NCBI RefSeq assembly: GCF_000420485.1 | Contig: NZ_ATVA01000012.1 | Span: forward strand, 124,001 to 188,000 | Reading direction: 5' to 3' | DNA length: 64,000 nucleotides | From: Paucidesulfovibrio longus DSM 6739 | GTDB lineage: Bacteria > Desulfobacterota > Desulfovibrionia > Desulfovibrionales > Desulfovibrionaceae | Shown here: piece by piece, positions 1-64,000 of the stretch | Numbering within the stretch: the stretch's first letter is position 1 | Layout: every line of letters begins with the position of its first letter | The notes under the pieces: model-generated | Seen by the model: the letters and a program-made list of their open reading frames with translations, nothing else | Database searches by the model: none | What the model was told of the DNA's origin: nothing | Position numbers and translations under genes: made by a program

Positions 1-629
1 GGCTGCTTCCCAGCGAGCGCGTGCTCGACGTGGGCTGCGGAGCCGGGCGGGCCGCCGTGCCCCTGACGTCCTACCTGTCCGATCACGGGCGCTACGAAGG
101 GTTCGACACCTATCCCTTCGGCGTGAACTGGTGCCGCGAGCACATCACCCCAGCCTTTCCCAACTTCCGCTTCCAGACGGCGGACGTCTTCAACGCGCTC
201 TATAATCCCTTCGGGACGGTGCGTGCGCGCGACTTCCGTTTCCCCTATGCCGACGACAGCTTTGATCTGGCCATCCTCAACTCCGTCTTCACGCACATGC
301 TGCCGGAAGACGTGGTCGGCTATGCGGCCGAGCTGGGGCGGGTTCTCGACCAGGGCGGCCGGGCCTACGTGACATGGTTCCTGCTGGACGACGAGACGCG
401 CGGCCTCGTGGCCGCGACGGGCGGCACCCTGCGCTTCGCGCACCGCTTCGGCGCGTGCCATCTGGAAAATCCCGACGATCCGGAAGAGGCCGTGGGCTAT
501 GAGCGCTCCTTCGCGTTCAAGGTGCTGGAAGGAGCTGGGCTGCGCGTGCGCGGCGCGTATCCGGGATCCTGGTGCGGCCGCCGTGCGGACAACTATCAGG
601 ACGTGGTCGTGGTGGAAGCCGCGCGCTGA
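1..629 (+). CDS. Class I SAM-dependent methyltransferase, 5' end missing
   Basis: The reading frame is open from the first bases of the window. The codons before the GTG at 21 already give family-like sequence (LLPSERVLDVGCGAG), so the gene starts upstream and only its 3' part, about 208 codons, is present. Motif I of Rossmann methyltransferases is visible as LDVGCGAGR, followed by an acidic residue in GFDTY and a motif-IV-like segment DSFDLAILNSVFTHM. The post-motif region RVLDQGGRAYVTWF matches the usual methyltransferase_11 layout. The substrate cannot be read from the sequence. It converges with the Cys-rich gene at 645 and no clear terminator lies between them. The family call is firm; function beyond SAM-dependent methyl transfer is unknown. 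Confidence 0.85.
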   Translation, partial: LLPSERVLDVGCGAGRAAVPLTSYLSDHGRYEGFDTYPFGVNWCREHITPAFPNFRFQTADVFNALYNPFGTVRARDFRFPYADDSFDLAILNSVFTHMLPEDVVGYAAELGRVLDQGGRAYVTWFLLDDETRGLVAATGGTLRFAHRFGACHLENPDDPEEAVGYERSFAFKVLEGAGLRVRGAYPGSWCGRRADNYQDVVVVEAAR

Positions 630-644
630 CCCGAAAAGCCCCCG

Positions 645-956
645 CTATTCGGTTCCGGCTTCCCCCGCCGGGCCGGGCTCCTCGTCGAAGCGCAGGCGGC
701 AGGGCCTTCGGAAGCATTCGCGCAGCTTGGCGAGCACGTAGTCGTACCCTTCGGGCGCATGCGGGAGCTTGCAGGCGGAGCAGTCCTTGTTCCCGCTGGC
801 CAGGAGGGTGAAGCGGCCTCCGCAGTCCTCCAGAAAGTAGAGCGGGCAGAAGCAGAACAGGCAGTTGAAGCGCTCCGGGTGGTCGGTCCGGTGGCAGGGA
901 AAAAACTCGCAGGCCGTGTTGCTCACGAAGCGGTGGGACGGCTTGGGGGTGCTCAT
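645..956 (-). CDS. Cysteine-rich small-domain protein (zinc/metal-binding-like)
   Basis: A 103-residue protein starting at the ATG at 956, which has an AGGAG ribosome site about 6 bases upstream. A longer frame runs to 1163 but has no comparable start signal. The N-terminal half carries closely spaced cysteines: CEFFPCHRTDHPERFNCLFC, then FCPLY, CGG and CSAC. This matches the short cysteine-rich domain (Pfam zf-like, PF04071) known from anaerobes and sometimes found near cobalamin genes. Roughly ten cysteines suggest zinc or Fe-S binding. The C-terminal tail is charged and low in complexity. There is no signal peptide, so it is probably cytoplasmic. Its role is unknown. Confidence 0.8.
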   Translation of the reverse strand: MSTPKPSHRFVSNTACEFFPCHRTDHPERFNCLFCFCPLYFLEDCGGRFTLLASGNKDCSACKLPHAPEGYDYVLAKLRECFRRPCRLRFDEEPGPAGEAGTE

Positions 957-1091
957 GCTGCTCCTCGCGTGTTCAGGCACGGAATCAATGATTCGGCGTC
1001 TGTTTTCTTTCGACTGCTCCAAAAAAAAACGAAGGTAGGGTGAAAAATCCTTCTGGATCGCCGCAAAGCATTGCGGCATCTGCTCTCCCAG

Positions 1092-1124
1092 CCCCCTAGG
1101 ACTTCCCCCCAAATTTCTAGGGGG
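1092..1124. repeat. 8-bp perfect inverted repeat upstream of the first sorting-signal gene
   Basis: CCCCCTAG at 1092-1099 is repeated as CTAGGGGG at 1117-1124, with 17 bases between. It lies in the AT-richer gap between two divergently oriented genes (957-1230). It could be an operator or the base of a hairpin. No T-run follows, so a terminator is unlikely. Confidence 0.45.
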
Positions 1125-1230
1125 TGGTTGTGTCAATAAGAAATTAGTCGTAGATTTGACCATCCATCAGAATCGACGGCAACAATTGTCGCACAAGGCG
1201 GCAAGTACCGCCAGGGGGCAAAAGGGGGAT

Positions 1231-1908
1231 ATGTCCATGAGAAAGCAGATCATGACCATCGTTGGCTTGGGACTGCTGATGCTGCTCTTCGCGGCTTCGG
1301 CTTCGGCTACCGTCATCAGCTACGGCATCGGCGGCGACGCGGCCACGCTTGAATCGGATATGCTCACGCATTTCTACGTGAACCAGACCGAAACTTTCGA
1401 CACGCTCGCAGCAGGGTCGAGCGTGACCATCTTCGGCAGTGAAGTCGGACCCTTCAGCGGATACGGCACCGTATCCGACACCCCCGCCGGGGGCATGTTC
1501 GCCACTTCCGGAAGCAACTATTTCACCAGTAATTTCAATGGTTCCGTGAGCCGCAACTTCAGCTTCTCCCTGGGCACCCCTTCCGGCGGCGGGGACTACG
1601 AGGCCGTGGGCTTTTACGTCACCGGCTTTGACACCACCAAGTCGTTCAACGTGACGCTGTCCTACGCGGACGGCTCCGTGGAAACCTTCGATCTGGGCAA
1701 CGGCTTCACCTCCGCCGTGGGCGCCGGCGTGCCCATCTACTTCGGCTTCGTGGGCGACAAGCTTATTTCCGGCATCACCTTCAGCAACGTCCAGGACCAG
1801 TACGGCATCGACAACGTCTCCGCCATGAACACGCCCGTTCCGGGCGCGGTCTGGCTGCTCGGCACAGGCCTGCTCGGCCTGCTCGGCTACCGCCGCATGA
1901 GCCGTTAG
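1231..1908 (+). CDS. Exported protein with VPLPA/PEP-CTERM-like sorting signal
   Basis: A 225-residue secreted protein. The start at 1231 was chosen because the paralogue at 2100 begins with the same ATG-TCC-AT pattern; an ATG at 1237 is an equally good alternative with better spacing from the GGGGG at 1224-1228. An N-terminal signal peptide (hydrophobic LGLLMLLFAASASA) is followed by a Ser/Thr/Gly-rich domain of beta-protein character. The C-terminus has the tripartite form of exosortase/archaeosortase substrates: TPVPGAVWLLGTGLLGLLGY then a basic RRMSR tail, closest to the VPLPA-CTERM class. Such proteins are thought to be processed and delivered to the envelope or an extracellular matrix. 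No exosortase gene is in the window. A strong terminator follows. Confidence 0.85.
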   Translation: MSMRKQIMTIVGLGLLMLLFAASASATVISYGIGGDAATLESDMLTHFYVNQTETFDTLAAGSSVTIFGSEVGPFSGYGTVSDTPAGGMFATSGSNYFTSNFNGSVSRNFSFSLGTPSGGGDYEAVGFYVTGFDTTKSFNVTLSYADGSVETFDLGNGFTSAVGAGVPIYFGFVGDKLISGITFSNVQDQYGIDNVSAMNTPVPGAVWLLGTGLLGLLGYRRMSR

Positions 1909-1928
1909 ACGGACCATCGACCACGCTG

Positions 1929-1957
1929 AAGGGCGGGGCCTCGGCCCCGCCCTTTTT
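1929..1957 (+). terminator. Rho-independent terminator of the first VPLPA-CTERM gene
   Basis: A GC-rich hairpin, AGGGCGGGGC-CTC-GGCCCCGCCCT in form, with a six-T run immediately after (TTTTTTAT). It sits about 20 bases past the stop at 1908. Confidence 0.85.
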
Positions 1958-1974
1958 TATGGCCGCGGGCCGAT

Positions 1975-2016
1975 CTCATACTTTAGTATGAGAAGAATTC
2001 ATACTTTCACCGTATG
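1975..2016. promoter_or_regulatory. Paired inverted repeats, candidate operator
   Basis: CTCATAC-TTTA-GTATGAG (1975-1992) is a 7-bp inverted repeat. It is followed by CATAC-N7-GTATG (about 2000-2016), which re-uses the same half-site CATAC. The repetition of a half-site in an AT-rich promoter region suggests binding of a dimeric regulator upstream of the gene at 2100. The regulator is not identified. Confidence 0.45.
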
Positions 2017-2023
2017 TCACCTC

Positions 2024-2043
2024 TAATGATAATGTTTATTATG
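2024..2043. promoter_or_regulatory. Fur-box-like sequence
   Basis: TAATGATAAT at 2024-2033 matches ten consecutive bases of the classical 19-bp Fur consensus. The remaining half, GTTTATTATG, is only a partial match. It lies about 60 bases upstream of the ATG at 2100. This suggests, but does not prove, iron-dependent control of the exported protein gene. Confidence 0.4.
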
Positions 2044-2099
2044 TCGATAAGGTTCAACAGAGCCTTAACGCAATAAACGTCAATTCATTGGAGGCGACC

Positions 2100-2798
2100 A
2101 TGTCCATCAGAACGATTCAACATATGGCCCTGGCCCTGCTTGTCGCGGGCCTGGCGACCCTGGGACTCGGCAACGCCGCCTCCGCCAGCGTGATCACCCC
2201 GTCCTGGGCCACCGGAGCAGCCGACGCCGCGAACCTGGAAGCGTCCTTCTTCAGCGGGTATTCCACCGTGACCACCGAGAATTTTTCCGGCTTCAACGCG
2301 AATGACCAAGGCCCCCTGGCCTTGTCCGTGGGCACGCTGACCGGCGGCGGCTACGTGGGCGACAACACCACTCCCCAGGCCGGGACCGGCGAGTTCTCCG
2401 TGGGTCCGGACCTGAACTACTGGAGCAACGGCACGCCCGGAAGCACCAGCGGCAAGAACACCTTCACCCTGACCTTCACCAATCCGGTGAGCGCCTTCGG
2501 ATTCTACGGCACGGACGTGCAGGATCTGGGCGGGCAGACCGTGCTGACCTTCAGCACCGCCGGCGGAGACGTGAACGTGAACCTCTTCGACCTCGTGGGC
2601 GCGCAGAAGAACGGCACGCTGAACTACTTCGCCTTCAGCAGCGACAGCCTGATCAGCAGCGTGACCTTCCACGACGCGGGCAACGACGGCTACGCCGTGG
2701 ACAACATCAGCACGGCCACCCCGATTCCGGGCGCGGTCTGGCTGCTCGGCTCCGGCCTTCTCGGCCTGATCGGCCTGCGCAGACGCATCCAGCGCTGA
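2100..2798 (+). CDS. Exported protein with VPLPA/PEP-CTERM-like sorting signal (paralogue)
   Basis: A 232-residue paralogue of the gene at 1231. The ATG at 2100 has an ideal GGAGG site 6 bases upstream. The signal peptide (MALALLVAGLATLGLGNAAS) is followed by an Asn/Thr/Ser/Gly-rich domain with segments parallel to the first paralogue (FGFYGTDVQDLGGQTVLTF against VGFYVTGFDTTKSFNVTLSY). The protein ends with IPGAVWLLGSGLLGLIGLRR and basic residues, the C-terminal sorting and membrane anchor expected to be cut by an exosortase-type enzyme. The two genes are tandem but separated by a terminator and by their own regulatory region, so they are probably transcribed separately. The function of the mature domain is unknown; a matrix or surface-layer role is inferred from the sorting signal only. 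Confidence 0.87.
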   Translation: MSIRTIQHMALALLVAGLATLGLGNAASASVITPSWATGAADAANLEASFFSGYSTVTTENFSGFNANDQGPLALSVGTLTGGGYVGDNTTPQAGTGEFSVGPDLNYWSNGTPGSTSGKNTFTLTFTNPVSAFGFYGTDVQDLGGQTVLTFSTAGGDVNVNLFDLVGAQKNGTLNYFAFSSDSLISSVTFHDAGNDGYAVDNISTATPIPGAVWLLGSGLLGLIGLRRRIQR

Positions 2799-2821
2799 CG
2801 GACCACGAACGCACGCGAAAA

Positions 2822-2855
2822 CGCAAGGCGGGGCTTCGGCCCCGCCTTTTTTGCG
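2822..2855. terminator. Bidirectional rho-independent terminator
   Basis: ACGCAAGGCGGGGC and its complement flank a CTTCGG-type loop, with a TTTTTT run on the plus strand and a T-rich stretch on the minus strand. It lies between the converging gene ends at 2798 and 2882. Confidence 0.8.
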
Positions 2856-2881
2856 TGCTCTTGCCGGGCCGGATCCGAACC

Positions 2882-3286
2882 CTATTCGGCATCCGTCCGC
2901 AGGAACTGCACCCAGAGCGTGCGCGTACGCGGACCATCGAACTCGCAGAAATAGACCTTCTGCCACGTGCCGAGCTTCAGCTCGCCCCCCTCGACGATGA
3001 CGAGCTGATCGCAGCCGAACAGGCTGGATTTGATGTGCGCGTCGGAATTGCCTTCAGCGTGGCGGTAGTCGCCGCGATGCGGCACGAGCCTGCGCATGTT
3101 GACCAGCATGTCCCGGACCACGTCCGGGTCGGCTCCCTCGTTGACCGTGACCGCCCCCGTGGTATGCGGACAGTAGACGAGCAGCGCGCCGTCGCTCCAG
3201 CCTTGCTCGCGGATCAAGCCGCGCAGCTCGCCGCCGATGTCGATCATCTGTTCGCGTTCGCCGGTGCGGATGCTCAATTCGCGCAT
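2882..3286 (-). CDS. yjbQ: YjbQ family protein (UPF0047, secondary thiamine-phosphate synthase type)
   Basis: A 134-residue protein spanning the full length of the YjbQ/TIGR00149 family. Diagnostic segments are CPHTTGAVTVNEGADPDV, HRGDYRHAEGNSDAHIKSSL and the C-terminal LGTWQKVYFCEFDGPR. Conserved histidines (PHTT, YRHAEGN, DAH) are the likely metal or phosphate site. Some family members show weak thiamine-phosphate synthase activity; the physiological role is uncertain. The start ATG at 3286 lies two bases past the stop of the cobalt-precorrin-4 methyltransferase gene, with a GGAG site inside that gene's end, so it is the last gene of the cobalamin operon. Confidence 0.88.
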   Translation of the reverse strand: MRELSIRTGEREQMIDIGGELRGLIREQGWSDGALLVYCPHTTGAVTVNEGADPDVVRDMLVNMRRLVPHRGDYRHAEGNSDAHIKSSLFGCDQLVIVEGGELKLGTWQKVYFCEFDGPRTRTLWVQFLRTDAE

Positions 3287-3288
3287 GG

Positions 3289-4062
3289 CTACTCCTCGCT
3301 CTCGGTTTTGGCGTCGCGGTACATGTGCGCGAACCCCGCGTCGTAGAGCTTGGACTTCGCGCCCGCGCCCAGTTCGCCGGGCAGGATCAGAAACACCGTT
3401 TGCCGGGTGAAGCCGTATTCCCTGGCCGTGGCCGCCAGGTCGCGCAGCTCGCAGTGCACGGTCTCGCCGCCGGGCCAGCCGATCTTGTGGCCCAGGGCGC
3501 AGGGCGTGGCCGGGTCCATGCCGCCCACGAGCAGCTCGCGTTCCAGGCCTTCGGGATCGCCTGCGGAAAGATAGATGGCCATGGCCGCGTGGTGCGAGGC
3601 CAGCGCGTGCAGCGTCTCGGACTCCGGCACGGGAGTGCGGCCGGAGCGCCGGGTGATGATCAGCGTCTGGGTCTGCTCCGGCACGGTGAAGGAGCGCCGC
3701 GCCTCGGCAGCGGCCGCGAACGCGGCGGTCACTCCGGGAACGATGTCGTAGGGAATGTTGTCCGCTTCGAGCATTTCCATCTGTTCGCGGGTCGCGCCGT
3801 AGAGCGAAGGGTCGCCCGTGTGCAGCCGCACGGCGAGCCCTCCGGCGCGCACGCAGGCGCGCAGCAGCTCGTGGGTCTGTTGCAGATCCAGGGCCGAGGA
3901 ATCCACGACCTGGGCGTCGGGCCGCGCCTGTTCCACCAGCGTTCGCGGAACCAGCGAGCCCGCGTAGAGTATGAGGTCGGCGCGCAGAATCAGGTCGCGC
4001 CCCTTGACCGTGATCAGATCGGGATCGCCCGGTCCGGCGCCCACGAAAAACACCTTGTTCAT
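3289..4062 (-). CDS. cbiF: Cobalt-precorrin-4 / precorrin-4 C(11)-methyltransferase
   Basis: A 257-residue tetrapyrrole methylase that transfers a SAM methyl group to C11 in corrin ring synthesis. The family N-terminus FFVGAGPGDPDLITVKG is at residues 5-21, followed by the ILYAGSLVP segment, the RLHTGDPSLYGA SAM-binding loop near residue 80 and the VPGVTAAFAAAA segment near 110, all typical of CobM/CbiF. The start was taken at the ATG at 4062, the second of two adjacent ATGs; a GGGGGGA stretch precedes both. It follows cbiET (gap 140 bases) and is directly followed by yjbQ. In an anaerobe with cbiD the cobalt-early pathway name CbiF is preferred; cobM is the aerobic synonym. Confidence 0.92.
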   Translation of the reverse strand: MNKVFFVGAGPGDPDLITVKGRDLILRADLILYAGSLVPRTLVEQARPDAQVVDSSALDLQQTHELLRACVRAGGLAVRLHTGDPSLYGATREQMEMLEADNIPYDIVPGVTAAFAAAAEARRSFTVPEQTQTLIITRRSGRTPVPESETLHALASHHAAMAIYLSAGDPEGLERELLVGGMDPATPCALGHKIGWPGGETVHCELRDLAATAREYGFTRQTVFLILPGELGAGAKSKLYDAGFAHMYRDAKTESEE

Positions 4063-4202
4063 CATTCCCCCCAACAGCCGCGTTTGAAGATGCGCGGACA
4101 GGCCGGCTCGGACCCCGTCTCCCGGAATTGCCCCCCCGGTGCCGGGCCGTGTCCCGCCCTGCGGGATATTTCGACGGACCGCAGGTGCGGCCCGGTGGTC
4201 GC

Positions 4203-5453
4203 TCAGGGCTTCTCCGCCCAGAGAATGAAGACCGGGTTCTGCGCCTTGAAGCGCAGGTCGCCGGCGAGCGGGTCCGTGGTGGAGGCCATGATCTGGGTGG
4301 CGCCGAAGGGCCAGCCCCGCTTTTCCAGGCTGGCCTTGGCCCGCAGCAGCGATTCGAGCAGGATGCAGTGGATCACCAGCCGCCCGCCGCGCTTGAGCCG
4401 GGCGCAGGCCGTGTCCAGAAGGGAGTCGCCGTCGCCGGAGTCCGGGCCGAGCCCGCCGCCGATGAAGATGCGGTCCGGTTCGGGCAGGTTCTCCAGGCAG
4501 GCCGGAGCCTCGCCCCGGACCACTTCCACCAGCCAGGCGCTGAAGCGGCGCACGTTCTCGCGGATCATGCCCGCGCGCCGCCGGTTCTTTTCCACGGCGA
4601 AGACCAGTCCGTGGTCCGCCAGGTGGGAGGCTTCGATGGCCACGGAGCCGCAGCCCGCGCCGAGATCCCAGACCGTGTGTCCGGGGGCGACGCCCAGCAG
4701 CCCCAGTCCTGTGGCGCGCACGGCCTGCTTGGTGATCAGGTTCTTCTCATGCATGTACAGATGGTCGGGAACGCCCAGATGCAGCGGCGTTTCCGCCGGG
4801 TGGCAGCGTTCCAGCAGGACCACGTTCAGGGGCGAGAATTCCGCGTCCCAGGCCTGTTCGGGCGTAAGTCTGCGGATGCGCTCCTGGGGGGTGTCCAGGT
4901 CTTCCATCACGGTCAGGGTGAAGCCTTCGGCTCCGCGCTTGAGCAGCGCCTCGGCAATGCTGGACGGCCCGTGCACGTGGTCCGTGTAGACCGTGACCTT
5001 TTCCGAGCGGGAAATGGCGGCGTAGAGCGGGGTGAAGTCGTCCCGACCGTGCAGGGATACGGTTTCGATCTCATGCCAGGGCAGGTGCAGGCGCGAGGCC
5101 GCGAGCTGCATGGTGGTCACGTTGGGATGGACCACGACCCTGTCCGGGCCGAAGGCGTCCACGAGCATCCTGCCGAACCCGAAAAAGAGCGGGTCGCCGT
5201 CCGCGAGCACGGCCACGCGCTTGTGCGCTTCGCGCTTGATGCGCCGGACCACCTCGTCCAGCGGGCCGGCAATGGGAATCTGCCGTTCGGGGCGGATGGG
5301 CCGCTCCGGGGTGGACGCCAGGGCGCAGGCGGCCAGCAGGCGCTTGCCTCCGGCGATGACCTGGGCGCGCTCCAGGATGGACCATTCGCGCGGTCCCAGC
5401 TCCAGGGAGCCGGGGCGCATCCCGATGACGTGTATGGCGTTGTGGCCGAGCAT
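4203..5453 (-). CDS. cobL: Precorrin-6Y C5,15-methyltransferase, CbiE-CbiT fusion
   Basis: A 416-residue bifunctional corrin-ring enzyme. Residues 1 to about 205 are a CbiE-type tetrapyrrole methylase (IHVIGMRPGSLELGP at the start, LADGDPLFFGFGR near 85) that methylates C5 and C15. Residues from about 215 on are a CbiT-type Rossmann methyltransferase/decarboxylase, beginning with GVPDHLY and ITKQAVRA and carrying the SAM motif WDLGAGCGSVAIEA near 260. The length agrees with other fused CobL/CbiET proteins. The ATG at 5453 has an AAGG five bases upstream. It lies between cbiD and cbiF in a minus-strand cobalamin gene run. Both domains look intact. Confidence 0.93.
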   Translation of the reverse strand: MLGHNAIHVIGMRPGSLELGPREWSILERAQVIAGGKRLLAACALASTPERPIRPERQIPIAGPLDEVVRRIKREAHKRVAVLADGDPLFFGFGRMLVDAFGPDRVVVHPNVTTMQLAASRLHLPWHEIETVSLHGRDDFTPLYAAISRSEKVTVYTDHVHGPSSIAEALLKRGAEGFTLTVMEDLDTPQERIRRLTPEQAWDAEFSPLNVVLLERCHPAETPLHLGVPDHLYMHEKNLITKQAVRATGLGLLGVAPGHTVWDLGAGCGSVAIEASHLADHGLVFAVEKNRRRAGMIRENVRRFSAWLVEVVRGEAPACLENLPEPDRIFIGGGLGPDSGDGDSLLDTACARLKRGGRLVIHCILLESLLRAKASLEKRGWPFGATQIMASTTDPLAGDLRFKAQNPVFILWAEKP

Positions 5454-5540
5454 GGGGGCCTTGTACCGTGAAGCGGCACGGTAGGGAAGGGGGTGACGGT
5501 CCTTTTCGGATTCGCGGGGTCTGCGGGAGCGGATCCGGCG

Positions 5541-6659
5541 CTAATCCCGCCCTGTTGCGAGCAGAACGGAGCCGTTGAAGTCGAAAACCGCGAAGTGGGG
5601 TTCGGCCTTGGGCGCACGGCGGCGCACCTCGGCCCCGGCGCGCGCTGTCAGGGCGCGCAGCAGCGTTTGCAGGGCCGCGTCTTCGCCCGCGGACTGGAGC
5701 AGGCCGAGCACCTGGCGGGCCGTGTTCGCGGCGGCGGTCGCGCGGGCGAGTTCCGGCGGGGCTCCGGCCTCGGCGCACCAGTGCGCCAGCAGCGAAAAAT
5801 CGATTTCTGCCTGCCGCGCGTGGGTGTTGTCGAACCCCTGGGCCTGCTTGACCAGCTTGCCGAAGAACAGGGACCAGCCGATGCGGCGAAATCCCTTTTC
5901 CGAGGCGGTGCGGCAGGCGTGGCCGAAGAAGTCCGCGGCCTGGACAAGGCAGCGCTCCGGCGTGTCCGGGTAAAGATCGAGGTAGAGCCGCTCGCTCTTG
6001 CGGCCCGTGGTGAACACGGCCATGTCGCGGCCTTCGGCGCGGGCCACGCTCAGGGCCTGGGTCACGGAGGCCGCCCAGGCGTCGTGGCTGAAGGGGCGGA
6101 CAATGCCGTGGGAGCCGAGGATGGAGATGCCCCCGACGATGCCGAGGCGCGGATTGAGGGTTTTTGCCGCCAGCCGCTCGCCCTCCGGCACCTCGATGCG
6201 CACGCGGGCCACTCCGCTTCGGTCGCCCAGTGCCTCGCGGGCAGCGCTTTCGATCTGCTCGCGCGGGCCGGGATTGATGGCGGCTTCGCCCACGGCCGCG
6301 GCCAGTCCTGGCAGAGTCGCCCGGCCCACGCCGCGCCCGCCGTCCAGCTCCACGCGAAGCGGAGTTTCAGCCGGGAAAAAATGCGCCAGGGCGTGAATTT
6401 CCGCGCCGTGGGTCACGTCGGGGTCGTCCCCCGCGTCCTTGATGACCACGGCCCGCGCCCCGCCGTCTTCCAGATGGCCGCGGGCAATGGGCACCCGCAG
6501 CCGCGCTTCCGGGCGGCAATCGCCGGAAACCGCCGCGCTCCGGGGCAGGGGGGTGTCCACTTCCGGCACATTCCGCCCTTCCAGCAGAAGCAGCAGGGCG
6601 GCCTTGGCCGCCGCCGCCGCGGCCGTGCCCGTGGTGAAGCCTTGCCGCAGTCCGCTCAT
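5541..6659 (-). CDS. cbiD: Cobalt-precorrin-5B (C1)-methyltransferase
   Basis: A 372-residue CbiD that methylates C1 of the corrin ring with SAM in the anaerobic (cobalt-early) pathway. It begins MSGLRQGFTTGTAAAAAAKA, the family's hallmark, and contains VVIKDAGDDPDVTHG, LNPRLGIVGGISILGSHG (about 170-185) and VFTTGRKSE. The usual GTTGIV triplet reads GSHGIV here, a small departure from the family consensus. The start ATG at 6659 overlaps the TGA of the upstream SDR-DUF2867 gene by four bases (ATGA), indicating translational coupling. The same frame is open much further upstream, but that extension lies over the upstream gene and has no family match. Confidence 0.93.
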   Translation of the reverse strand: MSGLRQGFTTGTAAAAAAKAALLLLLEGRNVPEVDTPLPRSAAVSGDCRPEARLRVPIARGHLEDGGARAVVIKDAGDDPDVTHGAEIHALAHFFPAETPLRVELDGGRGVGRATLPGLAAAVGEAAINPGPREQIESAAREALGDRSGVARVRIEVPEGERLAAKTLNPRLGIVGGISILGSHGIVRPFSHDAWAASVTQALSVARAEGRDMAVFTTGRKSERLYLDLYPDTPERCLVQAADFFGHACRTASEKGFRRIGWSLFFGKLVKQAQGFDNTHARQAEIDFSLLAHWCAEAGAPPELARATAAANTARQVLGLLQSAGEDAALQTLLRALTARAGAEVRRRAPKAEPHFAVFDFNGSVLLATGRD

Positions 6660-8215
6660 TCGCGTCCGGCCGTCTTGTTCTTTCCGCCCCGCCGGGAGGC
6701 CGGGGGCAGCGGGGTCGGGCCGTCGAGCACGGGGGCCTGGGCCGCCCTGGCCAGATTGCGGAGCATGTTCCTGAAAATCAGCACATGGAAGGGATACATG
6801 GACCACCAATAGAGCAGCCCGGCCAGTCCGCGCGGCAGGAAGCGGGCGCGCATCTCCAGGTCCGTGGCGGTCTGCGCGGCGTCCGTGCCGTTTTCTTCCG
6901 CGTTCGCGGGCCGCAGCCGGAATTCCAGCAGGGCCTCGCCCGGCAGCTTCATCTCGGCCACGAGCAGCAGGCGTTCGTTCTCGGCCACGTCGGCAACGCG
7001 CCAGAAATCCAGGGCGTCTCCCTCGCGGATCTCCACGGGGTGCCTCCTGCCGCGCCGCAGGCCCGGCCCGCCGATGATCTTGTCGAAGAATCCGCGCAAG
7101 GCCCAGAGCCCGTCGCCGAAATACCAGCCCGTGTCGCCTCCGATGCGGGCCACGGGTTTCCAGGCCTGTTCCGGCCCGCAGCCCAGGCGCACGCTCCAGG
7201 ACGATTCCAGGGTGTCGCCTCCGGCAAAGGGCGCGTCGTGGCAGGCGGACCACTCCGGGGCGCAGGCATTGCCCGCGTCGAAGCAGCAGGTTTCCACGGT
7301 CTGCATGGCCAGCCGGTTCAGCGCCTCCCGCAGGGCCTGGCGGCAGGTGGTCCGGGCGATGGGCACGAGATCCAGGATGCGCTCGTCCTTGCAGAGCACC
7401 TTGTTGCGCAGCCCTTCGATGAGCGGAGTGACCAGGCTGCGCGGCACGGGAGTGATCAGGTTGACCCAGTGGGCCGAGAGCGTGGGCGTGAGCACGGGCA
7501 CTGCCAGGATCAGCCGGGGACGAAGCCCGGCCTCCTCGGCGTAGATGCGGAACAGTTCGCGGTAGCTCAGCTGTTCCGGGCCGCCGATGTCCAGGGTCAG
7601 CCCGGCGGTGGCCGGGTTTTCCAGGCAGCCCGCGAGGTAGGCGAGCACGTCGGAAATGGCGATGGGCTGGCAGGGCGTGTTCACCCAGCGGGGCGTTATC
7701 ATCACGGGCAGACGGTCCACGAGGTAGCGGATGATTTCGAAGGAGGCGCTGCCGGAGCCGAGGATCACGGCCGCCCGGAGCCATGTCGTCCTGGGCGTCC
7801 CGCTTTGCAGGATGCGTCCCACCTCGGCCCGCGATTGCAGGTGGTGGCTGAGGTCCGGGGAGTCGTCGCCCAGCCCGCCCAGGTAGATGATGCGCTCCAC
7901 TCCGGCGGCCTCGGCGGCCTCCAGGAAGTTCTGCGCGGCGACCCGGTCGCGCTCGGCGAAATCCTGCCCTGCCGCGCCCATGGAATGCACGAGGTAATAG
8001 GCCGCGTCGCAGCCCGCCAGGGCGTCCTTCAGACTCTGCGGGTCGAAGACGTCGGCCTGGACCAGGGCGCAGCGTTCATGCCCGCTCCAATGCCGCGCCC
8101 GCAGCTTGCCCAGCGAGCGGGCCGCCGCGCGGACGTGGTGGCCGCGTTCCAGCAGGAGCGGCGCGAGCCTGCCGCCCACGTATCCGGTCGCTCCAGTGAC
8201 GAGTACCGTGCTCAT
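6656..8215 (-). CDS. NAD(P)-binding SDR-family protein with C-terminal DUF2867
   Basis: A 519-residue two-domain protein. Residues 1 to about 310 are an atypical short-chain dehydrogenase/NmrA-like Rossmann fold: VLVTGATGYVGGRLAPLL at the N-terminus (GxxGxxG at 8-14), a YLVHSMG segment near 95 and LDIGGPEQLSYREL near 230. The C-terminal part, from roughly residue 340, is a DUF2867 domain with GDTGWYFGDGLWALRGFFD, the DFWRVADV segment and LLYWWSMYPFHVLIF at the end. The start ATG at 8215 has a perfect AGGAGG five bases away. It is translationally coupled to cbiD, so it is co-expressed with corrin synthesis, although the family has no known cobalamin reaction. The substrate is unknown. Confidence 0.87.
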   Translation of the reverse strand: MSTVLVTGATGYVGGRLAPLLLERGHHVRAAARSLGKLRARHWSGHERCALVQADVFDPQSLKDALAGCDAAYYLVHSMGAAGQDFAERDRVAAQNFLEAAEAAGVERIIYLGGLGDDSPDLSHHLQSRAEVGRILQSGTPRTTWLRAAVILGSGSASFEIIRYLVDRLPVMITPRWVNTPCQPIAISDVLAYLAGCLENPATAGLTLDIGGPEQLSYRELFRIYAEEAGLRPRLILAVPVLTPTLSAHWVNLITPVPRSLVTPLIEGLRNKVLCKDERILDLVPIARTTCRQALREALNRLAMQTVETCCFDAGNACAPEWSACHDAPFAGGDTLESSWSVRLGCGPEQAWKPVARIGGDTGWYFGDGLWALRGFFDKIIGGPGLRRGRRHPVEIREGDALDFWRVADVAENERLLLVAEMKLPGEALLEFRLRPANAEENGTDAAQTATDLEMRARFLPRGLAGLLYWWSMYPFHVLIFRNMLRNLARAAQAPVLDGPTPLPPASRRGGKNKTAGRE

Positions 8216-8325
8216 GTATCCTCCTGCGGACGGGAAAAACCGGCCGACTCGGACAGGCTAGCATGGGAACCGTGCAAGGGGAAGCCGGGTCGGGCTTCCT
8301 GCCGGGGGAGTCTTGAAAAGGGCGT

Positions 8326-9192
8326 TCAGGGAGTCGCGGGGAGTTCCGTGGAATCCCTCCCCGAATCCAGGCCCGAATCCAGGCCCGAATCCGGGTCCGA
8401 AACGCGGCGCAGCGCCCGGAACAGCGCCGGGAGCAGGGCGCTGCGTCCGGCCTTGCGGGAAAGGGCCAGAAACAAGGGGTTCTCGGCCACGGGAGGATCC
8501 AGGAACACGAGCCGGTCTTCCATGTTCAGGGTCCGGGCATGGGAGCGGACCACGCTGGCCGGGCCGATTCCCAGAGGGTAGCGTCCCTCCAGGACCATGC
8601 GGACCATGCGGGCGTCGTTGATGGAAGGGTGTTTGTCGAGAAAGCTCGCGCTGTCGAACTCCTGGCCGTAGGAGTAGCCGAGCACCGTGGAGATGGGCAC
8701 TCCGGCCAGGCTTTCCAGGGTGCCGTCCCAGAACGGATTCTGCCCCTTGCGGGTGAAGAGCCGGTCGTATTGCTTGGCCAGGGGCACATTCACGTATTCC
8801 AGAAATTCCTGGCGTTCCTGGTTCCACAGCAGCCCGGCCACGCCGTCGATCTCTCCGCTGCGGGCCAGGTCCAGGATGCGGTTCCAGGGCAGGGGGCGGT
8901 ACTCGGCGCGCAGGCCGAGCAGGGCCAGGGCGCGGTCCAGGCGTTCGATGCAAAGGCCGGAAACCCGGTCGCCGCGGAAAACGAAGAAGGGCGGGTAGTG
9001 GATGTTGACCACGCCGAGGACAAGGGGGGCGGCCGAGTCTGGGGGCGGGTTTTCGGCGTCCTGGGCCGCAGCCGGGCAGGCCGGGACCGGCAGGAACAGC
9101 GACAGCAGGAGAACCGCGGCCCCGAAACAGCGGATTGTTTGCTGAAGGGGCGCAACGTCCCGCACTGGGCGTCCTGCTGCGTCGTAAGTCAT
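8326..9192 (-). CDS. Periplasmic solute-binding protein, family 3 (amino-acid/sensor type)
   Basis: A 288-residue SBP_bac_3 protein. A hydrophobic N-terminal export segment (GAAVLLLSLFLPVPACPAAA) precedes the binding domain, which starts PLVLGVVNIHYPPFFVF. Later family segments are PWNRILDLARSGEIDGVAGL and LVFLDPPVAENPLFLALSRK. It lacks a recognisable ABC permease partner nearby, like many Desulfovibrio orphans thought to be sensors. The C-terminal tail contains a short Asp-Ser-Gly-Leu repeat encoded by a 12-base tandem repeat and may vary between strains. The ligand is unknown. The start ATG at 9192 is supported by the export signal; the ribosome site is not strong. Confidence 0.83.
   Translation of the reverse strand: MTYDAAGRPVRDVAPLQQTIRCFGAAVLLLSLFLPVPACPAAAQDAENPPPDSAAPLVLGVVNIHYPPFFVFRGDRVSGLCIERLDRALALLGLRAEYRPLPWNRILDLARSGEIDGVAGLLWNQERQEFLEYVNVPLAKQYDRLFTRKGQNPFWDGTLESLAGVPISTVLGYSYGQEFDSASFLDKHPSINDARMVRMVLEGRYPLGIGPASVVRSHARTLNMEDRLVFLDPPVAENPLFLALSRKAGRSALLPALFRALRRVSDPDSGLDSGLDSGRDSTELPATP
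8360..8395. repeat. Three tandem 12-base units in the 3' end of the solute-binding gene
   Basis: CCCGAATCCAGG occurs twice in tandem (8360-8383), followed by a third copy with one change (8384-8395). The repeat is in frame and on the minus strand encodes repeated Asp-Ser-Gly-Leu near the protein C-terminus. Confidence 0.8.
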
Positions 9193-9283
9193 GGTTTTCC
9201 CCTCGTGAAAGGCCGAATCCGGCCTCTCCCGACAAGAATCATACCATACTGACGCGATTTTATAAAGTATGCCGGGTCGAGCG

Positions 9284-10300
9284 CTATTCGTCCTTGAGCG
9301 CGCGGCTCATCAGTTCCGTCACGGCTGCGCGCGGCTCCACGTCTTCATAGAGAATCCGGTGGACCTGCTCGGTGATGGGCAGCTCCACGCCCAGCTTTTT
9401 GGCCAGCGCGTGCAGCGAGGCGGCGGTCTTGACGCCTTCGGCCACGGCCTTCATCTCGCCGATGATCTCGTCCAGCTTGCGTCCCTGGCCGATCTTCAGG
9501 CCCACCTGGCGGTTGCGGGAGAGGTCGCCCGTGCAGGTCAGCACGAGGTCGCCCATGCCGGAAAGGCCCATGAACGTGCGCTCCTGCGCGCCCATGGCCG
9601 CGCCCAGGCGGCTCATCTCGGCGAGTCCCCTGGTGATCAGCGCGGCGCGGGCGTCGTGGCCGAAGCCGAGGCCGTCGGACATGCCCGCAGCAAGGGCGAT
9701 GACGTTCTTGACCGCGCCGCCCAGCTCCACGCCGCGGAAGTCCGGGGTGGAATAGACGCGGAAAAAGGGGGTGGAAAACAGCTCGCGCAGCTCGCGGGCC
9801 AGGTCCAGGTCCGCGCAGCCCAGGGCCACGGAGGTGGGCATGTCGCGGCAGACCTCGGCCGCGAAGGACGGGCCGGAAAGGGAGGCGTAGCGCGGGGCCT
9901 TGTCCTCAAGGGTTTCGGCCACCACGCGGGACATGGGCGCGAGGCTGTCCAGCTCGATGCCCTTGCTGGCGCAGACGATGACCGGATGCTGCGGAAAGAG
10001 GTCGTGGAACGCGGCCAGGGTCGAGCGGGTGAACTGGCTCGGCACCACCAGCAGGTACACGTCCGCGCCGCGCAGGGCCGTGGCCGGGTCGCTCTCCACG
10101 TTCAGGGCGGGGCTGAGCGCGACGCCCGGCAGAAACACGTCGTTGACCAGCTCGGCGCGCATGCGCTCGGCAAGGTCGGTCTCGCGGACCCAGAGCGTGG
10201 TGGGCACGCCGTTGCGGGCGAGCATGTCGGCCAGGGTCGTTCCCCAGGCTCCGGCGCCGAGGACGGTAACGCGTTTTGCAGTGCTGTTTTCGGTGTTCAT
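9284..10300 (-). CDS. gpsA: Glycerol-3-phosphate dehydrogenase [NAD(P)+]
   Basis: A 338-residue cytosolic enzyme that reduces dihydroxyacetone phosphate to sn-glycerol-3-phosphate for phospholipid synthesis. The nucleotide-binding GAGAWGT is at residues 15-21. The catalytic lysine is in GGAVKNVIALAAG (K198), and LSGPSFAAEV and GLSGMGDLVLTCTGDLSRN are the usual family signatures. The length is normal. The ATG at 10300 was chosen because the family begins a few residues before the Rossmann motif; the open frame upstream is only non-homologous sequence. The gene is divergent from the siroheme decarboxylase gene at 10427 and precedes the solute-binding protein gene on the minus strand. Confidence 0.95.
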   Translation of the reverse strand: MNTENSTAKRVTVLGAGAWGTTLADMLARNGVPTTLWVRETDLAERMRAELVNDVFLPGVALSPALNVESDPATALRGADVYLLVVPSQFTRSTLAAFHDLFPQHPVIVCASKGIELDSLAPMSRVVAETLEDKAPRYASLSGPSFAAEVCRDMPTSVALGCADLDLARELRELFSTPFFRVYSTPDFRGVELGGAVKNVIALAAGMSDGLGFGHDARAALITRGLAEMSRLGAAMGAQERTFMGLSGMGDLVLTCTGDLSRNRQVGLKIGQGRKLDEIIGEMKAVAEGVKTAASLHALAKKLGVELPITEQVHRILYEDVEPRAAVTELMSRALKDE

Positions 10301-10426
10301 CCGGCGAGCATACCTCGCTGTGAAAGGGCGCGCAAGTGCGGCGCGTTCCGTGCACGGCGTTCGCCCGCGTTCGAAAGGCGGCGCGGGCTGTTGCATCGCG
10401 GGCGGCAAGCGGGTAAGGAGAGCTGC

Positions 10427-10927
10427 ATGTCCAGACCGCAATTCACGGAAACCGAACAACGGATATTGGCTCTGGCCGGGGGTGATCTCGGCCGGGGAGC
10501 CGCGCCCTTCAAGGATATCGCCGACGCCGTGGGCGTGGAGGAGTCCGAGGTGGTGGAGCTGCTCCGCAGGCTCAAGGACGAGGGCGTCGCCCGCCGCTTC
10601 GGCGCGACCCTGCGCCACCAGAAGGCGGGCTACGGCCACAACGCCATGGTGGCCTGGAAAGCGGGCGACCGCGATCCGGACGAGCTGGGCAAGCTGTTCT
10701 CGTCCCGTCCCGAGATCAGCCACGTCTACCGCCGCCGGACCTATCCGGAATGGCAGTACGATTTCTACACCATGATGCACGGCAAGAATCCCGGCGACTG
10801 CGCCAGGACCGCCGCGGAGCTGTCCGCGATCACGGGCATCACGGAGTACACGATGGTCAACAGCATCAAGGAGCTGAAGAAGAGCTCCATGCGTTATTTC
10901 AAATGGGAGAAACCGAGCGATGACTGA
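10427..10927 (+). CDS. Siroheme decarboxylase subunit (AhbA/AhbB), Lrp/AsnC-like
   Basis: A 166-residue AsnC/Lrp-fold protein. An N-terminal winged helix (about 8-65, with [22 protein letters not shown]) is followed by [20 protein letters not shown] and a RAM-like ligand domain containing [14 protein letters not shown]. In sulfate reducers and methanogens this variant of the family is the siroheme decarboxylase of the alternative heme pathway and not a DNA-binding regulator. Which of the two subunits, A or B, this is was not decided. The start ATG at 10427 has a GGAG site. It overlaps hemL by 8 bases, supporting co-translation with the first committed tetrapyrrole enzyme. A true transcription regulator of hemL remains possible but less likely. 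Confidence 0.82.
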
Positions 10928-12188
10928 TTCCAAGAGCCTTTTCGAACGCGCCGTCAACGTCCTGCCCGGCGGGGTGAACAGCCCTGTGCGCGCCTGCCGC
11001 AGCGTCGGGTGCGACCCGATCTTCGTGGCCCGCGCCAAGGGGTCCAGGATGTGGACCGCCGACGGCAAGGAACTGGTGGACTACGTCATGAGCTGGGGGC
11101 CCATGCTCCTGGGCCACGCCCACCCCGCGGTGGAAGAGGCCGCCATCAAGGCCGTCGAGGCCGGAGCCAGCTTCGGCGCGCCCTGCGAGGCCGAGGTGGA
11201 TCTGGCCGAACTGCTCTGCGAGATTCTGCCCTCGGTGGACATGGTCCGCATGGTCAACTCCGGCACCGAGGCGACCATGAGCGCCCTGCGCCTTGCCCGC
11301 GCCTATACGGGCCGGGACAAGATCATCAAGTTCCACGGCGGCTACCACGGCCACAGCGACTGCTTCCTGGCCTCGGCCGGGTCCGGCGTGGCCACGCTTT
11401 CCATTCCCGGCACGCCCGGCGTGCCCGAAAGCTTCGTGGCCGGAACCCTGCTCGCGCATTACAACGACCTCCCGGCTGTCCGACGCCTCTTCGAGGACAA
11501 TCCCGGCGAGGTGGCGGCCATCTTCGTGGAACCCGTGGCCGGCAACATGGGCTGCGTGCTTCCGGGCGAGGGCTGGCACGAGGGGCTGCGCGCGCTCTGC
11601 GACGAGTTCGGCGCCCTGCTGGTGTTCGACGAGGTCATCACGGGCTTTCGCGTGGACCTCGGCGGCGCGCAGAAGCGCTTCGGCATCACCCCGGACCTGA
11701 CCTGCCTGGGCAAGATCATCGGCGGCGGCTTCCCCGTGGGCTGCTACGGCGGCAAGCGGGAGATCATGGAGCGCATCGCGCCCTGCGGCGACGTCTATCA
11801 GGCCGGAACCCTTTCCGGAAACCCCGTGGCCATGGCCGCCGGGCTGGCCACCCTGCGGGAGCTGGCCAGGCAGGACTACGCGGCATTGGAGGCCCGGACC
11901 CTGGCCTTCGCCACCGAGCTCAAGGCCATCATCGAGTCCAAGGGCCTGCCCGCGACCCTGAACCACATCGCCTCCATCTTCACGCTCTTTTTGGCCGAAG
12001 GGCCGGTCACCGACTTCCCCAGCGCCTCCAAGGCGGACGGGAAGGCCTATGCGAGTTTTTACGGACAGATGCGCCAGGCGGGCGTGAACCTCGCGCCGAG
12101 CGGGTTCGAATGCGCGTTCACCTCCTTCGCCCATACGGAGGAGGACTACGCCAAAACCCTTGACGCCGCACGGCGGGCGCAACTCTAG
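10920..12188 (+). CDS. hemL: Glutamate-1-semialdehyde 2,1-aminomutase
   Basis: A 422-residue PLP enzyme converting glutamate-1-semialdehyde to 5-aminolevulinate in the C5 tetrapyrrole route. It has the family start [16 protein letters not shown], the [20 protein letters not shown] cofactor-phosphate region, FDEVITGFR with the cofactor-binding aspartate, and the Schiff-base lysine K265 in [14 protein letters not shown]. The length is typical. The ATG at 10920 lies inside the end of the Ahb gene (8-base overlap). A strong terminator at 12202 ends the pair. It should feed both heme (through hemC at 32463 and Ahb) and the corrin genes on the opposite strand. Confidence 0.96.
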
Positions 12189-12201
12189 ACGTTAGGGAGT
12201 A

Positions 12202-12254
12202 CCCTCGCGGTTTGGCCGCCGAAAGGCGCTTTCCCCCGAACCGCGAGGGGTTTT
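12202..12254 (+). terminator. Rho-independent terminator between hemL and ribE
   Basis: An 11-bp perfect stem, CCCTCGCGGTT (12202-12212) against AACCGCGAGGG (12239-12249), followed by GTTTT. A smaller inner stem may form in the 26-base loop. The arrangement was checked for an FMN riboswitch and does not have one. Confidence 0.8.
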
Positions 12255-12268
12255 CCACGGGAGCGGAA

Positions 12269-12937
12269 ATGTTCACAGGACTGGTGCAGGGCGTCGGAAC
12301 CATCGAGGCCGCCGAGGCGCGCGGCGGGGAAACCCGCTTCCGCATCCGCGCGCGCTTCGACCTTCGCGAGATCGTCAAGGGCGAATCCATTGCCGTGAAC
12401 GGCGTCTGCCTGACCGTGGAAACCTTCGGGCAGGGCTGGTTCACAGCCTATGCCAGCCGCGAGACCCTGGGCGTGACCAACCTCGGCGCGCTGCGGACCG
12501 GGGGACTGGTCAACCTCGAACGCGCCCTGGCCCTGGGCGACAGGCTCGGCGGCCATATGGTCAGCGGCCATGTGGACTGCCTGGCCTCGGTGGAGTCCGT
12601 GAGCCCCGCGGGCCAGTCCAGGGAATACCGCCTCAAGTTTCCCGCGCAGTTCGGGCCGCTCGTGGTGGACAAGGGCTCCGTGGCCCTGGACGGCATCAGC
12701 CTGACCGTGAACCGCTGCGGCCCGGACTGGCTCAGCGTGAACATCATCCCCGCCACCCAGGACGAGACGACCATTGCGCGCTGGACGCCCGGCTACCAGG
12801 CCAACATGGAGACCGACATCATCGGCCGCTATGTCCAGCGCATGCTCGGAGCCTACGCGGGCGGGAATTCGGGCACGGGCAAGCCGGAAGCCGCTTCCGG
12901 ACTCAGCGAGGACTTCCTGCGCAGGCATGGGTTCTGA
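12269..12937 (+). CDS. ribE: Riboflavin synthase, alpha subunit
   Basis: A 222-residue enzyme that dismutates two 6,7-dimethyl-8-ribityllumazine molecules to riboflavin. Two lumazine-binding repeats are visible: MFTGLVQGVGTIE opening the first (residues 1 to about 97), with SIAVNGVCLTV, and GHMVSGHVDCLASV opening the second, with GSVALDGISLTV. The start was set at the ATG of MFTGLVQ (12269), preceded by GGGAGCGG. The gene is separated from the other riboflavin genes (ribBA-ribH at 17930) by about 5 kb. It begins just after the hemL terminator, so it probably depends on its own promoter or on readthrough. The tail after the second domain is slightly long. Confidence 0.94.
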   Translation: MFTGLVQGVGTIEAAEARGGETRFRIRARFDLREIVKGESIAVNGVCLTVETFGQGWFTAYASRETLGVTNLGALRTGGLVNLERALALGDRLGGHMVSGHVDCLASVESVSPAGQSREYRLKFPAQFGPLVVDKGSVALDGISLTVNRCGPDWLSVNIIPATQDETTIARWTPGYQANMETDIIGRYVQRMLGAYAGGNSGTGKPEAASGLSEDFLRRHGF

Positions 12938-13065
12938 CCGCGCCGGGAACGACTTTTTCCGCCTTGCCGCGACGCTCCCCGTCCGGTCGTCCTGTTTTCC
13001 CTCACCATATCCTGTTTTCTCAGGCATAAAAAAAGAGTATCCGACCTCGTCGTTTGCATTGCCGC

Positions 13066-13094
13066 TTGCGACAGTCCGTTGCGCATGGCATACT
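13066..13094 (+). promoter_or_regulatory. Candidate sigma-70 promoter for the SBP/histidine kinase pair
   Basis: TTGCGA (13066-13071) and CATACT (13089-13094) are separated by 17 bases and lie about 60 bases before the ATG at 13152. The rest of the 214-base gap (12938-13151) shows no further gene. Confidence 0.4.
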
Positions 13095-13151
13095 CTCTGC
13101 TCGAAAAGCGAACGCTCACGTCGTGCGGGGGCATGAAGTAGAGGGGAACGG

Positions 13152-13903
13152 ATGAGCAGATTTCTTGCCGCATTACTGATTTTGGCGTGCGCGACTCCAA
13201 CCTGGGCAGGTGCGGACGGAATCGACGAGGTCGTCGTGGTCGGCCCCTCCTGGGAGGGATTCACCAACCGTGACGGCACCGGGCTTTACCACGAGATTCT
13301 CGGAAAGCTTTTCGCGCTCTACGGCATCAAGGTCGTGCGGCAGTACGTGCCTTCCGAGCGGGCCTATGACCTCGTGCGCGAGGGCCGCGCAGACTTCATG
13401 ACCTGCCACGACCGGGTGGAGCCGCCGCTGGTGCTGGCGAAAAACGCCATGTACGAAAATCAGTTCCACGTCTTCTTCAGCCGGGTGCGCTTTCCGGACT
13501 GGAAGGGCCAGCAGAGCATGCTCGGCAGCACGGTCGTCTGGCGCATCGGCTATTACGACATCCGCAATTTCCAGGTTCCCTTCCGCGTCAAGGAGGTCAA
13601 GTCCGGGGCTGCGGCTCTGGGCATGGTCGTGCTCGGCCGGGCCGACTTCTACGTGGACGACGAGAGCTTCATCCGCGATTCCCTTTCCAAGACCACGCTC
13701 CAATTCGACATGAGCGAGTTCCGCATCGAGCCTGTGGGCAGCCGGCAATACATGCCGGTGTTCGCCATCAGCGAACGCGGAGCCAAGGTCATGGACCTCT
13801 ACGACCGGGGCATGCGGCGTCTCTACGAGAGCGGGGAACTGCAGCGCATTTTCGCCAAGTGGAACCAGCCGCTGCCGCACTACGACTTTGCCGGAGAGGG
13901 CGA

Positions 13904-13907
<4 letters not shown>
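13152..13907 (+). CDS. Periplasmic substrate-binding-like protein (family 3), partner of the hybrid kinase
   Basis: A 251-residue secreted SBP_bac_3-like protein with a clear signal peptide ([20 protein letters not shown]). The mature part has the two-lobed binding fold layout: [48 protein letters not shown], then [17 protein letters not shown] and a C-terminal [19 protein letters not shown] helix typical of this family. The ATG at 13152 has GAGGGG upstream. Its TGA overlaps the GTG start of the hybrid histidine kinase by four bases. With no permease gene present, it most likely presents a ligand to that kinase. The ligand is unknown. Confidence 0.87.
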
Positions 13908-15913
<2,006 letters not shown>

Positions 15914-15986
15914 AGGCGTCCGGGGCCTGGGCAGGGGCGCGGACCGCGTCTTCTCTCGTCAGCCCGTCTTCAAATCTTCCCGTGCA

Positions 15987-17699
15987 CTAGTTGCCGACAC
16001 GCACATCCGCAGCCACCACGCCGAGTATCTTCCCGGCCGCGTCGCGCATGGGGATGGACACCGTGATGCATTCCTCGCCCGAAGTCTCGGAGACGTAGAC
16101 GCTCGAAAGGAAGAACGCGCCTGATTCCATGGCTCCGGTGAACCAGGGGCGCGCAAACCAGTCCTTGCCGTAGGCGCGGGCATCCGCGTTGGTGGCGTGT
16201 TCCGGGCGGGAAATGTTGCTGACGGTCTGAACGCCCTTGGCGTCCGTTGCGTAGAGCAGCTCCAGGAAGGAGTGACGCTCCATGGCCCGGCGCATGGTCG
16301 CCTCCTGGCGCTCGCGGCGCAGGGAAAGCATCTCCGGGTTTTCGGCCAGGGCCTGGACGACCTCGCGCGGCGCTCCGCTGCCCACCAGTTCGAAAACCTG
16401 GTTGATTACGGCCAGTTCCCGGACCTGATTGGCCAGGACAGCGACGGCCTCCCCGGCCTTGGCCATTTCCCCGCTCGTTTCCGAGGCGATGCGGCTCACG
16501 TCCATGATGGTCCGGTTGATCTCGTCGCTGGCCTTGGACTGCTGGTCCGCGGCCACGGCGATGGACTGCACCCGGCTGGAGCTGCTTTCCGAAAGGGACA
16601 CGATCTCGTCCAGGGATTGCCTGGATTCGCGGGCCAGGCCCACGGCGTCGTCCACGAGCCGGGAAGTTTCCACCATGCCCGCCCGCGCCTTGGTGACCCC
16701 GCCCTGGATGGCGTCCACGGTGCGGTGCACCTCGCTGGTGGCGGACATGGTCTTCTCGGCCAGCTTGCGGACTTCGTCCGCCACCACGGCGAACCCGCGC
16801 CCGGCGTCGCCAGCCCGCGCCGCCTCGATGGCCGCGTTCAGCGCCAGCAGGTTGGTCTGGTCCGCGATGTCCGAGATCAGGCCCATGATGTCGTTGATGG
16901 AGTCGGCCTGCCTGCCGAGTTCCGATACCATTTCCGAAAGTTCGTCCGCATGGCTTGAGACGGCCAGAATGCCCTGCACGGTGCGGTCCACGACCTTGGA
17001 GCCGTGCGCGGCGCGTTCGCGCGCCTGGCCAGCGGCCTCCGAGGCCTGGTCCGCGCTGCGGGCCACCTCGAGCACCGTGGAATTCATCTGGTCCGTGGCC
17101 GAGGCGGCCGAGGCCAGCCTGCCGCGCTGCTCTTCGGCGCCGTCTCCGGCCCTGGCCGCGGCGATCTGGAGCATTTCCGTGGCCTTTTCAATGCCCTCCA
17201 CGGCTCCGCCCAACGTCTCGGCCGTGGACGCCAGGCCATGCTCGCGCTGGAGAACGGCTCGATCGCGCGCTTCGTGGGCTTCGCCGCGCGCATCCTGCGC
17301 CTTGCGGTGTTCCTGCTGGAGCTTGTCTTCCAGTTCCGCACTGCGCGTCCGCAAGGCGGAAACTTCGTCCGCGAGGTTACGAATTTGTGGAATCCAGGTG
17401 GCGAGGATGTCAAAGTCTGCAAAATCGTCACTTGCGGCAGTGTCTTTGTCGGCTTGCGCCGCGGCCCAGGCTGCGAGCGCGCGCAGGCGTCTGCGTTCCT
17501 GCCCTGCGCGCAGAAGGGCCAGCGCGAGCAAAAGAGCGCCGAGAACGACGCATCCGACGGCAAAAAGCCAACCGGCCAGGGATCCGCTGGACAAATTTGT
17601 TGAACTCAGAACTCCGGGCCAGGCCGCGAGCGCGACGCACCCGGCAAGAAGAAGCAGGGCGGCGGCAGTCGTTGCCAGGGAGGAACTGCTGCGAAACAT
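15987..17699 (-). CDS. Methyl-accepting chemotaxis protein with C-terminal Cache-like sensor
   Basis: A 570-residue chemoreceptor. Two N-terminal membrane segments (about 8-28 and 42-65) lie close together with almost no periplasmic loop. A coiled-coil region precedes the signalling domain, whose hairpin tip is unmistakable: [20 protein letters not shown], then [18 protein letters not shown]. Beyond the signalling domain, residues from about 455 to the end form a PDC/Cache-like fold ([49 protein letters not shown]). The sensor is therefore C-terminal and predicted cytoplasmic, the reverse of a classical receptor. The ATG at 17699 has GGAGG about 9 bases upstream. The gene stands alone and converges with the hybrid kinase. 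Confidence 0.88.
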
Positions 17700-17867
17700 G
17701 GGTGGGGGACCTCCGGAAGCTGTTTGCGAAACGAAATGCGATGCAATCGCAGGGCCGTTTTGACGCGGCGGAGCTTCTTTTGTGCTTAATTATCTGCAAT
17801 GTTTGTATTTATCAGTCCAACAATTCCCGCTTAACTTAAACGTTGCTTTAGGGTATGAAACGGGGTT

Positions 17868-17906
17868 CCCGGTGGCGGAGGCGCAAGCGTTGCGTTCGCC
17901 GCCGGG
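17868..17906 (+). promoter_or_regulatory. Leader hairpin upstream of ribBA
   Basis: A strong GC-rich stem (CCCGGTGGCG pairing with CGCCGCCGGG, with an inner GCGCAAGCGTTGCG hairpin) lies 23 bases before the ribBA start. It lacks a T-run and lacks the conserved FMN-riboswitch boxes. It may be a leader structure; its function is unknown. Confidence 0.3.
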
Positions 17907-17929
17907 CAAATCGTTTGCGAGGAAAGACA

Positions 17930-19162
<1,233 letters not shown>

Positions 19163-19186
19163 TAAAACCTTTTTTCGGAGGATAGA

Positions 19187-19657
19187 ATGCCTCACATCAA
19201 GACGATCGAGGGCCGCCTCGAAGCCAAGGGCGTGAAACTCGCCCTGGTGGCCGCCCGCTTCAACGACTTCATCGTGGACCGCCTCATCTCCGGGGCCGTG
19301 GACTACCTCGTGCGCCACGGCATGGACCGGGAGGACATCACCCTGGTGCGCCTGCCCGGCGCGTTCGAGATGCCCGTGGTCGTGCGCAAGCTGGCCAAGA
19401 GCGGCAAGTACGACGGCATCGTCTGCCTCGGCGCGGTCATCCGCGGGGCCACCCCCCACTTCGACTTCGTGGCCGGGGAGTGCATCAAGGGGCTGGCCCA
19501 GGTCGGCCTGGAAACGGGTCTGCCCGTGGGCTTCGGCGTGCTCACCTGCGACAACCTGGAGCAGGCCATCGAGCGCGCCGGTTCCAAGGCAGGCAACAAG
19601 GGCGTGGAGGCGGCTTCCGCCGTGCTCGAAACCATCCGCGTCATGGAGCAGCTGTAG
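19187..19657 (+). CDS. ribH: 6,7-dimethyl-8-ribityllumazine synthase
   Basis: A 156-residue enzyme that condenses the ribityl-pyrimidine with the RibB product to give lumazine, the substrate of ribE at 12269. Family segments are [19 protein letters not shown] at the N-terminus, [36 protein letters not shown] with the active-site histidine, and [15 protein letters not shown]. The length is standard for the icosahedral lumazine synthase. The ATG at 19187 has GGAGGATAGA in front. It lies between ribBA and nusB in a tight operon. Confidence 0.96.
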
Positions 19658-19661
19658 CCGC

Positions 19662-20156
19662 ATGACTGAAGACTTCAAAGTCCCCCGCAAGGGCGCGGGC
19701 AAGGCGCGCAAGAGCAACCGCCGCAGCGGCCGCATGCTCGCTTTCCAGGTTCTCTTCGGCCAGAGCTTCGCGCCTTCCGGCGACGTTTCCGGGCTGGAGC
19801 GCGATTTCTCCGAAAATCCGGCGGTGCTGGCCACGAGCAGCGACGCCGCGCGCGAGTTCGCCCACGAACTGGCCCAGGGCGTGTTCTGCCGCACCCGCGA
19901 GCTGGACAGGATCATCACCGAGCACTCCAGACACTGGAAGCTGGAGCGTATCGCCAAGGTGGAGCTGACCATCCTGCGCCTCGCCCTCTTCGAGATGCTC
20001 TACACCGAGATTCCGCTCAAGGTGGCCATGAACGAGGCCATCGAGCTTTCCAAGGAGTTCGGCGACGGCAACTCCCGCAACTTCATCAACGGCATTCTGG
20101 ACGCCGCGGCCAAGGCCGTGGACAGCGGCGCCCTGGGTGTGAACAAGAAATTCTAA
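19662..20156 (+). CDS. nusB: Transcription antitermination factor NusB
   Basis: A 164-residue all-helical RNA-binding protein that acts with NusE (S10) at boxA in rRNA antitermination. It has a basic N-terminus (KSNRRSGRMLAFQVLFGQSF) and the C-terminal family core, with KLERIAKVELTILRLALFEM, IPLKVAMNEAIELSKEFGD and NFINGILDAAAK. It is slightly longer than the 140-residue average through an N-terminal basic extension and an insertion after helix 1. It starts 4 bases after ribH and precedes leuS by 18 bases. Confidence 0.94.
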   Translation: MTEDFKVPRKGAGKARKSNRRSGRMLAFQVLFGQSFAPSGDVSGLERDFSENPAVLATSSDAAREFAHELAQGVFCRTRELDRIITEHSRHWKLERIAKVELTILRLALFEMLYTEIPLKVAMNEAIELSKEFGDGNSRNFINGILDAAAKAVDSGALGVNKKF

Positions 20157-20174
20157 CGCGCAAAGGAACCACGC

Positions 20175-22670
20175 ATGGCCTTAGGCAAGTACGAACCCGA
20201 AGCCGTAGAGCGGAAATGGCAGCAGAAGTGGAGCGAGAGCGGCTGCTTCGAGGTTGAGGCCGACCCGTCCAGGGAAAAGTACTACGTCCTTGAGATGTTC
20301 CCGTATCCTTCGGGCAAGATCCACATGGGCCATGTGCGGAACTATTCCATCGGCGACGTGGTCGCGCGCTACAAGCGCATGCAGGGCTGCAACGTGCTCC
20401 ACCCCATGGGCTGGGACGCCTTCGGCATGCCCGCGGAAAACGCGGCCATCAAGCACAAGACCCATCCGGCCAAGTGGACCTACGCCAACATCGCGGAGAT
20501 GCGCGAGCAGCTTCGGCGGCTCGGCTATTCCTACGACTGGCGGCGCGAGCTGGCCACCTGCCGGCCCGAATATTACCGCTGGGAGCAGCTCTTCTTCCAG
20601 AAATTCCTGGAAAAGGGCCTGCTCTACCGCAAGAACGCCATGCAGAACTGGTGCGACACCTGCCAGACCGTGCTCGCCAACGAGCAGGTCGAGGACGGCA
20701 AGTGCTGGCGCTGCGACAGCCACGTGGTCCAGAAGCAGCTGGAGCAGTGGTTCCTGCGCATCACGGACTATGCGGACGAGCTGCTCGGCTGGCTCGACAA
20801 GATGAAGGAAAAGTGGCCCGATCCGGTCCTGACCATGCAGTCCAACTGGATCGGCAAGAGCTACGGCGCGGAGCTGACCTTCCGGGTCAAGGACCGGGAA
20901 GAGTCCGTGAACGTGTTCACCACCCGGCCCGACACGCTTTACGGCGCCACCTTCATGAGCCTCGCGGCCGAGCATCCCCTGGTGGAAAAGCTCATCGCGG
21001 GCACGGACAGGGCGGACGAGGTCCGCGCCTTCGTGCACAAGTGCGTGAACATGGACAAGTTCCACCGCGCGGCCGAGGACACCGAAAAGGAAGGCGTGTT
21101 CACGGGCGCGTACTGCCTCAACCCGGTCACCGGCCTGGAAATGCCCATCTACGTGGCCAACTTCGTGCTCATGGGCTACGGCACCGGCGCTGTCATGGCC
21201 GTGCCCGCCCACGACCAGCGCGACTTCGAGTTCGCCCGCAAGTACGGCCTGCCGATGCAGGTGGTCATCCGGCCCGAAGACCGCGACCTCCAGCCCGAAG
21301 CCCTGACCGAGGCCTATACCGAGGCGGGCGTGCTGGTGAACTCCGGCGAATTCGACGGCCTGCCCAACGAGGAGGCCAAGAAGCGCATCGTGGAGCACCT
21401 GGACCGGCAGGGCCTGGGCACCATGACCGTGAACTTCCGCCTGCGCGACTGGAACATCTCCCGCCAGCGCTACTGGGGCGCGCCCATTCCCGTGATCCAC
21501 TGCGAGGGCTGCGGCGTGGTCCCCGTGCCCGAGGACCAGCTCCCCGTGGTCCTGCCCGAGGGCGTGGCCATGCGCGAGGACGGCAAGTCCCCGCTGCCCT
21601 TCCTGGAAGAATGGGTCAAGGTGGACTGCCCCCGCTGCGGCCGGCCCGCGCGCCGCGAAACCGACACCATGGACACCTTCGTGGAGTCCTCCTGGTACTT
21701 CCTGCGCTACACCGACGCCCGCATCGACACCTCGCCCTTCGACGCCCAGGCCGTGCGCTACTGGATGCCCGTGGACCAGTACATCGGCGGCATCGAGCAC
21801 GCCATCCTGCACCTGCTTTACGCGCGCTTCTTCACCAAGCTGCTGCGCGACGAGGGCTATGTGGATGCGGACGAGCCCTTCGAGCACCTGCTGACCCAGG
21901 GCATGGTCGTGCTCAACGGCTCGAAGATGTCCAAGTCCAAGGGCAACGTGGTCGATCCGGGCGAGATGATCAGGAAATACGGCGCGGACGCCACCCGCTT
22001 GTTCATCCTCTTCGCGGCTCCGCCCGAAAAGGAGCTGGAGTGGTCCGACCGGGGCATCGAAGGCTCTTTCCGCTTCATCGGCAGGCTCTGGCGGCTGGCC
22101 GAGGAGCTGGAAAGCTCCCTGGTCTGCGTGCAGCCCTGCCACGCCGTGCCCGGCGAGCTTTCCGCCGAGGCCAAGCAGCTCCGGCTCAAGGAGCACGACA
22201 CCGTGCGCCGCGTCTCCCGCGACATCGAGAACAGCTTCCAGTTCAACACGGCCATCGCCGCGATCATGGAGCTGGTCAACGAGATGTACGCGCTGAAGGA
22301 CGCCCTGACGGGCACGGAGCAGGGACGCTGCCAGCTCTCGTCGGCCCTGGCCACGGCAGTGACCCTGCTTTCGCCCATGGCCCCGCACGTCTGCGAGGAA
22401 ATCTGGCAGGCCATCGGCCACGGCGGCGTCGTGGCCGAGCAGCCCTGGCCCCAATACGACGAGGCCGCCCTGGTCACGGACGAGGTCACGGTCGTGGCCC
22501 AGGTCTGCGGCAAGGTGCGCGGCCAGGTCAGCGTGCCGAACGGCGCCACCGAGGAGCAGGTCAAGGCGGCCTGCATGGCCGTGGAAAACGTGGCCCGCCA
22601 TCTGGAAGGCAAGCAGGTGGTCAAGGTCATCTACGTACCCGGCAGGCTCGTGAACATCGTGGTCCGCTAG
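20175..22670 (+). CDS. leuS: Leucyl-tRNA synthetase
   Basis: An 831-residue class I aminoacyl-tRNA synthetase. The HIGH motif appears as HMGH (residues 50-53) in [19 protein letters not shown], and KMSKS at 584-588 in [17 protein letters not shown]. The editing (CP1) domain is present with [15 protein letters not shown] and [14 protein letters not shown] zinc-type cysteine pair lies in [15 protein letters not shown]. The C-terminal anticodon and tRNA-binding region ends [16 protein letters not shown]. The length and all motifs are complete. The AAAGGA before the ATG at 20175 supports the start. A strong hairpin at 22711 follows. Confidence 0.97.
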
Positions 22671-22710
22671 CGGCCCGCGCTCATTTTCAATGCCGGAAGC
22701 GCTTTAAAAA

Positions 22711-22754
22711 AACCGGGTCCGGGCGTATGCTGCATGCGCCCGGCCCGGTTTTTT
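22711..22754 (+). terminator. Rho-independent terminator between leuS and lptE
   Basis: AACCGGGTCCGGGCG pairs with CGCCCGGCCCGGTT across a short loop and runs into TTTTTT. It probably attenuates but may not fully block transcription into lptE-holA, which follow closely. Confidence 0.8.
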
Positions 22755-22798
22755 CGCTTGCAGGGCGCAACCCCATCCAGCCCAGGTCAGGAGAGTCC

Positions 22799-23332
22799 AT
22801 GCACGATACTGGAGCCCGAAACTTCATCTCGATCCGCCCCGTTGCGGCGCTGCTCGGCGGCGCGCTGCTTCTCGCCGCGCTCGTCTCCGGCTGCGGCTAT
22901 CGGCTCGCGAGCCAGGGGCCAGTGGCCCTGCCCGAAGACCAGCGCACCTTGTGCATGGATTCCGTGGAGAACCCCACGCTCCAGACCTGGCTCGGCCCGC
23001 GCCTGCGCTCGGAGCTGCGCGACGAGCTGCACCGCCGGGGCTGGACGCGCTGGGTGCGGCGGTCCGAGGCCGACCTGCTCGTGCGCGTCGTGATCGAACG
23101 CTTCAGCCACAGCACCAAGGTCAGCAACGAGGAGGACGAGACGCTGCGCTCCGAGGCCAGCCTGACCATGCATGTGCAGTTCGTTTCCCGGGCCACGGAC
23201 GAGGTGGTCTGGTCTTCGGGCACCATCGCGGCCAGCGAGAGCTACTTCGGCGCGTCCTCCACCGAGGCGGACGATTCCGTGACCGAGCTGGCGGTGCGCC
23301 GCGCCGTGGACAAGCTCAGCGAGAGGTACTGA
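22799..23332 (+). CDS. lptE: LPS-assembly lipoprotein LptE
   Basis: A 177-residue outer-membrane lipoprotein. A basic and hydrophobic signal ends in the lipobox LVSGC with the lipidated cysteine at residue 32, directly followed by GYRLAS as in LptE/RlpB. The remainder contains the LptE-like ENPTLQTWLGPRLRSELRDEL and SEASLTMHVQFVSRATDEVV segments. LptE plugs the LptD barrel that inserts lipopolysaccharide. Placement between leuS and holA is the conserved proteobacterial order and strengthens the call. The ATG at 22799 has AGGAG upstream. holA begins 3 bases after its stop. Confidence 0.9.
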   Translation: MHDTGARNFISIRPVAALLGGALLLAALVSGCGYRLASQGPVALPEDQRTLCMDSVENPTLQTWLGPRLRSELRDELHRRGWTRWVRRSEADLLVRVVIERFSHSTKVSNEEDETLRSEASLTMHVQFVSRATDEVVWSSGTIAASESYFGASSTEADDSVTELAVRRAVDKLSERY

Positions 23333-23335
23333 GCC

Positions 23336-24304
23336 GTGGCCAGGCCGGACGTGCTCTTCCTGGTCTGCCCGGACGGACGGCTCATCGGACGGAAGATCGA
23401 GTCCGTGCTGAAGGACGTGGGCGAGTACGAGCGCAAGGTCTTCTGGGGCGACGACGAGCCCCCCCTGCCCGAAGCCTTCTGGAAGGACATCACGGTCCAG
23501 AATCTTTTCGCCACGCCCAAGGCCGTGGTGGTCCGCCGCGCCCACCTGCTCAAGGTGGACGACTGGGACCGCGTTGCCTCGGCCCTGGCCGCCAAGCCCA
23601 AAACCGTGCTTCCGTTCTTCTGCCTGGAAGGGGAGTGGAAGAAGAAGGCTCCGGTTCCGGCGGCCCTGGCCCGGCGTCCGCTCTGGAAGGCCGCGGAGAA
23701 GCGCGGCTGGGTCTGGGAGCAGCCCGGACTGGACGCGAAGGGCATGTCCGACTTCGTGCGCGACTGGGCTGCCGAGCGGGGCCTGCGGCTCGCTCCCGGA
23801 GCGCAGCAGGCTCTGGTGCGCGTCCTGCCCCTGGACGCCCGCGCCGCCACCCTGGAGCTGGAAAAGATCGAACTGGCCGCCGGGGACGCGCGCAGCGTCA
23901 CCCCGGACCTGGCCGGGCTTGTGGCCGCCAGCCAGGAAATGGACTTTTTCGCCTTCACCGACGCCCTCAGCCAGGGCGGGAATGCGGCGGAAGTCTGGCG
24001 GCGGGTGCTTCAGGACCACCTCAAGCAGCCCAAGGAGCAGATGCTCTTCCCGCTGCTCGGCTCCCTGGCCCGCGAGGCGCGCATCCTGGGATTGATCCTG
24101 GCGGGCGAGGAAAGCCGCGCCAAAGTGCACCCCTTCGTAGTCAAGAAGAAGTCCGGTCTGGCCCGCAGGCTTGGACCCAAGGGCGTGGCCGCCCTCTTCG
24201 ACCTCTGCATGGCCGCCGAGCTGGGCGTGAAATCCGGCGAACGCCGCACCGATCAGGCCCTGGACAAGCTCGTGGCCGACCTGAGCTGCATCTACCGGGG
24301 TTGA
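23336..24304 (+). CDS. holA: DNA polymerase III delta subunit
   Basis: A 322-residue clamp-loader subunit, starting at GTG 23336 with GAGAGG upstream, inside and just after the end of lptE. It has the delta layout: an N-terminal RecA-like part beginning RPDVLFLVCPDGRLIGRKIE, a middle lid region (LPLDARAATLELEKIELAAG) and a C-terminal collar domain (EQMLFPLLGSLAREARILGL). Walker motifs are degenerate, as in authentic delta. It opens the beta clamp during loading. Similarity at motif level is moderate, but the neighbourhood (leuS-lptE-holA) is decisive. Confidence 0.87.
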   Translation: MARPDVLFLVCPDGRLIGRKIESVLKDVGEYERKVFWGDDEPPLPEAFWKDITVQNLFATPKAVVVRRAHLLKVDDWDRVASALAAKPKTVLPFFCLEGEWKKKAPVPAALARRPLWKAAEKRGWVWEQPGLDAKGMSDFVRDWAAERGLRLAPGAQQALVRVLPLDARAATLELEKIELAAGDARSVTPDLAGLVAASQEMDFFAFTDALSQGGNAAEVWRRVLQDHLKQPKEQMLFPLLGSLAREARILGLILAGEESRAKVHPFVVKKKSGLARRLGPKGVAALFDLCMAAELGVKSGERRTDQALDKLVADLSCIYRG

Positions 24305-24399
24305 CGCCCTGACTCCGCTTCTTGCGTGTTGACCCTGCCCCGCGGCATAGGGCAAAATAATCGGCTCCTGCCCGGACACGGGCGCGAGGAAGAGAGCGC

Positions 24400-25074
24400 A
24401 TGGATAAACCGCACTACCACGGACACCGCGAGCGGCTGCGCGAACGGCTGCTGCGCGAGCCGCGCGGCCTCGCGGACTACGAAATCCTCGAGCTGCTGCT
24501 GGCCCGGACCCTGCCCCGGCAGGACACCAAGCCCCTGGCCAAGGAACTGCTCCGGCGTTTCGGTTCGCTGCATGGCGCGCTCTACGCGCCGGAGGCGCAG
24601 CTGGCCGAAATCAAGGGCTTCGGCGCGGCGCTGGCTTCGTCCTGGGCGCTCTACCGCGAGCTTTGGGCCAGGCTGCGCGAGCCGTCCGCCCTGCGGCGCG
24701 AGGTGCTTTCCGGCCCGGAAATGGTCGCCGAGGGCGCCAAGGCCCGTTTCGGGGCCAAGGGCACCGAGGAGTTCTGGGTGGCCCTGGTGGACAACCAGAA
24801 CCGCGTCATTTCCTGGGAATGCGTCAGCAAGGGAACCGTGGACCAGACCGCGGTCTATCCGCGCGAGGTCATGTCCCTGGCCCTGCGCCACCAGGCCGCG
24901 GGCATGATCCTGGTGCACAACCATCCCGGCGGCAGCCCGGAGCCCTCGGACGAGGACGTGCGCTTGACCCTGCGCATCAAGCGGGCCGCGGACGATCTCG
25001 GCGTGCGCCTGCTCGACCATCTCGTGGTCACGGACCGCGAGCACTACAGCTTTCAGGGCCACGGGCTGCTCTAG
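24400..25074 (+). CDS. radC: RadC-family JAB-domain protein
   Basis: A 224-residue RadC homologue. The N-terminal helix-hairpin-helix-like UPF0758 part reads YEILELLLARTLPRQDTKPL and IKGFGAALAS. The C-terminal JAB/MPN metalloprotease-like domain has the JAMM pattern: the upstream glutamate in EFWVALVDNQN, then VHNHPGGSPEPSDED with the two histidines, serine and aspartate. The common HNHPSG appears as HNHPGG. The historical DNA-repair assignment is doubtful; the biochemical role is not established. The ATG at 24400 follows a GGAAGAGAG stretch. acyP follows after 29 bases. Confidence 0.92.
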   Translation: MDKPHYHGHRERLRERLLREPRGLADYEILELLLARTLPRQDTKPLAKELLRRFGSLHGALYAPEAQLAEIKGFGAALASSWALYRELWARLREPSALRREVLSGPEMVAEGAKARFGAKGTEEFWVALVDNQNRVISWECVSKGTVDQTAVYPREVMSLALRHQAAGMILVHNHPGGSPEPSDEDVRLTLRIKRAADDLGVRLLDHLVVTDREHYSFQGHGLL

Positions 25075-25103
25075 CCCGGCGGCCGAGCCGGAGGAGGGCC
25101 GAC

Positions 25104-25376
25104 ATGAAGACGTATCACGCCGTTGTGGACGGGCTGGTGCAGGGAGTCTGCTTTCGCGCCTGGACGCGGGATCTGGCGCGCTCCCTGAAGCTGACGGGCT
25201 GGGTGCGCAACCTGCCGGACGGCAGGGTGGAAGCCGTGGCCCAGGGGCCGGACAAGGCTCTGGAGGCCTTTGCCGACCAGCTGGAGGTCGGTTCCCCCCT
25301 GTCGCGGGTCAGCCGGGTGGAGGGGGAAACGGGCGAACGTGCCGAGCGGTATTCCTCGTTTGAAATACGTTATTGA
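25104..25376 (+). CDS. acyP: Acylphosphatase
   Basis: A 90-residue small enzyme that hydrolyses carboxyl-phosphate bonds. The active-site arginine lies in VQGVCFRAWTRDLARSL and the catalytic asparagine in LTGWVRNLPDGRVEAVAQGP, both in the family's standard positions. The length is typical. The ATG at 25104 has a GGAGGAGGG site. It ends 111 bases before lon. That gap has a short CTTCCCG/CGGGAAG hairpin and a GATAAT that could be a -10, but no convincing complete promoter. Confidence 0.93.
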   Translation: MKTYHAVVDGLVQGVCFRAWTRDLARSLKLTGWVRNLPDGRVEAVAQGPDKALEAFADQLEVGSPLSRVSRVEGETGERAERYSSFEIRY

Positions 25377-25487
25377 TTCCACCCCTCTTGCCAAAGCGCC
25401 AGGACGCATTATCAAGGATAATACTGGAAATACCTTCCCGCATCGGGAAGACTGTCCGCATACGCACTCCGACGAAAGGATCGACCT

Positions 25488-27986
<2,499 letters not shown>

Positions 27987-28023
27987 TCCCGCGTTTCCCG
28001 TTCGCATTTCCAATTCGCGTTAC

Positions 28024-28054
28024 AAGGCCCTCCGCTTCGGCGGGGGGCTTTTTT
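28024..28054 (+). terminator. Rho-independent terminator after lon
   Basis: An AAGGCCCTCCGC stem with a TTCG tetraloop and GCGGGGGGCTT, followed by a T-run. Two G-T pairs are included. Confidence 0.8.
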
Positions 28055-28123
28055 ATTACGCTTCGCGCCCTGTGCCGGTTGGCTGGGAAGTCCGGCTTTG
28101 ACTGAAAAGACGCGCCTGCGTCA

Positions 28124-28167
28124 CGGAATCGTAACAATGCGCCGGGATTGTTACGTAAGATATTCCG
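28124..28167. promoter_or_regulatory. Nested inverted repeat upstream of the dCache chemoreceptor
   Basis: An 8-bp perfect repeat, GTAACAAT (28131-28138) and ATTGTTAC (28147-28154), is nested inside a 6-bp repeat, CGGAAT (28124-28129) and ATTCCG (28162-28167). It is about 50 bases before the ATG at 28218. It could be a regulator-binding site or an mRNA hairpin. Confidence 0.45.
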
Positions 28168-28217
28168 TTGTGCAGGAGAGCCCAGGCCCTGAAACGATAT
28201 CCCCCGGAGTCAGCCCC

Positions 28218-30614
28218 ATGTCCCTGAAGCACAAGATGATGGTCCTCTGCATGTCCGCCGGTTTGCTGCCGCTGCTGCTCATGGGCTTCTACAGCGTGAA
28301 CACCGCGAGCGACAGCCTGCGTGCCCAGGCCCTGGGGCAGCTGCTCTCCGTGCGCGACGGCAAGCAGATGGCCGTGCAGGCGCTCGCGGACAAGTGGGAA
28401 GGGGAGGCCAGGATCTACGCGGAAGTCAAGGAGGTCTACAACGCCCTCGGCATGCTCCGCATGTACGACGACTTCACGGACGCGGACTTCCTCAGCGACC
28501 ACGAATACGTCAGTCCCAGCTTCGCGCCCTACGTCAAGACGCTGGGCTACGAGGACGCCATCCTGGCCGACGACTACGGCTGGGTGCTTTTTTCCTACAC
28601 CAGGTCGACGCTTCTCGGACAAAATCTCAAGACCGGACCGCTCAAGGACAGCAACCTGGGGCGCGCCTTTGCCAAGGCGGTCAAGGGAGAGCTGGCCTTC
28701 GCGGACGTGGAGCCCTTCGGCCCGCTGAACGGGCAGCCCGCCGCCTTCATCGCCGTGCCCGTGCGCAGCCATGTGGGCGATGTCCAGGGCGTGGCCATCC
28801 TGCGGCTGCCCCTGGCGGAACTCGGCAAGGCCATGCGCACCGGAACGGGCATGGGCGAGAGCGGCGAGTGCTACCTGGTGGGGCCGGATCTGCTGATGCG
28901 CTCGGACACGCGCAACGACCCGGAAGCGCACGGCGTCCGGGCCTCGTTCGCCGATCCGGAGAAGGGCCGGGTCGATACGGAGCCGGTCCGCGCCGCGCTC
29001 GCCGGAAACACCCTTGCCAGGGTTTCGGAGAACTACGCCGGAAAGGAAGTCCTGGCCGCGTCCATGCCCTTTTCCCTGGGCGGGACCACCTGGGCGCTGG
29101 TGGCGGAAATTTCAGCATCCGAGGCGTTCGCCCCGGTCTGGCGGCTGCGCTACGCGGCTCTGGGACTCGGATTCGTGACCGTGGTCTTTCTGGCATTGAT
29201 CACCTGGCGCATTTTGCGGCGTCAGCTGCTGGGCCCGCTTTCGGTGATCGACGGATTTCTGGGCAAGGTCGCCGCGGGCGACTACACGGCCCGGCTGGAG
29301 GGCGAGTTCAAGTCCGAAATGGCCGAGCTGGCCGGAAACATCCTGTCCATGTTCAAGGAGCTGAAAAAGCGGCTCGGCTTCAGCGAGGGCATCCTCAAGG
29401 GCGTCAGCGTGCCCTGCATCGTGGCGGACGAGGAAATGCGCGTCTCCTTCGTGAACCAGCCTTTCCTCGATCTCGTGGGATACGCAGGCGATGCTGACGG
29501 CGTGGTGGGGCACCCCGTGTCCGAGCTGCTGCGCATTCCCCAAGGCGAGCGCAGCGTCATCCATCGCTGCGTTGAGGAGCGCAGGCCCCTGGTGGGCAAG
29601 GAGCGCACCTGGGAGGATCTTTCCGGGCGCGAGATTCGCGTGCGGGTGGATGCGGCCCCCCTGCACGACCTGGACGGCAGGGACATCGGCGCGGTGGCCC
29701 TGGTTTCGGACCTGACGGACATCCGGGCGCAGGAGGAGCGCATCGGCAGGCAGAACGCCGCCCTGGTGGAGCTGACTTCCAGGGCCGCGGAGGCCGCGAG
29801 CATCGTCTCCGATGGTTCCACGCGGCTCTCCGAGCGTGTGGGCTCCGCCAGCCAGGGGGCCGCCAGCCAGTTCGAGCGCGTGGCGCGGGCCTCGGAAGCC
29901 ATGGTCCGGATGCACGCCAGCCTGACAGCGGCTTCGGGCATGGCCGAGGAGGCGGCCCGCCGCACCGGGGATTCCGTCGCGGAGTCGCGGCAGGGCATGG
30001 AGATCATGGACCAGTCCGCCGAGGCCATCGAGCGGGTGCGCAAGCTCTCGGACCTGCTGCGGGACGACATGTCCCGCTTGGAGATTCAGGTGGAAGGCGT
30101 GGGGGAGATCATCGAGGTCATCAACGACATTGCGGACCAGACCAACCTGCTGGCCCTGAACGCGGCCATCGAGGCGGCACGGGCGGGCGAGGCCGGGCGC
30201 GGGTTCGCCGTTGTCGCGGACGAGGTCCGCAAGCTGGCCGAGAAGACCATGCAGGCCACGGGCCGCGTGGAGCAGGACATCGCGGCCATCCAGGAGGAGT
30301 CGCGCCGCAACGTGGGCCGCACCCGCGAGGCGGCCGGCGCCGTGGACAAGGCCGAGGAGCTGGTCAAGCGCACGGCCAGCTCCCTGGAACGCATCGCGCG
30401 CCTTTCCGAAGAGACCGCCGCCCAGATTGCGGACATCGCCGCGGCCTCGCGGGAACAGACCGCGGAGCACGGCTCCATCAACGCGACCATCAACGAGGTC
30501 ACGGGGCTGGCGGAACGCATCGCCGAGGAAATGGACGATTCGGCGCGGGCCGTGGCCGACCTGGCCGAGGCCTCTCGCAGGCTCGGCGAGCTGATCGCTT
30601 CGGGCCGGGCCTGA
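28218..30614 (+). CDS. Methyl-accepting chemotaxis protein (dCache-HAMP-PAS-MCP)
   Basis: A 798-residue chemoreceptor. A transmembrane segment near residues 8-25 ([19 protein letters not shown]) and a second near 312-335 bracket a periplasmic double-Cache sensor with [20 protein letters not shown] and [21 protein letters not shown] linker ([18 protein letters not shown]) and a PAS domain ([20 protein letters not shown]) follow. The signalling domain has [20 protein letters not shown] and [13 protein letters not shown]. The ATG at 28218 was chosen because it starts just before the first membrane helix and has GGAGT upstream. The ligand is unknown. It has both an extracellular and a cytoplasmic (PAS, possibly redox) input. 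Confidence 0.92.
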
Positions 30615-30696
30615 TCTCCGGGCGCGGCCATTTGCGGAGCGGGATCAGCTTTCGCCCGCGTCCGGCGCACGCCGCACAGACTGGCGCGCCTTCGAA

Positions 30697-31956
30697 TCAG
30701 TCTTCCGCGCAGGAAAGGCAGTTCCTGCCCCGCTGCTTGGATTTGTAGAGCTGCTCGTCGGCCGTCTTGAGCATGGCCTCCAGCGAATCTCCAGTCTCGC
30801 CCGTAAGCCCGGCGCTCACGGTGCAGGAAACCGGACCGGATTTGGTCATGGTCGGGCTGGATTCCACTTCCTTGAGAAACGCCGTCAGGTTCTTCGTGGT
30901 CTGCTCCAGGGGCAGGCCCGGCAGGAGCAGGGCGAACTCCTCGCCCCCGTAGCGGGCAACCAGCCCGTTGCGTCCGAACCGTTCATGCATTTTCCTGCCC
31001 AGTGCGCGCAGCACCTCGTCTCCGGCGTCGTGGCCGTAGGTGTCGTTGATGCGCTTGAAGTGGTCGATGTCCAGCAGCACGGCCTGGACGGGGAACTTCC
31101 GCAGCAGGGCTTCCTTGTGCATGGTCCGCGCGCGCTGGATGAAGTGGCGGCGGTTGTGCAGCCCGGTAAGGTAGTCCTTCTCGGCCATGTCGCGGATGGT
31201 GGCCATGTGTTCGAGCAGTTCCATGTTCTGCCGGATGCGGCAGTGGAATTCCTCCACGAGGAAGGGCTTGCGCAGGAAGTCGTTGGCTCCGGACTTGATG
31301 AACCGGGCGGAGATGAGCGGATTATTTTCCGCGGAAAGCCCTATGATGGCGAGTTTTTCGCGAACGTGCGCGGCGCGCACGGTCTTGACCAGCTCCACCC
31401 CGTCCATGCCGGGCATGCTGAAGTCCGTGATCAGCAGCTTGGTTCCGGGATTGCGCTGGAGAACGGTCAGGGCGGTTTCGCCGTCCTCTGCCTCCAGAAC
31501 CTGATACTGGTGGGAGCGCAGCAGTCCGGCCACGAGATTGCGCGCCGAGCCGGAGTCGTCCACCACCAGCACCTTGACCTCCTGATTGCGGCGCAGGCGC
31601 TCCAGGGCGGCGATCAGCTCGTAGAGGCTGTCCGGCCCTTCCTTGAGCACGTAGTCGACCACGTTCTTGGACATGACCACGTCGCGCACGCCTTCGCTGA
31701 ACTCGCCCGTGAAAACGATGGACGGCACGCCCTTGCCCACGAAGTAATCGACCACCTCGCCGTGCGGGGAGTCCGGCAGGTGCAGGTCGAGCAGGGCGGC
31801 GAAAGGGCCTTGTTCGCAGTTTTCGAGGTACTCGCGGGCCTCCTTGAAGGAGCCGACCCGGTCCACGGCGAACCCGGTTTCCTCGCTGATGGCCCTCTTC
31901 ACGATGCTGGCGAAGAAGGTGCTGTCCTCTACGATCAGGATGCGGTCTTTGGTCAT
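30697..31956 (-). CDS. Diguanylate cyclase with two receiver domains (PleD-like)
   Basis: A 419-residue response regulator that makes cyclic di-GMP. The first receiver (1 to about 120) begins DRILIVEDSTFF and has the acceptor aspartate in ALLDLHLPDSPHGE. The second (about 128-250) has VLVVDDSGSARN, LITDFSMPGMDGVEL and FLRKPF. The GGDEF domain follows DYLTGLHNRRHF, with DIDHFKRINDTYGHDAGDEV and the catalytic signature YGGEEFALLLPG. Both receivers look competent. The sequence ends CLSCAED. The cognate kinase is not adjacent. The ATG at 31956 has GAGGAC before it. The nearby HD-GYP gene at 57210 could degrade the product. Confidence 0.93.
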   Translation of the reverse strand: MTKDRILIVEDSTFFASIVKRAISEETGFAVDRVGSFKEAREYLENCEQGPFAALLDLHLPDSPHGEVVDYFVGKGVPSIVFTGEFSEGVRDVVMSKNVVDYVLKEGPDSLYELIAALERLRRNQEVKVLVVDDSGSARNLVAGLLRSHQYQVLEAEDGETALTVLQRNPGTKLLITDFSMPGMDGVELVKTVRAAHVREKLAIIGLSAENNPLISARFIKSGANDFLRKPFLVEEFHCRIRQNMELLEHMATIRDMAEKDYLTGLHNRRHFIQRARTMHKEALLRKFPVQAVLLDIDHFKRINDTYGHDAGDEVLRALGRKMHERFGRNGLVARYGGEEFALLLPGLPLEQTTKNLTAFLKEVESSPTMTKSGPVSCTVSAGLTGETGDSLEAMLKTADEQLYKSKQRGRNCLSCAED

Positions 31957-32168
31957 TGTCGTCCTCGTGCTGCTGGATATTGCGAGAAGTCAATTTACAC
32001 CGAAAGGTGCCTCAAGGTCCACGGGAAAGCGAAATCGGCGTTCCCTTGACATTCGACGGGCCGGACCTATCTCAGCGGCAGCCGCGTTGTCGTGCGTCCG
32101 CTGGCGCGGTTGACAAAGCCCTTGTTTCAGTGGACACCACCGGGTGGCAATTCGCATCGGAGGTTCGC

Positions 32169-32423
32169 ATGCCCATCTATGAATTCAAATGCCAGGACTG
32201 CGGCGCGGAGTTCGAGGAACTCGTGCTTGGTGCCGATGAGACCGTTACCTGCCCGAAATGCAAATCCACGGCGGCGGAACAGCTGATGTCGCGCTGCTGC
32301 TACAAGTCCGCCGGGGGCGCGCCCTCGGCAGGCGGCGAGGACGCCGCGCCCAAGCCGCAGTACAGGGGCATCGGCTCCGGCTGTTCCGGCTGCTCGGGCG
32401 GCAACTGCTCCTCCTGCGGCTGA
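32169..32423 (+). CDS. FmdB-type zinc-ribbon protein
   Basis: An 84-residue small protein with the FmdB/CxxC zinc ribbon: MPIYEFKCQDCGAEFEELV and TCPKCKSTAAEQLMSR give two CxxC knuckles. The C-terminus is Gly/Ser/Cys-rich (GSGCSGCSGGNCSSCG), common in the Desulfovibrio versions. A GGAGG site 6 bases before the ATG at 32169 fixes the start. It is 39 bases upstream of hemC. The family is often called regulatory, but the molecular role is unknown. Confidence 0.9.
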   Translation: MPIYEFKCQDCGAEFEELVLGADETVTCPKCKSTAAEQLMSRCCYKSAGGAPSAGGEDAAPKPQYRGIGSGCSGCSGGNCSSCG

Positions 32424-32462
32424 TTCGCCGCGGGTTCCTTCCAGCTTCAAGGATTCCGATTC

Positions 32463-33389
32463 ATGCAAAAGATCGTCATCGCCACCAGGGGCAGCAAGCT
32501 GGCCCTGTGGCAGGCCGAACACATTTCCGCCCTCCTGCGCGCCAAGCACGCGGGCCTGGAGGTGGAACTCGTCAAGATCAAGACCAAGGGCGACAAGATC
32601 CTGGACGTGCCGCTGGCCAAGGTCGGCGGCAAGGGCTTGTTCGTCAAGGAAATCGAGGAGGCCCTGCTGGACGGCAGAGCCCACATCGCGGTGCATTCCA
32701 TGAAGGACGTGCCCACGGAGCTGCCCGAAGGGCTCGTTGTCGGGATCATCCCGCCGCGCGAAGCCTGCACGGACATGCTCTGCTCCGTGAAATACGACGG
32801 CCTGGACGCCCTGCCCCAGGGCGCGAGCGTCGGCACCAGCAGCCTGCGCCGCCAGTCCCAGCTCAAGGCCCTGCGGCCCGACCTGCACATCGAAAACCTG
32901 CGCGGCAACCTGGACACCCGCCTGGGCAAGCTGCTGGACGGCCAATACGACGCCATCGTGGTGGCCACCGCCGGGCTGCTCCGCCTGGAGCTGGCCGCGC
33001 CCAAGATGCAGGAGCTGGGACCGCCCGAGTTCCTGCCCGCCGTGGCCCAGGGCGCGCTGGGCATCGAGTACCGCGCGGACGCGCCGGAAGTCCTGGACGC
33101 CATCCGTTTTCTGCATCACGAGCCCACCGCAGTGCAGGTGCGCGCGGAGCGCGGCTTCCTCACGGGGCTGGACGGCGGCTGCCAGGTGCCCATCGCGGCC
33201 TGGTCCGAACTGGACGGCGACCGCGTGCGGCTGACGGGATTCGTGGCCGACGTGGACGGCTCCAGCCCGATCCGCATGAGCGACGAGGACGAGGCCGCCA
33301 ACGCCTGGGAACTGGGCCTTCGCCTGGCCGACAAGGTCCGCGCCGCGGGCGGCAAGGTCATTCTCGACCGCGTCTACGCACGCGGCTAG
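32463..33389 (+). CDS. hemC: Hydroxymethylbilane synthase (porphobilinogen deaminase)
   Basis: A 308-residue enzyme polymerising four porphobilinogens to hydroxymethylbilane. It has the N-terminal [40 protein letters not shown] and [15 protein letters not shown]. Substrate-binding arginines lie in [18 protein letters not shown] and [10 protein letters not shown]. The cofactor-carrying cysteine is C240 in [13 protein letters not shown]. The length is normal. AAGGA precedes the ATG at 32463. It supplies the precursor for siroheme, heme via the Ahb route, and the corrin genes elsewhere in the window. Confidence 0.96.
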
Positions 33390-33449
33390 CCGGGGACGTC
33401 GTTCCCCACGGGTTGCGGACGCGACCCGGAAAAGCGGACCGGAGGAAGC

Positions 33450-34643
33450 ATGTTTCTGCTTGAAGCGCCTTATGTGTCCGATTTCCTGAAGCGGTCCGTC
33501 GTCGAGAGCGGCGCGCCCGTGCTCGACAACGGCATGGCCCGCGAGGCTCTGGCCGGGAGCGGTGTCCGACTGCTGCCTGCGGACGAGTTCGCCGGATTGC
33601 TGCGTGCGGGCAAGGGCAGGCTGTATTCCAACTCCGAGAACTGCATCCAGTGGATCGAGGAGAACCTCGCGGACACCGAGCTGCCGGGCCGCATCGCCCT
33701 GCTCAAGGACAAGGCCCGCTTCCGCGACCTGCTCCGCGACCTGTATCCTGATTTCCGCTACCAGGAACTGCGCCTGGACGAGCTGGCCGGGTTCGACCCC
33801 GCGACCTTTCCCAAGCCGTTCGTGATCAAGCCTTCCGTGGGCTTTTTCAGCCTGGGCGTGCACAAGGTCCACGCGGACGCGGACTGGCCCGAAACCGTGC
33901 GGGTCATCCAGGAGGAAGTCCGCGAGGTCAGCGACATGTATCCCTCGCAGGTACTCGACCTGGGCCGCTTCGTGGTCGAGGAATGCATCGAGGGCGAGGA
34001 ATACGCCGTGGACGCCTATTTCGATTCCCGTGGCGAACCCGTGATCCTGAACGTCTTCACCCATCTTTTCGCCTCGGAAAACGACGTCAGCGACCGGGTC
34101 TACTACACCTCCTCAAAGATCATCCGGGCCTGGGAGCCGCAGTTTCGCGCCTTGCTGGCCGAGGTGGGCCGCAGGGCCGGATTGCGCGACTTCCCCATCC
34201 ATGCGGAGCTGCGCGTGGACACGCGCGGCGGGCAGTGCAAGTGGGCCGGGCAGCAGTGCGCCGCCTTCATCGAGATCAATCCCATGCGCTTTGCGGGCTG
34301 GTGCTGCACGGACCTGGCCCATTTCGCCTACGGCCTGAACCCGTACCGGCATTACCTGGAGCAGACCCGGCCCGACTGGGACGCGGTGCTTGAGGGACGC
34401 AAAGGCAAGGTCTGGAGCCTCGTGGTGGCGGACATCCACCCGGACGTGGACCGCGCGGCCATCGAGTCTGTGGACTACGACGCCTTCCGGGCGGCGTTCG
34501 CCAAGCCCCTGGAGCTGCGCCCCGTGGACTTCCGGCGCTATTCCGCGTTCGCCTTCCTCTTCGCCGAATCGGACGAATCGGATATTTCCGAGCTTGAATC
34601 CATCCTCAAATCGGATTTGCGCCGCTACATCCGCATGAAATAA
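33450..34643 (+). CDS. ATP-grasp domain protein
   Basis: A 397-residue protein with the ATP-grasp layout. A short N-terminal domain is followed by LLKDKARFRDLL, the ATP-binding FPKPFVIKPSVGFFSLGVHK, RFVVEECIEGEEYAVDAYFD and the metal-binding end AAFIEINPMRFAGWC. Such enzymes ligate a carboxylate to an amine, thiol or imino group through an acyl-phosphate; the substrate is unknown. GGAGGAAGC precedes the ATG at 33450. It follows hemC by 60 bases and ends at a terminator. Nothing links it specifically to tetrapyrroles except position. Confidence 0.85.
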   Translation: MFLLEAPYVSDFLKRSVVESGAPVLDNGMAREALAGSGVRLLPADEFAGLLRAGKGRLYSNSENCIQWIEENLADTELPGRIALLKDKARFRDLLRDLYPDFRYQELRLDELAGFDPATFPKPFVIKPSVGFFSLGVHKVHADADWPETVRVIQEEVREVSDMYPSQVLDLGRFVVEECIEGEEYAVDAYFDSRGEPVILNVFTHLFASENDVSDRVYYTSSKIIRAWEPQFRALLAEVGRRAGLRDFPIHAELRVDTRGGQCKWAGQQCAAFIEINPMRFAGWCCTDLAHFAYGLNPYRHYLEQTRPDWDAVLEGRKGKVWSLVVADIHPDVDRAAIESVDYDAFRAAFAKPLELRPVDFRRYSAFAFLFAESDESDISELESILKSDLRRYIRMK

Positions 34644-34666
34644 TGCGGGCAGCAGCCATTTTTGCG

Positions 34667-34706
34667 GCCGCCGGAAGCGTTTTTCGTTTCCGGCGGCTTT
34701 CCTGTT
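34667..34706 (+). terminator. Rho-independent terminator after the ATP-grasp gene
   Basis: GCCGCCGGAA (34667-34676) and TTCCGGCGGC (34688-34697) form a 10-bp stem, followed by TTTCCTGTTT. Confidence 0.8.
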
Positions 34707-34730
34707 TCGTTATCCACAGCGCAACTATTC

Positions 34731-34775
34731 GGATATATTGACGAAACTATGAAGCCTAAAGAAATGTCAATATCC
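34731..34775. promoter_or_regulatory. Bulged inverted repeat upstream of a small gene
   Basis: GGATATATTGAC (34731-34742) and GTCAATATCC (34766-34775) are complementary except for a two-base insertion in the left arm. The region is AT-rich and lies 57 bases before the ATG at 34832, so it may be an operator or promoter element. Confidence 0.4.
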
Positions 34776-34831
34776 GTCGATAGGTCAGGCAGAGGGAAGA
34801 TTATCAGACAAATCCAGCAAGGGAGGTCTTG

Positions 34832-35050
34832 ATGGAACTGAATATGGATCGCCCCATGGTGCAGCAGGCCGCTTCCGGCGGCACCACTCAGGCCGAGGCA
34901 ATGAAGAGCATCCATAAGGCCCGGCTTCAACGGCAGGTGCTGGCCGACCCGTCTCTGGCGGCCAAGCTCGTAGCGGTGGAGTCCACTGCGACCTACAACG
35001 CCAGCGGAGATCTGGTTCAGGCCGTGGGAGGAAGTCTGGGTGAAGCCTAG
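34832..35050 (+). CDS. Small hypothetical protein (72 residues)
   Basis: I do not recognise this protein. The ATG at 34832 has a strong GGGAGG ribosome site 6 bases upstream and the gene is closed by a terminator, which supports it as real. The sequence is mostly helical-looking and polar: an N-terminal Met/Gln/Ala-rich part (MDRPMVQQAASGGTTQAEAM), a basic segment (SIHKARLQRQVLADPS) and a C-terminal AAKLVAVESTATYNASGDLV. It has no cysteine, no signal peptide and no membrane segment. It lies alone between two terminators with an inverted repeat in front, so it is a single-gene unit under its own control. Confidence 0.65.
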   Translation: MELNMDRPMVQQAASGGTTQAEAMKSIHKARLQRQVLADPSLAAKLVAVESTATYNASGDLVQAVGGSLGEA

Positions 35051-35070
35051 AAGCAGCTCCAACGCAAGGT

Positions 35071-35110
35071 AAGCCGCCCGGTCGAGATTTCGGCCGGGCG
35101 GCTTCGTTTT
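35071..35110. terminator. Bidirectional rho-independent terminator
   Basis: AAGCCGCCCGG pairs with CCGGGCGGCTT, followed on the plus strand by CGTTTT. It is shared by the small gene (plus) and cobT (minus). Confidence 0.75.
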
Positions 35111-35128
35111 CCGCGTCGGATTCGGACG

Positions 35129-36196
35129 CTACTCGCCCTCGGAAACGCCCGCTTCGGCAAATGTCGCCATTTTGTTGAAGATGTCCGCTGCCGAGCGGAG
35201 CAGGAACAGGGCGCAGGCCGCGCCCGTGCCTTCGCCGAGCCGGAATCCCAGATCCAGCAACGGCGAAAGACCCATGCCGGCCACGGCGGACTTGTGGCCC
35301 AGTTCGGCGGAAGCATGGCTGAGCACGGCGTATTCGGCCACATGCGGGCAGATTTTCCAGGCGGCGGCATAGGCCGCGGTGGAAATGAAGCCGTCCACCA
35401 GGATCATCTGGCGGTTTTTGGCCGCGCCGAGCACGAGGCCCGCCAGAGTCGCGATTTCATAGCCGCCGAGGGCCGCGAGAACGGCAAAGGGGTCGCCGCC
35501 TGCCACGACTTCGGCATTGGCGGCCAGGGCGCGTTCGATGACGGCGATTTTGCGGCGCACGCCTTCCTTGCCGAGGCCCGCGCCCGGTCCGGTGATCTGT
35601 TCGGGCGGAAGGCCGAGATAGGCGCAGTAGAGCGCGGTGGAGGGCGTGGTGTTGCCGATGCCCATGTCCCCCGTGAGCAGGGTGCGGACGCCGTCCGCCT
35701 GGGCGCGGTCCGCCAGCTCGACGCCCAGGAGCAGGGCGCGCTCGCAGTCCGCTTCGCTCATGGCCGGTCCCTGGGCGATGTTCGCCGTGCCCTGGCCGAT
35801 CCGTTTCTGGATCAGCTGCGGATGAGGCTCGAAGAGATCGCCGGCCACGCCCGCGTTGACCACGAAAAGCTCCGCCCCGACCGTGCCCGCGAGCACGTTG
35901 ATGCCCGCGCCGCCCGCCAGGAAGTTGAGCACCATCTGGCGGGTGACCTCCACGGGAAAGGCGCTCACGCCCTCGGCGCAGACGCCGTGGTCCCCGGCCA
36001 CGGTGTAGATTCGGGCCGGGTCTGCCTGGGGGGCTGCGCCCCCGCTGGCCATGTACATTTTCAGGGCCAGCTCTTCGAGTCTGCCGAGGCTGCCCTGGGG
36101 CTTGGTCAGGCTGTCGAGGCGGGCCTGGCCCGGAGCGCGCAGGGCCGGGTCCACAGGCGCGATGCGCCCGATCAACTGCTTGAAATCGTCCGTCAT
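35129..36196 (-). CDS. cobT: Nicotinate-nucleotide--dimethylbenzimidazole phosphoribosyltransferase
   Basis: A 355-residue enzyme that makes the alpha-ribazole-phosphate lower-ligand precursor of cobalamin. It shows LDSLTKPQGSLGRLEELA at the N-terminus, VAGDHGVCAEGVSAFP, FLAGGAGINVLA, LTGDMGIGNTTPSTAL, GGYEIATLAGLVLGAA and the C-terminal LGEGTGAACALFLL with the catalytic glutamate. The ATG at 36196 has AGGAG upstream; the extra open frame before it is non-homologous. It is distant from the ring-methylation genes at 3-7 kb but serves the same coenzyme. No cobalamin riboswitch was seen in the 173-base upstream gap. Confidence 0.95.
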   Translation of the reverse strand: MTDDFKQLIGRIAPVDPALRAPGQARLDSLTKPQGSLGRLEELALKMYMASGGAAPQADPARIYTVAGDHGVCAEGVSAFPVEVTRQMVLNFLAGGAGINVLAGTVGAELFVVNAGVAGDLFEPHPQLIQKRIGQGTANIAQGPAMSEADCERALLLGVELADRAQADGVRTLLTGDMGIGNTTPSTALYCAYLGLPPEQITGPGAGLGKEGVRRKIAVIERALAANAEVVAGGDPFAVLAALGGYEIATLAGLVLGAAKNRQMILVDGFISTAAYAAAWKICPHVAEYAVLSHASAELGHKSAVAGMGLSPLLDLGFRLGEGTGAACALFLLRSAADIFNKMATFAEAGVSEGE

Positions 36197-36369
36197 GTCG
36201 TGATTCTCCTGGGGATTGTTGTGGCGGATATGTACACCCGCCGCAGGCCGAATGCAAACTCGCGCCTGGCGCTGCAACCTCAATCCTTCGCAATGATTGA
36301 ACAACGCTTGCTGCGCTCCGCCGGGCGCGGGCGGTTGAGTCCCTGGCCCCGGCTGTGCTAGGAGGCGGC

Positions 36370-37200
36370 ATGGCCCCGAAAAAACTCTGCATCGTGCACG
36401 CCAATTGCCAGGGCGAGCCTCTGGCCGATTTTCTGCGCCGCGTACCCGGATTCGGCGACGAGCACGAGGTCCGGCTCTACACCAACTACATCCGCGAACC
36501 CATTCCGGACGACGAGCTGGCGCGCTGCGACGTGTTTCTCTACCAGCACCTGGACGAGGGGCCGCGGTGGGGCGAACTGGCCTCGCCGAGGCTCCTGGCC
36601 AAGCTGCCGACCACCGCCAGGAGCCTTGCGGTTCCGAGCATGTTTTTTCGCGGGTATTGGCCTTTCTGGCAGGGCGGGGAAAAATTCGGGTTCGCGGACG
36701 AGGTGCTGGAGCGGCTGATCGCGGCCAAGCTGCCCAAGTCCGAGATCCTTCGCGTGTACCTGCGCGGCAACGTCGTTCCCGGAGCCGAGGTGGAGGAGCG
36801 GACCATGCGTTCCCTGGCCCACGAGCGCGCCAAGGAGGCGCGCACGCCCATCAAGTACGTGGACCTGATCCTGGAGCGGTTCCGGGAGGAAATGCTCTTC
36901 AATCAGGTCAACCATCCGGGCAGGCGGCTGCTTTGCCATGTGGGACGGGAGGTGCTGCGCCACCTGGATGCGGACGAGCCGGAGCAGGGCGTGGAGTCCT
37001 TCATGGGCGAGCTGTATCCGGACTTCCGCATGCCCATTCATCCGCGCGTGGCCGAGCACTGGGGGCTCGGCTTTGCGGACGAGTTCACCGAATATCCGGT
37101 TTTCGGCAAGGCCAAGACCTTTGCGCGCTACGCCGAGAATTACGTGGATGCGCGGCTGCTCGGCATCGACGATCTCATTTCCTATCTGCGGCTGCGCTGA
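36370..37200 (+). CDS. WcbI-like polysaccharide-biosynthesis acetyltransferase family protein
   Basis: A 276-residue protein starting at the ATG at 36370 behind GGAGG. The N-terminal CIVHANCQGEPLADFLRRVP matches the GNCQ signature of the WcbI family, proposed acetyltransferases for capsule polysaccharide. Further WcbI-like segments are YIREPIPDDELARCDVFLYQHL and VPSMFFRGYWPFWQG. The C-terminal half (EMLFNQVNHPGRRLL) also fits. It has no signal peptide. No other polysaccharide gene is adjacent, so the substrate is not evident from context. The family function is itself a prediction. Confidence 0.8.
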   Translation: MAPKKLCIVHANCQGEPLADFLRRVPGFGDEHEVRLYTNYIREPIPDDELARCDVFLYQHLDEGPRWGELASPRLLAKLPTTARSLAVPSMFFRGYWPFWQGGEKFGFADEVLERLIAAKLPKSEILRVYLRGNVVPGAEVEERTMRSLAHERAKEARTPIKYVDLILERFREEMLFNQVNHPGRRLLCHVGREVLRHLDADEPEQGVESFMGELYPDFRMPIHPRVAEHWGLGFADEFTEYPVFGKAKTFARYAENYVDARLLGIDDLISYLRLR

Positions 37201-37218
37201 ACCGGCGCACGGGACGCG

Positions 37219-37262
37219 AAAAAAGGCCGGACCGCGTGCATATTCGCTGGTCCGGCCTTTTT
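37219..37262. terminator. Bidirectional rho-independent terminator
   Basis: AAAAAGGCCGGACC (37220-37233) and GGTCCGGCCTTTTT (37249-37262) form a 14-bp stem with A/T tails on both sides. It separates the WcbI-like gene (plus) from the YkgJ-like gene (minus). Confidence 0.85.
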
Positions 37263-37308
37263 CGCGCTCTGGGCCGCGTCCATGCGGGCGGCGTCCATGC
37301 GGACGGCG

Positions 37309-37896
37309 TCAGAATCTCGGCGGCCCGGCCACCAGCATTTCCGCCAGGGTCAGGTCCACGCGGGGAAGCTGGCGCAGCTTCGATCCCAGGTAGTCCATCT
37401 CCAGGCGGGCGAGGTCGCGGTACAGCGGGGTGCGGTCGAGCACGAAAACGTCGTCCACCTCGCGGGTCAGGGCCTGGGAGCGGAAGCAGCCCGCGAACTG
37501 CACGCGCTGGCCGTTGGGCTTGACGAGCACGTTGGGCACGCCGTGCATGCGGCAGATCATCAGCCGGTGCTCGTAGACGCCGCAGAGGCCGCCGTCGTTG
37601 AGCGGACACATGATCCTGGGCCGTTCTCCCGCGTCCAGGGCCTGCCGGGCCTGGGCCGCATAGTCCTCGGCGCGGGCGAGGTAGTCCTGCCGCCGCGCTT
37701 CGGGCAGCGCGTTCAGGCCGTGCCAGAGGTAGGCCCATTCCACGTAGGTATGGTGCTGAAAATAGCTGGTGCAGCAGTTGTCTTCGCAGTCGGCGCAGCT
37801 CAGCCCCACCCTGGTCGCGGCGTCGGCGTAGGCGTCGCCCATGCGCTTGTAGAGGGCCGCGAGTTTGCGGAAGGCGGCTTTGGAGGTCAGCTTCAT
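37309..37896 (-). CDS. YkgJ-like cysteine-cluster protein
   Basis: A 195-residue protein with the CxxCxxxCC-type cluster: LSCADCEDNCCTSYF near residues 33-47, then CPLNDGGLCGVYEHRLMICR and a late cysteine in FAGCFRS. The pattern is that of the YkgJ family, proposed to bind a metal or Fe-S cluster; its activity is unknown. The start was set at the ATG at 37896 because it overlaps the TGA of the shikimate-kinase-like gene (ATGA) and has an AAGGG at good spacing; an ATG three codons upstream is possible. It is the last gene of the pyrR-aroK-ykgJ run. Confidence 0.82.
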   Translation of the reverse strand: MKLTSKAAFRKLAALYKRMGDAYADAATRVGLSCADCEDNCCTSYFQHHTYVEWAYLWHGLNALPEARRQDYLARAEDYAAQARQALDAGERPRIMCPLNDGGLCGVYEHRLMICRMHGVPNVLVKPNGQRVQFAGCFRSQALTREVDDVFVLDRTPLYRDLARLEMDYLGSKLRQLPRVDLTLAEMLVAGPPRF

Positions 37897-38444
37897 GCCG
37901 CGCATCCCTTGCCCGGCAGGATGCCCTGCTCGGTTTCGAGCCAGCGGAGAATCTGCCGCACGGTTTCCTCGGGAGTGGGCTCGTCCGTGGCGAATTCCAC
38001 GTCCGCGGCCGCCCTGTAGAGGGGCAGGCGTTCGGCGTGGAGTTCTTCCTTGGTCTTCTCGCCGATGGCCAGTCCCCTGTTCGGGGCGGCGGCCACGCGC
38101 GCGGCAAAGGTTTCGGGCTCCACGTGCAGGTGGACCACGGGGCCGATGGCCTTGATGCGGGCCACGGCGCGGGGGCCGTAGATCACGCTGCCGCCCGTGG
38201 AGACCACGCTGCGCTGCACGCCGAGGTTGGCGATCTGGTGTTCCTCCAGTTCCAGGAACTTGGGCAGGCCCACGCCGTCCAGCAGATCCTGGAGCGGCAG
38301 GCCGTAGTAGGCTTCGAGCAGCTTGTCCGTGTCCACGTGCGCCCAGCCCAGGGCCTCGGCCAGAAGGCGGCCCACGGTGGACTTGCCCGCCCCGGCGATG
38401 CCGATGAGGGTGACGCAGCGCGTTTCAGTATCGATATCAGGCAC
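37893..38444 (-). CDS. aroK: Shikimate-kinase-like protein
   Basis: A 183-residue P-loop kinase starting at GTG 38444 (GGAG 6-8 bases before). It has the nucleotide loop GIAGAGKSTVGRLLAEALGW, HVDTDKLLEAYYG, VSTGGSVIYGPRA and the lid-like ERLPLYRAAADVEFATDE. These are the shikimate kinase landmarks that phosphorylate shikimate in aromatic amino acid synthesis. One departure is that the usual FRxxE segment, whose arginine contacts shikimate, reads FLELEE here, so the substrate may differ. It is translationally coupled to the YkgJ-like gene and lies 23 bases downstream of pyrR. The symbol follows the family. Confidence 0.78.
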   Translation of the reverse strand: MPDIDTETRCVTLIGIAGAGKSTVGRLLAEALGWAHVDTDKLLEAYYGLPLQDLLDGVGLPKFLELEEHQIANLGVQRSVVSTGGSVIYGPRAVARIKAIGPVVHLHVEPETFAARVAAAPNRGLAIGEKTKEELHAERLPLYRAAADVEFATDEPTPEETVRQILRWLETEQGILPGKGCAA

Positions 38445-38467
38445 GATGTGCTCCGCGGGACGCGGGC

Positions 38468-39007
38468 CTAGGATTTGACCAGGCAGACCTTGTCTTCCTC
38501 ATCTCGCTCCGCCACGCGCACGTCCACGTGTTCCTCGCCTTTGGTGACCACGCGCTTGCCCACGTAGTCGGCCTGGATGGGCAGCTCGCGCAGCCCGGCG
38601 CGGTCGATGAGCACCAGCAGTTCCACCCGCTTGGGGCGGCCGTAGTCGAGGAGCGCTTCCAGGGCGGCGCGGATGGTCCGTCCGGAGAAGAGCACGTCGT
38701 CCACGAGCACGATGCTGGCGCCTTCGATGTCGAAGGGAATCTCGGTGCAGTTGATGCTCGGCTGGATGTTCAGGGTGGTCCAGTCGTCCCTGTAGAGGTT
38801 GATGTCGAGTTTTCCCAGGGGAATGCGCCGACCCAGCGCCTTGTCCAGGCGGGTCTTGATGCGTTCGGCGAGATCGGCCCCGCGCCGCTGGATGCCCAGC
38901 AGCACGAGCCGCTCGTCGTCTCCGCGCCGCTCCGAAAGCTCGGAGGCGAGGCGTTCGAGCGTGCGCTCCATGCCCTTGTCGGAGAGAATCAGGCCGCATT
39001 CTTCCAT
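38468..39007 (-). CDS. pyrR: Pyrimidine operon attenuator / uracil phosphoribosyltransferase PyrR
   Basis: A 179-residue type I phosphoribosyltransferase-fold protein. The PRPP loop is VLVDDVLFSGRTIRAALEAL; other family segments are LLGIQRRGADLAERI, GKLDINLYRDDW and ELPIQADYVGKRV. PyrR binds UMP and pyr mRNA in Gram-positives; in other bacteria it may act only as a weak uracil phosphoribosyltransferase. AGGGAGA precedes the ATG at 39007. No pyr biosynthesis gene is in the window. It heads a minus-strand run with the shikimate-kinase-like and YkgJ-like genes. Confidence 0.92.
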   Translation of the reverse strand: MEECGLILSDKGMERTLERLASELSERRGDDERLVLLGIQRRGADLAERIKTRLDKALGRRIPLGKLDINLYRDDWTTLNIQPSINCTEIPFDIEGASIVLVDDVLFSGRTIRAALEALLDYGRPKRVELLVLIDRAGLRELPIQADYVGKRVVTKGEEHVDVRVAERDEEDKVCLVKS

Positions 39008-39029
39008 GGCGTCTCCCTGGGGTTGGCTT

Positions 39030-39593
39030 CTAGAGATCCTTGATCAGGCTGCGGCGGATGAAGAGCACGGCCTCCGGGTCGAGGTCGCCCTCCATGTCCG
39101 GCCAGTAGACCTTGAGCTGCATCACGCCGAGCAGCATGGCCACGAGCACCTTGGCCGTGGGTTCCACGTTGACCTCGCGGATGACGCCCATTTTCATGGA
39201 GCGTTCCATGCAATCGGAAAAGAAATCGTTCATGCGTTCGATGACGGTGGTCATGGACTGCTTGGAGGGCGAGAGCAGCGCGTAGGAGCTGAGCACGATC
39301 TTGAGGTCCGCGAGATTGTCCGAGGCGAACTTGACGTGGCCCCGGAGGATGCGTTCGATGGTGCCGTGGTCGCCGTCCGTGATCAAGCGCAGGGTTTGCA
39401 GAAAAGCGGAATATTTGTCGTCCAGCTCCTGGAGAATGTGCAGGAGGATGTCCTCCTTGTTCTCGAAGTGGCGATAGATCGTGCCTTCCGATATGCCTGC
39501 GCGCTTGGCCAGCGCGGCCGTGGTGGTGCCGTGGTAGCCTATTTCGGAGATCATCGTGCGGGCGATGTCCAGAATCCTGTCTTTGGTCTTCAT
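39030..39593 (-). CDS. TetR/AcrR family transcriptional regulator
   Basis: A 187-residue regulator. The N-terminal DNA-binding domain begins KTKDRILDIARTMISEIGY, and its helix-turn-helix reads TTTAALAKRAGISEGTIYRHFENK at about residues 22-45. The C-terminal ligand-binding region is helical with no recognisable ligand signature. The ATG at 39593 (AAGGAA 9 bases upstream) was preferred over a longer open frame. It is divergent from the HesB/IscA selenoprotein gene at 39776, whose promoter has a palindrome, so it may control that gene and itself. pyrR lies downstream. Confidence 0.9.
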   Translation of the reverse strand: MKTKDRILDIARTMISEIGYHGTTTAALAKRAGISEGTIYRHFENKEDILLHILQELDDKYSAFLQTLRLITDGDHGTIERILRGHVKFASDNLADLKIVLSSYALLSPSKQSMTTVIERMNDFFSDCMERSMKMGVIREVNVEPTAKVLVAMLLGVMQLKVYWPDMEGDLDPEAVLFIRRSLIKDL

Positions 39594-39716
39594 GACGGTT
39601 CGTTCCTTATGGTTGGCGGGAGGGAAGTAAGCCCCCGCCGCACGTCGAGGGCCAGAATTAGCGCACAAGGCATGGACGGTCAACCAGTGGAAAATCCGTA
39701 TCGGCCCGCATCGTCA

Positions 39717-39745
39717 TTGACAAACCCGATTCGAATCCTTACTTC
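39717..39745 (+). promoter_or_regulatory. Sigma-70 promoter of the HesB gene with internal palindrome
   Basis: A consensus -35 TTGACA (39717-39722), a 17-base spacer and TACTTC (39740-39745). The spacer contains the perfect 10-bp palindrome GATTCGAATC (39728-39737), a candidate operator for the divergent TetR regulator. Confidence 0.45.
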
Positions 39746-39775
39746 ACGGGTTCAACAGCTATAAGGAGGACTCCC

Positions 39776-40099
39776 ATGATCGAAATCACCGCCGCTGCAA
39801 AGCAGCAGCTCGACAATTACTTCGAGGGCAAGGAAGTCCAGCCCATCCGGGTATACCTTGCTTCGGGCGGCTGAGCCGGCCCGAAACTCTCGCTGGCTCT
39901 GGATGAGCTGCACGACGACGACGAAAAGTTCGAGTCCCAGGGATTTGAAGTGGTGATCGAAAAATCCCTCTTCGCCAATACCGGGGACATCCGCATCGAC
40001 ATGACCTATTACGGCTTCACCGTGGATTCCCAGAATCCCGTGGGCGGTGGGGGCGGCTGCTCCGGCGGCTCCTGCTCCACCTCCGGATGCGGCCACTAG
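39776..40099 (+). CDS. HesB/IscA-like protein, predicted selenoprotein with in-frame TGA at codon 33
   Basis: Read straight through one TGA (39872-39874), the frame gives a 107-residue HesB/IscA-family protein: MIEITAAAKQQLDNYFEGKE, IRVYLASGG, U33, AGPKLSLALDELHDDD, IRIDMTYYGFTVDSQNPVGG, and a Cys-rich end (CSGGSCSTSGCGH) to TAG at 40097. The TGA falls on the residue that is the conserved cysteine of the GGCAGP motif in homologues, the classic Cys-to-Sec pattern. The start has AAGGAGG and a consensus -35 promoter; the end has a terminator, so the gene appears intact, not decayed. A hairpin follows the TGA directly. The role is presumably Fe-S or metal handling. selA, selB and selC are not in the window. 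Confidence 0.83.
39872..39899 (+). promoter_or_regulatory. Candidate bacterial SECIS hairpin
   Basis: Starting in the TGA codon, GAGCCGGC (39873-39880) pairs over 8 bp, including one G-U, with GCTGGCTC (39892-39899) across an 11-base loop. The position directly after the UGA fits a bacterial SECIS element, but the loop is closer to the UGA than in the best-known example. Confidence 0.5.
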
Positions 40100-40127
40100 G
40101 CCCGACCGGAATAGCGAGAAGCTGAAC

Positions 40128-40163
40128 AAAAAGGCGGCCTCCTTCGGGAAGCCGCCTTTTCTT
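40128..40163. terminator. Bidirectional rho-independent terminator
   Basis: AAAAGGCGGC and GCCGCCTTTT form a 10-bp stem with T-runs on both strands. It is shared by the HesB gene (plus) and the PfpI-family gene (minus). Confidence 0.85.
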
Positions 40164-40199
40164 ATCTTCCGGGCCAGGAAGACCCGCAAGAGCCGTGGC

Positions 40200-40787
40200 C
40201 TACGGCTCGATGGTGGAGCCGAGCACCTTCAGGAACTTGGCCATCCATTCGGGGTGGGCGGGCCAGGCCGGGGCAGTGACCAGGTTTCCGTCCACGCAGG
40301 CGTTGGAAGCCGTGGCGTTGACCTCGCACCAGGTGCTGCCCGCGTCCACGACGTCGGGCATGACCGCGGGGTAGGCCGTGGAGGTCTTGCCCTTGAGCAC
40401 GCCAGCGGAAACCAGGATCTGCGGGCCGTGGCAAATGGCGGCGATGGGCTTTTTGGCGGCGGCGATCTTCTGCACGATCTCGATGACCTTGGCGTTCAGG
40501 CGCAGATATTCGGGCGCGCGTCCGCCGGGGATGACCAGGGCGTCGTACTCGTCCGCATCGACCTTGTCGAAGTCCGCGTTGAGCAGGAAATTGTGGCCGG
40601 GCTTTTCCGAATAGGTCTGGTCGCCCTCGAAGTCGTGGATCGCGGTGCGCACGGTCTGTCCCGCTTTTTTGTCCGGGCAGACGGCGTGGACCTCGTGTCC
40701 GACCATGAGCAGCATCTGGAAGGGAACCATGACTTCGTAATCTTCCACGAAATCACCGACAAGCATGAGGATTTTCTTGGCAGCCAT
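40200..40787 (-). CDS. DJ-1/PfpI family protein
   Basis: A 195-residue class I glutamine amidotransferase-like protein of the DJ-1/ThiJ/PfpI family. It has [21 protein letters not shown] at the N-terminus, [14 protein letters not shown], and the nucleophile elbow AAICHGPQ with C119. Members include proteases, deglycases and chaperones, and the exact activity here is unknown. The ATG at 40787 has AAGGAG 6 bases upstream. A single-gene unit: a consensus-35 promoter lies upstream and a terminator downstream. Confidence 0.92.
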
Positions 40788-40832
40788 ATGCTCTCCTTGA
40801 AGTTTTGCACGGTTGGCGGGTTGATTGAGAAC

Positions 40833-40861
40833 CATACACCGATACGGGAGTATCATGTCAA
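40833..40861 (-). promoter_or_regulatory. Candidate sigma-70 promoter of the PfpI-family gene
   Basis: On the minus strand, TTGACA (40861-40856), a 17-base spacer and TGTATG (40838-40833). The spacer contains GATAC-N4-GTATC, a possible operator. Confidence 0.45.
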
Positions 40862-40903
40862 GGCTGGCAGGTAATCACGAACGGGTGAAGATTTTACCAG
40901 CAT

Positions 40904-40937
40904 GAAAAAAGGGCGGCTCCATGCGGGGCCGCCCTTT
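40904..40937 (-). terminator. Terminator of the PaaK-like ligase gene
   Basis: On the minus strand, AAAGGGCGGC and GCCGCCCTTT form the stem and a T-run follows. It lies just past the stop at 40959. Confidence 0.8.
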
Positions 40938-40958
40938 GCGTGTTTTCGATTCGCCCGT

Positions 40959-42200
40959 TCACTCGGCGTAGCTGCGGTCGTCCACGAGACGGGGCGCGTC
41001 CTCGTCCAGCTCGTCCACGGGCACGACGGCCGGGCGCAGCTTGCAGCGCGCCTGGAAGGCCTGGGCGAACTCCCCGTGGTCCAGTTCCGCGCCGGAGCGC
41101 AGCTTCAGTCGGCAGGTGAGCGTGTCCTTGCCTTTCGGGTTGCTGACCACCATCTGCCAGCATTCGATTTCCTCGAATTCGGCCATGACCACGCCCACCT
41201 GGGCCGGGTAGATGAACTGGCCCTTGACCTTGGCCGTGTCGTCGGCGCGTCCCAGCCAGCCCGCAAGGCGGCGGCTGGTGCGCCCGCATTCGCACGGCTC
41301 TTCCACGATGCGCGAGAGGTCGCCCGTGGCCAGCCGGATCAGCGGGTATTCGCCGGTAAAGGGCGTGACCACCACCTCGCCGGTTTCGCCGTCGGGCAGG
41401 GGCTCGCCCGTGGCCGGGTCGCAAATCTCCACATGGGCGCGGGAGGAAAGGTGCATGCCTTCGGCGTGTTCGCATTCGTAGGCGATGCAGCCCACGTCCG
41501 CCGTGCCGTAGCCCTGGCGCACGGTTGCGCCGAACATCTCCTCCACGGCGTGCCGCAGGGTGCTCGTGAGCTTTTCCGCAGCCACGAAGGCCACGCGCAG
41601 GGAAAAATCCGTTCTCGGGTCCAGGCCCTTGGCCTTGGCCTTTTCGCCGATGATGCGCAGGAAGCTGGCCATGCCCACGAAACCCGTGACCGGCAGACGG
41701 CGCATCAGGTCGATCTGCGTCTCGGTGTTGCCCGGCCCCGCCGGGATCACGGCGCAGCCGATGCAGCGCAGCGGCTCTTCCAGCATCAGGCCCGCCGGGG
41801 TCAGGTGGTAGGAAAAGGTCATCTGGACCACGTCGCGGGGTCGGAATCCCGCAGCGTAGAAGCCCTCGGCCCAGCCCCAGTAGTCCGCGTCCGCGCCTTC
41901 GGGGTCGAAGATCGGGCCGGGAGACTGATAGATGCGCCGCAGTTCGCCGATTTCCCGTGTGAGCATCCAGTCCAGGCCCTGCTCGGCCTGAAGCCCGATG
42001 ATCTCCTTCTTGCGCAGCACGGGAATTCTGGAAAAGTCGTCCATGTGCCGGATGTCCTTTTCCGTGAGTCCGGCCGCGCCCATGCGGGCCTTGAATTCGT
42101 TGGAATACATCCAGGCCTTCTCAAGCAGGGTTTCCAGCGCAAGCCATTTGCGCTTGCGCCGCCGCGCTCGGGACTCGGTCTCCAGGTCGTGGTAGTACAT
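40959..42200 (-). CDS. Phenylacetate-CoA-ligase-like AMP-forming enzyme
   Basis: A 413-residue adenylate-forming enzyme of the PaaK type, activating a carboxylic acid with ATP and CoA. It shows the PaaK-like N-terminus (LLEKAWMYSNEFKARM), RQGYGTADVGCIAYEC, and TGEVVVTPFTGEYPLIRLAT followed by ECGRTSRRLAGWLGRADDTA with the hinge and KVKGQFIYPAQV. The classic YTSGTTG phosphate loop is not obvious; the region reads SYHLTPAGLMLEE. The start was set at the ATG at 42200 with GGAGGG upstream. It lies downstream of the liv operon on the same strand but is separated by a 264-base gap with a hairpin. The acid used is unknown. Confidence 0.88.
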   Translation of the reverse strand: MYYHDLETESRARRRKRKWLALETLLEKAWMYSNEFKARMGAAGLTEKDIRHMDDFSRIPVLRKKEIIGLQAEQGLDWMLTREIGELRRIYQSPGPIFDPEGADADYWGWAEGFYAAGFRPRDVVQMTFSYHLTPAGLMLEEPLRCIGCAVIPAGPGNTETQIDLMRRLPVTGFVGMASFLRIIGEKAKAKGLDPRTDFSLRVAFVAAEKLTSTLRHAVEEMFGATVRQGYGTADVGCIAYECEHAEGMHLSSRAHVEICDPATGEPLPDGETGEVVVTPFTGEYPLIRLATGDLSRIVEEPCECGRTSRRLAGWLGRADDTAKVKGQFIYPAQVGVVMAEFEEIECWQMVVSNPKGKDTLTCRLKLRSGAELDHGEFAQAFQARCKLRPAVVPVDELDEDAPRLVDDRSYAE

Positions 42201-42377
42201 GGCTCCCTCCGGGTATGATCGCGAGATTGCCGCAAACATACGCCAAAATCACTTCCGCGTATAGATGGGATGCAGCGGCGAAAGCGTGTCGCCGCGCCTT
42301 GGGCCGAGCCGCGTTTGCGCTTCGGCGCGTATTCTGTCGAGCGGCGGGAGCCGCGAGCGGTGAAAGTCTTTGGAGGG

Positions 42378-42435
42378 AGGCAGGGAGGGAACCTTTCTTC
42401 AGAAAGGTTCCCTCCCTGCCTTTTCCTTTTCTCTC
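42378..42435 (+). terminator. 21-bp perfect hairpin with T-rich flank, between livF and the PaaK-like gene
   Basis: The arms at 42378-42398 and 42401-42421 are perfectly complementary over 21 bp with a two-base TC loop; TTTTCCTTTTC follows on the plus strand. The flanking genes are both on the minus strand, where no T-run follows the hairpin. It is purine-rich on one arm (GGGAGGG). It could terminate antisense transcription, act as a bidirectional block or be a dispersed intergenic element. Confidence 0.6.
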
Positions 42436-42464
42436 TGCCTCTCTCTGCCGCTTCCTGCCTCGGC

Positions 42465-43262
<798 letters not shown>

Positions 43263-43275
43263 GATTTCCTCCGTC

Positions 43276-44505
43276 CTACATGCCGAGCCATTCGGGGCGG
43301 CGGTCGAGAATCTGCTCGGCCAGGAAGTGCAGCTTGCCGCCTTCGATGCGATAGAGGAACACGGCCATGTTCGGGCGGTGGTCCTCAGGAGTGTAGCTGA
43401 TCTTGGGAGTCAGACCCATGGGGTCGAAGTCCTTGAGGGTTTCCAGCGAAGCCTTCAGCGATTCGCCGGTGATCTCGCCGTTCGCCGCCGCCAGCTTGAG
43501 CCCCTCGGCCATGACCAGCATGGAAGCGAAGCCGCGCACGAAGTGGGTCATCTTGGGCTGGTTGTCGGTGTACTTCTTGATGATTTCCATACCGGGCACG
43601 TCCTGCCCGTAGACAGCCGCAGCCTGGAGCGAAACAACGCCTTCGGCCGCCTCTCCGGCCAGCCGCACGAGGTCTTCGTCCGCGCCCCAGATGTCCACGA
43701 AGAAGGTGGGCGCGAAGCTGTTGGCCTTGGCCGCCTTGCAGATGGCTGCGGTGGATTTGGTGGTGCCGCCGATCCAGACGAAGTCCGGAGCGAGTTCCTT
43801 GAGCCGGATGATGGCCGGGTTGGCGTCCGCTTCCTTGGCACCGAGGGAGACGTTTTCCTCGCCCACGATCTCGAAGCCCAGCTCAACGGCGTATTCCTTG
43901 CCCGCCGGGATGGGGGTCTTGCCGTAGGGGTGGTCCGGATAGACGAAGGCCAGCTTGGGCGCGCCCTCGCCGGTCCAGTTGTCGCGGAAGTATTTCAGGG
44001 CCGCGCGCAGCTGGGTGGAGTAGTCTGCGGCGATGAAGAAGTTGTAGGGCGCCTGCTTCGGGTCCGTGAGGTCCGCGGAGTAGGAGGCCGAGAAGTTCGG
44101 GGTCTTGTCGCTGGCCACGGACTGCTTGAGATCCTGGGTCACGGCCGTGCCGAAGCCCTGGATGGCCACGACCTTCTCCTGGAACACGAAGCGGTTGTAG
44201 ATGTCCTGGCCGCGTTCGGCCTTGTAGCCCGTGTCCTCCAGGAGCAGTTCCAGGGGACGCCCGGCAATGCCGCCGGAGTCGTTGAGGTACTGCACGCAGG
44301 CTTTGATGCCGTCGGCGTAGGGGTTGCCGACCTCGGAGGTGGGGCCGGAAAGGTCGATCATGGCCCCGATCTTGATCGGCATGACTTCAGCCGCTTTTTC
44401 CGCGGCGCTGGCGGCGGGTTTGTCCTCTCCGCCGCCGCAGGCGACGAGCAGGGTGGCAGCCGCGATCAGGGCGGCAAGGGCCGTCCGTTTGAAGATGGAA
44501 CGCAT
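43276..44505 (-). CDS. ABC transporter substrate-binding lipoprotein (LivJ/LivK family)
   Basis: A 409-residue periplasmic protein. The signal ends in a lipobox-like LVAC with C23, then GGGEDKPAAS. The binding domain begins PIKIGAMIDLSGPTSEVGNP, with NDSGGIAGRPLELLLEDTGY and VAIQGFGTAVTQDL, the Peripla_BP_6 landmarks. The ATG at 44505 has AGGAGG upstream. It is encoded between livM and livF. It probably binds branched-chain or another carboxylic/aromatic acid. The association with an acyl-CoA synthetase gene in the same operon makes a fatty or aryl acid ligand plausible. Confidence 0.93.
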   Translation of the reverse strand: MRSIFKRTALAALIAAATLLVACGGGEDKPAASAAEKAAEVMPIKIGAMIDLSGPTSEVGNPYADGIKACVQYLNDSGGIAGRPLELLLEDTGYKAERGQDIYNRFVFQEKVVAIQGFGTAVTQDLKQSVASDKTPNFSASYSADLTDPKQAPYNFFIAADYSTQLRAALKYFRDNWTGEGAPKLAFVYPDHPYGKTPIPAGKEYAVELGFEIVGEENVSLGAKEADANPAIIRLKELAPDFVWIGGTTKSTAAICKAAKANSFAPTFFVDIWGADEDLVRLAGEAAEGVVSLQAAAVYGQDVPGMEIIKKYTDNQPKMTHFVRGFASMLVMAEGLKLAAANGEITGESLKASLETLKDFDPMGLTPKISYTPEDHRPNMAVFLYRIEGGKLHFLAEQILDRRPEWLGM

Positions 44506-44628
44506 AAGACGCCTCCTCTTGTTGGGGGTTGCGGCGAAGCTGTTTGGGCGGGACCGGTCGGGTCTTTCGCCCGCCGGGTCCGCCATGTTTGTTATCTCGG
44601 CCTTCGTCCTTGTGCGCCTTTGGCGCCG

Positions 44629-45675
44629 CTAGTGGGCGAAGGGGTAGAGTTTCCAGTAGGCCTTGACCAGGCGCCAGCGATGGGCCAGCCCTTCAGGCTC
44701 AAAGATGAGAAATAGGATGACCACGAGCCCGAACACGCCTTCCTTGAGCGCCGCGATCTGGCTGGTGATGTCCGGAAACACGCCGGAGAGCGAGCCCGCG
44801 GCCATGCCCAGACCCACGGGCAGCAGCGCGAGGAAGACGGCCCCCATGACCGCGCCGGAAATGGAACCGAGGCCGCCCACGATGATCATGGCCAGGTACG
44901 AGATGGACATGTCGATGGTGAAGTTGTCCAGGGAGACCTTCATGGTCCGGTGCACGAGCAGCGCCCCGGCCACGCCCGCCAGGAACGAGCTGACCGCGAA
45001 GGCGTAGAGCTTGAACCGGAACAGGCTGACTCCCGCGATTTCCGCGGAGAGGTGGTAGTCGCGGATGGCCACGAAGGCGCGGCCGAAGCGCGAGCGCATC
45101 AGGTTGGAGAGCAGGAGCAGCACCAGCACGGTGGCCGCCAGGAAAAGATAGTAGCGTTTTTCATGGGTGTCGAAGTCGAAGCCCAGGATGACCGGATGCT
45201 GGAGCAGGATGCCGGAGGAGCCGCCCGTGACCGCGTCCCAGTGCAGGAACACGAACTGGAGGATGAGCTGGGCCGCCAGGGTGGCGATGGCGAGGTAGAT
45301 GCCCTTGAGCCGCAGGGAGGGGATGCCGAAGAACATGCCCACCACGGCGGCGCAAAGCCCGCCGAAGAGCACGCCCGGAATGAAAGGCACGCCCCGCGTG
45401 AGCGCGAAGGCCGCGCCGTAGGCCCCGACGCCCATGAACGCGGCGTGGCCCAGGCTGATCTGGCCGCACACGCCCGTGAGCAGGTTCAGGGAGGCGGCGG
45501 CCATGACCGAGATGAGCACCGTGTTCACGATGGTCACGTAGTAGGTGCCGACGTAGGCCGGGAGCAGGGCCAGGGCCAGGAGCAGCGCCGCGAGCCAGCC
45601 GCGCGAGGTCCAGGTGGCGAAGAGCTGTCGTTCGCCCGCATAGGTCGTGAAGTAAAGTCCGCATTTGCCCTGCAT
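44629..45675 (-). CDS. livM: Branched-chain amino acid ABC transporter permease LivM
   Basis: A 348-residue inner-membrane permease. About eight to ten hydrophobic segments are visible. The family core is present as LNLLTGVCGQISLGHAAFMGVGAY and SFLAGVAGALLVHRTMKVS, then AMIIVGGLGSISGAVMGAVF, matching LivM. It starts with ATG at 45675, directly after the livH stop (TAA adjacent to ATG). A 123-base gap separates it from the substrate-binding gene. Confidence 0.94.
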   Translation of the reverse strand: MQGKCGLYFTTYAGERQLFATWTSRGWLAALLLALALLPAYVGTYYVTIVNTVLISVMAAASLNLLTGVCGQISLGHAAFMGVGAYGAAFALTRGVPFIPGVLFGGLCAAVVGMFFGIPSLRLKGIYLAIATLAAQLILQFVFLHWDAVTGGSSGILLQHPVILGFDFDTHEKRYYLFLAATVLVLLLLSNLMRSRFGRAFVAIRDYHLSAEIAGVSLFRFKLYAFAVSSFLAGVAGALLVHRTMKVSLDNFTIDMSISYLAMIIVGGLGSISGAVMGAVFLALLPVGLGMAAGSLSGVFPDITSQIAALKEGVFGLVVILFLIFEPEGLAHRWRLVKAYWKLYPFAH

Positions 45676-46563
45676 TTAGACCCTCTCGATCTCTTCGGTT
45701 CCGAACAGGCCGTAGGGCCGGATCATGAGAATGATCACCAGGACCACGAAGGCCGCCACTTCCTTGAAGCCGCCCAGGCCGAAAAGGTTCACGGCCAGTC
45801 CGTCGCAGACGTTTTCGATGACGCCGATCAAAAGGCCGCCCACGGCCGCGCCGAGCAGGCTGTCCAGCCCGCCGAGGATGACCGCCGGGAAGACCGCGAG
45901 GCCGAGGTGGCCCAGGTGCGGGTCGATGCCGTTGATGTTGCCGAGGATCAGCCCGCCGATGCTGCTGACCACGGCGGCGATGCACCAGGAGAGCGCGAAG
46001 ATGTTCTTCACGCTGATGCCCATGGACTGGGCGGCCTGCTGGTCGTGGGCCGTAGCGCGCATGGCGATGCCCAGGCGGGAGTATTTGAAGAAGAGCGTGA
46101 ACACGGCGAAGAGCAGGGCCGAGAGCGCCAGGGCCGCGATGTAGACCGGGGCCACGGGCAGGCCCGCGATGAATACGGGGTCCGTGGGCAGCACCTGCGG
46201 ATAGACCTGGAGGTCGTGGCCCCAGACGAGCTGCACCAGGGAGCGCAGCACCGAGGAAAGGCCGATGGTGACCATGATCACGCTGATGCCCGACTCGCCG
46301 ATGAGCGGCCGGAGCGCGAGGCGCTCGATGCACAGGCCGAGCAGCACGGAAAAGCCGAGGGTCAGCAGGAAGGACCAGAAGAAGGGGATGTGGAACTGCA
46401 CGGTCAGCGAGAAGCAGATGTACGCGCCGACCATGACCAGCTCGCCCTGGGCGAAGTTGACCACCTTGGTGGCCTTGTAGATGATCACGAAGCCGAGGGC
46501 CACCAGCGAGTAGATGGAGCCGACCACGAGGCCGTTGATTACGAGTTGGAGATATTGTTCCAT
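45676..46563 (-). CDS. livH: Branched-chain amino acid ABC transporter permease LivH
   Basis: A 295-residue inner-membrane permease. LQLVINGLVVGSIYSLVALG opens the protein, KVVNFAQGELVMVGAYI follows, and LAVFPAVILGGLDSLLGAAVGG is near the C-terminus; these are LivH signatures. The ATG at 46563 overlaps the TGA of the acyl-CoA synthetase gene by one base (TGATG), so the two are co-translated. A 15-codon longer frame upstream is not homologous. It pairs with LivM. Confidence 0.94.
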   Translation of the reverse strand: MEQYLQLVINGLVVGSIYSLVALGFVIIYKATKVVNFAQGELVMVGAYICFSLTVQFHIPFFWSFLLTLGFSVLLGLCIERLALRPLIGESGISVIMVTIGLSSVLRSLVQLVWGHDLQVYPQVLPTDPVFIAGLPVAPVYIAALALSALLFAVFTLFFKYSRLGIAMRATAHDQQAAQSMGISVKNIFALSWCIAAVVSSIGGLILGNINGIDPHLGHLGLAVFPAVILGGLDSLLGAAVGGLLIGVIENVCDGLAVNLFGLGGFKEVAAFVVLVIILMIRPYGLFGTEEIERV

Positions 46564-48476
46564 CAGGCGCTTTCCCCCGTGGTTGCTTCGATGCGGATCT
46601 CCCCGCACATGCTGCGCGAGCGTCCGTCCTGATACTTGATTTCCGTTTCCAGGCTCAGGGCGCAGGCGTCGGTGTAGAGCGCCTGGACCAGCGCGCCGTA
46701 GCGCTCGGAAATGACCCCCCGCCGGACCTTGCGCGTGCGCGTCAGCTCGCCGTCGTCCGCGTCCAGCTCCTTGAAGAGCAGGGCGAAGCGGCGGATGCGC
46801 ATTTCACGGGGCAGCGTCCGGTTGATGGCCTCCACCTCGCCGCGCAGCAAGCCGTAGACGCTCTCCTTGGCCGCGAGATCCTGGTAGGTGGTGTAGGTGA
46901 TCATTTTGGACTCGGCCCAGCGGCCCACGATGTCCATGTCGATGCAGAGGATCGCCGCGGTGTGTGGGCGGTCCTGGCCGAGAACCACGGCCTCGCGCAC
47001 GTAGGGCGAGAATTTGAGCTTGTTTTCAAGGAATTGCGGGGAGAAGCGCGTGCCGTCCTCGAGCCGCATCACGTCCTTGAGCCGGTCGATGACCACGAGG
47101 CGGCCCAGCTCGTCGAAGTGCCCGGCGTCGCCGGAGCGCAGCCAGCCGTCCTCGACGGTCTCGGCGGTGGCGGCCTCGTTCTTGTAGTAGCCGAGGAAGA
47201 CCGCCGGGCTTTTGGAAAGGATCTCCCCTTCCTCGCTGATGCGCAGCTCGGTTTCGTGGATGGGCCTGCCCACGGAATCGAAGTCCACCTCGCCGTCCCT
47301 GTGGATGCAGCTGATGCCCGCGATTTCGGTCTGGCCGTAAATCTGCTTCAGCCGCACGCCCAGCGCGTGGAAGAACTTGAAGGTATCCGGTCCCAGGGCC
47401 GCGCCGCCCGTGGTGGCCGAGCGCACGCGCGAAAAGCCGAGCCGGTCGCGCAGGGCGCGAAAGAGGCAGACGTCCGCCAGAAGCTTGCCGAGCCGCAGGC
47501 CGGGACCGGGCTTTTCGCCCCGGAAGAGGGCGTCTGCATAGCGGATGCCCACGGGCAGGAAGAGATTGTAGAGCGCGCGCTTGAGCCGCGTGGTTTCCAT
47601 GATCCGGACCTGCACGGACGCGGCCATGTTTTCCCAGACGCGGGGCGGCGAAAAGATCAGGTGCGGTCCGATCTCGCGCATGTCGCCGCGTACGGTGTCC
47701 GGCTCTTCCGGAAAGTTCACGCAGAAGCCGAAAAGCAGGCTGGAGGCCACGGCCATCATCTGCTCGCCCATCCAGGCCAGGGGCAGGAAGGACACGAATT
47801 CGTCCGTGTGCCGCTTGGGGTCGGCCTTGCCCAGGTTCGCGGCCATGGCCAGCAGGTTCTTGTGGGAAAGCATGGCCAGCTTGGGGCGGCCCGTGGTGCC
47901 GGACGTGGTGGCGATGAGGCAGGCGTCGTCCGGGGAGAGGGCCTCGGTCCGCCGCCGGAAGCCCGCCAGCGGGTCGCTGTTTTCGCGGCCCAGGGCGCGC
48001 ACCGCTTCGAAGGAGCGCAGTCCCGGCACTTCCTGCTCGTAGGCGGCCATGCCCTTGGGATCGTGGTAGATGATGTGTTCGAGACGGGGCAGGCCGGAGC
48101 GCATCTCCAGCACCTTGTCCACCTGCTCCTGGTCCTCGGCCACGACCAGGCGGGCCTCGGTGAGCTGGAAGACGTAGGCGACCTCCTCGGCGGCGGAGTC
48201 CTGGTACAGGCCCAGGGCCAGCCCGCCCAGGGACTGGATCGCCAGCTCGCCCCAGAGCCATTCGGGGCGGTTGTCGCCGATGAAGATGACGATGTCGCCC
48301 TTGCCGAAGCCCATGGCCGCAAGGCCCTCGGCGAATTCCGCGGCGATGAGGGCGTAGTCCGCCCAGGAGTAAGACTGCCAGACGCCCCACTGCTTTTCGC
48401 GCATGGCGTCGCGATGTGGACGCTCGCTCGCCTGTCCGAGCAGCAGGGCCGGAAGGGTGGTTTCGTAGTCGCGCAT
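46563..48476 (-). CDS. Long-chain acyl-CoA synthetase (AMP-binding)
   Basis: A 637-residue AMP-dependent ligase. The start at the ATG at 48476 has GGGGAG before it and gives MRDYETTLPALLLGQASERP. The phosphate loop is ATTSGTTGRPKLAMLSH. The QIYGQTEIAGISCIH adenine motif and GWLRSGDAGHFDELGRLVVID are followed by the conserved hinge and FSPQFLENKLKFSPYV. The overall layout is that of FadD15-like long-chain-fatty-acid CoA ligases. It is coupled to livH and follows livG by two bases, so ligand uptake and activation may be linked. The acid is unknown. Confidence 0.92.
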   Translation of the reverse strand: MRDYETTLPALLLGQASERPHRDAMREKQWGVWQSYSWADYALIAAEFAEGLAAMGFGKGDIVIFIGDNRPEWLWGELAIQSLGGLALGLYQDSAAEEVAYVFQLTEARLVVAEDQEQVDKVLEMRSGLPRLEHIIYHDPKGMAAYEQEVPGLRSFEAVRALGRENSDPLAGFRRRTEALSPDDACLIATTSGTTGRPKLAMLSHKNLLAMAANLGKADPKRHTDEFVSFLPLAWMGEQMMAVASSLLFGFCVNFPEEPDTVRGDMREIGPHLIFSPPRVWENMAASVQVRIMETTRLKRALYNLFLPVGIRYADALFRGEKPGPGLRLGKLLADVCLFRALRDRLGFSRVRSATTGGAALGPDTFKFFHALGVRLKQIYGQTEIAGISCIHRDGEVDFDSVGRPIHETELRISEEGEILSKSPAVFLGYYKNEAATAETVEDGWLRSGDAGHFDELGRLVVIDRLKDVMRLEDGTRFSPQFLENKLKFSPYVREAVVLGQDRPHTAAILCIDMDIVGRWAESKMITYTTYQDLAAKESVYGLLRGEVEAINRTLPREMRIRRFALLFKELDADDGELTRTRKVRRGVISERYGALVQALYTDACALSLETEIKYQDGRSRSMCGEIRIEATTGESA

Positions 48477-48478
48477 GC

Positions 48479-49282
48479 CTATCTCCCCGCGAAGGTGGCG
48501 TCCTGGGTGCCGAGGTAGGCGGCGATGACGCCCGCGTCCCGCTGCACCTCTTCGGGCCTGCCGGAGGCGAGCACCGACCCGAAGTCGAGCACCACCACGC
48601 GGTCCGAAATGTCCATGACCACGCCCATGTCGTGCTCCACGAGCAGGACCGTGGTTCCCCACTCCTCGCAGATGTCCAGGATGTAGCGGGCCATGTCTTC
48701 CGTCTCCTCCAGGTTCATGCCCGCCATGGGCTCGTCCAGCAGGATCAGGTCCGGCTCCGCGGCCAGGGCGCGTCCCAGTTCCACGCGCTTCTGCACGCCG
48801 TAGGGCAGCTTGCCCGCCGGGGTGTGGCGGTAGGGCGAGAGGCCGAGAAAGTCGATGACGTCTTCCACGCGGCGGCGGTGCTCGTCTTCGTGGCGGGAGC
48901 AGCGGCCCCAGTAGAGCAGGGCCGAGAACAGGCCGTACTTCATGCGGCTGTGGCGGCCGACCATGAGGTTGTCGAGCACGGAAAGGCCCCGGAAGAGCGC
49001 GATGTTCTGGAAGGTGCGGGAAAGTCCGCGAGCGGTGCGGGCGTGGGTCGGAACCCCGAGGAGCGGCCCGCCGTCGAGCAGGATTTCACCTTTGTCCGGG
49101 GTGTACCGGCCGCTGATGCAGTTGAGCATGCTGGTCTTCCCGGCTCCGTTCGGGCCGATGAGGGAGCAGATGCTCCCCCTCTCGACCTCGAAGCCCACGT
49201 CGACCAGCGCGGCGATGCCGCGAAAGGTGAGGGTGACGTCTTTTATTTCAAGCAGCGGTCGTTTGTCTTCTAATGTTGCCAT
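48479..49282 (-). CDS. livG: Branched-chain amino acid ABC transporter, ATP-binding protein LivG
   Basis: A 267-residue ABC ATPase with Walker A GPNGAGKTSMLNCISG and the signature LPYGVQKRVELGRAL. Walker B is LILLDEPMAGMNLEETEDMA, and VLLVEHDMGVVMDISDRVVV is the LivG-type switch region. It starts at 49282 inside the end of the CBS-ACT gene (13-base overlap) and has only a weak ribosome site, as expected for coupled translation. It pairs with LivF at the other end of the operon. The linker from about residue 115 to 135 (SALLYWGRCSRHEDEH) is characteristic of the deltaproteobacterial version. Confidence 0.94.
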   Translation of the reverse strand: MATLEDKRPLLEIKDVTLTFRGIAALVDVGFEVERGSICSLIGPNGAGKTSMLNCISGRYTPDKGEILLDGGPLLGVPTHARTARGLSRTFQNIALFRGLSVLDNLMVGRHSRMKYGLFSALLYWGRCSRHEDEHRRRVEDVIDFLGLSPYRHTPAGKLPYGVQKRVELGRALAAEPDLILLDEPMAGMNLEETEDMARYILDICEEWGTTVLLVEHDMGVVMDISDRVVVLDFGSVLASGRPEEVQRDAGVIAAYLGTQDATFAGR

Positions 49283-49926
49283 TCGCTTTCAAAGTCCTTC
49301 GCCCTCACGATCCTGAATCCCCTGGCCGCGATGGCCGCCTCCACGGGCTTGGGATCGGGAGAGTCCACGCGAAGCACCACGATGCGCATGCCGTCGTGGT
49401 AGAAGGTCGCGGTCGAGATGATGCTCATGCCCATGTCCTTGATGACGCCGGATACCTCGTGCAGCACGCCGGTGCGGTCCTCCACCTCGAAGGTGATGCG
49501 GGAGCCGCCCTGGTTCATGCCCATCTCCTCGACGAACACGTCGAGCATGATGTTGCGGTTGATGTATCCTAGGAGTTCCCCGGCCTCATCGACCACGGCC
49601 AGCCCGGCCAGGTCGTCGTCGGACATGCGCTTGGCCGCGATCTCGATCTCCACGTCGGGGGAGATGACTTCGATGTTCGTGCGCATGATCTTGTCGATGG
49701 TCAGCTTGGAGAGCAGGTAGTTCAGCTCATGCCGATCCAGCGACGTCACCAGGCTGGGAAGCGCCCGCGCGATGTCGTTCTTGCGCACGTAGCCGACGAG
49801 CTTGTCGCCCTCCATCACCAGGAGCTTCCAGAGGCGGTTTTCCTCCAATAGCTTCTCGGCGTCCTTGACCAGGGTCTTCGGGGTGACGGTGACGAAGTTC
49901 TTGAGCATCTTGAGTCCGACGTACAT
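49270..49926 (-). CDS. CBS-pair and ACT domain protein (AcuB-like)
   Basis: A 218-residue regulatory protein, first gene of the liv operon. The first CBS motif is VTPKTLVKDAEKLLEENRLWKL and the second has RTNIEVISPDVEIEIAAKRM and LAGLAVVDEAGELLGYI. The C-terminal ACT-like part is RITFEVEDRTGVLHEVSGVI and VLRVDSPDPKPVEAAIAARGF. CBS pairs bind adenosyl nucleotides and ACT domains bind amino acids, so it may sense energy state and amino acid level. AAGGAG precedes the ATG at 49926. It overlaps livG by 13 bases. Confidence 0.9.
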   Translation of the reverse strand: MYVGLKMLKNFVTVTPKTLVKDAEKLLEENRLWKLLVMEGDKLVGYVRKNDIARALPSLVTSLDRHELNYLLSKLTIDKIMRTNIEVISPDVEIEIAAKRMSDDDLAGLAVVDEAGELLGYINRNIMLDVFVEEMGMNQGGSRITFEVEDRTGVLHEVSGVIKDMGMSIISTATFYHDGMRIVVLRVDSPDPKPVEAAIAARGFRIVRAKDFESEWQH

Positions 49927-50000
49927 GGCGTATCTCCTTGCGCGAGTCTGCAATGATCCGGTTATTGACTTCCCAGCGTGAGCGTGACCTCTTTTCAGTA

Positions 50001-50029
50001 AACGGCGTAAACCGACCCGTGAACGGCGT
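50001..50029. repeat. Direct repeat of AACGGCGT, 21-base period
   Basis: AACGGCGT at 50001-50008 and 50022-50029. The 21-base period is two helical turns, as for adjacent regulator half-sites. It lies downstream of the liv operon promoter. Confidence 0.45.
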
Positions 50030-50040
50030 TCGCAGGGTCT

Positions 50041-50077
50041 CAATTCCTTATGAACCCGGAATTGCGTTATAAGTCAA
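50041..50077 (-). promoter_or_regulatory. liv operon promoter with inverted repeat over the -10
   Basis: On the minus strand, TTGACT (50077-50072), an 18-base spacer and TCATAA (50053-50048). CAATTCC (50041-50047) and GGAATTG (50058-50064) are an inverted repeat that brackets the -10, a good position for a repressor. Confidence 0.45.
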
Positions 50078-50302
50078 GGGGGGGAGCGCTCCGAAGCCGG
50101 GCCGGGCAGGCTTGCGCGGGCCAGGATGCGAGGCGTGCCAACCTGTTTTGGCCGCGCCGAAAACCAGACGGATCGAAAGATTCTCCGGGCGCGCTCGAGC
50201 CTCGGCGGCGGACCTGGGATCTCGGTTCCGCATTCCCGCCCGGACAGGTTCCCGGCGCATTCGCCTTGCCGCGTCGCGGGTTTTGCGGTAAGCCCGTTTG
50301 CC

Positions 50303-50704
50303 ATGCATGAAATGTCGCTCATAGAAAGCATCATGAATATTCTCGCGGACGAGCGGGACCGCAAAAGCCTCGGCAAAATCACCAAGGTCACGCTCCAGAA
50401 CGGCCGGTTGGCCGGAGTGGTCACGGACTCGATCCTCTTCGCCTGGGAGGCCCTGACTCCGGGCACGCAGTTCGAAGGCTGCGACATCGTGGTCAACGAT
50501 ACGCCGCTCGTGCTGCGCTGCTTCTCCTGCCAAAAGGAATTCGAAGCCCAGAGCGCCATGCTCGCCGCCTGCCCGGCCTGCGGGCAGGAAATTGGCCACG
50601 CCGTGGTTTCGGGACGGGAATTCCTGATCGAAAACATCGAGGTCGAAGACTCGGACGAAGAATCCGACGAGGGCTCGAACAAGGACGCGGCCCGGCAAGA
50701 GTAG
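50303..50704 (+). CDS. hypA: Hydrogenase maturation nickel metallochaperone HypA
   Basis: A 133-residue protein that delivers nickel to NiFe-hydrogenase precursors. MHEMSLIESIMNIL gives the nickel-binding N-terminal histidine at residue 2. The zinc knuckle has C73 and C76 (RCFSC) and C90 and C93 (CPACG). The acidic tail (EVEDSDEESDEGSNKDAA) is an extension beyond the usual 113-120 residues. The start at 50303 is fixed by the obligatory MHE; the ribosome site is weak. hypB begins 91 bases after the stop. Confidence 0.95.
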   Translation: MHEMSLIESIMNILADERDRKSLGKITKVTLQNGRLAGVVTDSILFAWEALTPGTQFEGCDIVVNDTPLVLRCFSCQKEFEAQSAMLAACPACGQEIGHAVVSGREFLIENIEVEDSDEESDEGSNKDAARQE

Positions 50705-50795
50705 CCAGGCGCGGCGCGCCGCCCTGCCCAGGCCGGGCAGGCCGGAAATGCCGCCGACCAGACACCAAGCGGGCCGAGAGCCCGAGGAGGATACC

Positions 50796-51449
50796 ATGGA
50801 AATTCCCGTCGTACGCAATGTGCTGGAGGCCAACGACCGCGTGGCCGACGAACTCAAGGCCCTCTTCGCCGAGAAGAAGATCCTCGTCCTGAACCTGATG
50901 AGCTCTCCGGGCGCGGGCAAGACCTCGCTGCTGGAGCGGACCCTCACGGACCTCAAGGGCGAGTTCAAGATGGCCGTCATCGAAGGCGACCTGCAAACCG
51001 TGAACGACGCGCGCCGCGTCGCGGCCACGGGCGCCCAGGCCGTGCAGGTCAATACCGAGGGCGGCTGCCATCTCGACTCCGCCCAGGTCAAGGAATCGCT
51101 CAAGTCCCTCGACCTCAAGGATCTCGACATCCTCTTCGTGGAAAACGTGGGCAACCTGGTCTGCCCCGCCGAATTCGAAGTGGGCGAGGATTACAAGATC
51201 ACGCTGCTTTCCGTGACCGAAGGCGACGACAAGCCGGAAAAATACCCCCTGATGTTCCACATCTCCACCGTGATGCTGCTGAACAAGGTGGACCTTTTGC
51301 CCTACGTGGACTTCGACATGGAAGTGGCCAAAAAGCACGCCTCGGCCCTGAACAAGGATCTCATCGTGCTGCCGGTTTCCTGCCGCACGGGCGAGGGCCT
51401 GGAGCCGTGGTACGACTGGCTGCGCAAGGCCCGCGCCGCGAAGAAATAG
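50796..51449 (+). CDS. hypB: Hydrogenase nickel incorporation GTPase HypB
   Basis: A 217-residue GTPase working with HypA in hydrogenase nickel insertion. The P-loop SSPGAGKTS is at residues 36-44. The G-domain metal site is in NTEGGCHLDSAQV (Cys-His) and ENVGNLVCPAEFEVGED. Guanine specificity is given by LLNKVDLLPYV. The N-terminal CxxCGC motif and histidine-rich region of some HypB proteins are absent. GAGGAGGATACC precedes the ATG at 50796. The hydrogenase structural genes are not in the window. Confidence 0.96.
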   Translation: MEIPVVRNVLEANDRVADELKALFAEKKILVLNLMSSPGAGKTSLLERTLTDLKGEFKMAVIEGDLQTVNDARRVAATGAQAVQVNTEGGCHLDSAQVKESLKSLDLKDLDILFVENVGNLVCPAEFEVGEDYKITLLSVTEGDDKPEKYPLMFHISTVMLLNKVDLLPYVDFDMEVAKKHASALNKDLIVLPVSCRTGEGLEPWYDWLRKARAAKK

Positions 51450-51473
51450 ACGTTTTTGCGTAAAGAGCGAATG

Positions 51474-51516
51474 AATCGCCCCCCTTCGGCATGGTCGGAG
51501 GGGGGCGATTTTTGTT
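51474..51516. terminator. Bidirectional rho-independent terminator
   Basis: AATCGCCCCCC pairs with GGGGGGCGATT, with T-runs in both directions. It is shared by hypB (plus) and the PemK/MazF-like gene (minus). Confidence 0.85.
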
Positions 51517-51530
51517 TGGGCTTGGTGGGA

Positions 51531-51866
51531 TTAATCTTCGAAAAGAGTTTTGATGGCCGCGCGGATTTCCGAAATCTTACGTGGTTCGAGCGTTCCGACT
51601 GCTCTTCTGATAAGAGAGTCTTCCGCGACGAGGAGTTTTGAAGGCAGGGCATAACTTGGTTCCAGGCGGAGCGAACCGGATGCGAAGTCCTGTTCCAGAA
51701 TCTCGACTCCGGGAATGACATGGGGGCACTGCGAGGTGACGGCGCAAAGGATATTGTCGTCCCCTGGGACTCCGGAGACGACTATGGCTGGTCGGACTTT
51801 TGAACCGTTCTGATTGGTGAAGGGAAACGGGATGAGAACGACTTCACCTATTGCAAATGAGCCCAC
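51531..51866 (-). CDS. PemK/MazF-like toxin-family protein
   Basis: A 111-residue protein of the PemK/MazF fold. IGEVVLIPFPFTNQNGSKVRPAIVV opens the fold with the conserved basic loop and hydrophobic strand, and DDNILCAVTSQCP follows. Family members are mRNA interferases or gyrase-type toxins. The start was chosen at GTG 51866, with GGAGG 9 bases upstream and a 19-base overlap with the upstream TPR-like gene; a longer ATG start at 51893 is possible. It is less GC-rich than its neighbours. The partner upstream is not a typical small antitoxin. Confidence 0.8.
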   Translation of the reverse strand: MGSFAIGEVVLIPFPFTNQNGSKVRPAIVVSGVPGDDNILCAVTSQCPHVIPGVEILEQDFASGSLRLEPSYALPSKLLVAEDSLIRRAVGTLEPRKISEIRAAIKTLFED

Positions 51867-52414
51867 GCAGCGTCTTCCTCCGGGGTATCCCATATTTGGG
51901 CGAGAGACGGTCCAGAAGTCTCAAGGCAGAAGCGCGTAACCTCTCTATGTTCTTCCTGTTCCACCTGAACGGCATGCTTTTCGCCGCGATTCAGCTTCTC
52001 CCAGCGCGAAAGCAATTCCTCCAGGGACGTGCTTCCAGCGACGGAGGCGATCCAGATGGCCGTGTTGAGGTACCGCAAATTCATGTCATCTCCACGCACC
52101 GCATCCAGTGCGAGGGGGAGGGCTTCATTTACAAATCCTGCTGCGCGTAACGAGCACGCGTAGTTGAAAATGTAAAGGGCGTTGCCTTCGGAGATACGAA
52201 TAGATCTCTGATGGAAATCCCGCATCTCGTCGAATTTCCCAGAAAAGCATGCCAGCATTCCCTGAACGCAAAGATATTTGGCAGGATCCACGGTTTTGAG
52301 CGTCTGGGCCATGGAGCGGTATTTGGCGATTTCAAATTCGCTCAGAGGGCCTTCGTGGTATCTGATTCTTAATTCATCAATGATGGTGGAGTGTTCAGGC
52401 AGAGGAGTTGTCAT
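51848..52414 (-). CDS. TPR-like helical protein, partner of the PemK/MazF-like gene
   Basis: A 188-residue protein starting at the ATG at 52414 (AAAGGAG 7 bases before). I recognise no named family, but segments repeat in TPR style: DPAKYLCVQGMLACFSGKFD and ALYIFNYACSLRAAGFVNEA, then LPLALDAVRGDDMNLRYLN. There is no signal peptide and no helix-turn-helix. The C-terminal third is charged. It overlaps the toxin-like gene by 19 bases and shares a promoter with it, so the pair is an operon in the antitoxin-then-toxin order. It is too large for a classical antitoxin, and a host protein with a fortuitous neighbour is the alternative. Lower GC suggests transfer. Confidence 0.65.
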   Translation of the reverse strand: MTTPLPEHSTIIDELRIRYHEGPLSEFEIAKYRSMAQTLKTVDPAKYLCVQGMLACFSGKFDEMRDFHQRSIRISEGNALYIFNYACSLRAAGFVNEALPLALDAVRGDDMNLRYLNTAIWIASVAGSTSLEELLSRWEKLNRGEKHAVQVEQEEHREVTRFCLETSGPSLAQIWDTPEEDAAWAHLQ

Positions 52415-52767
52415 CTTCACCACTCCTTTTTTTGGGTGGGAGTTTCCCTGAATGGGAAAATACGTCCTAGTCGAGAATTTTGCAAGGCGCAAGCCGTTTC
52501 ACAATCGCTCTGCGAGGCGCTTCCCTCCGATCCAAACGAGAAAGGCGACGCAGGAATCTCTCCGCGCCGCCTCCTTCTTCATCCTTGCGTTCCCCCCATT
52601 CTCATGGACTCCCGCATTTCCTCCCGCTAAGGTGGCAGAGAATCGTACTGCTTTGCCTTGCGCAAGTTGCCGGGGGCACTTATCTAGGTGCAAACGGGCA
52701 GACGCGAAAGCAGACAACGGGTTTGCCCCGCATGATGAAAACGGGCTCCCGGCCCGATGGAGCGCAT
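52415..52767. other. 353-base divergent intergenic region
   Basis: No convincing gene is seen. On the TPR-like side it holds a minus-strand promoter and an inverted repeat (52443-52485). On the other side it leads to the sigma-54 activator. In-frame sequence continuing upstream of 52768 has ATGs at 52732 and 52735 but no ribosome site. Confidence 0.6.
52443..52485 (-). promoter_or_regulatory. Promoter and overlapping inverted repeat of the TPR/PemK pair
   Basis: On the minus strand, TTGCAA (52485-52480), a 17-base spacer and TATTTT (52462-52457). TTTCCC-N5-GGGAAA (52443-52459) covers the downstream edge of the -10, the place expected for autorepression by a toxin-antitoxin complex. Confidence 0.45.
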
Positions 52768-54102
52768 ATGCCTTTTCCCAAGAACCTGCCCTGCGAAGCC
52801 GTGCTCGACTCCCTGGCGGACGGCGTGTTCACGGTGGACCACGACTGGAACATCACCTACTTCAACAGTGCGGCGGCGCGCATCACGGGCACGAGCCAGG
52901 AGGACGCCCTGGGCGCGAAGTGTTGGGAGGTCTTGCGAAGCGGGCTTTGCGACGGGGATTGCGCCCTTGGCGAGTGCATCAAGGAGGGCGTGCAGGTGGT
53001 CAACCGGACCAAGTTCATCCTCCGTTCCGACGGGGAGAAGATTCCGGTGTCCATTTCGGCTTCGGCCCTGCATGACAACGAAGGCCGCCACATCGGCGGG
53101 GTGGAGACGTTCCGCGACCTGACAGAGATCCACCTCATGCGCAAGAAGGTCAGCGATCTTTACACCTTCGAGGACATCGTCGGCAAAAGCCAGGCCTTGA
53201 CCAAGGTGTTTCAGATCATGCCGCAGATTTCCAAGAGCGAGGCCACGGTGCTTTTGCTCGGCGAGTCCGGCACGGGCAAGGAGCTTTTCGCCAGCGCGAT
53301 CCACAACCTCAGCTCGCGGCGCAACGGACCGTTCGTGGCCGTGAACTGCGGAGCTCTGCCGGACACGCTGCTGGAGAGCGAGCTTTTCGGCTACAAGGCG
53401 GGCGCATTCACGGACGCCAAGAAGGACAAGCCGGGCCGTTTCGAGCTGGCTGCGGGCGGGACGATCTTTCTGGACGAAATCGGCGACTTGCCGGGCAAGC
53501 TCCAGGTCAAGCTGCTGCGCGTCTTGCAGGAGAAGTCCTTCGAGCCGCTGGGCGGCACCAAGACCGTGCCCACGGACGTGCGCATCGTGGCCGCCACCAA
53601 CCGCAACCTGGAAGAGCGCGTGGCCGGCGGCGAGTTCCGCCAGGATCTCTTCTACCGCCTGAACGTGGTCACGCTGCGCCTGCCGCCCCTGCGCGAGCGC
53701 CGCGAGGATCTGCCCCTGCTCATCGACCACTTCATCCAGCGCCACAACGCGCTGCTCGGCCGCAACGTGGAGGGCGTCAGCGAGGACGTGCTTTCCATCT
53801 TCCTGCGCCACGACTTTCCCGGCAACGTGCGCGAGCTGGAAAACATCCTCGAATACGCCTTCATCCTCTGCCAGGAGGGCTTCATCCAGGTGGAGCACCT
53901 GCCGGAAAACCTCCAGCCGCATCGGCCGTCCGAAGAGAGCATCTACGAGCCGGGCGGCAGCCTGGAGGAGATCAAGTGCCGGGCGGTTCTGCGCGCGCTC
54001 AAGCGCAACCAGGGCCGGAAGATGGCCACCTGCCGCGAGCTGGGCATTTCCAAGGACACCCTGCGCCGCATGCTCGACCGCTGCCGCACGCTGGGCGCAT
54101 AA
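52768..54102 (+). CDS. Sigma-54-dependent transcriptional activator (PAS-AAA-Fis)
   Basis: A 444-residue enhancer-binding protein. The N-terminal PAS (1 to about 125) carries four cysteines, C52, C61, C65 and C70. The AAA+ domain has Walker A GESGTGKE (165-172), the sigma-54 contact loop as GAFTDA (usual GAFTGA), GGTIFLDEIGDLP and FPGNVRELENILEYAF. The C-terminal Fis-type helix-turn-helix is KMATCRELGISKDTLRRMLD. The start was set at the ATG at 52768 with GGAG upstream. It stands just before the NifX-like/Mrp genes in the orientation of the Desulfovibrio orange-protein cluster, which has such an activator, so it probably activates the promoter at 54206. Confidence 0.92.
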   Translation: MPFPKNLPCEAVLDSLADGVFTVDHDWNITYFNSAAARITGTSQEDALGAKCWEVLRSGLCDGDCALGECIKEGVQVVNRTKFILRSDGEKIPVSISASALHDNEGRHIGGVETFRDLTEIHLMRKKVSDLYTFEDIVGKSQALTKVFQIMPQISKSEATVLLLGESGTGKELFASAIHNLSSRRNGPFVAVNCGALPDTLLESELFGYKAGAFTDAKKDKPGRFELAAGGTIFLDEIGDLPGKLQVKLLRVLQEKSFEPLGGTKTVPTDVRIVAATNRNLEERVAGGEFRQDLFYRLNVVTLRLPPLRERREDLPLLIDHFIQRHNALLGRNVEGVSEDVLSIFLRHDFPGNVRELENILEYAFILCQEGFIQVEHLPENLQPHRPSEESIYEPGGSLEEIKCRAVLRALKRNQGRKMATCRELGISKDTLRRMLDRCRTLGA

Positions 54103-54205
54103 TTCGCCCTGGCCTCTTTCGGGCCGACTCATTTTGCAGCTTTTTGCGCCCGCGCTCTGCGGGCGTATTTGTTTTGCGCCGCGAAATCATTGCAAGATTC
54201 AATCG

Positions 54206-54221
54206 CGGCACGCGGGATGCT
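54206..54221 (+). promoter_or_regulatory. Sigma-54 (-24/-12) promoter upstream of the NifX-like/Mrp genes
   Basis: CGGCACG-N4-ATGCT matches the TGGCACG-N4-TTGC consensus with two differences. GG (54207-54208) and GC (54219-54220) are exactly ten bases apart. It is 53 bases before the ATG at 54274 and 100 bases after the activator gene. Confidence 0.7.
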
Positions 54222-54273
54222 TTGCCTGTCCCAAACAGCGGCGCAGCCGCGCCAAGCCCGACGAGCCGGAAAC

Positions 54274-55098
54274 ATGATCGTATGCCTTGCCTGTTATCAG
54301 GACCGACTAGCCTCGGTTTTCGAGAACGCCAGCGAGTTCCGGCTCTACCGCGTCGACGACGAGAAGAATATTTACCCCGCGGGCCACGTATCCCTTCCCT
54401 CAAAGGACCCAACGGACAGGACATCCGCCATATTGGCCTGCGGGGTAAACCTTCTCGTCTGCGGCGGGGTTTGCGGCGGCGTGCGCAAGACCCTGGAATC
54501 CTCCGGCATGGACCTGCGTCCCTGGCTTCGCGGCGGGGTGGACGAGGTGCTGGAGGCGTTTCGCAAGGACGAGCTGGACCGGCTGTCCATGCCGGGCTGC
54601 CGATGCCGTCGCGGCGGTTTCGATGACGGGCGGGCCGATCCGGGACAATCCCAGAAAAGGCCGCCCGGACTGGGGCCGCGCTGCCGACGTTTTGCCGAGG
54701 GCATGGCTCGCGCCGCAACGGAAAAAGGAGAACAAAGCATGAAAGTAGCCATCAGCAGCGAGGGACCGGGCCTGGAGAGCAGGATGGACCCCCGGTTCGG
54801 CCGCGCAGCGGGATTTTTGCTCCACGACCTGGAAACAGGGACGACCGAATACGTGGACAACGAGCAGAACCTCAGCCTGCCGCAGGGCGCGGGCATCCAG
54901 TCGGCCCAGACCGTGGCGGGCGCGGGCGCGGCCGCGGTGATCACCGGGCACATGGGCCCCAAGGCTTTCCTGGCCCTGGAAAAGGGCGGCATCAAGGTCT
55001 ACCTCGGAGCGCAGGGAAGCGCGGGGGAGAATCTCGAAGCCTACAAGGCGGGCAAGCTGGCCCCGGCGGACGGTCCGGACAAGGAAGGCCACTGGTAG
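54274..55098 (+). CDS. Fused double NifX-like / orange-protein ORF
   Basis: A 274-residue continuous frame with two parts. Residues 1 to about 105 are a NifX/dinitrogenase-cofactor-like domain (IVCLACYQDRLASVFENASE, ACGVNLLVCGGVCGGVRKTL), followed by a Cys/Arg-rich stretch (MPGCRCRRGGFDDGRADPGQ). Residues 156-274 start MKVAISSEGPGLESRMDPRF and form a 119-residue domain of the orange-protein (Mo/Cu cluster) type, with LPQGAGIQSAQTVAGAGAAA. No stop separates them, though in relatives the two are separate genes. The ATG for the second part at 54739 has its own strong AGGAGAA site, so both a fused protein and a free orange protein may be made. The first start at 54274 has only a weak ribosome site. 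Confidence 0.72.
   Translation: MIVCLACYQDRLASVFENASEFRLYRVDDEKNIYPAGHVSLPSKDPTDRTSAILACGVNLLVCGGVCGGVRKTLESSGMDLRPWLRGGVDEVLEAFRKDELDRLSMPGCRCRRGGFDDGRADPGQSQKRPPGLGPRCRRFAEGMARAATEKGEQSMKVAISSEGPGLESRMDPRFGRAAGFLLHDLETGTTEYVDNEQNLSLPQGAGIQSAQTVAGAGAAAVITGHMGPKAFLALEKGGIKVYLGAQGSAGENLEAYKAGKLAPADGPDKEGHW
54739..55098 (+). CDS. Orange-protein-like NifX-domain protein (internal start of the fused ORF)
   Basis: If translation begins at the ATG at 54739, the product is a 119-residue NifX-fold protein: MKVAISSEGPGLESRMDPRF, FLLHDLETGTTEYVDNEQNL, AVITGHMGPKAFLALEKGGI. The length equals that of the orange protein, which binds a Mo-Cu-S cluster in Desulfovibrio. AAAAAGGAGAACAAAGC gives an optimal ribosome site. 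It lies in the same frame as the upstream NifX-like domain with no intervening stop, so it is the likely authentic start even if some fused product occurs. Confidence 0.72.
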   Translation: MKVAISSEGPGLESRMDPRFGRAAGFLLHDLETGTTEYVDNEQNLSLPQGAGIQSAQTVAGAGAAAVITGHMGPKAFLALEKGGIKVYLGAQGSAGENLEAYKAGKLAPADGPDKEGHW

Positions 55099-55221
55099 AC
55101 GCCGCGCAGGCCGATTCCGCGCGTTGACAATCGCGCTGCGGTGATTAGTTCAAGCAATCCGGGAAACGCCGCGCAAAGGCGCGGGCCGGACCTGCAATAC
55201 ACTTCAAGGGGAGAGAAGAAC

Positions 55222-56478
55222 ATGAGTGACGCTTGCGGCAGCTGCTCGTCCAACCAGGGCGCTGGCGGCTGTTCCGGTTGCGAGCCGGAAGACCAGAAAC
55301 TGACGAAGACCCTTTCCCGCATCAAGCACAAGATCGTGGTCCTTTCCGGCAAGGGCGGCGTGGGCAAGTCCACCGTGGCCACGAACATCGCCGTGGGCCT
55401 GGCCCTGGCGGGCAAGCAGGTCGGCCTGCTCGACGTGGACGTGCACGGTCCCAGCATTCCCCGCCTGCTCAGCATGCAGGACAAGCAGCCCCACATCGGC
55501 CACGAGATCATCGAGCCCATTTCCTGGAGCAAGAACCTCTGGGTCATGTCCCTGGGCTTCATGCTGCCCAGCCGCGACGACGCGGTGATCTGGCGCGGCC
55601 CGGTCAAGATGGGCCTGATCAAGCAGTTCGTGCGCGACGTGGCCTGGGGCGACCTCGATTTCCTCATCGTGGACTGCCCCCCGGGCACGGGCGACGAGCC
55701 TCTTTCCGCGCTCCAGACCATCGGCCCGGAAGCCTACGCCGTGATCGTGACCACCCCCCAGGGCGTGGCCATCGACGACGTGCGCCGCTCCGTGACCTTC
55801 TGCCGCCAGGTGGGCAACCCCGTGCTGGGCATCGTGGAGAACATGTCCGGCTTCGCCTGCCCGGACTGCGGCAAGGTCTACAACATCTTCAATTCCGGCG
55901 GCGGCGAGGCCCTGGCCCGCGAGATGAACGTGCCCTTCCTGGGACGCATCCCCATCGAGCCGGAAGTGGCCCGTTCCGCGGACGAGGGCTTCCCCTACGT
56001 CAAGGTCGAGCACGACAGCCCGGCTGCCCAGGCGTTCAACCGGGTCATCAAGCCCATGCTCAAGATGGCCGACAGCCTTCAGGAAAAGCCCGCGAGCGAG
56101 CTGCCCACCCTGGAGCGGCTCGCCAAGGGCAACGGCTCCCTGCGCGTGGCCCTGCCCGTTGCCGAGGGCAAGCTCTGCCAGCACTTCGGCCATTGCCAGC
56201 AGTTCGCGGTCTACGACATCGACACCGCGACCAAGGGCGTTGTCGCGAGCACCAACGAAACCCCGCCGACGCATGAGCCGGGCGTGTTCCCCAAGTGGAT
56301 CGCCGGGCTGAAGGTGGATCTCGTCCTTGCGGGCGGCATGGGCGCCAAGGCCCAGTCCCTGCTCAAGGAAGAGGGCGTGCAGGTGCTCGTGGGCGCGCCG
56401 TCCGTGGATCCGGAAGAGGTTCTCAAGAGCTGGCTGGAGGGAACCCTCCAGACCGGCGCCAATACCTGCGATCATTAG
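55222..56478 (+). CDS. Mrp/NBP35-family P-loop ATPase with C-terminal NifX-like domain
   Basis: A 418-residue protein. The N-terminal Cys-rich stretch (C5, C8, C17, C20) and Walker A GKGGVGKS (43-50) are followed by LLDVDVHGPSIPRLL and VDCPPGTGDEPLSAL, and the C213-P-D-C216 motif in FACPDCGKVY that coordinates an Fe-S cluster at a dimer interface. After about residue 300 a NifX-like domain begins RVALPVAEGKLCQHFGHCQQ. The layout is that of the Mrp partner of the orange protein. GGGGAGAGAAGAAC precedes the ATG at 55222. A TTGACA at 55124 may give a second promoter. It probably handles cluster transfer in the orange-protein complex. Confidence 0.9.
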   Translation: MSDACGSCSSNQGAGGCSGCEPEDQKLTKTLSRIKHKIVVLSGKGGVGKSTVATNIAVGLALAGKQVGLLDVDVHGPSIPRLLSMQDKQPHIGHEIIEPISWSKNLWVMSLGFMLPSRDDAVIWRGPVKMGLIKQFVRDVAWGDLDFLIVDCPPGTGDEPLSALQTIGPEAYAVIVTTPQGVAIDDVRRSVTFCRQVGNPVLGIVENMSGFACPDCGKVYNIFNSGGGEALAREMNVPFLGRIPIEPEVARSADEGFPYVKVEHDSPAAQAFNRVIKPMLKMADSLQEKPASELPTLERLAKGNGSLRVALPVAEGKLCQHFGHCQQFAVYDIDTATKGVVASTNETPPTHEPGVFPKWIAGLKVDLVLAGGMGAKAQSLLKEEGVQVLVGAPSVDPEEVLKSWLEGTLQTGANTCDH

Positions 56479-56505
56479 GAGTTACTACCCTCCTTCCTCG
56501 CTTGA

Positions 56506-56540
56506 AGGCCCGGCTTCCCCTTGCGGGAGGCCGGGCCGTT
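56506..56540. terminator. Hairpin terminator between the Mrp and HD-GYP genes
   Basis: GGCCCGGC and GCCGGGCC form the stem with a CTTGCGGGAG-type loop. The T-tract on the plus strand is weak (GTTCTCGTCT), so efficiency is uncertain. Confidence 0.55.
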
Positions 56541-56565
56541 CTCGTCTGCGGATCGGGTCGGGCCG

Positions 56566-57210
56566 CTACTCGGCGAGCATTTCCATGAGCTGTCCGATCA
56601 TGGGCGCGCAGCGCTCGAAGGCCGCCACCACCCCGGGGTCGAACTGGCTCCCGGAGCAGCGCAGGATTTCCTCCCTGGCCGAGGCAAAAGGCATGGCCGG
56701 ACGGTAGGGCCGGTTCTGCATCATGGCCGAGAGGCTGTCGGCTACGGCGATGATGCGCGCCCCCAGGGGAATGGCCGCGCCCCGCAGTCCGTGCGGGTAG
56801 CCCTGGCCGTCGAAGCGTTCGTGGTGGTGCAGGATCATCTCGCGCACGCCGCAGTCGCAGAGCGCGCGCACGGGCCGGACGATGTCCGCGCCGATTTCCG
56901 GGTGCCGCTTGAGCAGGGTCCACTCCGCGGCGTCCAGGGGCCCGGGCTTGAAGAGCACCGCGTCCGGCAGGCCGATCTTGCCCACGTCGTGCAGGTGCGC
57001 GGCCACGTGGATCACGTCGGCCTGGCATCCGGGCAGCCCCAGGCGCAGGGCCAGGGCGTGGGCCACCTGGGCCACCTCCTCGGAATGCTGGCGCGTGTGG
57101 CGGTCGCGGGCGTCCACTGCCGCGCCCAGGGATTCGGCGAACTCGTGCAGGGCGCTGGTGACGATGCTCAGGGTTTTGGGGGCGGCGCAGGTCAGGCTTT
57201 CTTGAAACAT
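56566..57210 (-). CDS. HD-GYP domain protein, predicted cyclic di-GMP phosphodiesterase
   Basis: A 214-residue protein that is nearly all HD-GYP domain. It has HTRQHSEEVAQVAHALALRL, HLHDVGKIGLPDAVLFKPGP (HD pair), RHPEIGADI and HHHERFDGQGYPHGL (GYP motif). All metal-ligand histidines and aspartates of the family are present. No sensor domain precedes it, so it acts in the cytosol or through partners. AAAGGAA precedes the ATG at 57210. It may degrade the product of the diguanylate cyclase at 31956. Confidence 0.9.
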   Translation of the reverse strand: MFQESLTCAAPKTLSIVTSALHEFAESLGAAVDARDRHTRQHSEEVAQVAHALALRLGLPGCQADVIHVAAHLHDVGKIGLPDAVLFKPGPLDAAEWTLLKRHPEIGADIVRPVRALCDCGVREMILHHHERFDGQGYPHGLRGAAIPLGARIIAVADSLSAMMQNRPYRPAMPFASAREEILRCSGSQFDPGVVAAFERCAPMIGQLMEMLAE

Positions 57211-57370
57211 GTCGATTCCTTTGCGGAGGTATTGGTTCGGGGCAGGCGAACGGACGGCGCGCGAAAGAGCCTCGCCTTGCGGACAACGGCACATTAATGA
57301 ATTTGAGATTCATTTTCAATATAAAATTGCGGCAGAAAGCAGCCGCACCGACAGGCCGCTATTGGCGGCG

Positions 57371-57430
57371 TATCGCGACGTATCGCGACGTATCGCGACG
57401 CATCGCGACGCATCGCGGCGTATCGCGGCG
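57371..57430. repeat. Six tandem 10-bp repeats
   Basis: Six consecutive 10-base units with consensus TATCGCGACG, each containing TCGCGA; units 4 and 5 begin with C and units 5 and 6 end GGCG. It lies between the HD-GYP start (57210) and the debranching-enzyme stop (57460). There is no spacer pattern, so this is not CRISPR. The period equals about one helical turn. Confidence 0.85.
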
Positions 57431-57459
57431 CTGCGCGCGTGCCGGGCCGGGGCCGGCGG

Positions 57460-59625
57460 TCATTTGGTCAGGGTCAGCCCCACGTCGCCCTCGCGGTTTT
57501 CGATGCGCACGGAGACGTCCTTTTCGTGCCGCTCGAAGAGCAGGTCCAAGGTGCCGCTTCCGACCTTGAGGCCCTGGACGCGCACCGTGTCCAGGAATTC
57601 CGGGAGCACGGGACTGTTCAGGTAGACGCGCTTCTGGCCGCCGTGCACGGTCAGCCCCAGGCAGGCCTGGAGCAGGTAGATGGCCGCGGCCGAGGCCCAG
57701 GCCTGGGGGGAGCAGGCCACGGGGTAGAGCGTGGGACCGTCGCCCGGCCGCCGTTCGAAACCGCAGAGCAGTTCCGGCAGGCGGTGCAGGTCCACCTGCT
57801 GGCTGGTGTCGAACATCATCCGCAGGATTTCCGCCGCCTCGCTCTTGAAACCGTACTGGGCCATGCCGTGGGCGATCATGGCGTTGTCGTGGGGCCAGAC
57901 CGAGCCGTTGTGGTAGCTCATGGGATTGTAGCGCGGCTGGCCCTCGGCGATGGTCCGCAGGCCCCAGCCGGAGTTGAACTCCCGGCCCATGAGCAGGCGG
58001 GTGACGCTTTCGGCCCTGCGCGGGGAAACGATGCCGGAAAAGAGGCAATGGCCCATGTTGGAGGAAAGCACGCGGCAGGGCCGCTTTTCGCCGTCCAGGG
58101 CCAAGACGTATCCTCCCATCCGATCGTCCCAGAAGGTCTTTTCGAAACGCTTGCGCAGCTCCCTGGCCTGGACGTGCAGCTGCATGGCCTGCTTGCGCAT
58201 GCCCAGTTCCTCGGCCATGCGCGCGGCTTCGCTCTTGGCCATGTAGGCGTAGGCCTGGGCTTCCACGAGGGCAATGGGGCCTTTGGCAAGCTCCCCGTCC
58301 GCGTGGAACACGCTGTCCGCGGAATCCTTCCAGCCCTGGTTGGTCAGCCCGCGTTCGGTGCGGCGCTGGTATTCGAGAAAACCGTCCCCGTCCCGGTCGC
58401 CGTACCTGTCGATCCATTCCAGGCAGCGCTCGATGCACGGCCAGAGCTGGTGGAGATATTGCTGGTCGCCGCTGCGGCGCAGGTAGCGCCCGGCCAGGAC
58501 CACGAACAGCGGGGTCGCGTCCACGCTGCCGTAATACTTGCCGTAGGGCAGTTCCCCGGTGTTGGCCATTTCCCCGAAGCGGACCTCGTGCAGGATCTTG
58601 CCCGGCTCCGCGTCCTGGCCGTCGTTGAAGTCCGTGGCCTGCCGCTCCGCGAGATAGTCGAGCACGCCGCGCGCCACTTCCGGGTTGAGCCAGAGCGTTT
58701 CCAGAGCCGTGATGATTCCGTCCCGGCCGAAGGGCGTGGAGTACCAGGGAATGCCCGCATAGGGGTAGAGCGCGCCGTTCTCCCGCGTGAGCAGCATGGC
58801 CAGGTCGGACACCGAGCGGCTGATCAGCTCGTTGAACTGCTCGTTGGAGGTGCGGATCACGCATTCGTGTTCGAAAATGTTCCACATCTCGTAGGACGCG
58901 GCCTCCCAGGCGGCGTCGCGGTCCGGCACGGCCCAGTCGCGCTTGGGCGTGCGGCAGAGCGTCGTGGCCAGAAATTCCTCGGAGCCGCGCGCGGGAATGC
59001 GCAGGACGAAATCGGCCTGCGCGTCCCCGACGCTTTCCGGGGCGTGGGAAAAGCGAATCTCCGTGCTGCGCGGGATGTTGTCCAGGCCGAGGTAGGGCAG
59101 GATCACCTCGCGTCCGTTGGTTTGGGCGTCGCCCGCCTGGCCCCGGCGTTCGCGCCGTTCGCCGCGCACCTCGAAGATGTCCGCGAAGTCGGCCTGATAT
59201 TTGAGGGAAAAGCGGACGTCCAGGTCGGCGAGACCGTAGTTGGAAATGCGGTATTTTTCGTGGCAGACGCCCTCGTGCAGGAATTTGGCGCGCAATACGT
59301 GGATTGCGCCGCGCGGGATCATGCCGCCGTCTTCCAGGAGGATGTCCGGGTTGGTCAGGTCCACGGTCACGAGCATGTTGTCGCGGGTGACGTTGGAGCT
59401 GAGCAGCAGGGGGCGCACGCCCTCGATCTGGAACTCGAGGCTGGAAAGAAAGCGGGTGCCCTCGTGGTAGAGGCCCTGCTCGCTCAGGCCGATGGGCTGG
59501 ATGTCGCCGAAGCGGTCGAACACGGCGAATGTGTTCGCGTACTTGACGACCCTGCGGCGATCGTCCGCTAGTGAGGACGTTGCGAGAACGTAGTATTCCC
59601 CGGCAACTTTGATGATCTCGTCCAT
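57460..59625 (-). CDS. Amylo-alpha-1,6-glucosidase-like (glycogen debranching) enzyme
   Basis: A 721-residue GH15/trehalase-like glycosidase with the bacterial debranching layout. The N-terminal beta domain opens MDEIIKVAGEYYVLATSS, with LLLSSNVTRDNMLVTVDLTN and DGGMIPRGAIHVLRAKFLHE. The catalytic toroid has GIPWYSTPFGRDGIITALE, RFGEMANTGELPYGKYYGSV, GDGFLEYQRRTERGLTNQGWKDS and YNPMSYHNGSVWPHDNAMIA. The ATG at 59625 has GGAGGAGGGAA before it and lies 58 bases inside the end of the glycosyltransferase gene. Genes of this kind are often paired with a GT4 glycosyltransferase. The true substrate is not shown. Confidence 0.88.
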   Translation of the reverse strand: MDEIIKVAGEYYVLATSSLADDRRRVVKYANTFAVFDRFGDIQPIGLSEQGLYHEGTRFLSSLEFQIEGVRPLLLSSNVTRDNMLVTVDLTNPDILLEDGGMIPRGAIHVLRAKFLHEGVCHEKYRISNYGLADLDVRFSLKYQADFADIFEVRGERRERRGQAGDAQTNGREVILPYLGLDNIPRSTEIRFSHAPESVGDAQADFVLRIPARGSEEFLATTLCRTPKRDWAVPDRDAAWEAASYEMWNIFEHECVIRTSNEQFNELISRSVSDLAMLLTRENGALYPYAGIPWYSTPFGRDGIITALETLWLNPEVARGVLDYLAERQATDFNDGQDAEPGKILHEVRFGEMANTGELPYGKYYGSVDATPLFVVLAGRYLRRSGDQQYLHQLWPCIERCLEWIDRYGDRDGDGFLEYQRRTERGLTNQGWKDSADSVFHADGELAKGPIALVEAQAYAYMAKSEAARMAEELGMRKQAMQLHVQARELRKRFEKTFWDDRMGGYVLALDGEKRPCRVLSSNMGHCLFSGIVSPRRAESVTRLLMGREFNSGWGLRTIAEGQPRYNPMSYHNGSVWPHDNAMIAHGMAQYGFKSEAAEILRMMFDTSQQVDLHRLPELLCGFERRPGDGPTLYPVACSPQAWASAAAIYLLQACLGLTVHGGQKRVYLNSPVLPEFLDTVRVQGLKVGSGTLDLLFERHEKDVSVRIENREGDVGLTLTK

Positions 59626-60674
59626 TTCCCTCCTCCGGCGCGCTGCTGGCGCTGGCTCAGAATTCGTTCGTAGATGCGCAGGTAGTTCTCGGCCATGACC
59701 TCGCTGGTGAAGCGCCGCTCGAACTCGGCCCGGCAGCGCCGTCGGCTGAGCATGCCCAGGCAGCCCACCGCGTCCACGGCGCGGTCCACGTCGTCCACGA
59801 TCCAGGCGCTGACGCCGTGGCGCAGCACTTCGGGCACGGAGCCGTTGGGAAAGGCGATCACGGGCGTGCCGCAGGCCAGGGCCTCGATCATGACCAGGCC
59901 GAACGGCTCGGGCCATTTTATGGGGAAGAGCAGCGCCGAGGCATTGCCGAGAAAGCCGCTTTTTTGCGAATCGTCGATCTCGCCCAGAAATTCCACCAGG
60001 GAATGCCGAAAGAGCGGACGGAGGATGTCCTCGTAGTAGTCGCGCTCGAAATCGTTGATCTTGGCCGCGATCTTCAGGGGCATGCGCGTCCTTTTGGCGA
60101 TTTCCACGGCCTCCTCGATGCCCTTTTCCGGACTCAGGCGGCCCAGGAAGGCGAGGTAGCCTTCCGGTTTCGGCTCATACCGCAGGCTTTCCGGAGGCAG
60201 GCCGTGGTAGACGTTGCCCACCCAGTTCATTTGCGGCAGGGGGCGGCGCTGGGAGAAGGAGATGGAAGTAACGGGCAGTTCGCGGAATTCGCAGGCGATG
60301 GGCAGAAAGTCGGGCAGGTCGAGCCGCCAGTGAAAGGTGGTCAGACCGGCCACGTCGAGGCGGCGCAGCAGCGGGAAATGGATGTAGTCCACGTGGAAGT
60401 GGATGATGTCGTACTCGCGGGCGTCCTGGAAAAGCCGTTCCAGCATCAGGACGTGATGGACCACGGTGTTCTGGCATTCGGGATTCATGCGCAGGGCCTC
60501 GTCGCAGCAGGGGCGCAGGCGCGCGCTGGTCGTGCTGTCGCCGCTGGCGTAGAGCGTGACCTCGTGCCCCTTGCGGACCAGTTCCTCGGTGAGATTGTGC
60601 ACCACGCGCTCGGTCCCGCCGTAGAGCTTCGGCGGTACGCTCTCGTGGAGCGGTGCGACCTGAGCGATTTTCAT
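59568..60674 (-). CDS. GT4-family glycosyltransferase
   Basis: A 368-residue GT-B glycosyltransferase. The N-terminus MKIAQVAPLHESVPPKLYGG is typical, followed by TERVVHNLTEEL. The sugar-nucleotide domain has LAFLGRLSPEKGIEEAVEIA and EPFGLVMIEALACGTPVIAF with the conserved EX7E glutamates. The start at the ATG at 60674 has GGGGGGTGA before it. Its 3' end overlaps the debranching-like gene by 58 bases in another frame. Together with that gene it suggests glycogen, trehalose or related glucan metabolism, though the sugar is unknown. Confidence 0.9.
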   Translation of the reverse strand: MKIAQVAPLHESVPPKLYGGTERVVHNLTEELVRKGHEVTLYASGDSTTSARLRPCCDEALRMNPECQNTVVHHVLMLERLFQDAREYDIIHFHVDYIHFPLLRRLDVAGLTTFHWRLDLPDFLPIACEFRELPVTSISFSQRRPLPQMNWVGNVYHGLPPESLRYEPKPEGYLAFLGRLSPEKGIEEAVEIAKRTRMPLKIAAKINDFERDYYEDILRPLFRHSLVEFLGEIDDSQKSGFLGNASALLFPIKWPEPFGLVMIEALACGTPVIAFPNGSVPEVLRHGVSAWIVDDVDRAVDAVGCLGMLSRRRCRAEFERRFTSEVMAENYLRIYERILSQRQQRAGGGKWTRSSKLPGNTTFSQRPH

Positions 60675-60798
60675 GTTCACCCCCCGTGTGAAAGAGCCGC
60701 TTTGGGCGGGCGCCGCTGCCCGGCTCGATGTGCCCGGACGCCGGGACAAGCGTTCGGAAGCCGGATAGCGGTTCGCGCCGCTGAAGCTGGATGGTTTC

Positions 60799-60826
60799 AT
60801 AATATACAAGTCGGGTGAAAAAACAA
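60799..60826 (-). promoter_or_regulatory. Candidate sigma-70 promoter of the GT4-debranching pair
   Basis: On the minus strand, TTGTTT (60826-60821), a 16-base spacer and TATTAT (60804-60799) in an AT-rich patch. It lies about 125 bases before the ATG at 60674. Confidence 0.4.
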
Positions 60827-60892
60827 GCGAAGGGACGATATTCTCAAGACGAACAAGGAACGGGAGAAGCGGATCCGGGCTTGCGGGAAAGC

Positions 60893-60927
60893 CGAAAAGG
60901 AAAAGCCGCCGGATTGTCCGGCGGCTT
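60893..60927 (-). terminator. Terminator of the phosphate operon
   Basis: An 11-bp stem, AAGCCGCCGGA and TCCGGCGGCTT, with a 3-base loop; on the minus strand TTTTCCTTTT follows. It ends the PhoR-PiT-DUF47 run. Confidence 0.8.
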
Positions 60928-60975
60928 CGAGCCCGCGGGCGCATTCGGGGGCGGGACGCGCCCCCGGAAAGGACG

Positions 60976-61650
60976 CTAGCGCGCGATCATGGCCCGCAGG
61001 CCGTCCACGCAGCTGGAGCAGTTGTGGGACATCTCGCCCAGGCAGTCCACGAAGTGCACGAGCTGGTAGATGTCCTTGAAGTCCATGTCCGAGTTGTAGA
61101 TCTTCCGCGTCAGGCTCTTGACCATCTCGCGGACCTCGGCGCGCACGTTGCGCACCTGGCGGTAGGTGTCCTTGGTGCCTTCGCGGTCGATGGAGCGGCC
61201 TTCCACGAGGTCGATGGTGGCCTTGAGCGCGGGGCCGAGCAGGGTTGCGGCGCGGTCCACGCCGTCGAGCAGGTTCACGAGATCCTTCTGGAAGGCGTGG
61301 GGCACGGCCAGGCGGCGCATGGCCAGCCATTCCAGGGCGTCCTCGGCGGAGTCGAGGATGTTGTCCTGCTTGTTCGTGTAGTTCAGGAAGAGCACCTTTT
61401 CCACGGCCATGAACAGCTGCCTGGGCAGATGGTTGCGGATGCGCCGCTTGATGGCGTCGGCCTCGCGCTCGACCTCGGCGATGCCTTCGGCCAGCTCTTC
61501 CATCTCCCGGCAGCTGCCGCCCGTGACGTAGCATTCCAGGGATTCGTTGATGATGTTGATGCACTCGCTGATCTTGTCGTAGTGCTCGACGAGTCCCTCC
61601 ATGGGGGACTTCTTGGACAGCAGTCCGAAAAGCGGCAATCGCAGGGACAT
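60976..61650 (-). CDS. DUF47 (PhoU-like) phosphate-transport regulator
   Basis: A 224-residue all-helical PhoU-related protein (TIGR00153). It has EGLVEHYDKISECINIINES, VEREADAIKRRIRNHLPRQL, NYTNKQDNILDSAEDALEWL and LVEGRSIDREGTKDTY. Conserved acidic and asparagine patches suggest metal binding. AAGGAGAGAGCAT precedes the ATG at 61650. It is 33 bases downstream of the PiT gene; DUF47 proteins are commonly paired with PiT transporters and are thought to regulate them. Confidence 0.92.
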   Translation of the reverse strand: MSLRLPLFGLLSKKSPMEGLVEHYDKISECINIINESLECYVTGGSCREMEELAEGIAEVEREADAIKRRIRNHLPRQLFMAVEKVLFLNYTNKQDNILDSAEDALEWLAMRRLAVPHAFQKDLVNLLDGVDRAATLLGPALKATIDLVEGRSIDREGTKDTYRQVRNVRAEVREMVKSLTRKIYNSDMDFKDIYQLVHFVDCLGEMSHNCSSCVDGLRAMIAR

Positions 61651-61682
61651 ATGCTCTCTCCTTCTTGAAAGGTCTTGATTTT

Positions 61683-62918
61683 TTACAGGAACAGCCACTT
61701 CAGGAGCACGAAGATCACGATGCTCGTGAAGGCCGCGATGGGCACCGTCAGCACCCAGTAGATCACGATCTTTCCGAGCACGCGGAAGTCCACGGCGGAG
61801 AATCCGCGCGCCAGGCCGACCCCGACCACGCCTCCCACGGCCGCGTGGGTGGTGGAGACGGGCAGGCCCATGTTCGAGGCCACGAGCACGGTGCTGGCCG
61901 CGCCGAAGTCCACGGCGAAGCCGCGCGTGTTGGTCAGGGTGGTGATCTTTTCGCCCACGGTGGCCATGACCTTGTGGCCGAGCACGGTGATGCCCACTGC
62001 GATGCCCAGCCCGCCGAGCATGAGGATGCCCAGGGGCACGTCGGCCTGGGCCAGGAGCTTGTGCTGCTTGGCGATGAGGTAGATGGCGGCCACCGGGCCG
62101 ATGGCGTTGGCCACGTCGTTGGCGCCCTGGGAGAGGGCCACGTAGCAGGAGGTGCCGACCTGCATCTTGCGGAAAACGCCCTCCACGGCCTCGGCGCCGT
62201 CCTCGGGGTTGATGACCAGCCGCCGCATGACGACGCGCCCCCCCTGCCAGACCAGCGCGGACAGGAGCAGGGCCACGGCCAGGGAGGCGGCCCAGTGCAG
62301 TCCCAGGCTCTGGCCCATGGGCGTCTTGTAGAGGAAGGAGAAAATCACCAGCGAGACGGTCAGCGCGACCCAGCGCGGGGCCCATTTGCGGGCCTGCTCG
62401 ATGAAGTGCGCCTTGTAGAGGATGTTCCGCCGGATGTGCGTGAAGATGAAGTAGGAGATGCCCGCGGCGAAGAAGGGGGAGATGATCCAGGACATGACGA
62501 TGCCGCCCATCTTCAGCCAGTTGACCACGCTGGGGCCGCCCGCGACGATGCCGAATCCCATGATCGCGCCCACGATGGAGTGGGTCGAGCTTACGGGGAG
62601 CGACGTCAGCGTGGAGATGAGCACCCAGAGCCCGGCCGCGAGCAGCGCCGCGAACATGCCGACCATGATCACTTTGGGATCGGAGATGGCCGAGGCGTTG
62701 ATGATGCCCTTGCTGACCGTGGCCGTGACGTGGGAGCCGAGCAGCACCGCGCCCACGAAGTTGAGGATGCTGGCGATGAACACGGCCTGCCGAACGGAGA
62801 TGGCTCTTGCGCCCACGGCCGAGGCCATGCTGTTGGCCACGTCGTTGGCGCCGAGGTTGAAGGCCATGAGAAAACCGGCCCCGAGAGACATGTAGAAAAA
62901 CAGATCGTAGATGTCCAT
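61683..62918 (-). CDS. pit: PiT-family inorganic phosphate transporter
   Basis: A 411-residue inner-membrane phosphate carrier with about ten hydrophobic segments. It has the duplicated PiT signature: FNLGANDVANSMASAVGARA near residue 20 and LSQGANDVANAIGPVAAIYL near 265. Both repeats are complete. The central hydrophilic loop (about 215-230) is short. It lies between the PhoR-like kinase gene (64 bases upstream) and the DUF47 gene. Confidence 0.93.
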   Translation of the reverse strand: MDIYDLFFYMSLGAGFLMAFNLGANDVANSMASAVGARAISVRQAVFIASILNFVGAVLLGSHVTATVSKGIINASAISDPKVIMVGMFAALLAAGLWVLISTLTSLPVSSTHSIVGAIMGFGIVAGGPSVVNWLKMGGIVMSWIISPFFAAGISYFIFTHIRRNILYKAHFIEQARKWAPRWVALTVSLVIFSFLYKTPMGQSLGLHWAASLAVALLLSALVWQGGRVVMRRLVINPEDGAEAVEGVFRKMQVGTSCYVALSQGANDVANAIGPVAAIYLIAKQHKLLAQADVPLGILMLGGLGIAVGITVLGHKVMATVGEKITTLTNTRGFAVDFGAASTVLVASNMGLPVSTTHAAVGGVVGVGLARGFSAVDFRVLGKIVIYWVLTVPIAAFTSIVIFVLLKWLFL

Positions 62919-62982
62919 GACGGTTGGATCAGGCTCCTGGTTCGCGGGGGTGTCCTGCGCGAACGGGTTTGGTCATTCTCGC

Positions 62983-63999
62983 TCAGTCTCGCACCAGATG
63001 GAAGGTGAAGCGCGCTCCGCGCCCGTCTTCCGGGCGTTCTGCCCGGATGCTTCCGCCGTAGTTCTCGACGATCTGCCGGCAGATGGCCAGGCCGAGGCCC
63101 GCGCCGCCGCGTCCGTCGATGGCATTGGGGTCGCCCCGGAAGAAACGCTCGAAAACCTTGTCCTCCAAGCCTGCGGGGATGCCGGGGCCGTGGTCGCGCA
63201 CGGAAAAGGCCCAGCCCTCGGGGGCGGCCTCGGCGCGGATCTCGATGACCCCGCCGTCGCCTCCGTAGAGCATGGCGTTGGAGATCAGGTTGTGGAAGAC
63301 GTGCAGCAGCCCCTCCTGCTCGGCGCGCACGAGCAGCGGACCTTCCGGCAGCTCCGTGCGGATGCGCAGCCCGGCTTCCTCGGCGCGGGGCGCAAGGTCC
63401 GAGAGGGCGGCGTCCAGGATCTCCCTGGCGTCCACGGCAACGGGCGCTTCGTCGGCGCGGGCCGTGCGGTCCGAGCGGGCGAGCTTGAGCATGCTGGTGA
63501 GCACGCCGTCCATGTGGTCCGCGTTGCGCTGGATGATGCGCAGGAATTTGGCCGCGGCTTCGCGGTCTTCCGGGGGCGAGTCGAGCAGGGTTTCGGCGTA
63601 GCCCTTGATGCTGGTCAGGGGCGTGCGCAACTGGTGCGAGGCGTTGGCCACGAAGTCGCGCAGGGCGCGTTCGTGTTCCACCTCGGTCGTGACGTCGCGA
63701 AAGACGAGGATGAGCTTGTGGCCGCCCTTGTAGCCGGTGAACGGCAGCACGGAAACGGCGAGGTGTTTGCCGTTTTCCATGGTGATGCGCAGCCGGTCGC
63801 CGTGATGCTCCGCAGTCTGGGCCGCGGCGGCGCGCATGCCGAGCACGCGGTCGGAGGCGTCCTGGATTTCCAGCGGGAGGCCCGCCTCCAGCGGGGGGCG
63901 GCCGAGTCCCTGGGCGGCTTCGGGCAGAAGGTGCTCCAGCGCGCGGTTGAAGGACTCGATGCGCCCGCGCTCGTCGAGCACGAGCACGCCTTCGCCCAT
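62983..63999 (-). CDS. PhoR-like sensor histidine kinase, N-terminus beyond the window
   Basis: The 3' 338 codons of a sensor kinase. The first ATG of the visible part is at the last bases of the window, but the domain layout requires more sequence upstream, so the gene is likely cut. A PAS-like segment (MGEGVLVLDERGRIESFNRA, LVFRDVTTEVEHERAL) leads to the histidine box ANASHQLRTPLTSIKGYAET. The ATPase lobe has [59 protein letters not shown]. It resembles PhoR; the adjacent PiT and DUF47 genes favour a phosphate role. The partner regulator would be outside the window. Confidence 0.88.
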   Translation of the reverse strand: MGEGVLVLDERGRIESFNRALEHLLPEAAQGLGRPPLEAGLPLEIQDASDRVLGMRAAAAQTAEHHGDRLRITMENGKHLAVSVLPFTGYKGGHKLILVFRDVTTEVEHERALRDFVANASHQLRTPLTSIKGYAETLLDSPPEDREAAAKFLRIIQRNADHMDGVLTSMLKLARSDRTARADEAPVAVDAREILDAALSDLAPRAEEAGLRIRTELPEGPLLVRAEQEGLLHVFHNLISNAMLYGGDGGVIEIRAEAAPEGWAFSVRDHGPGIPAGLEDKVFERFFRGDPNAIDGRGGAGLGLAICRQIVENYGGSIRAERPEDGRGARFTFHLVRD

Positions 64000-64000
64000 G

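Follow-up and report, generated by a model that had tools for sequence, protein, structure and literature searches.

The question raised by this locus is how an in-frame TGA is read in a short gene related to HesB and IscA. The gene lies in a window (the whole stretch of DNA analysed, 64,000 nt) from the genome of Paucidesulfovibrio longus DSM 6739 (G000; 3.7 Mb, 99.99% complete), and apart from the TGA at codon 33 its reading frame is open for 107 codons (Table 1). A first-pass annotation, made from the letters of the sequence, had proposed that this codon specifies selenocysteine (Sec). With very high confidence, on the basis of sequence comparison, we consider that the gene encodes a 107-residue A-type protein of the IscA/HesB fold, in which the first conserved Cys would be Sec, inserted via SelB and a hairpin located downstream.

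Table 1. Features of the predicted selenoprotein gene and its surroundings, in window coordinates.
Feature	Position	Strand	Details
TTGACA, -35-like element	39717..39722	+	by eye; found upstream of relatives too
Ribosome-binding site AAGGAGGA	39763..39770	+	by eye
Predicted IscA/HesB-family selenoprotein gene	39776..40099	+	107 residues, Sec33; ATG at 39776, TAG ending at 40099; NF038090 and PF01521
TGA codon within the frame, predicted to encode selenocysteine; replaces the conserved Cys of GGCAGP	39872..39874	+	codon 33
Predicted apical hairpin of bacterial SECIS	39895..39909	+	stem of 5 bp, one of them G-U; loop UGGAU (5 nt); 25 nt from TGA to loop
Terminator hairpin, followed by a T-rich run	40129..40160	+	RNA folding

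The sequence on both sides of the TGA had been described as family-like, and profile searches agree with this description. When C is written for U, the readthrough product scores 114.8 bits against the NCBIfam model NF038090 'IscA_HesB_Se' (cut-off 85), the match spanning residues 1–97 and all 101 profile positions; a six-frame search of the genome with the TGA left in place gives 107.7 bits for the same model. Pfam PF01521 is also matched (35.7 against a cut-off of 26.3). We have seen no feature that separates the window protein from NF038090. A related model, TIGR01911 'HesB_rel_seleno', gives the window protein 30.1 bits, below the cut-off of 66.35, and the UxGP motif mentioned for that family in the consulted part of a review (PMC13188914) is present in the protein; the window protein represents a subfamily related to TIGR01911 and outside it. 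Substitutions after the TGA are mainly at third codon positions (20 of 32 and 21 of 30 in comparisons with the two closest relatives).

The placement of the TGA at 39872 on the conserved Cys of a GGCAGP motif proved exact in its coordinates. The context in the window protein is SGG-U-AGP, and a TGA occupies the same column in 41 distinct copies of the order-level comparison, as well as in 23 of 23 members of an alignment whose members were picked from TGA copies. The annotation had also advised examining whether homologues have Cys at residue 33. In a motif search that permitted any residue at this column, all 20 distinct TGA-less paralogues have Cys there, with TGC or TGT at the matching codon. 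The 41 TGA and 20 Cys copies derive from loci of the genome and order searches plus a nearest-record search, a few of whose loci fall outside the order. The TGA copies compared are the best matches returned as loci, which are a subset of the matches listed, and the motif filter left out L018 (the host's own Cys paralogue, with no GG before the Cys), L064 and L067, with L038 contributing a Cys copy only.

The gene is ordinary for its group. The window protein is matched in 239 of the 247 genomes of the order, and nearly all of the best copies listed carry one TGA; at least 99 of these genomes have a TGA copy among the matches listed, and all 99 belong to the 217 of 247 that have a selA match. 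In a sample of the phylum, 101 of 247 genomes exceed the NF038090 cut-off, and in 94 of these a copy with TGA does so. Three members (G138:C5:110507-110818, G463:C66:233-529 and G151:C1:2110760-2111068) carry two stop codons inside the match, either both TGA or a TGA plus a TAA, and these are possibly double-Sec proteins, terminal stops or cases of decay.

Sec and Cys copies often occur together. The host genome contains a second NF038090 copy (G000:C14:38727-39017, L018:1501-1791), which has Cys in the context SCSGAS and has no GGC motif, and a Cys copy is found near the Sec copy in 22 of 46 Sec loci, some of which are the same genome entered twice. Such an arrangement would suit a programmed choice, in which UGA would act as a regulatory stop when selenium is scarce, the protein then being replaced by its Cys paralogue; selenium-dependent switching between Sec and Cys isoforms is reported for other proteins of Methanococcus maripaludis in the part of PMC11097638 consulted. 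This alternative is compatible with Sec insertion at the UGA, and we regard it as unlikely: the host's Cys paralogue stands well apart from the Sec copy (branch 0.95) and lacks the GGC motif, and its role may therefore be a different one.

An unrooted tree of 69 Sec and 26 Cys copies (95 in all), built on 94 columns, which are few for so many rows, requires at least eight changes of the Sec/Cys label. The indication of repeated switches is suggestive only, and the direction from Sec to Cys is a reading from where the Cys groups sit. A speculative and rather doubtful extension is that duplication beside the Sec copy has been recurrent, with the duplicate losing Sec and the hairpin for Cys and the Sec copy being retained, possibly giving two carriers of clusters or metals that respond to selenium as a pair and differ in their ligand chemistry. 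If this is true, Sec-to-Cys conversion would be visible many times within one gene. With so many Sec/Cys pairs, the family is well suited to the question of why Sec is retained.

Insertion of Sec at the UGA would draw on a dedicated machinery, and the first-pass annotation had suggested a search of the genome for selA, selB and selC. All three are present in the host genome over their respective cut-offs: selA (596.3 bits), which lies on contig 13 at a distance of about 3 kb from selB, selB itself (368 bits) and selC (86.3 bits, anticodon tca). They are accompanied by selD (L069; 324.2 bits, over cut-off), which has its own single in-frame TGA. The search for other selenoprotein candidates, likewise suggested, yielded besides selD two molybdopterin oxidoreductases with an in-frame TGA (L077, G000:C12:456819-458261; L078, G000:C2:33516-35159), both in the context HQARI-U-HSATVAAL and both, in our reading, formate dehydrogenase-like. 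Their TGA is followed by a hairpin, GGCTCTGGCAGAGTC (or GGCTCTGGGAGAGTC), that resembles the hairpin of the window gene, and its 5' side GGCUCUGG is common to both formate dehydrogenase-like genes and the window gene. We rejected a [NiFeSe] hydrogenase as a further selenoprotein because its full-length match has no in-frame stop.

A SECIS element is absent from the first-pass annotation and present at the locus. In the bacterial SECIS model, as given in the accessible part of PMC13188914, the apical loop has 3–9 nt, the upper stem 4–16 bp, a G stands in the first two loop positions and the distance from UGA to loop is 16–37 nt. The window hairpin agrees with the published values in loop size, loop G, stem and spacing, and also in energy, which is -9.1 kcal/mol for positions 39892-39913 (criterion for bacterial SECIS: -7.5 kcal/mol or lower).

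Conservation of this predicted RNA hairpin is, as judged from sequence comparison, the strongest evidence. The stem follows the TGA with constant spacing in all 68 distinct TGA copies examined, and all 340 pair cells in these copies are standard; two of the five stem pairs are compensatory, with both sides changing, one changes on one side and two are invariant. When the partner is slid by 1–3 columns, pairing falls to 9–48%. In a shuffle test four of five covariation measures are high, the observed values being reached by 0, 7, 0 and 0 of 500 shuffles; the fifth measure, the number of further pair types, is unremarkable, since 106 of 500 shuffles reach it. Kinship inflates the pair counts, and the contrasts with neighbouring codons and with Cys copies depend on kinship less.

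These contrasts constitute a clean demonstration of SECIS at the codon level, in which identical amino acids are encoded by different codons in Sec and Cys copies. Exactly 24 bases past the T of the TGA, GCTCTGGA[TC]GAGC occurs in 41 of 41 Sec copies and in none of the 20 Cys copies, whereas the Ala-Leu-Asp-Glu encoded at this site is found in all 41 Sec copies and also in 15 of the 20 Cys copies. Codon +8 is GCT in every Sec copy versus 1 of the 20 Cys copies, and among the 539 Ala codons of ten long ORFs of the window, some of them unproven as genes, GCT makes up 7%; codons +3 and +12 are variable among Sec copies. The phylum search supplied 30 loci, of which 29 contain a TGA copy; 26 keep GCTCTGG, and in L100, L103 and L110 GTTCTGG is paired with GAAC, a compensating change from C-G to U-A; three of the ten rows labelled 'Cys' in this set (two of L098, one of L100) match the C-terminal Cys tail and not the motif. 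The arrangement goes beyond chance: the two strands of the window together contain 1333 TGA trinucleotides, of which ten, that of the window gene included, have a hairpin of 5 bp and 5 nt with the loop G at the same offset, and the exact hairpin core of the family is found solely at the TGA of the window gene.

Folding of the whole segment was rejected as a means of identifying the SECIS, a competing hairpin being preferred: when 65 nt are folded alone, the minimum-energy structure is another, longer hairpin that includes the TGA (z -1.21), and it was the comparison of TGA with Cys copies that picked the SECIS out. In folds of 48 nt from the TGA, the apical hairpin appears in 36 of 41 Sec copies, the window being among the five without it, and when the first 15 nt are omitted it appears in all 41. 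A ribosome at the UGA would cover these first 15 nt, and we infer that this occurs in the cell. The Rfam model SECIS_1 has no match in the host genome; because it is silent in all 14 control genomes as well, this null result is uninformative.

The same data bear on two further explanations of the TGA. Readthrough by any tRNA would yield the same open frame, and the codon might therefore be decoded as another amino acid, for example Trp by near-cognate readthrough or as a result of genome-wide reassignment. However, 13 of the 41 TGA copies use TGA as their own terminator, so that decoding must be context-dependent and TGA is not generally recoded, and the Cys of the 20 TGA-less paralogues, the tRNA-Sec together with selA, selB and selD, and a hairpin that fits the bacterial SECIS model further count against such a reading, which we consider extremely improbable. 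The chance that a pseudogene or a sequencing error is responsible, a Cys codon TGC or TGT having mutated or been misread to TGA by a single base, is just as minute in view of the same-codon TGA in 41 distinct copies of the order and in 29 of 30 phylum-search loci, the open and third-position-biased frame beyond the TGA and the restriction of the hairpin to TGA copies, all of which support the earlier opinion that decay is unlikely.

The reading of the codon as Sec, proposed at the outset, is favoured alike by the Cys-column homologues, by the selA, selB, selC and selD genes and by the other TGA-containing genes, and the sequence data show family membership, a UGA at the Cys column, a conserved covarying hairpin and a complete Sec machinery. 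In the mechanism that we propose, the ribosome would meet the UGA at 39872, SelB carrying Sec-tRNA(Sec) would bind the hairpin with its loop 25 nt past the UGA, and Sec would presumably go in at the UGA in place of termination.

The protein is predicted to have an IscA fold. The AlphaFold2 model, for which the input alignment consisted of 23 window and locus proteins, has a mean pLDDT of 82.7 and a pTM of 0.71, and its five top PDB matches are all IscA or SufA (E 1e-6 to 2e-5; TM-score 0.60–0.69, query-normalised), at 20–26% sequence identity. The window protein is thus alike in predicted fold to the A-type carriers IscA and SufA of E. coli, but differs from them by Sec in place of the first Cys and by a Cys-rich tail, which from residue 91 is of low confidence and disordered in the model. 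The tail has Cys at 95, 100 and 105, in CX4C spacing, and every one of the 23 aligned sequences has Cys at all three columns. The C-terminal ligand pair of IscA is CXC; this pair of the A-type carriers is absent from the window tail, which has CX4C instead, and a canonical cluster site is therefore not established. Sec33, perhaps together with the C-terminal cysteines, may bind or transfer an Fe-S cluster, iron or another thiophilic ligand.

The first-pass annotation had considered that the gene might join a known family instead of founding a new one, noting that HesB-like selenoproteins had been predicted before. Both points are sustained, by the match to NF038090 and by HesB-family selenoproteins already in print for Desulfovibrio, in the parts of PMC1794560 and PMC1914089 consulted. 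In Table 3 of the former (2006), HesB-like appears among the selenoproteins of both D. vulgaris and D. desulfuricans, the total being 11 and the number of Sec-to-Cys events two, and the latter (2007) has a HesB family entry for D. vulgaris DVU_1382. HesB is named among known selenoproteins in the consulted part of a paper of 2005 (PMC1242214), and the HesB-like selenoprotein family is listed as TIGR01911 in the excerpts used of two reviews (PMC13188914, PMC9312934). A HesB-like selenoprotein of M. maripaludis has been identified via mutagenesis and 75Se labelling, its function being called not clear in the portion of PMC11097638 at hand. DVU_1382 is likewise a HesB-family gene with an in-frame TGA, as described in the relevant part of PMC1914089, and the window gene is presumably its orthologue. 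Our literature search found no paper for the model name IscA_HesB_Se. With good support, the window gene belongs to a selenoprotein family that has been in the literature since the mid-2000s, and it would add one confirmed selenoprotein gene to a Desulfovibrio-like lineage.

Regarding expression signals, the strong ribosome site noted in the first-pass annotation is evident by eye, and the terminator is real as judged by folding (-21.6 kcal/mol, z -4.19), by which it was recovered; a simple promoter and terminator scan at the locus had reported neither kind of element. The consensus -35 that had been claimed stands as far as TTGACA itself is concerned, which lies at most 110 nt upstream in 40 of 41 distinct Sec copies, but the scan gave no sigma-70 pair upstream of the gene and hence no consensus -10 that matches it. 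In the window (39717-39745) and in loci L020-L063, an element like TTACCT or TTACTT usually follows TTGACA after about 16–17 nt, as judged by eye on 11 upstream regions, and no good -10 is seen. A conserved TTGACA without a good -10 is perhaps indicative of an activator-dependent promoter.

The neighbourhood supports orthology of the locus, since a phosphoribosyltransferase homologous to the window gene at 38468-39007 is shared by 43 of the 50 loci L018-L067. Directly downstream of the selenoprotein gene is a DJ-1/PfpI gene (40200-40856, minus strand), for which there are no matches elsewhere among the 50 compared loci, many of which have a flank of just 1.5 kb. The AMP-binding gene beyond it does match relatives, for example L020, and the DJ-1/PfpI gene may be an insertion within an otherwise conserved neighbourhood.
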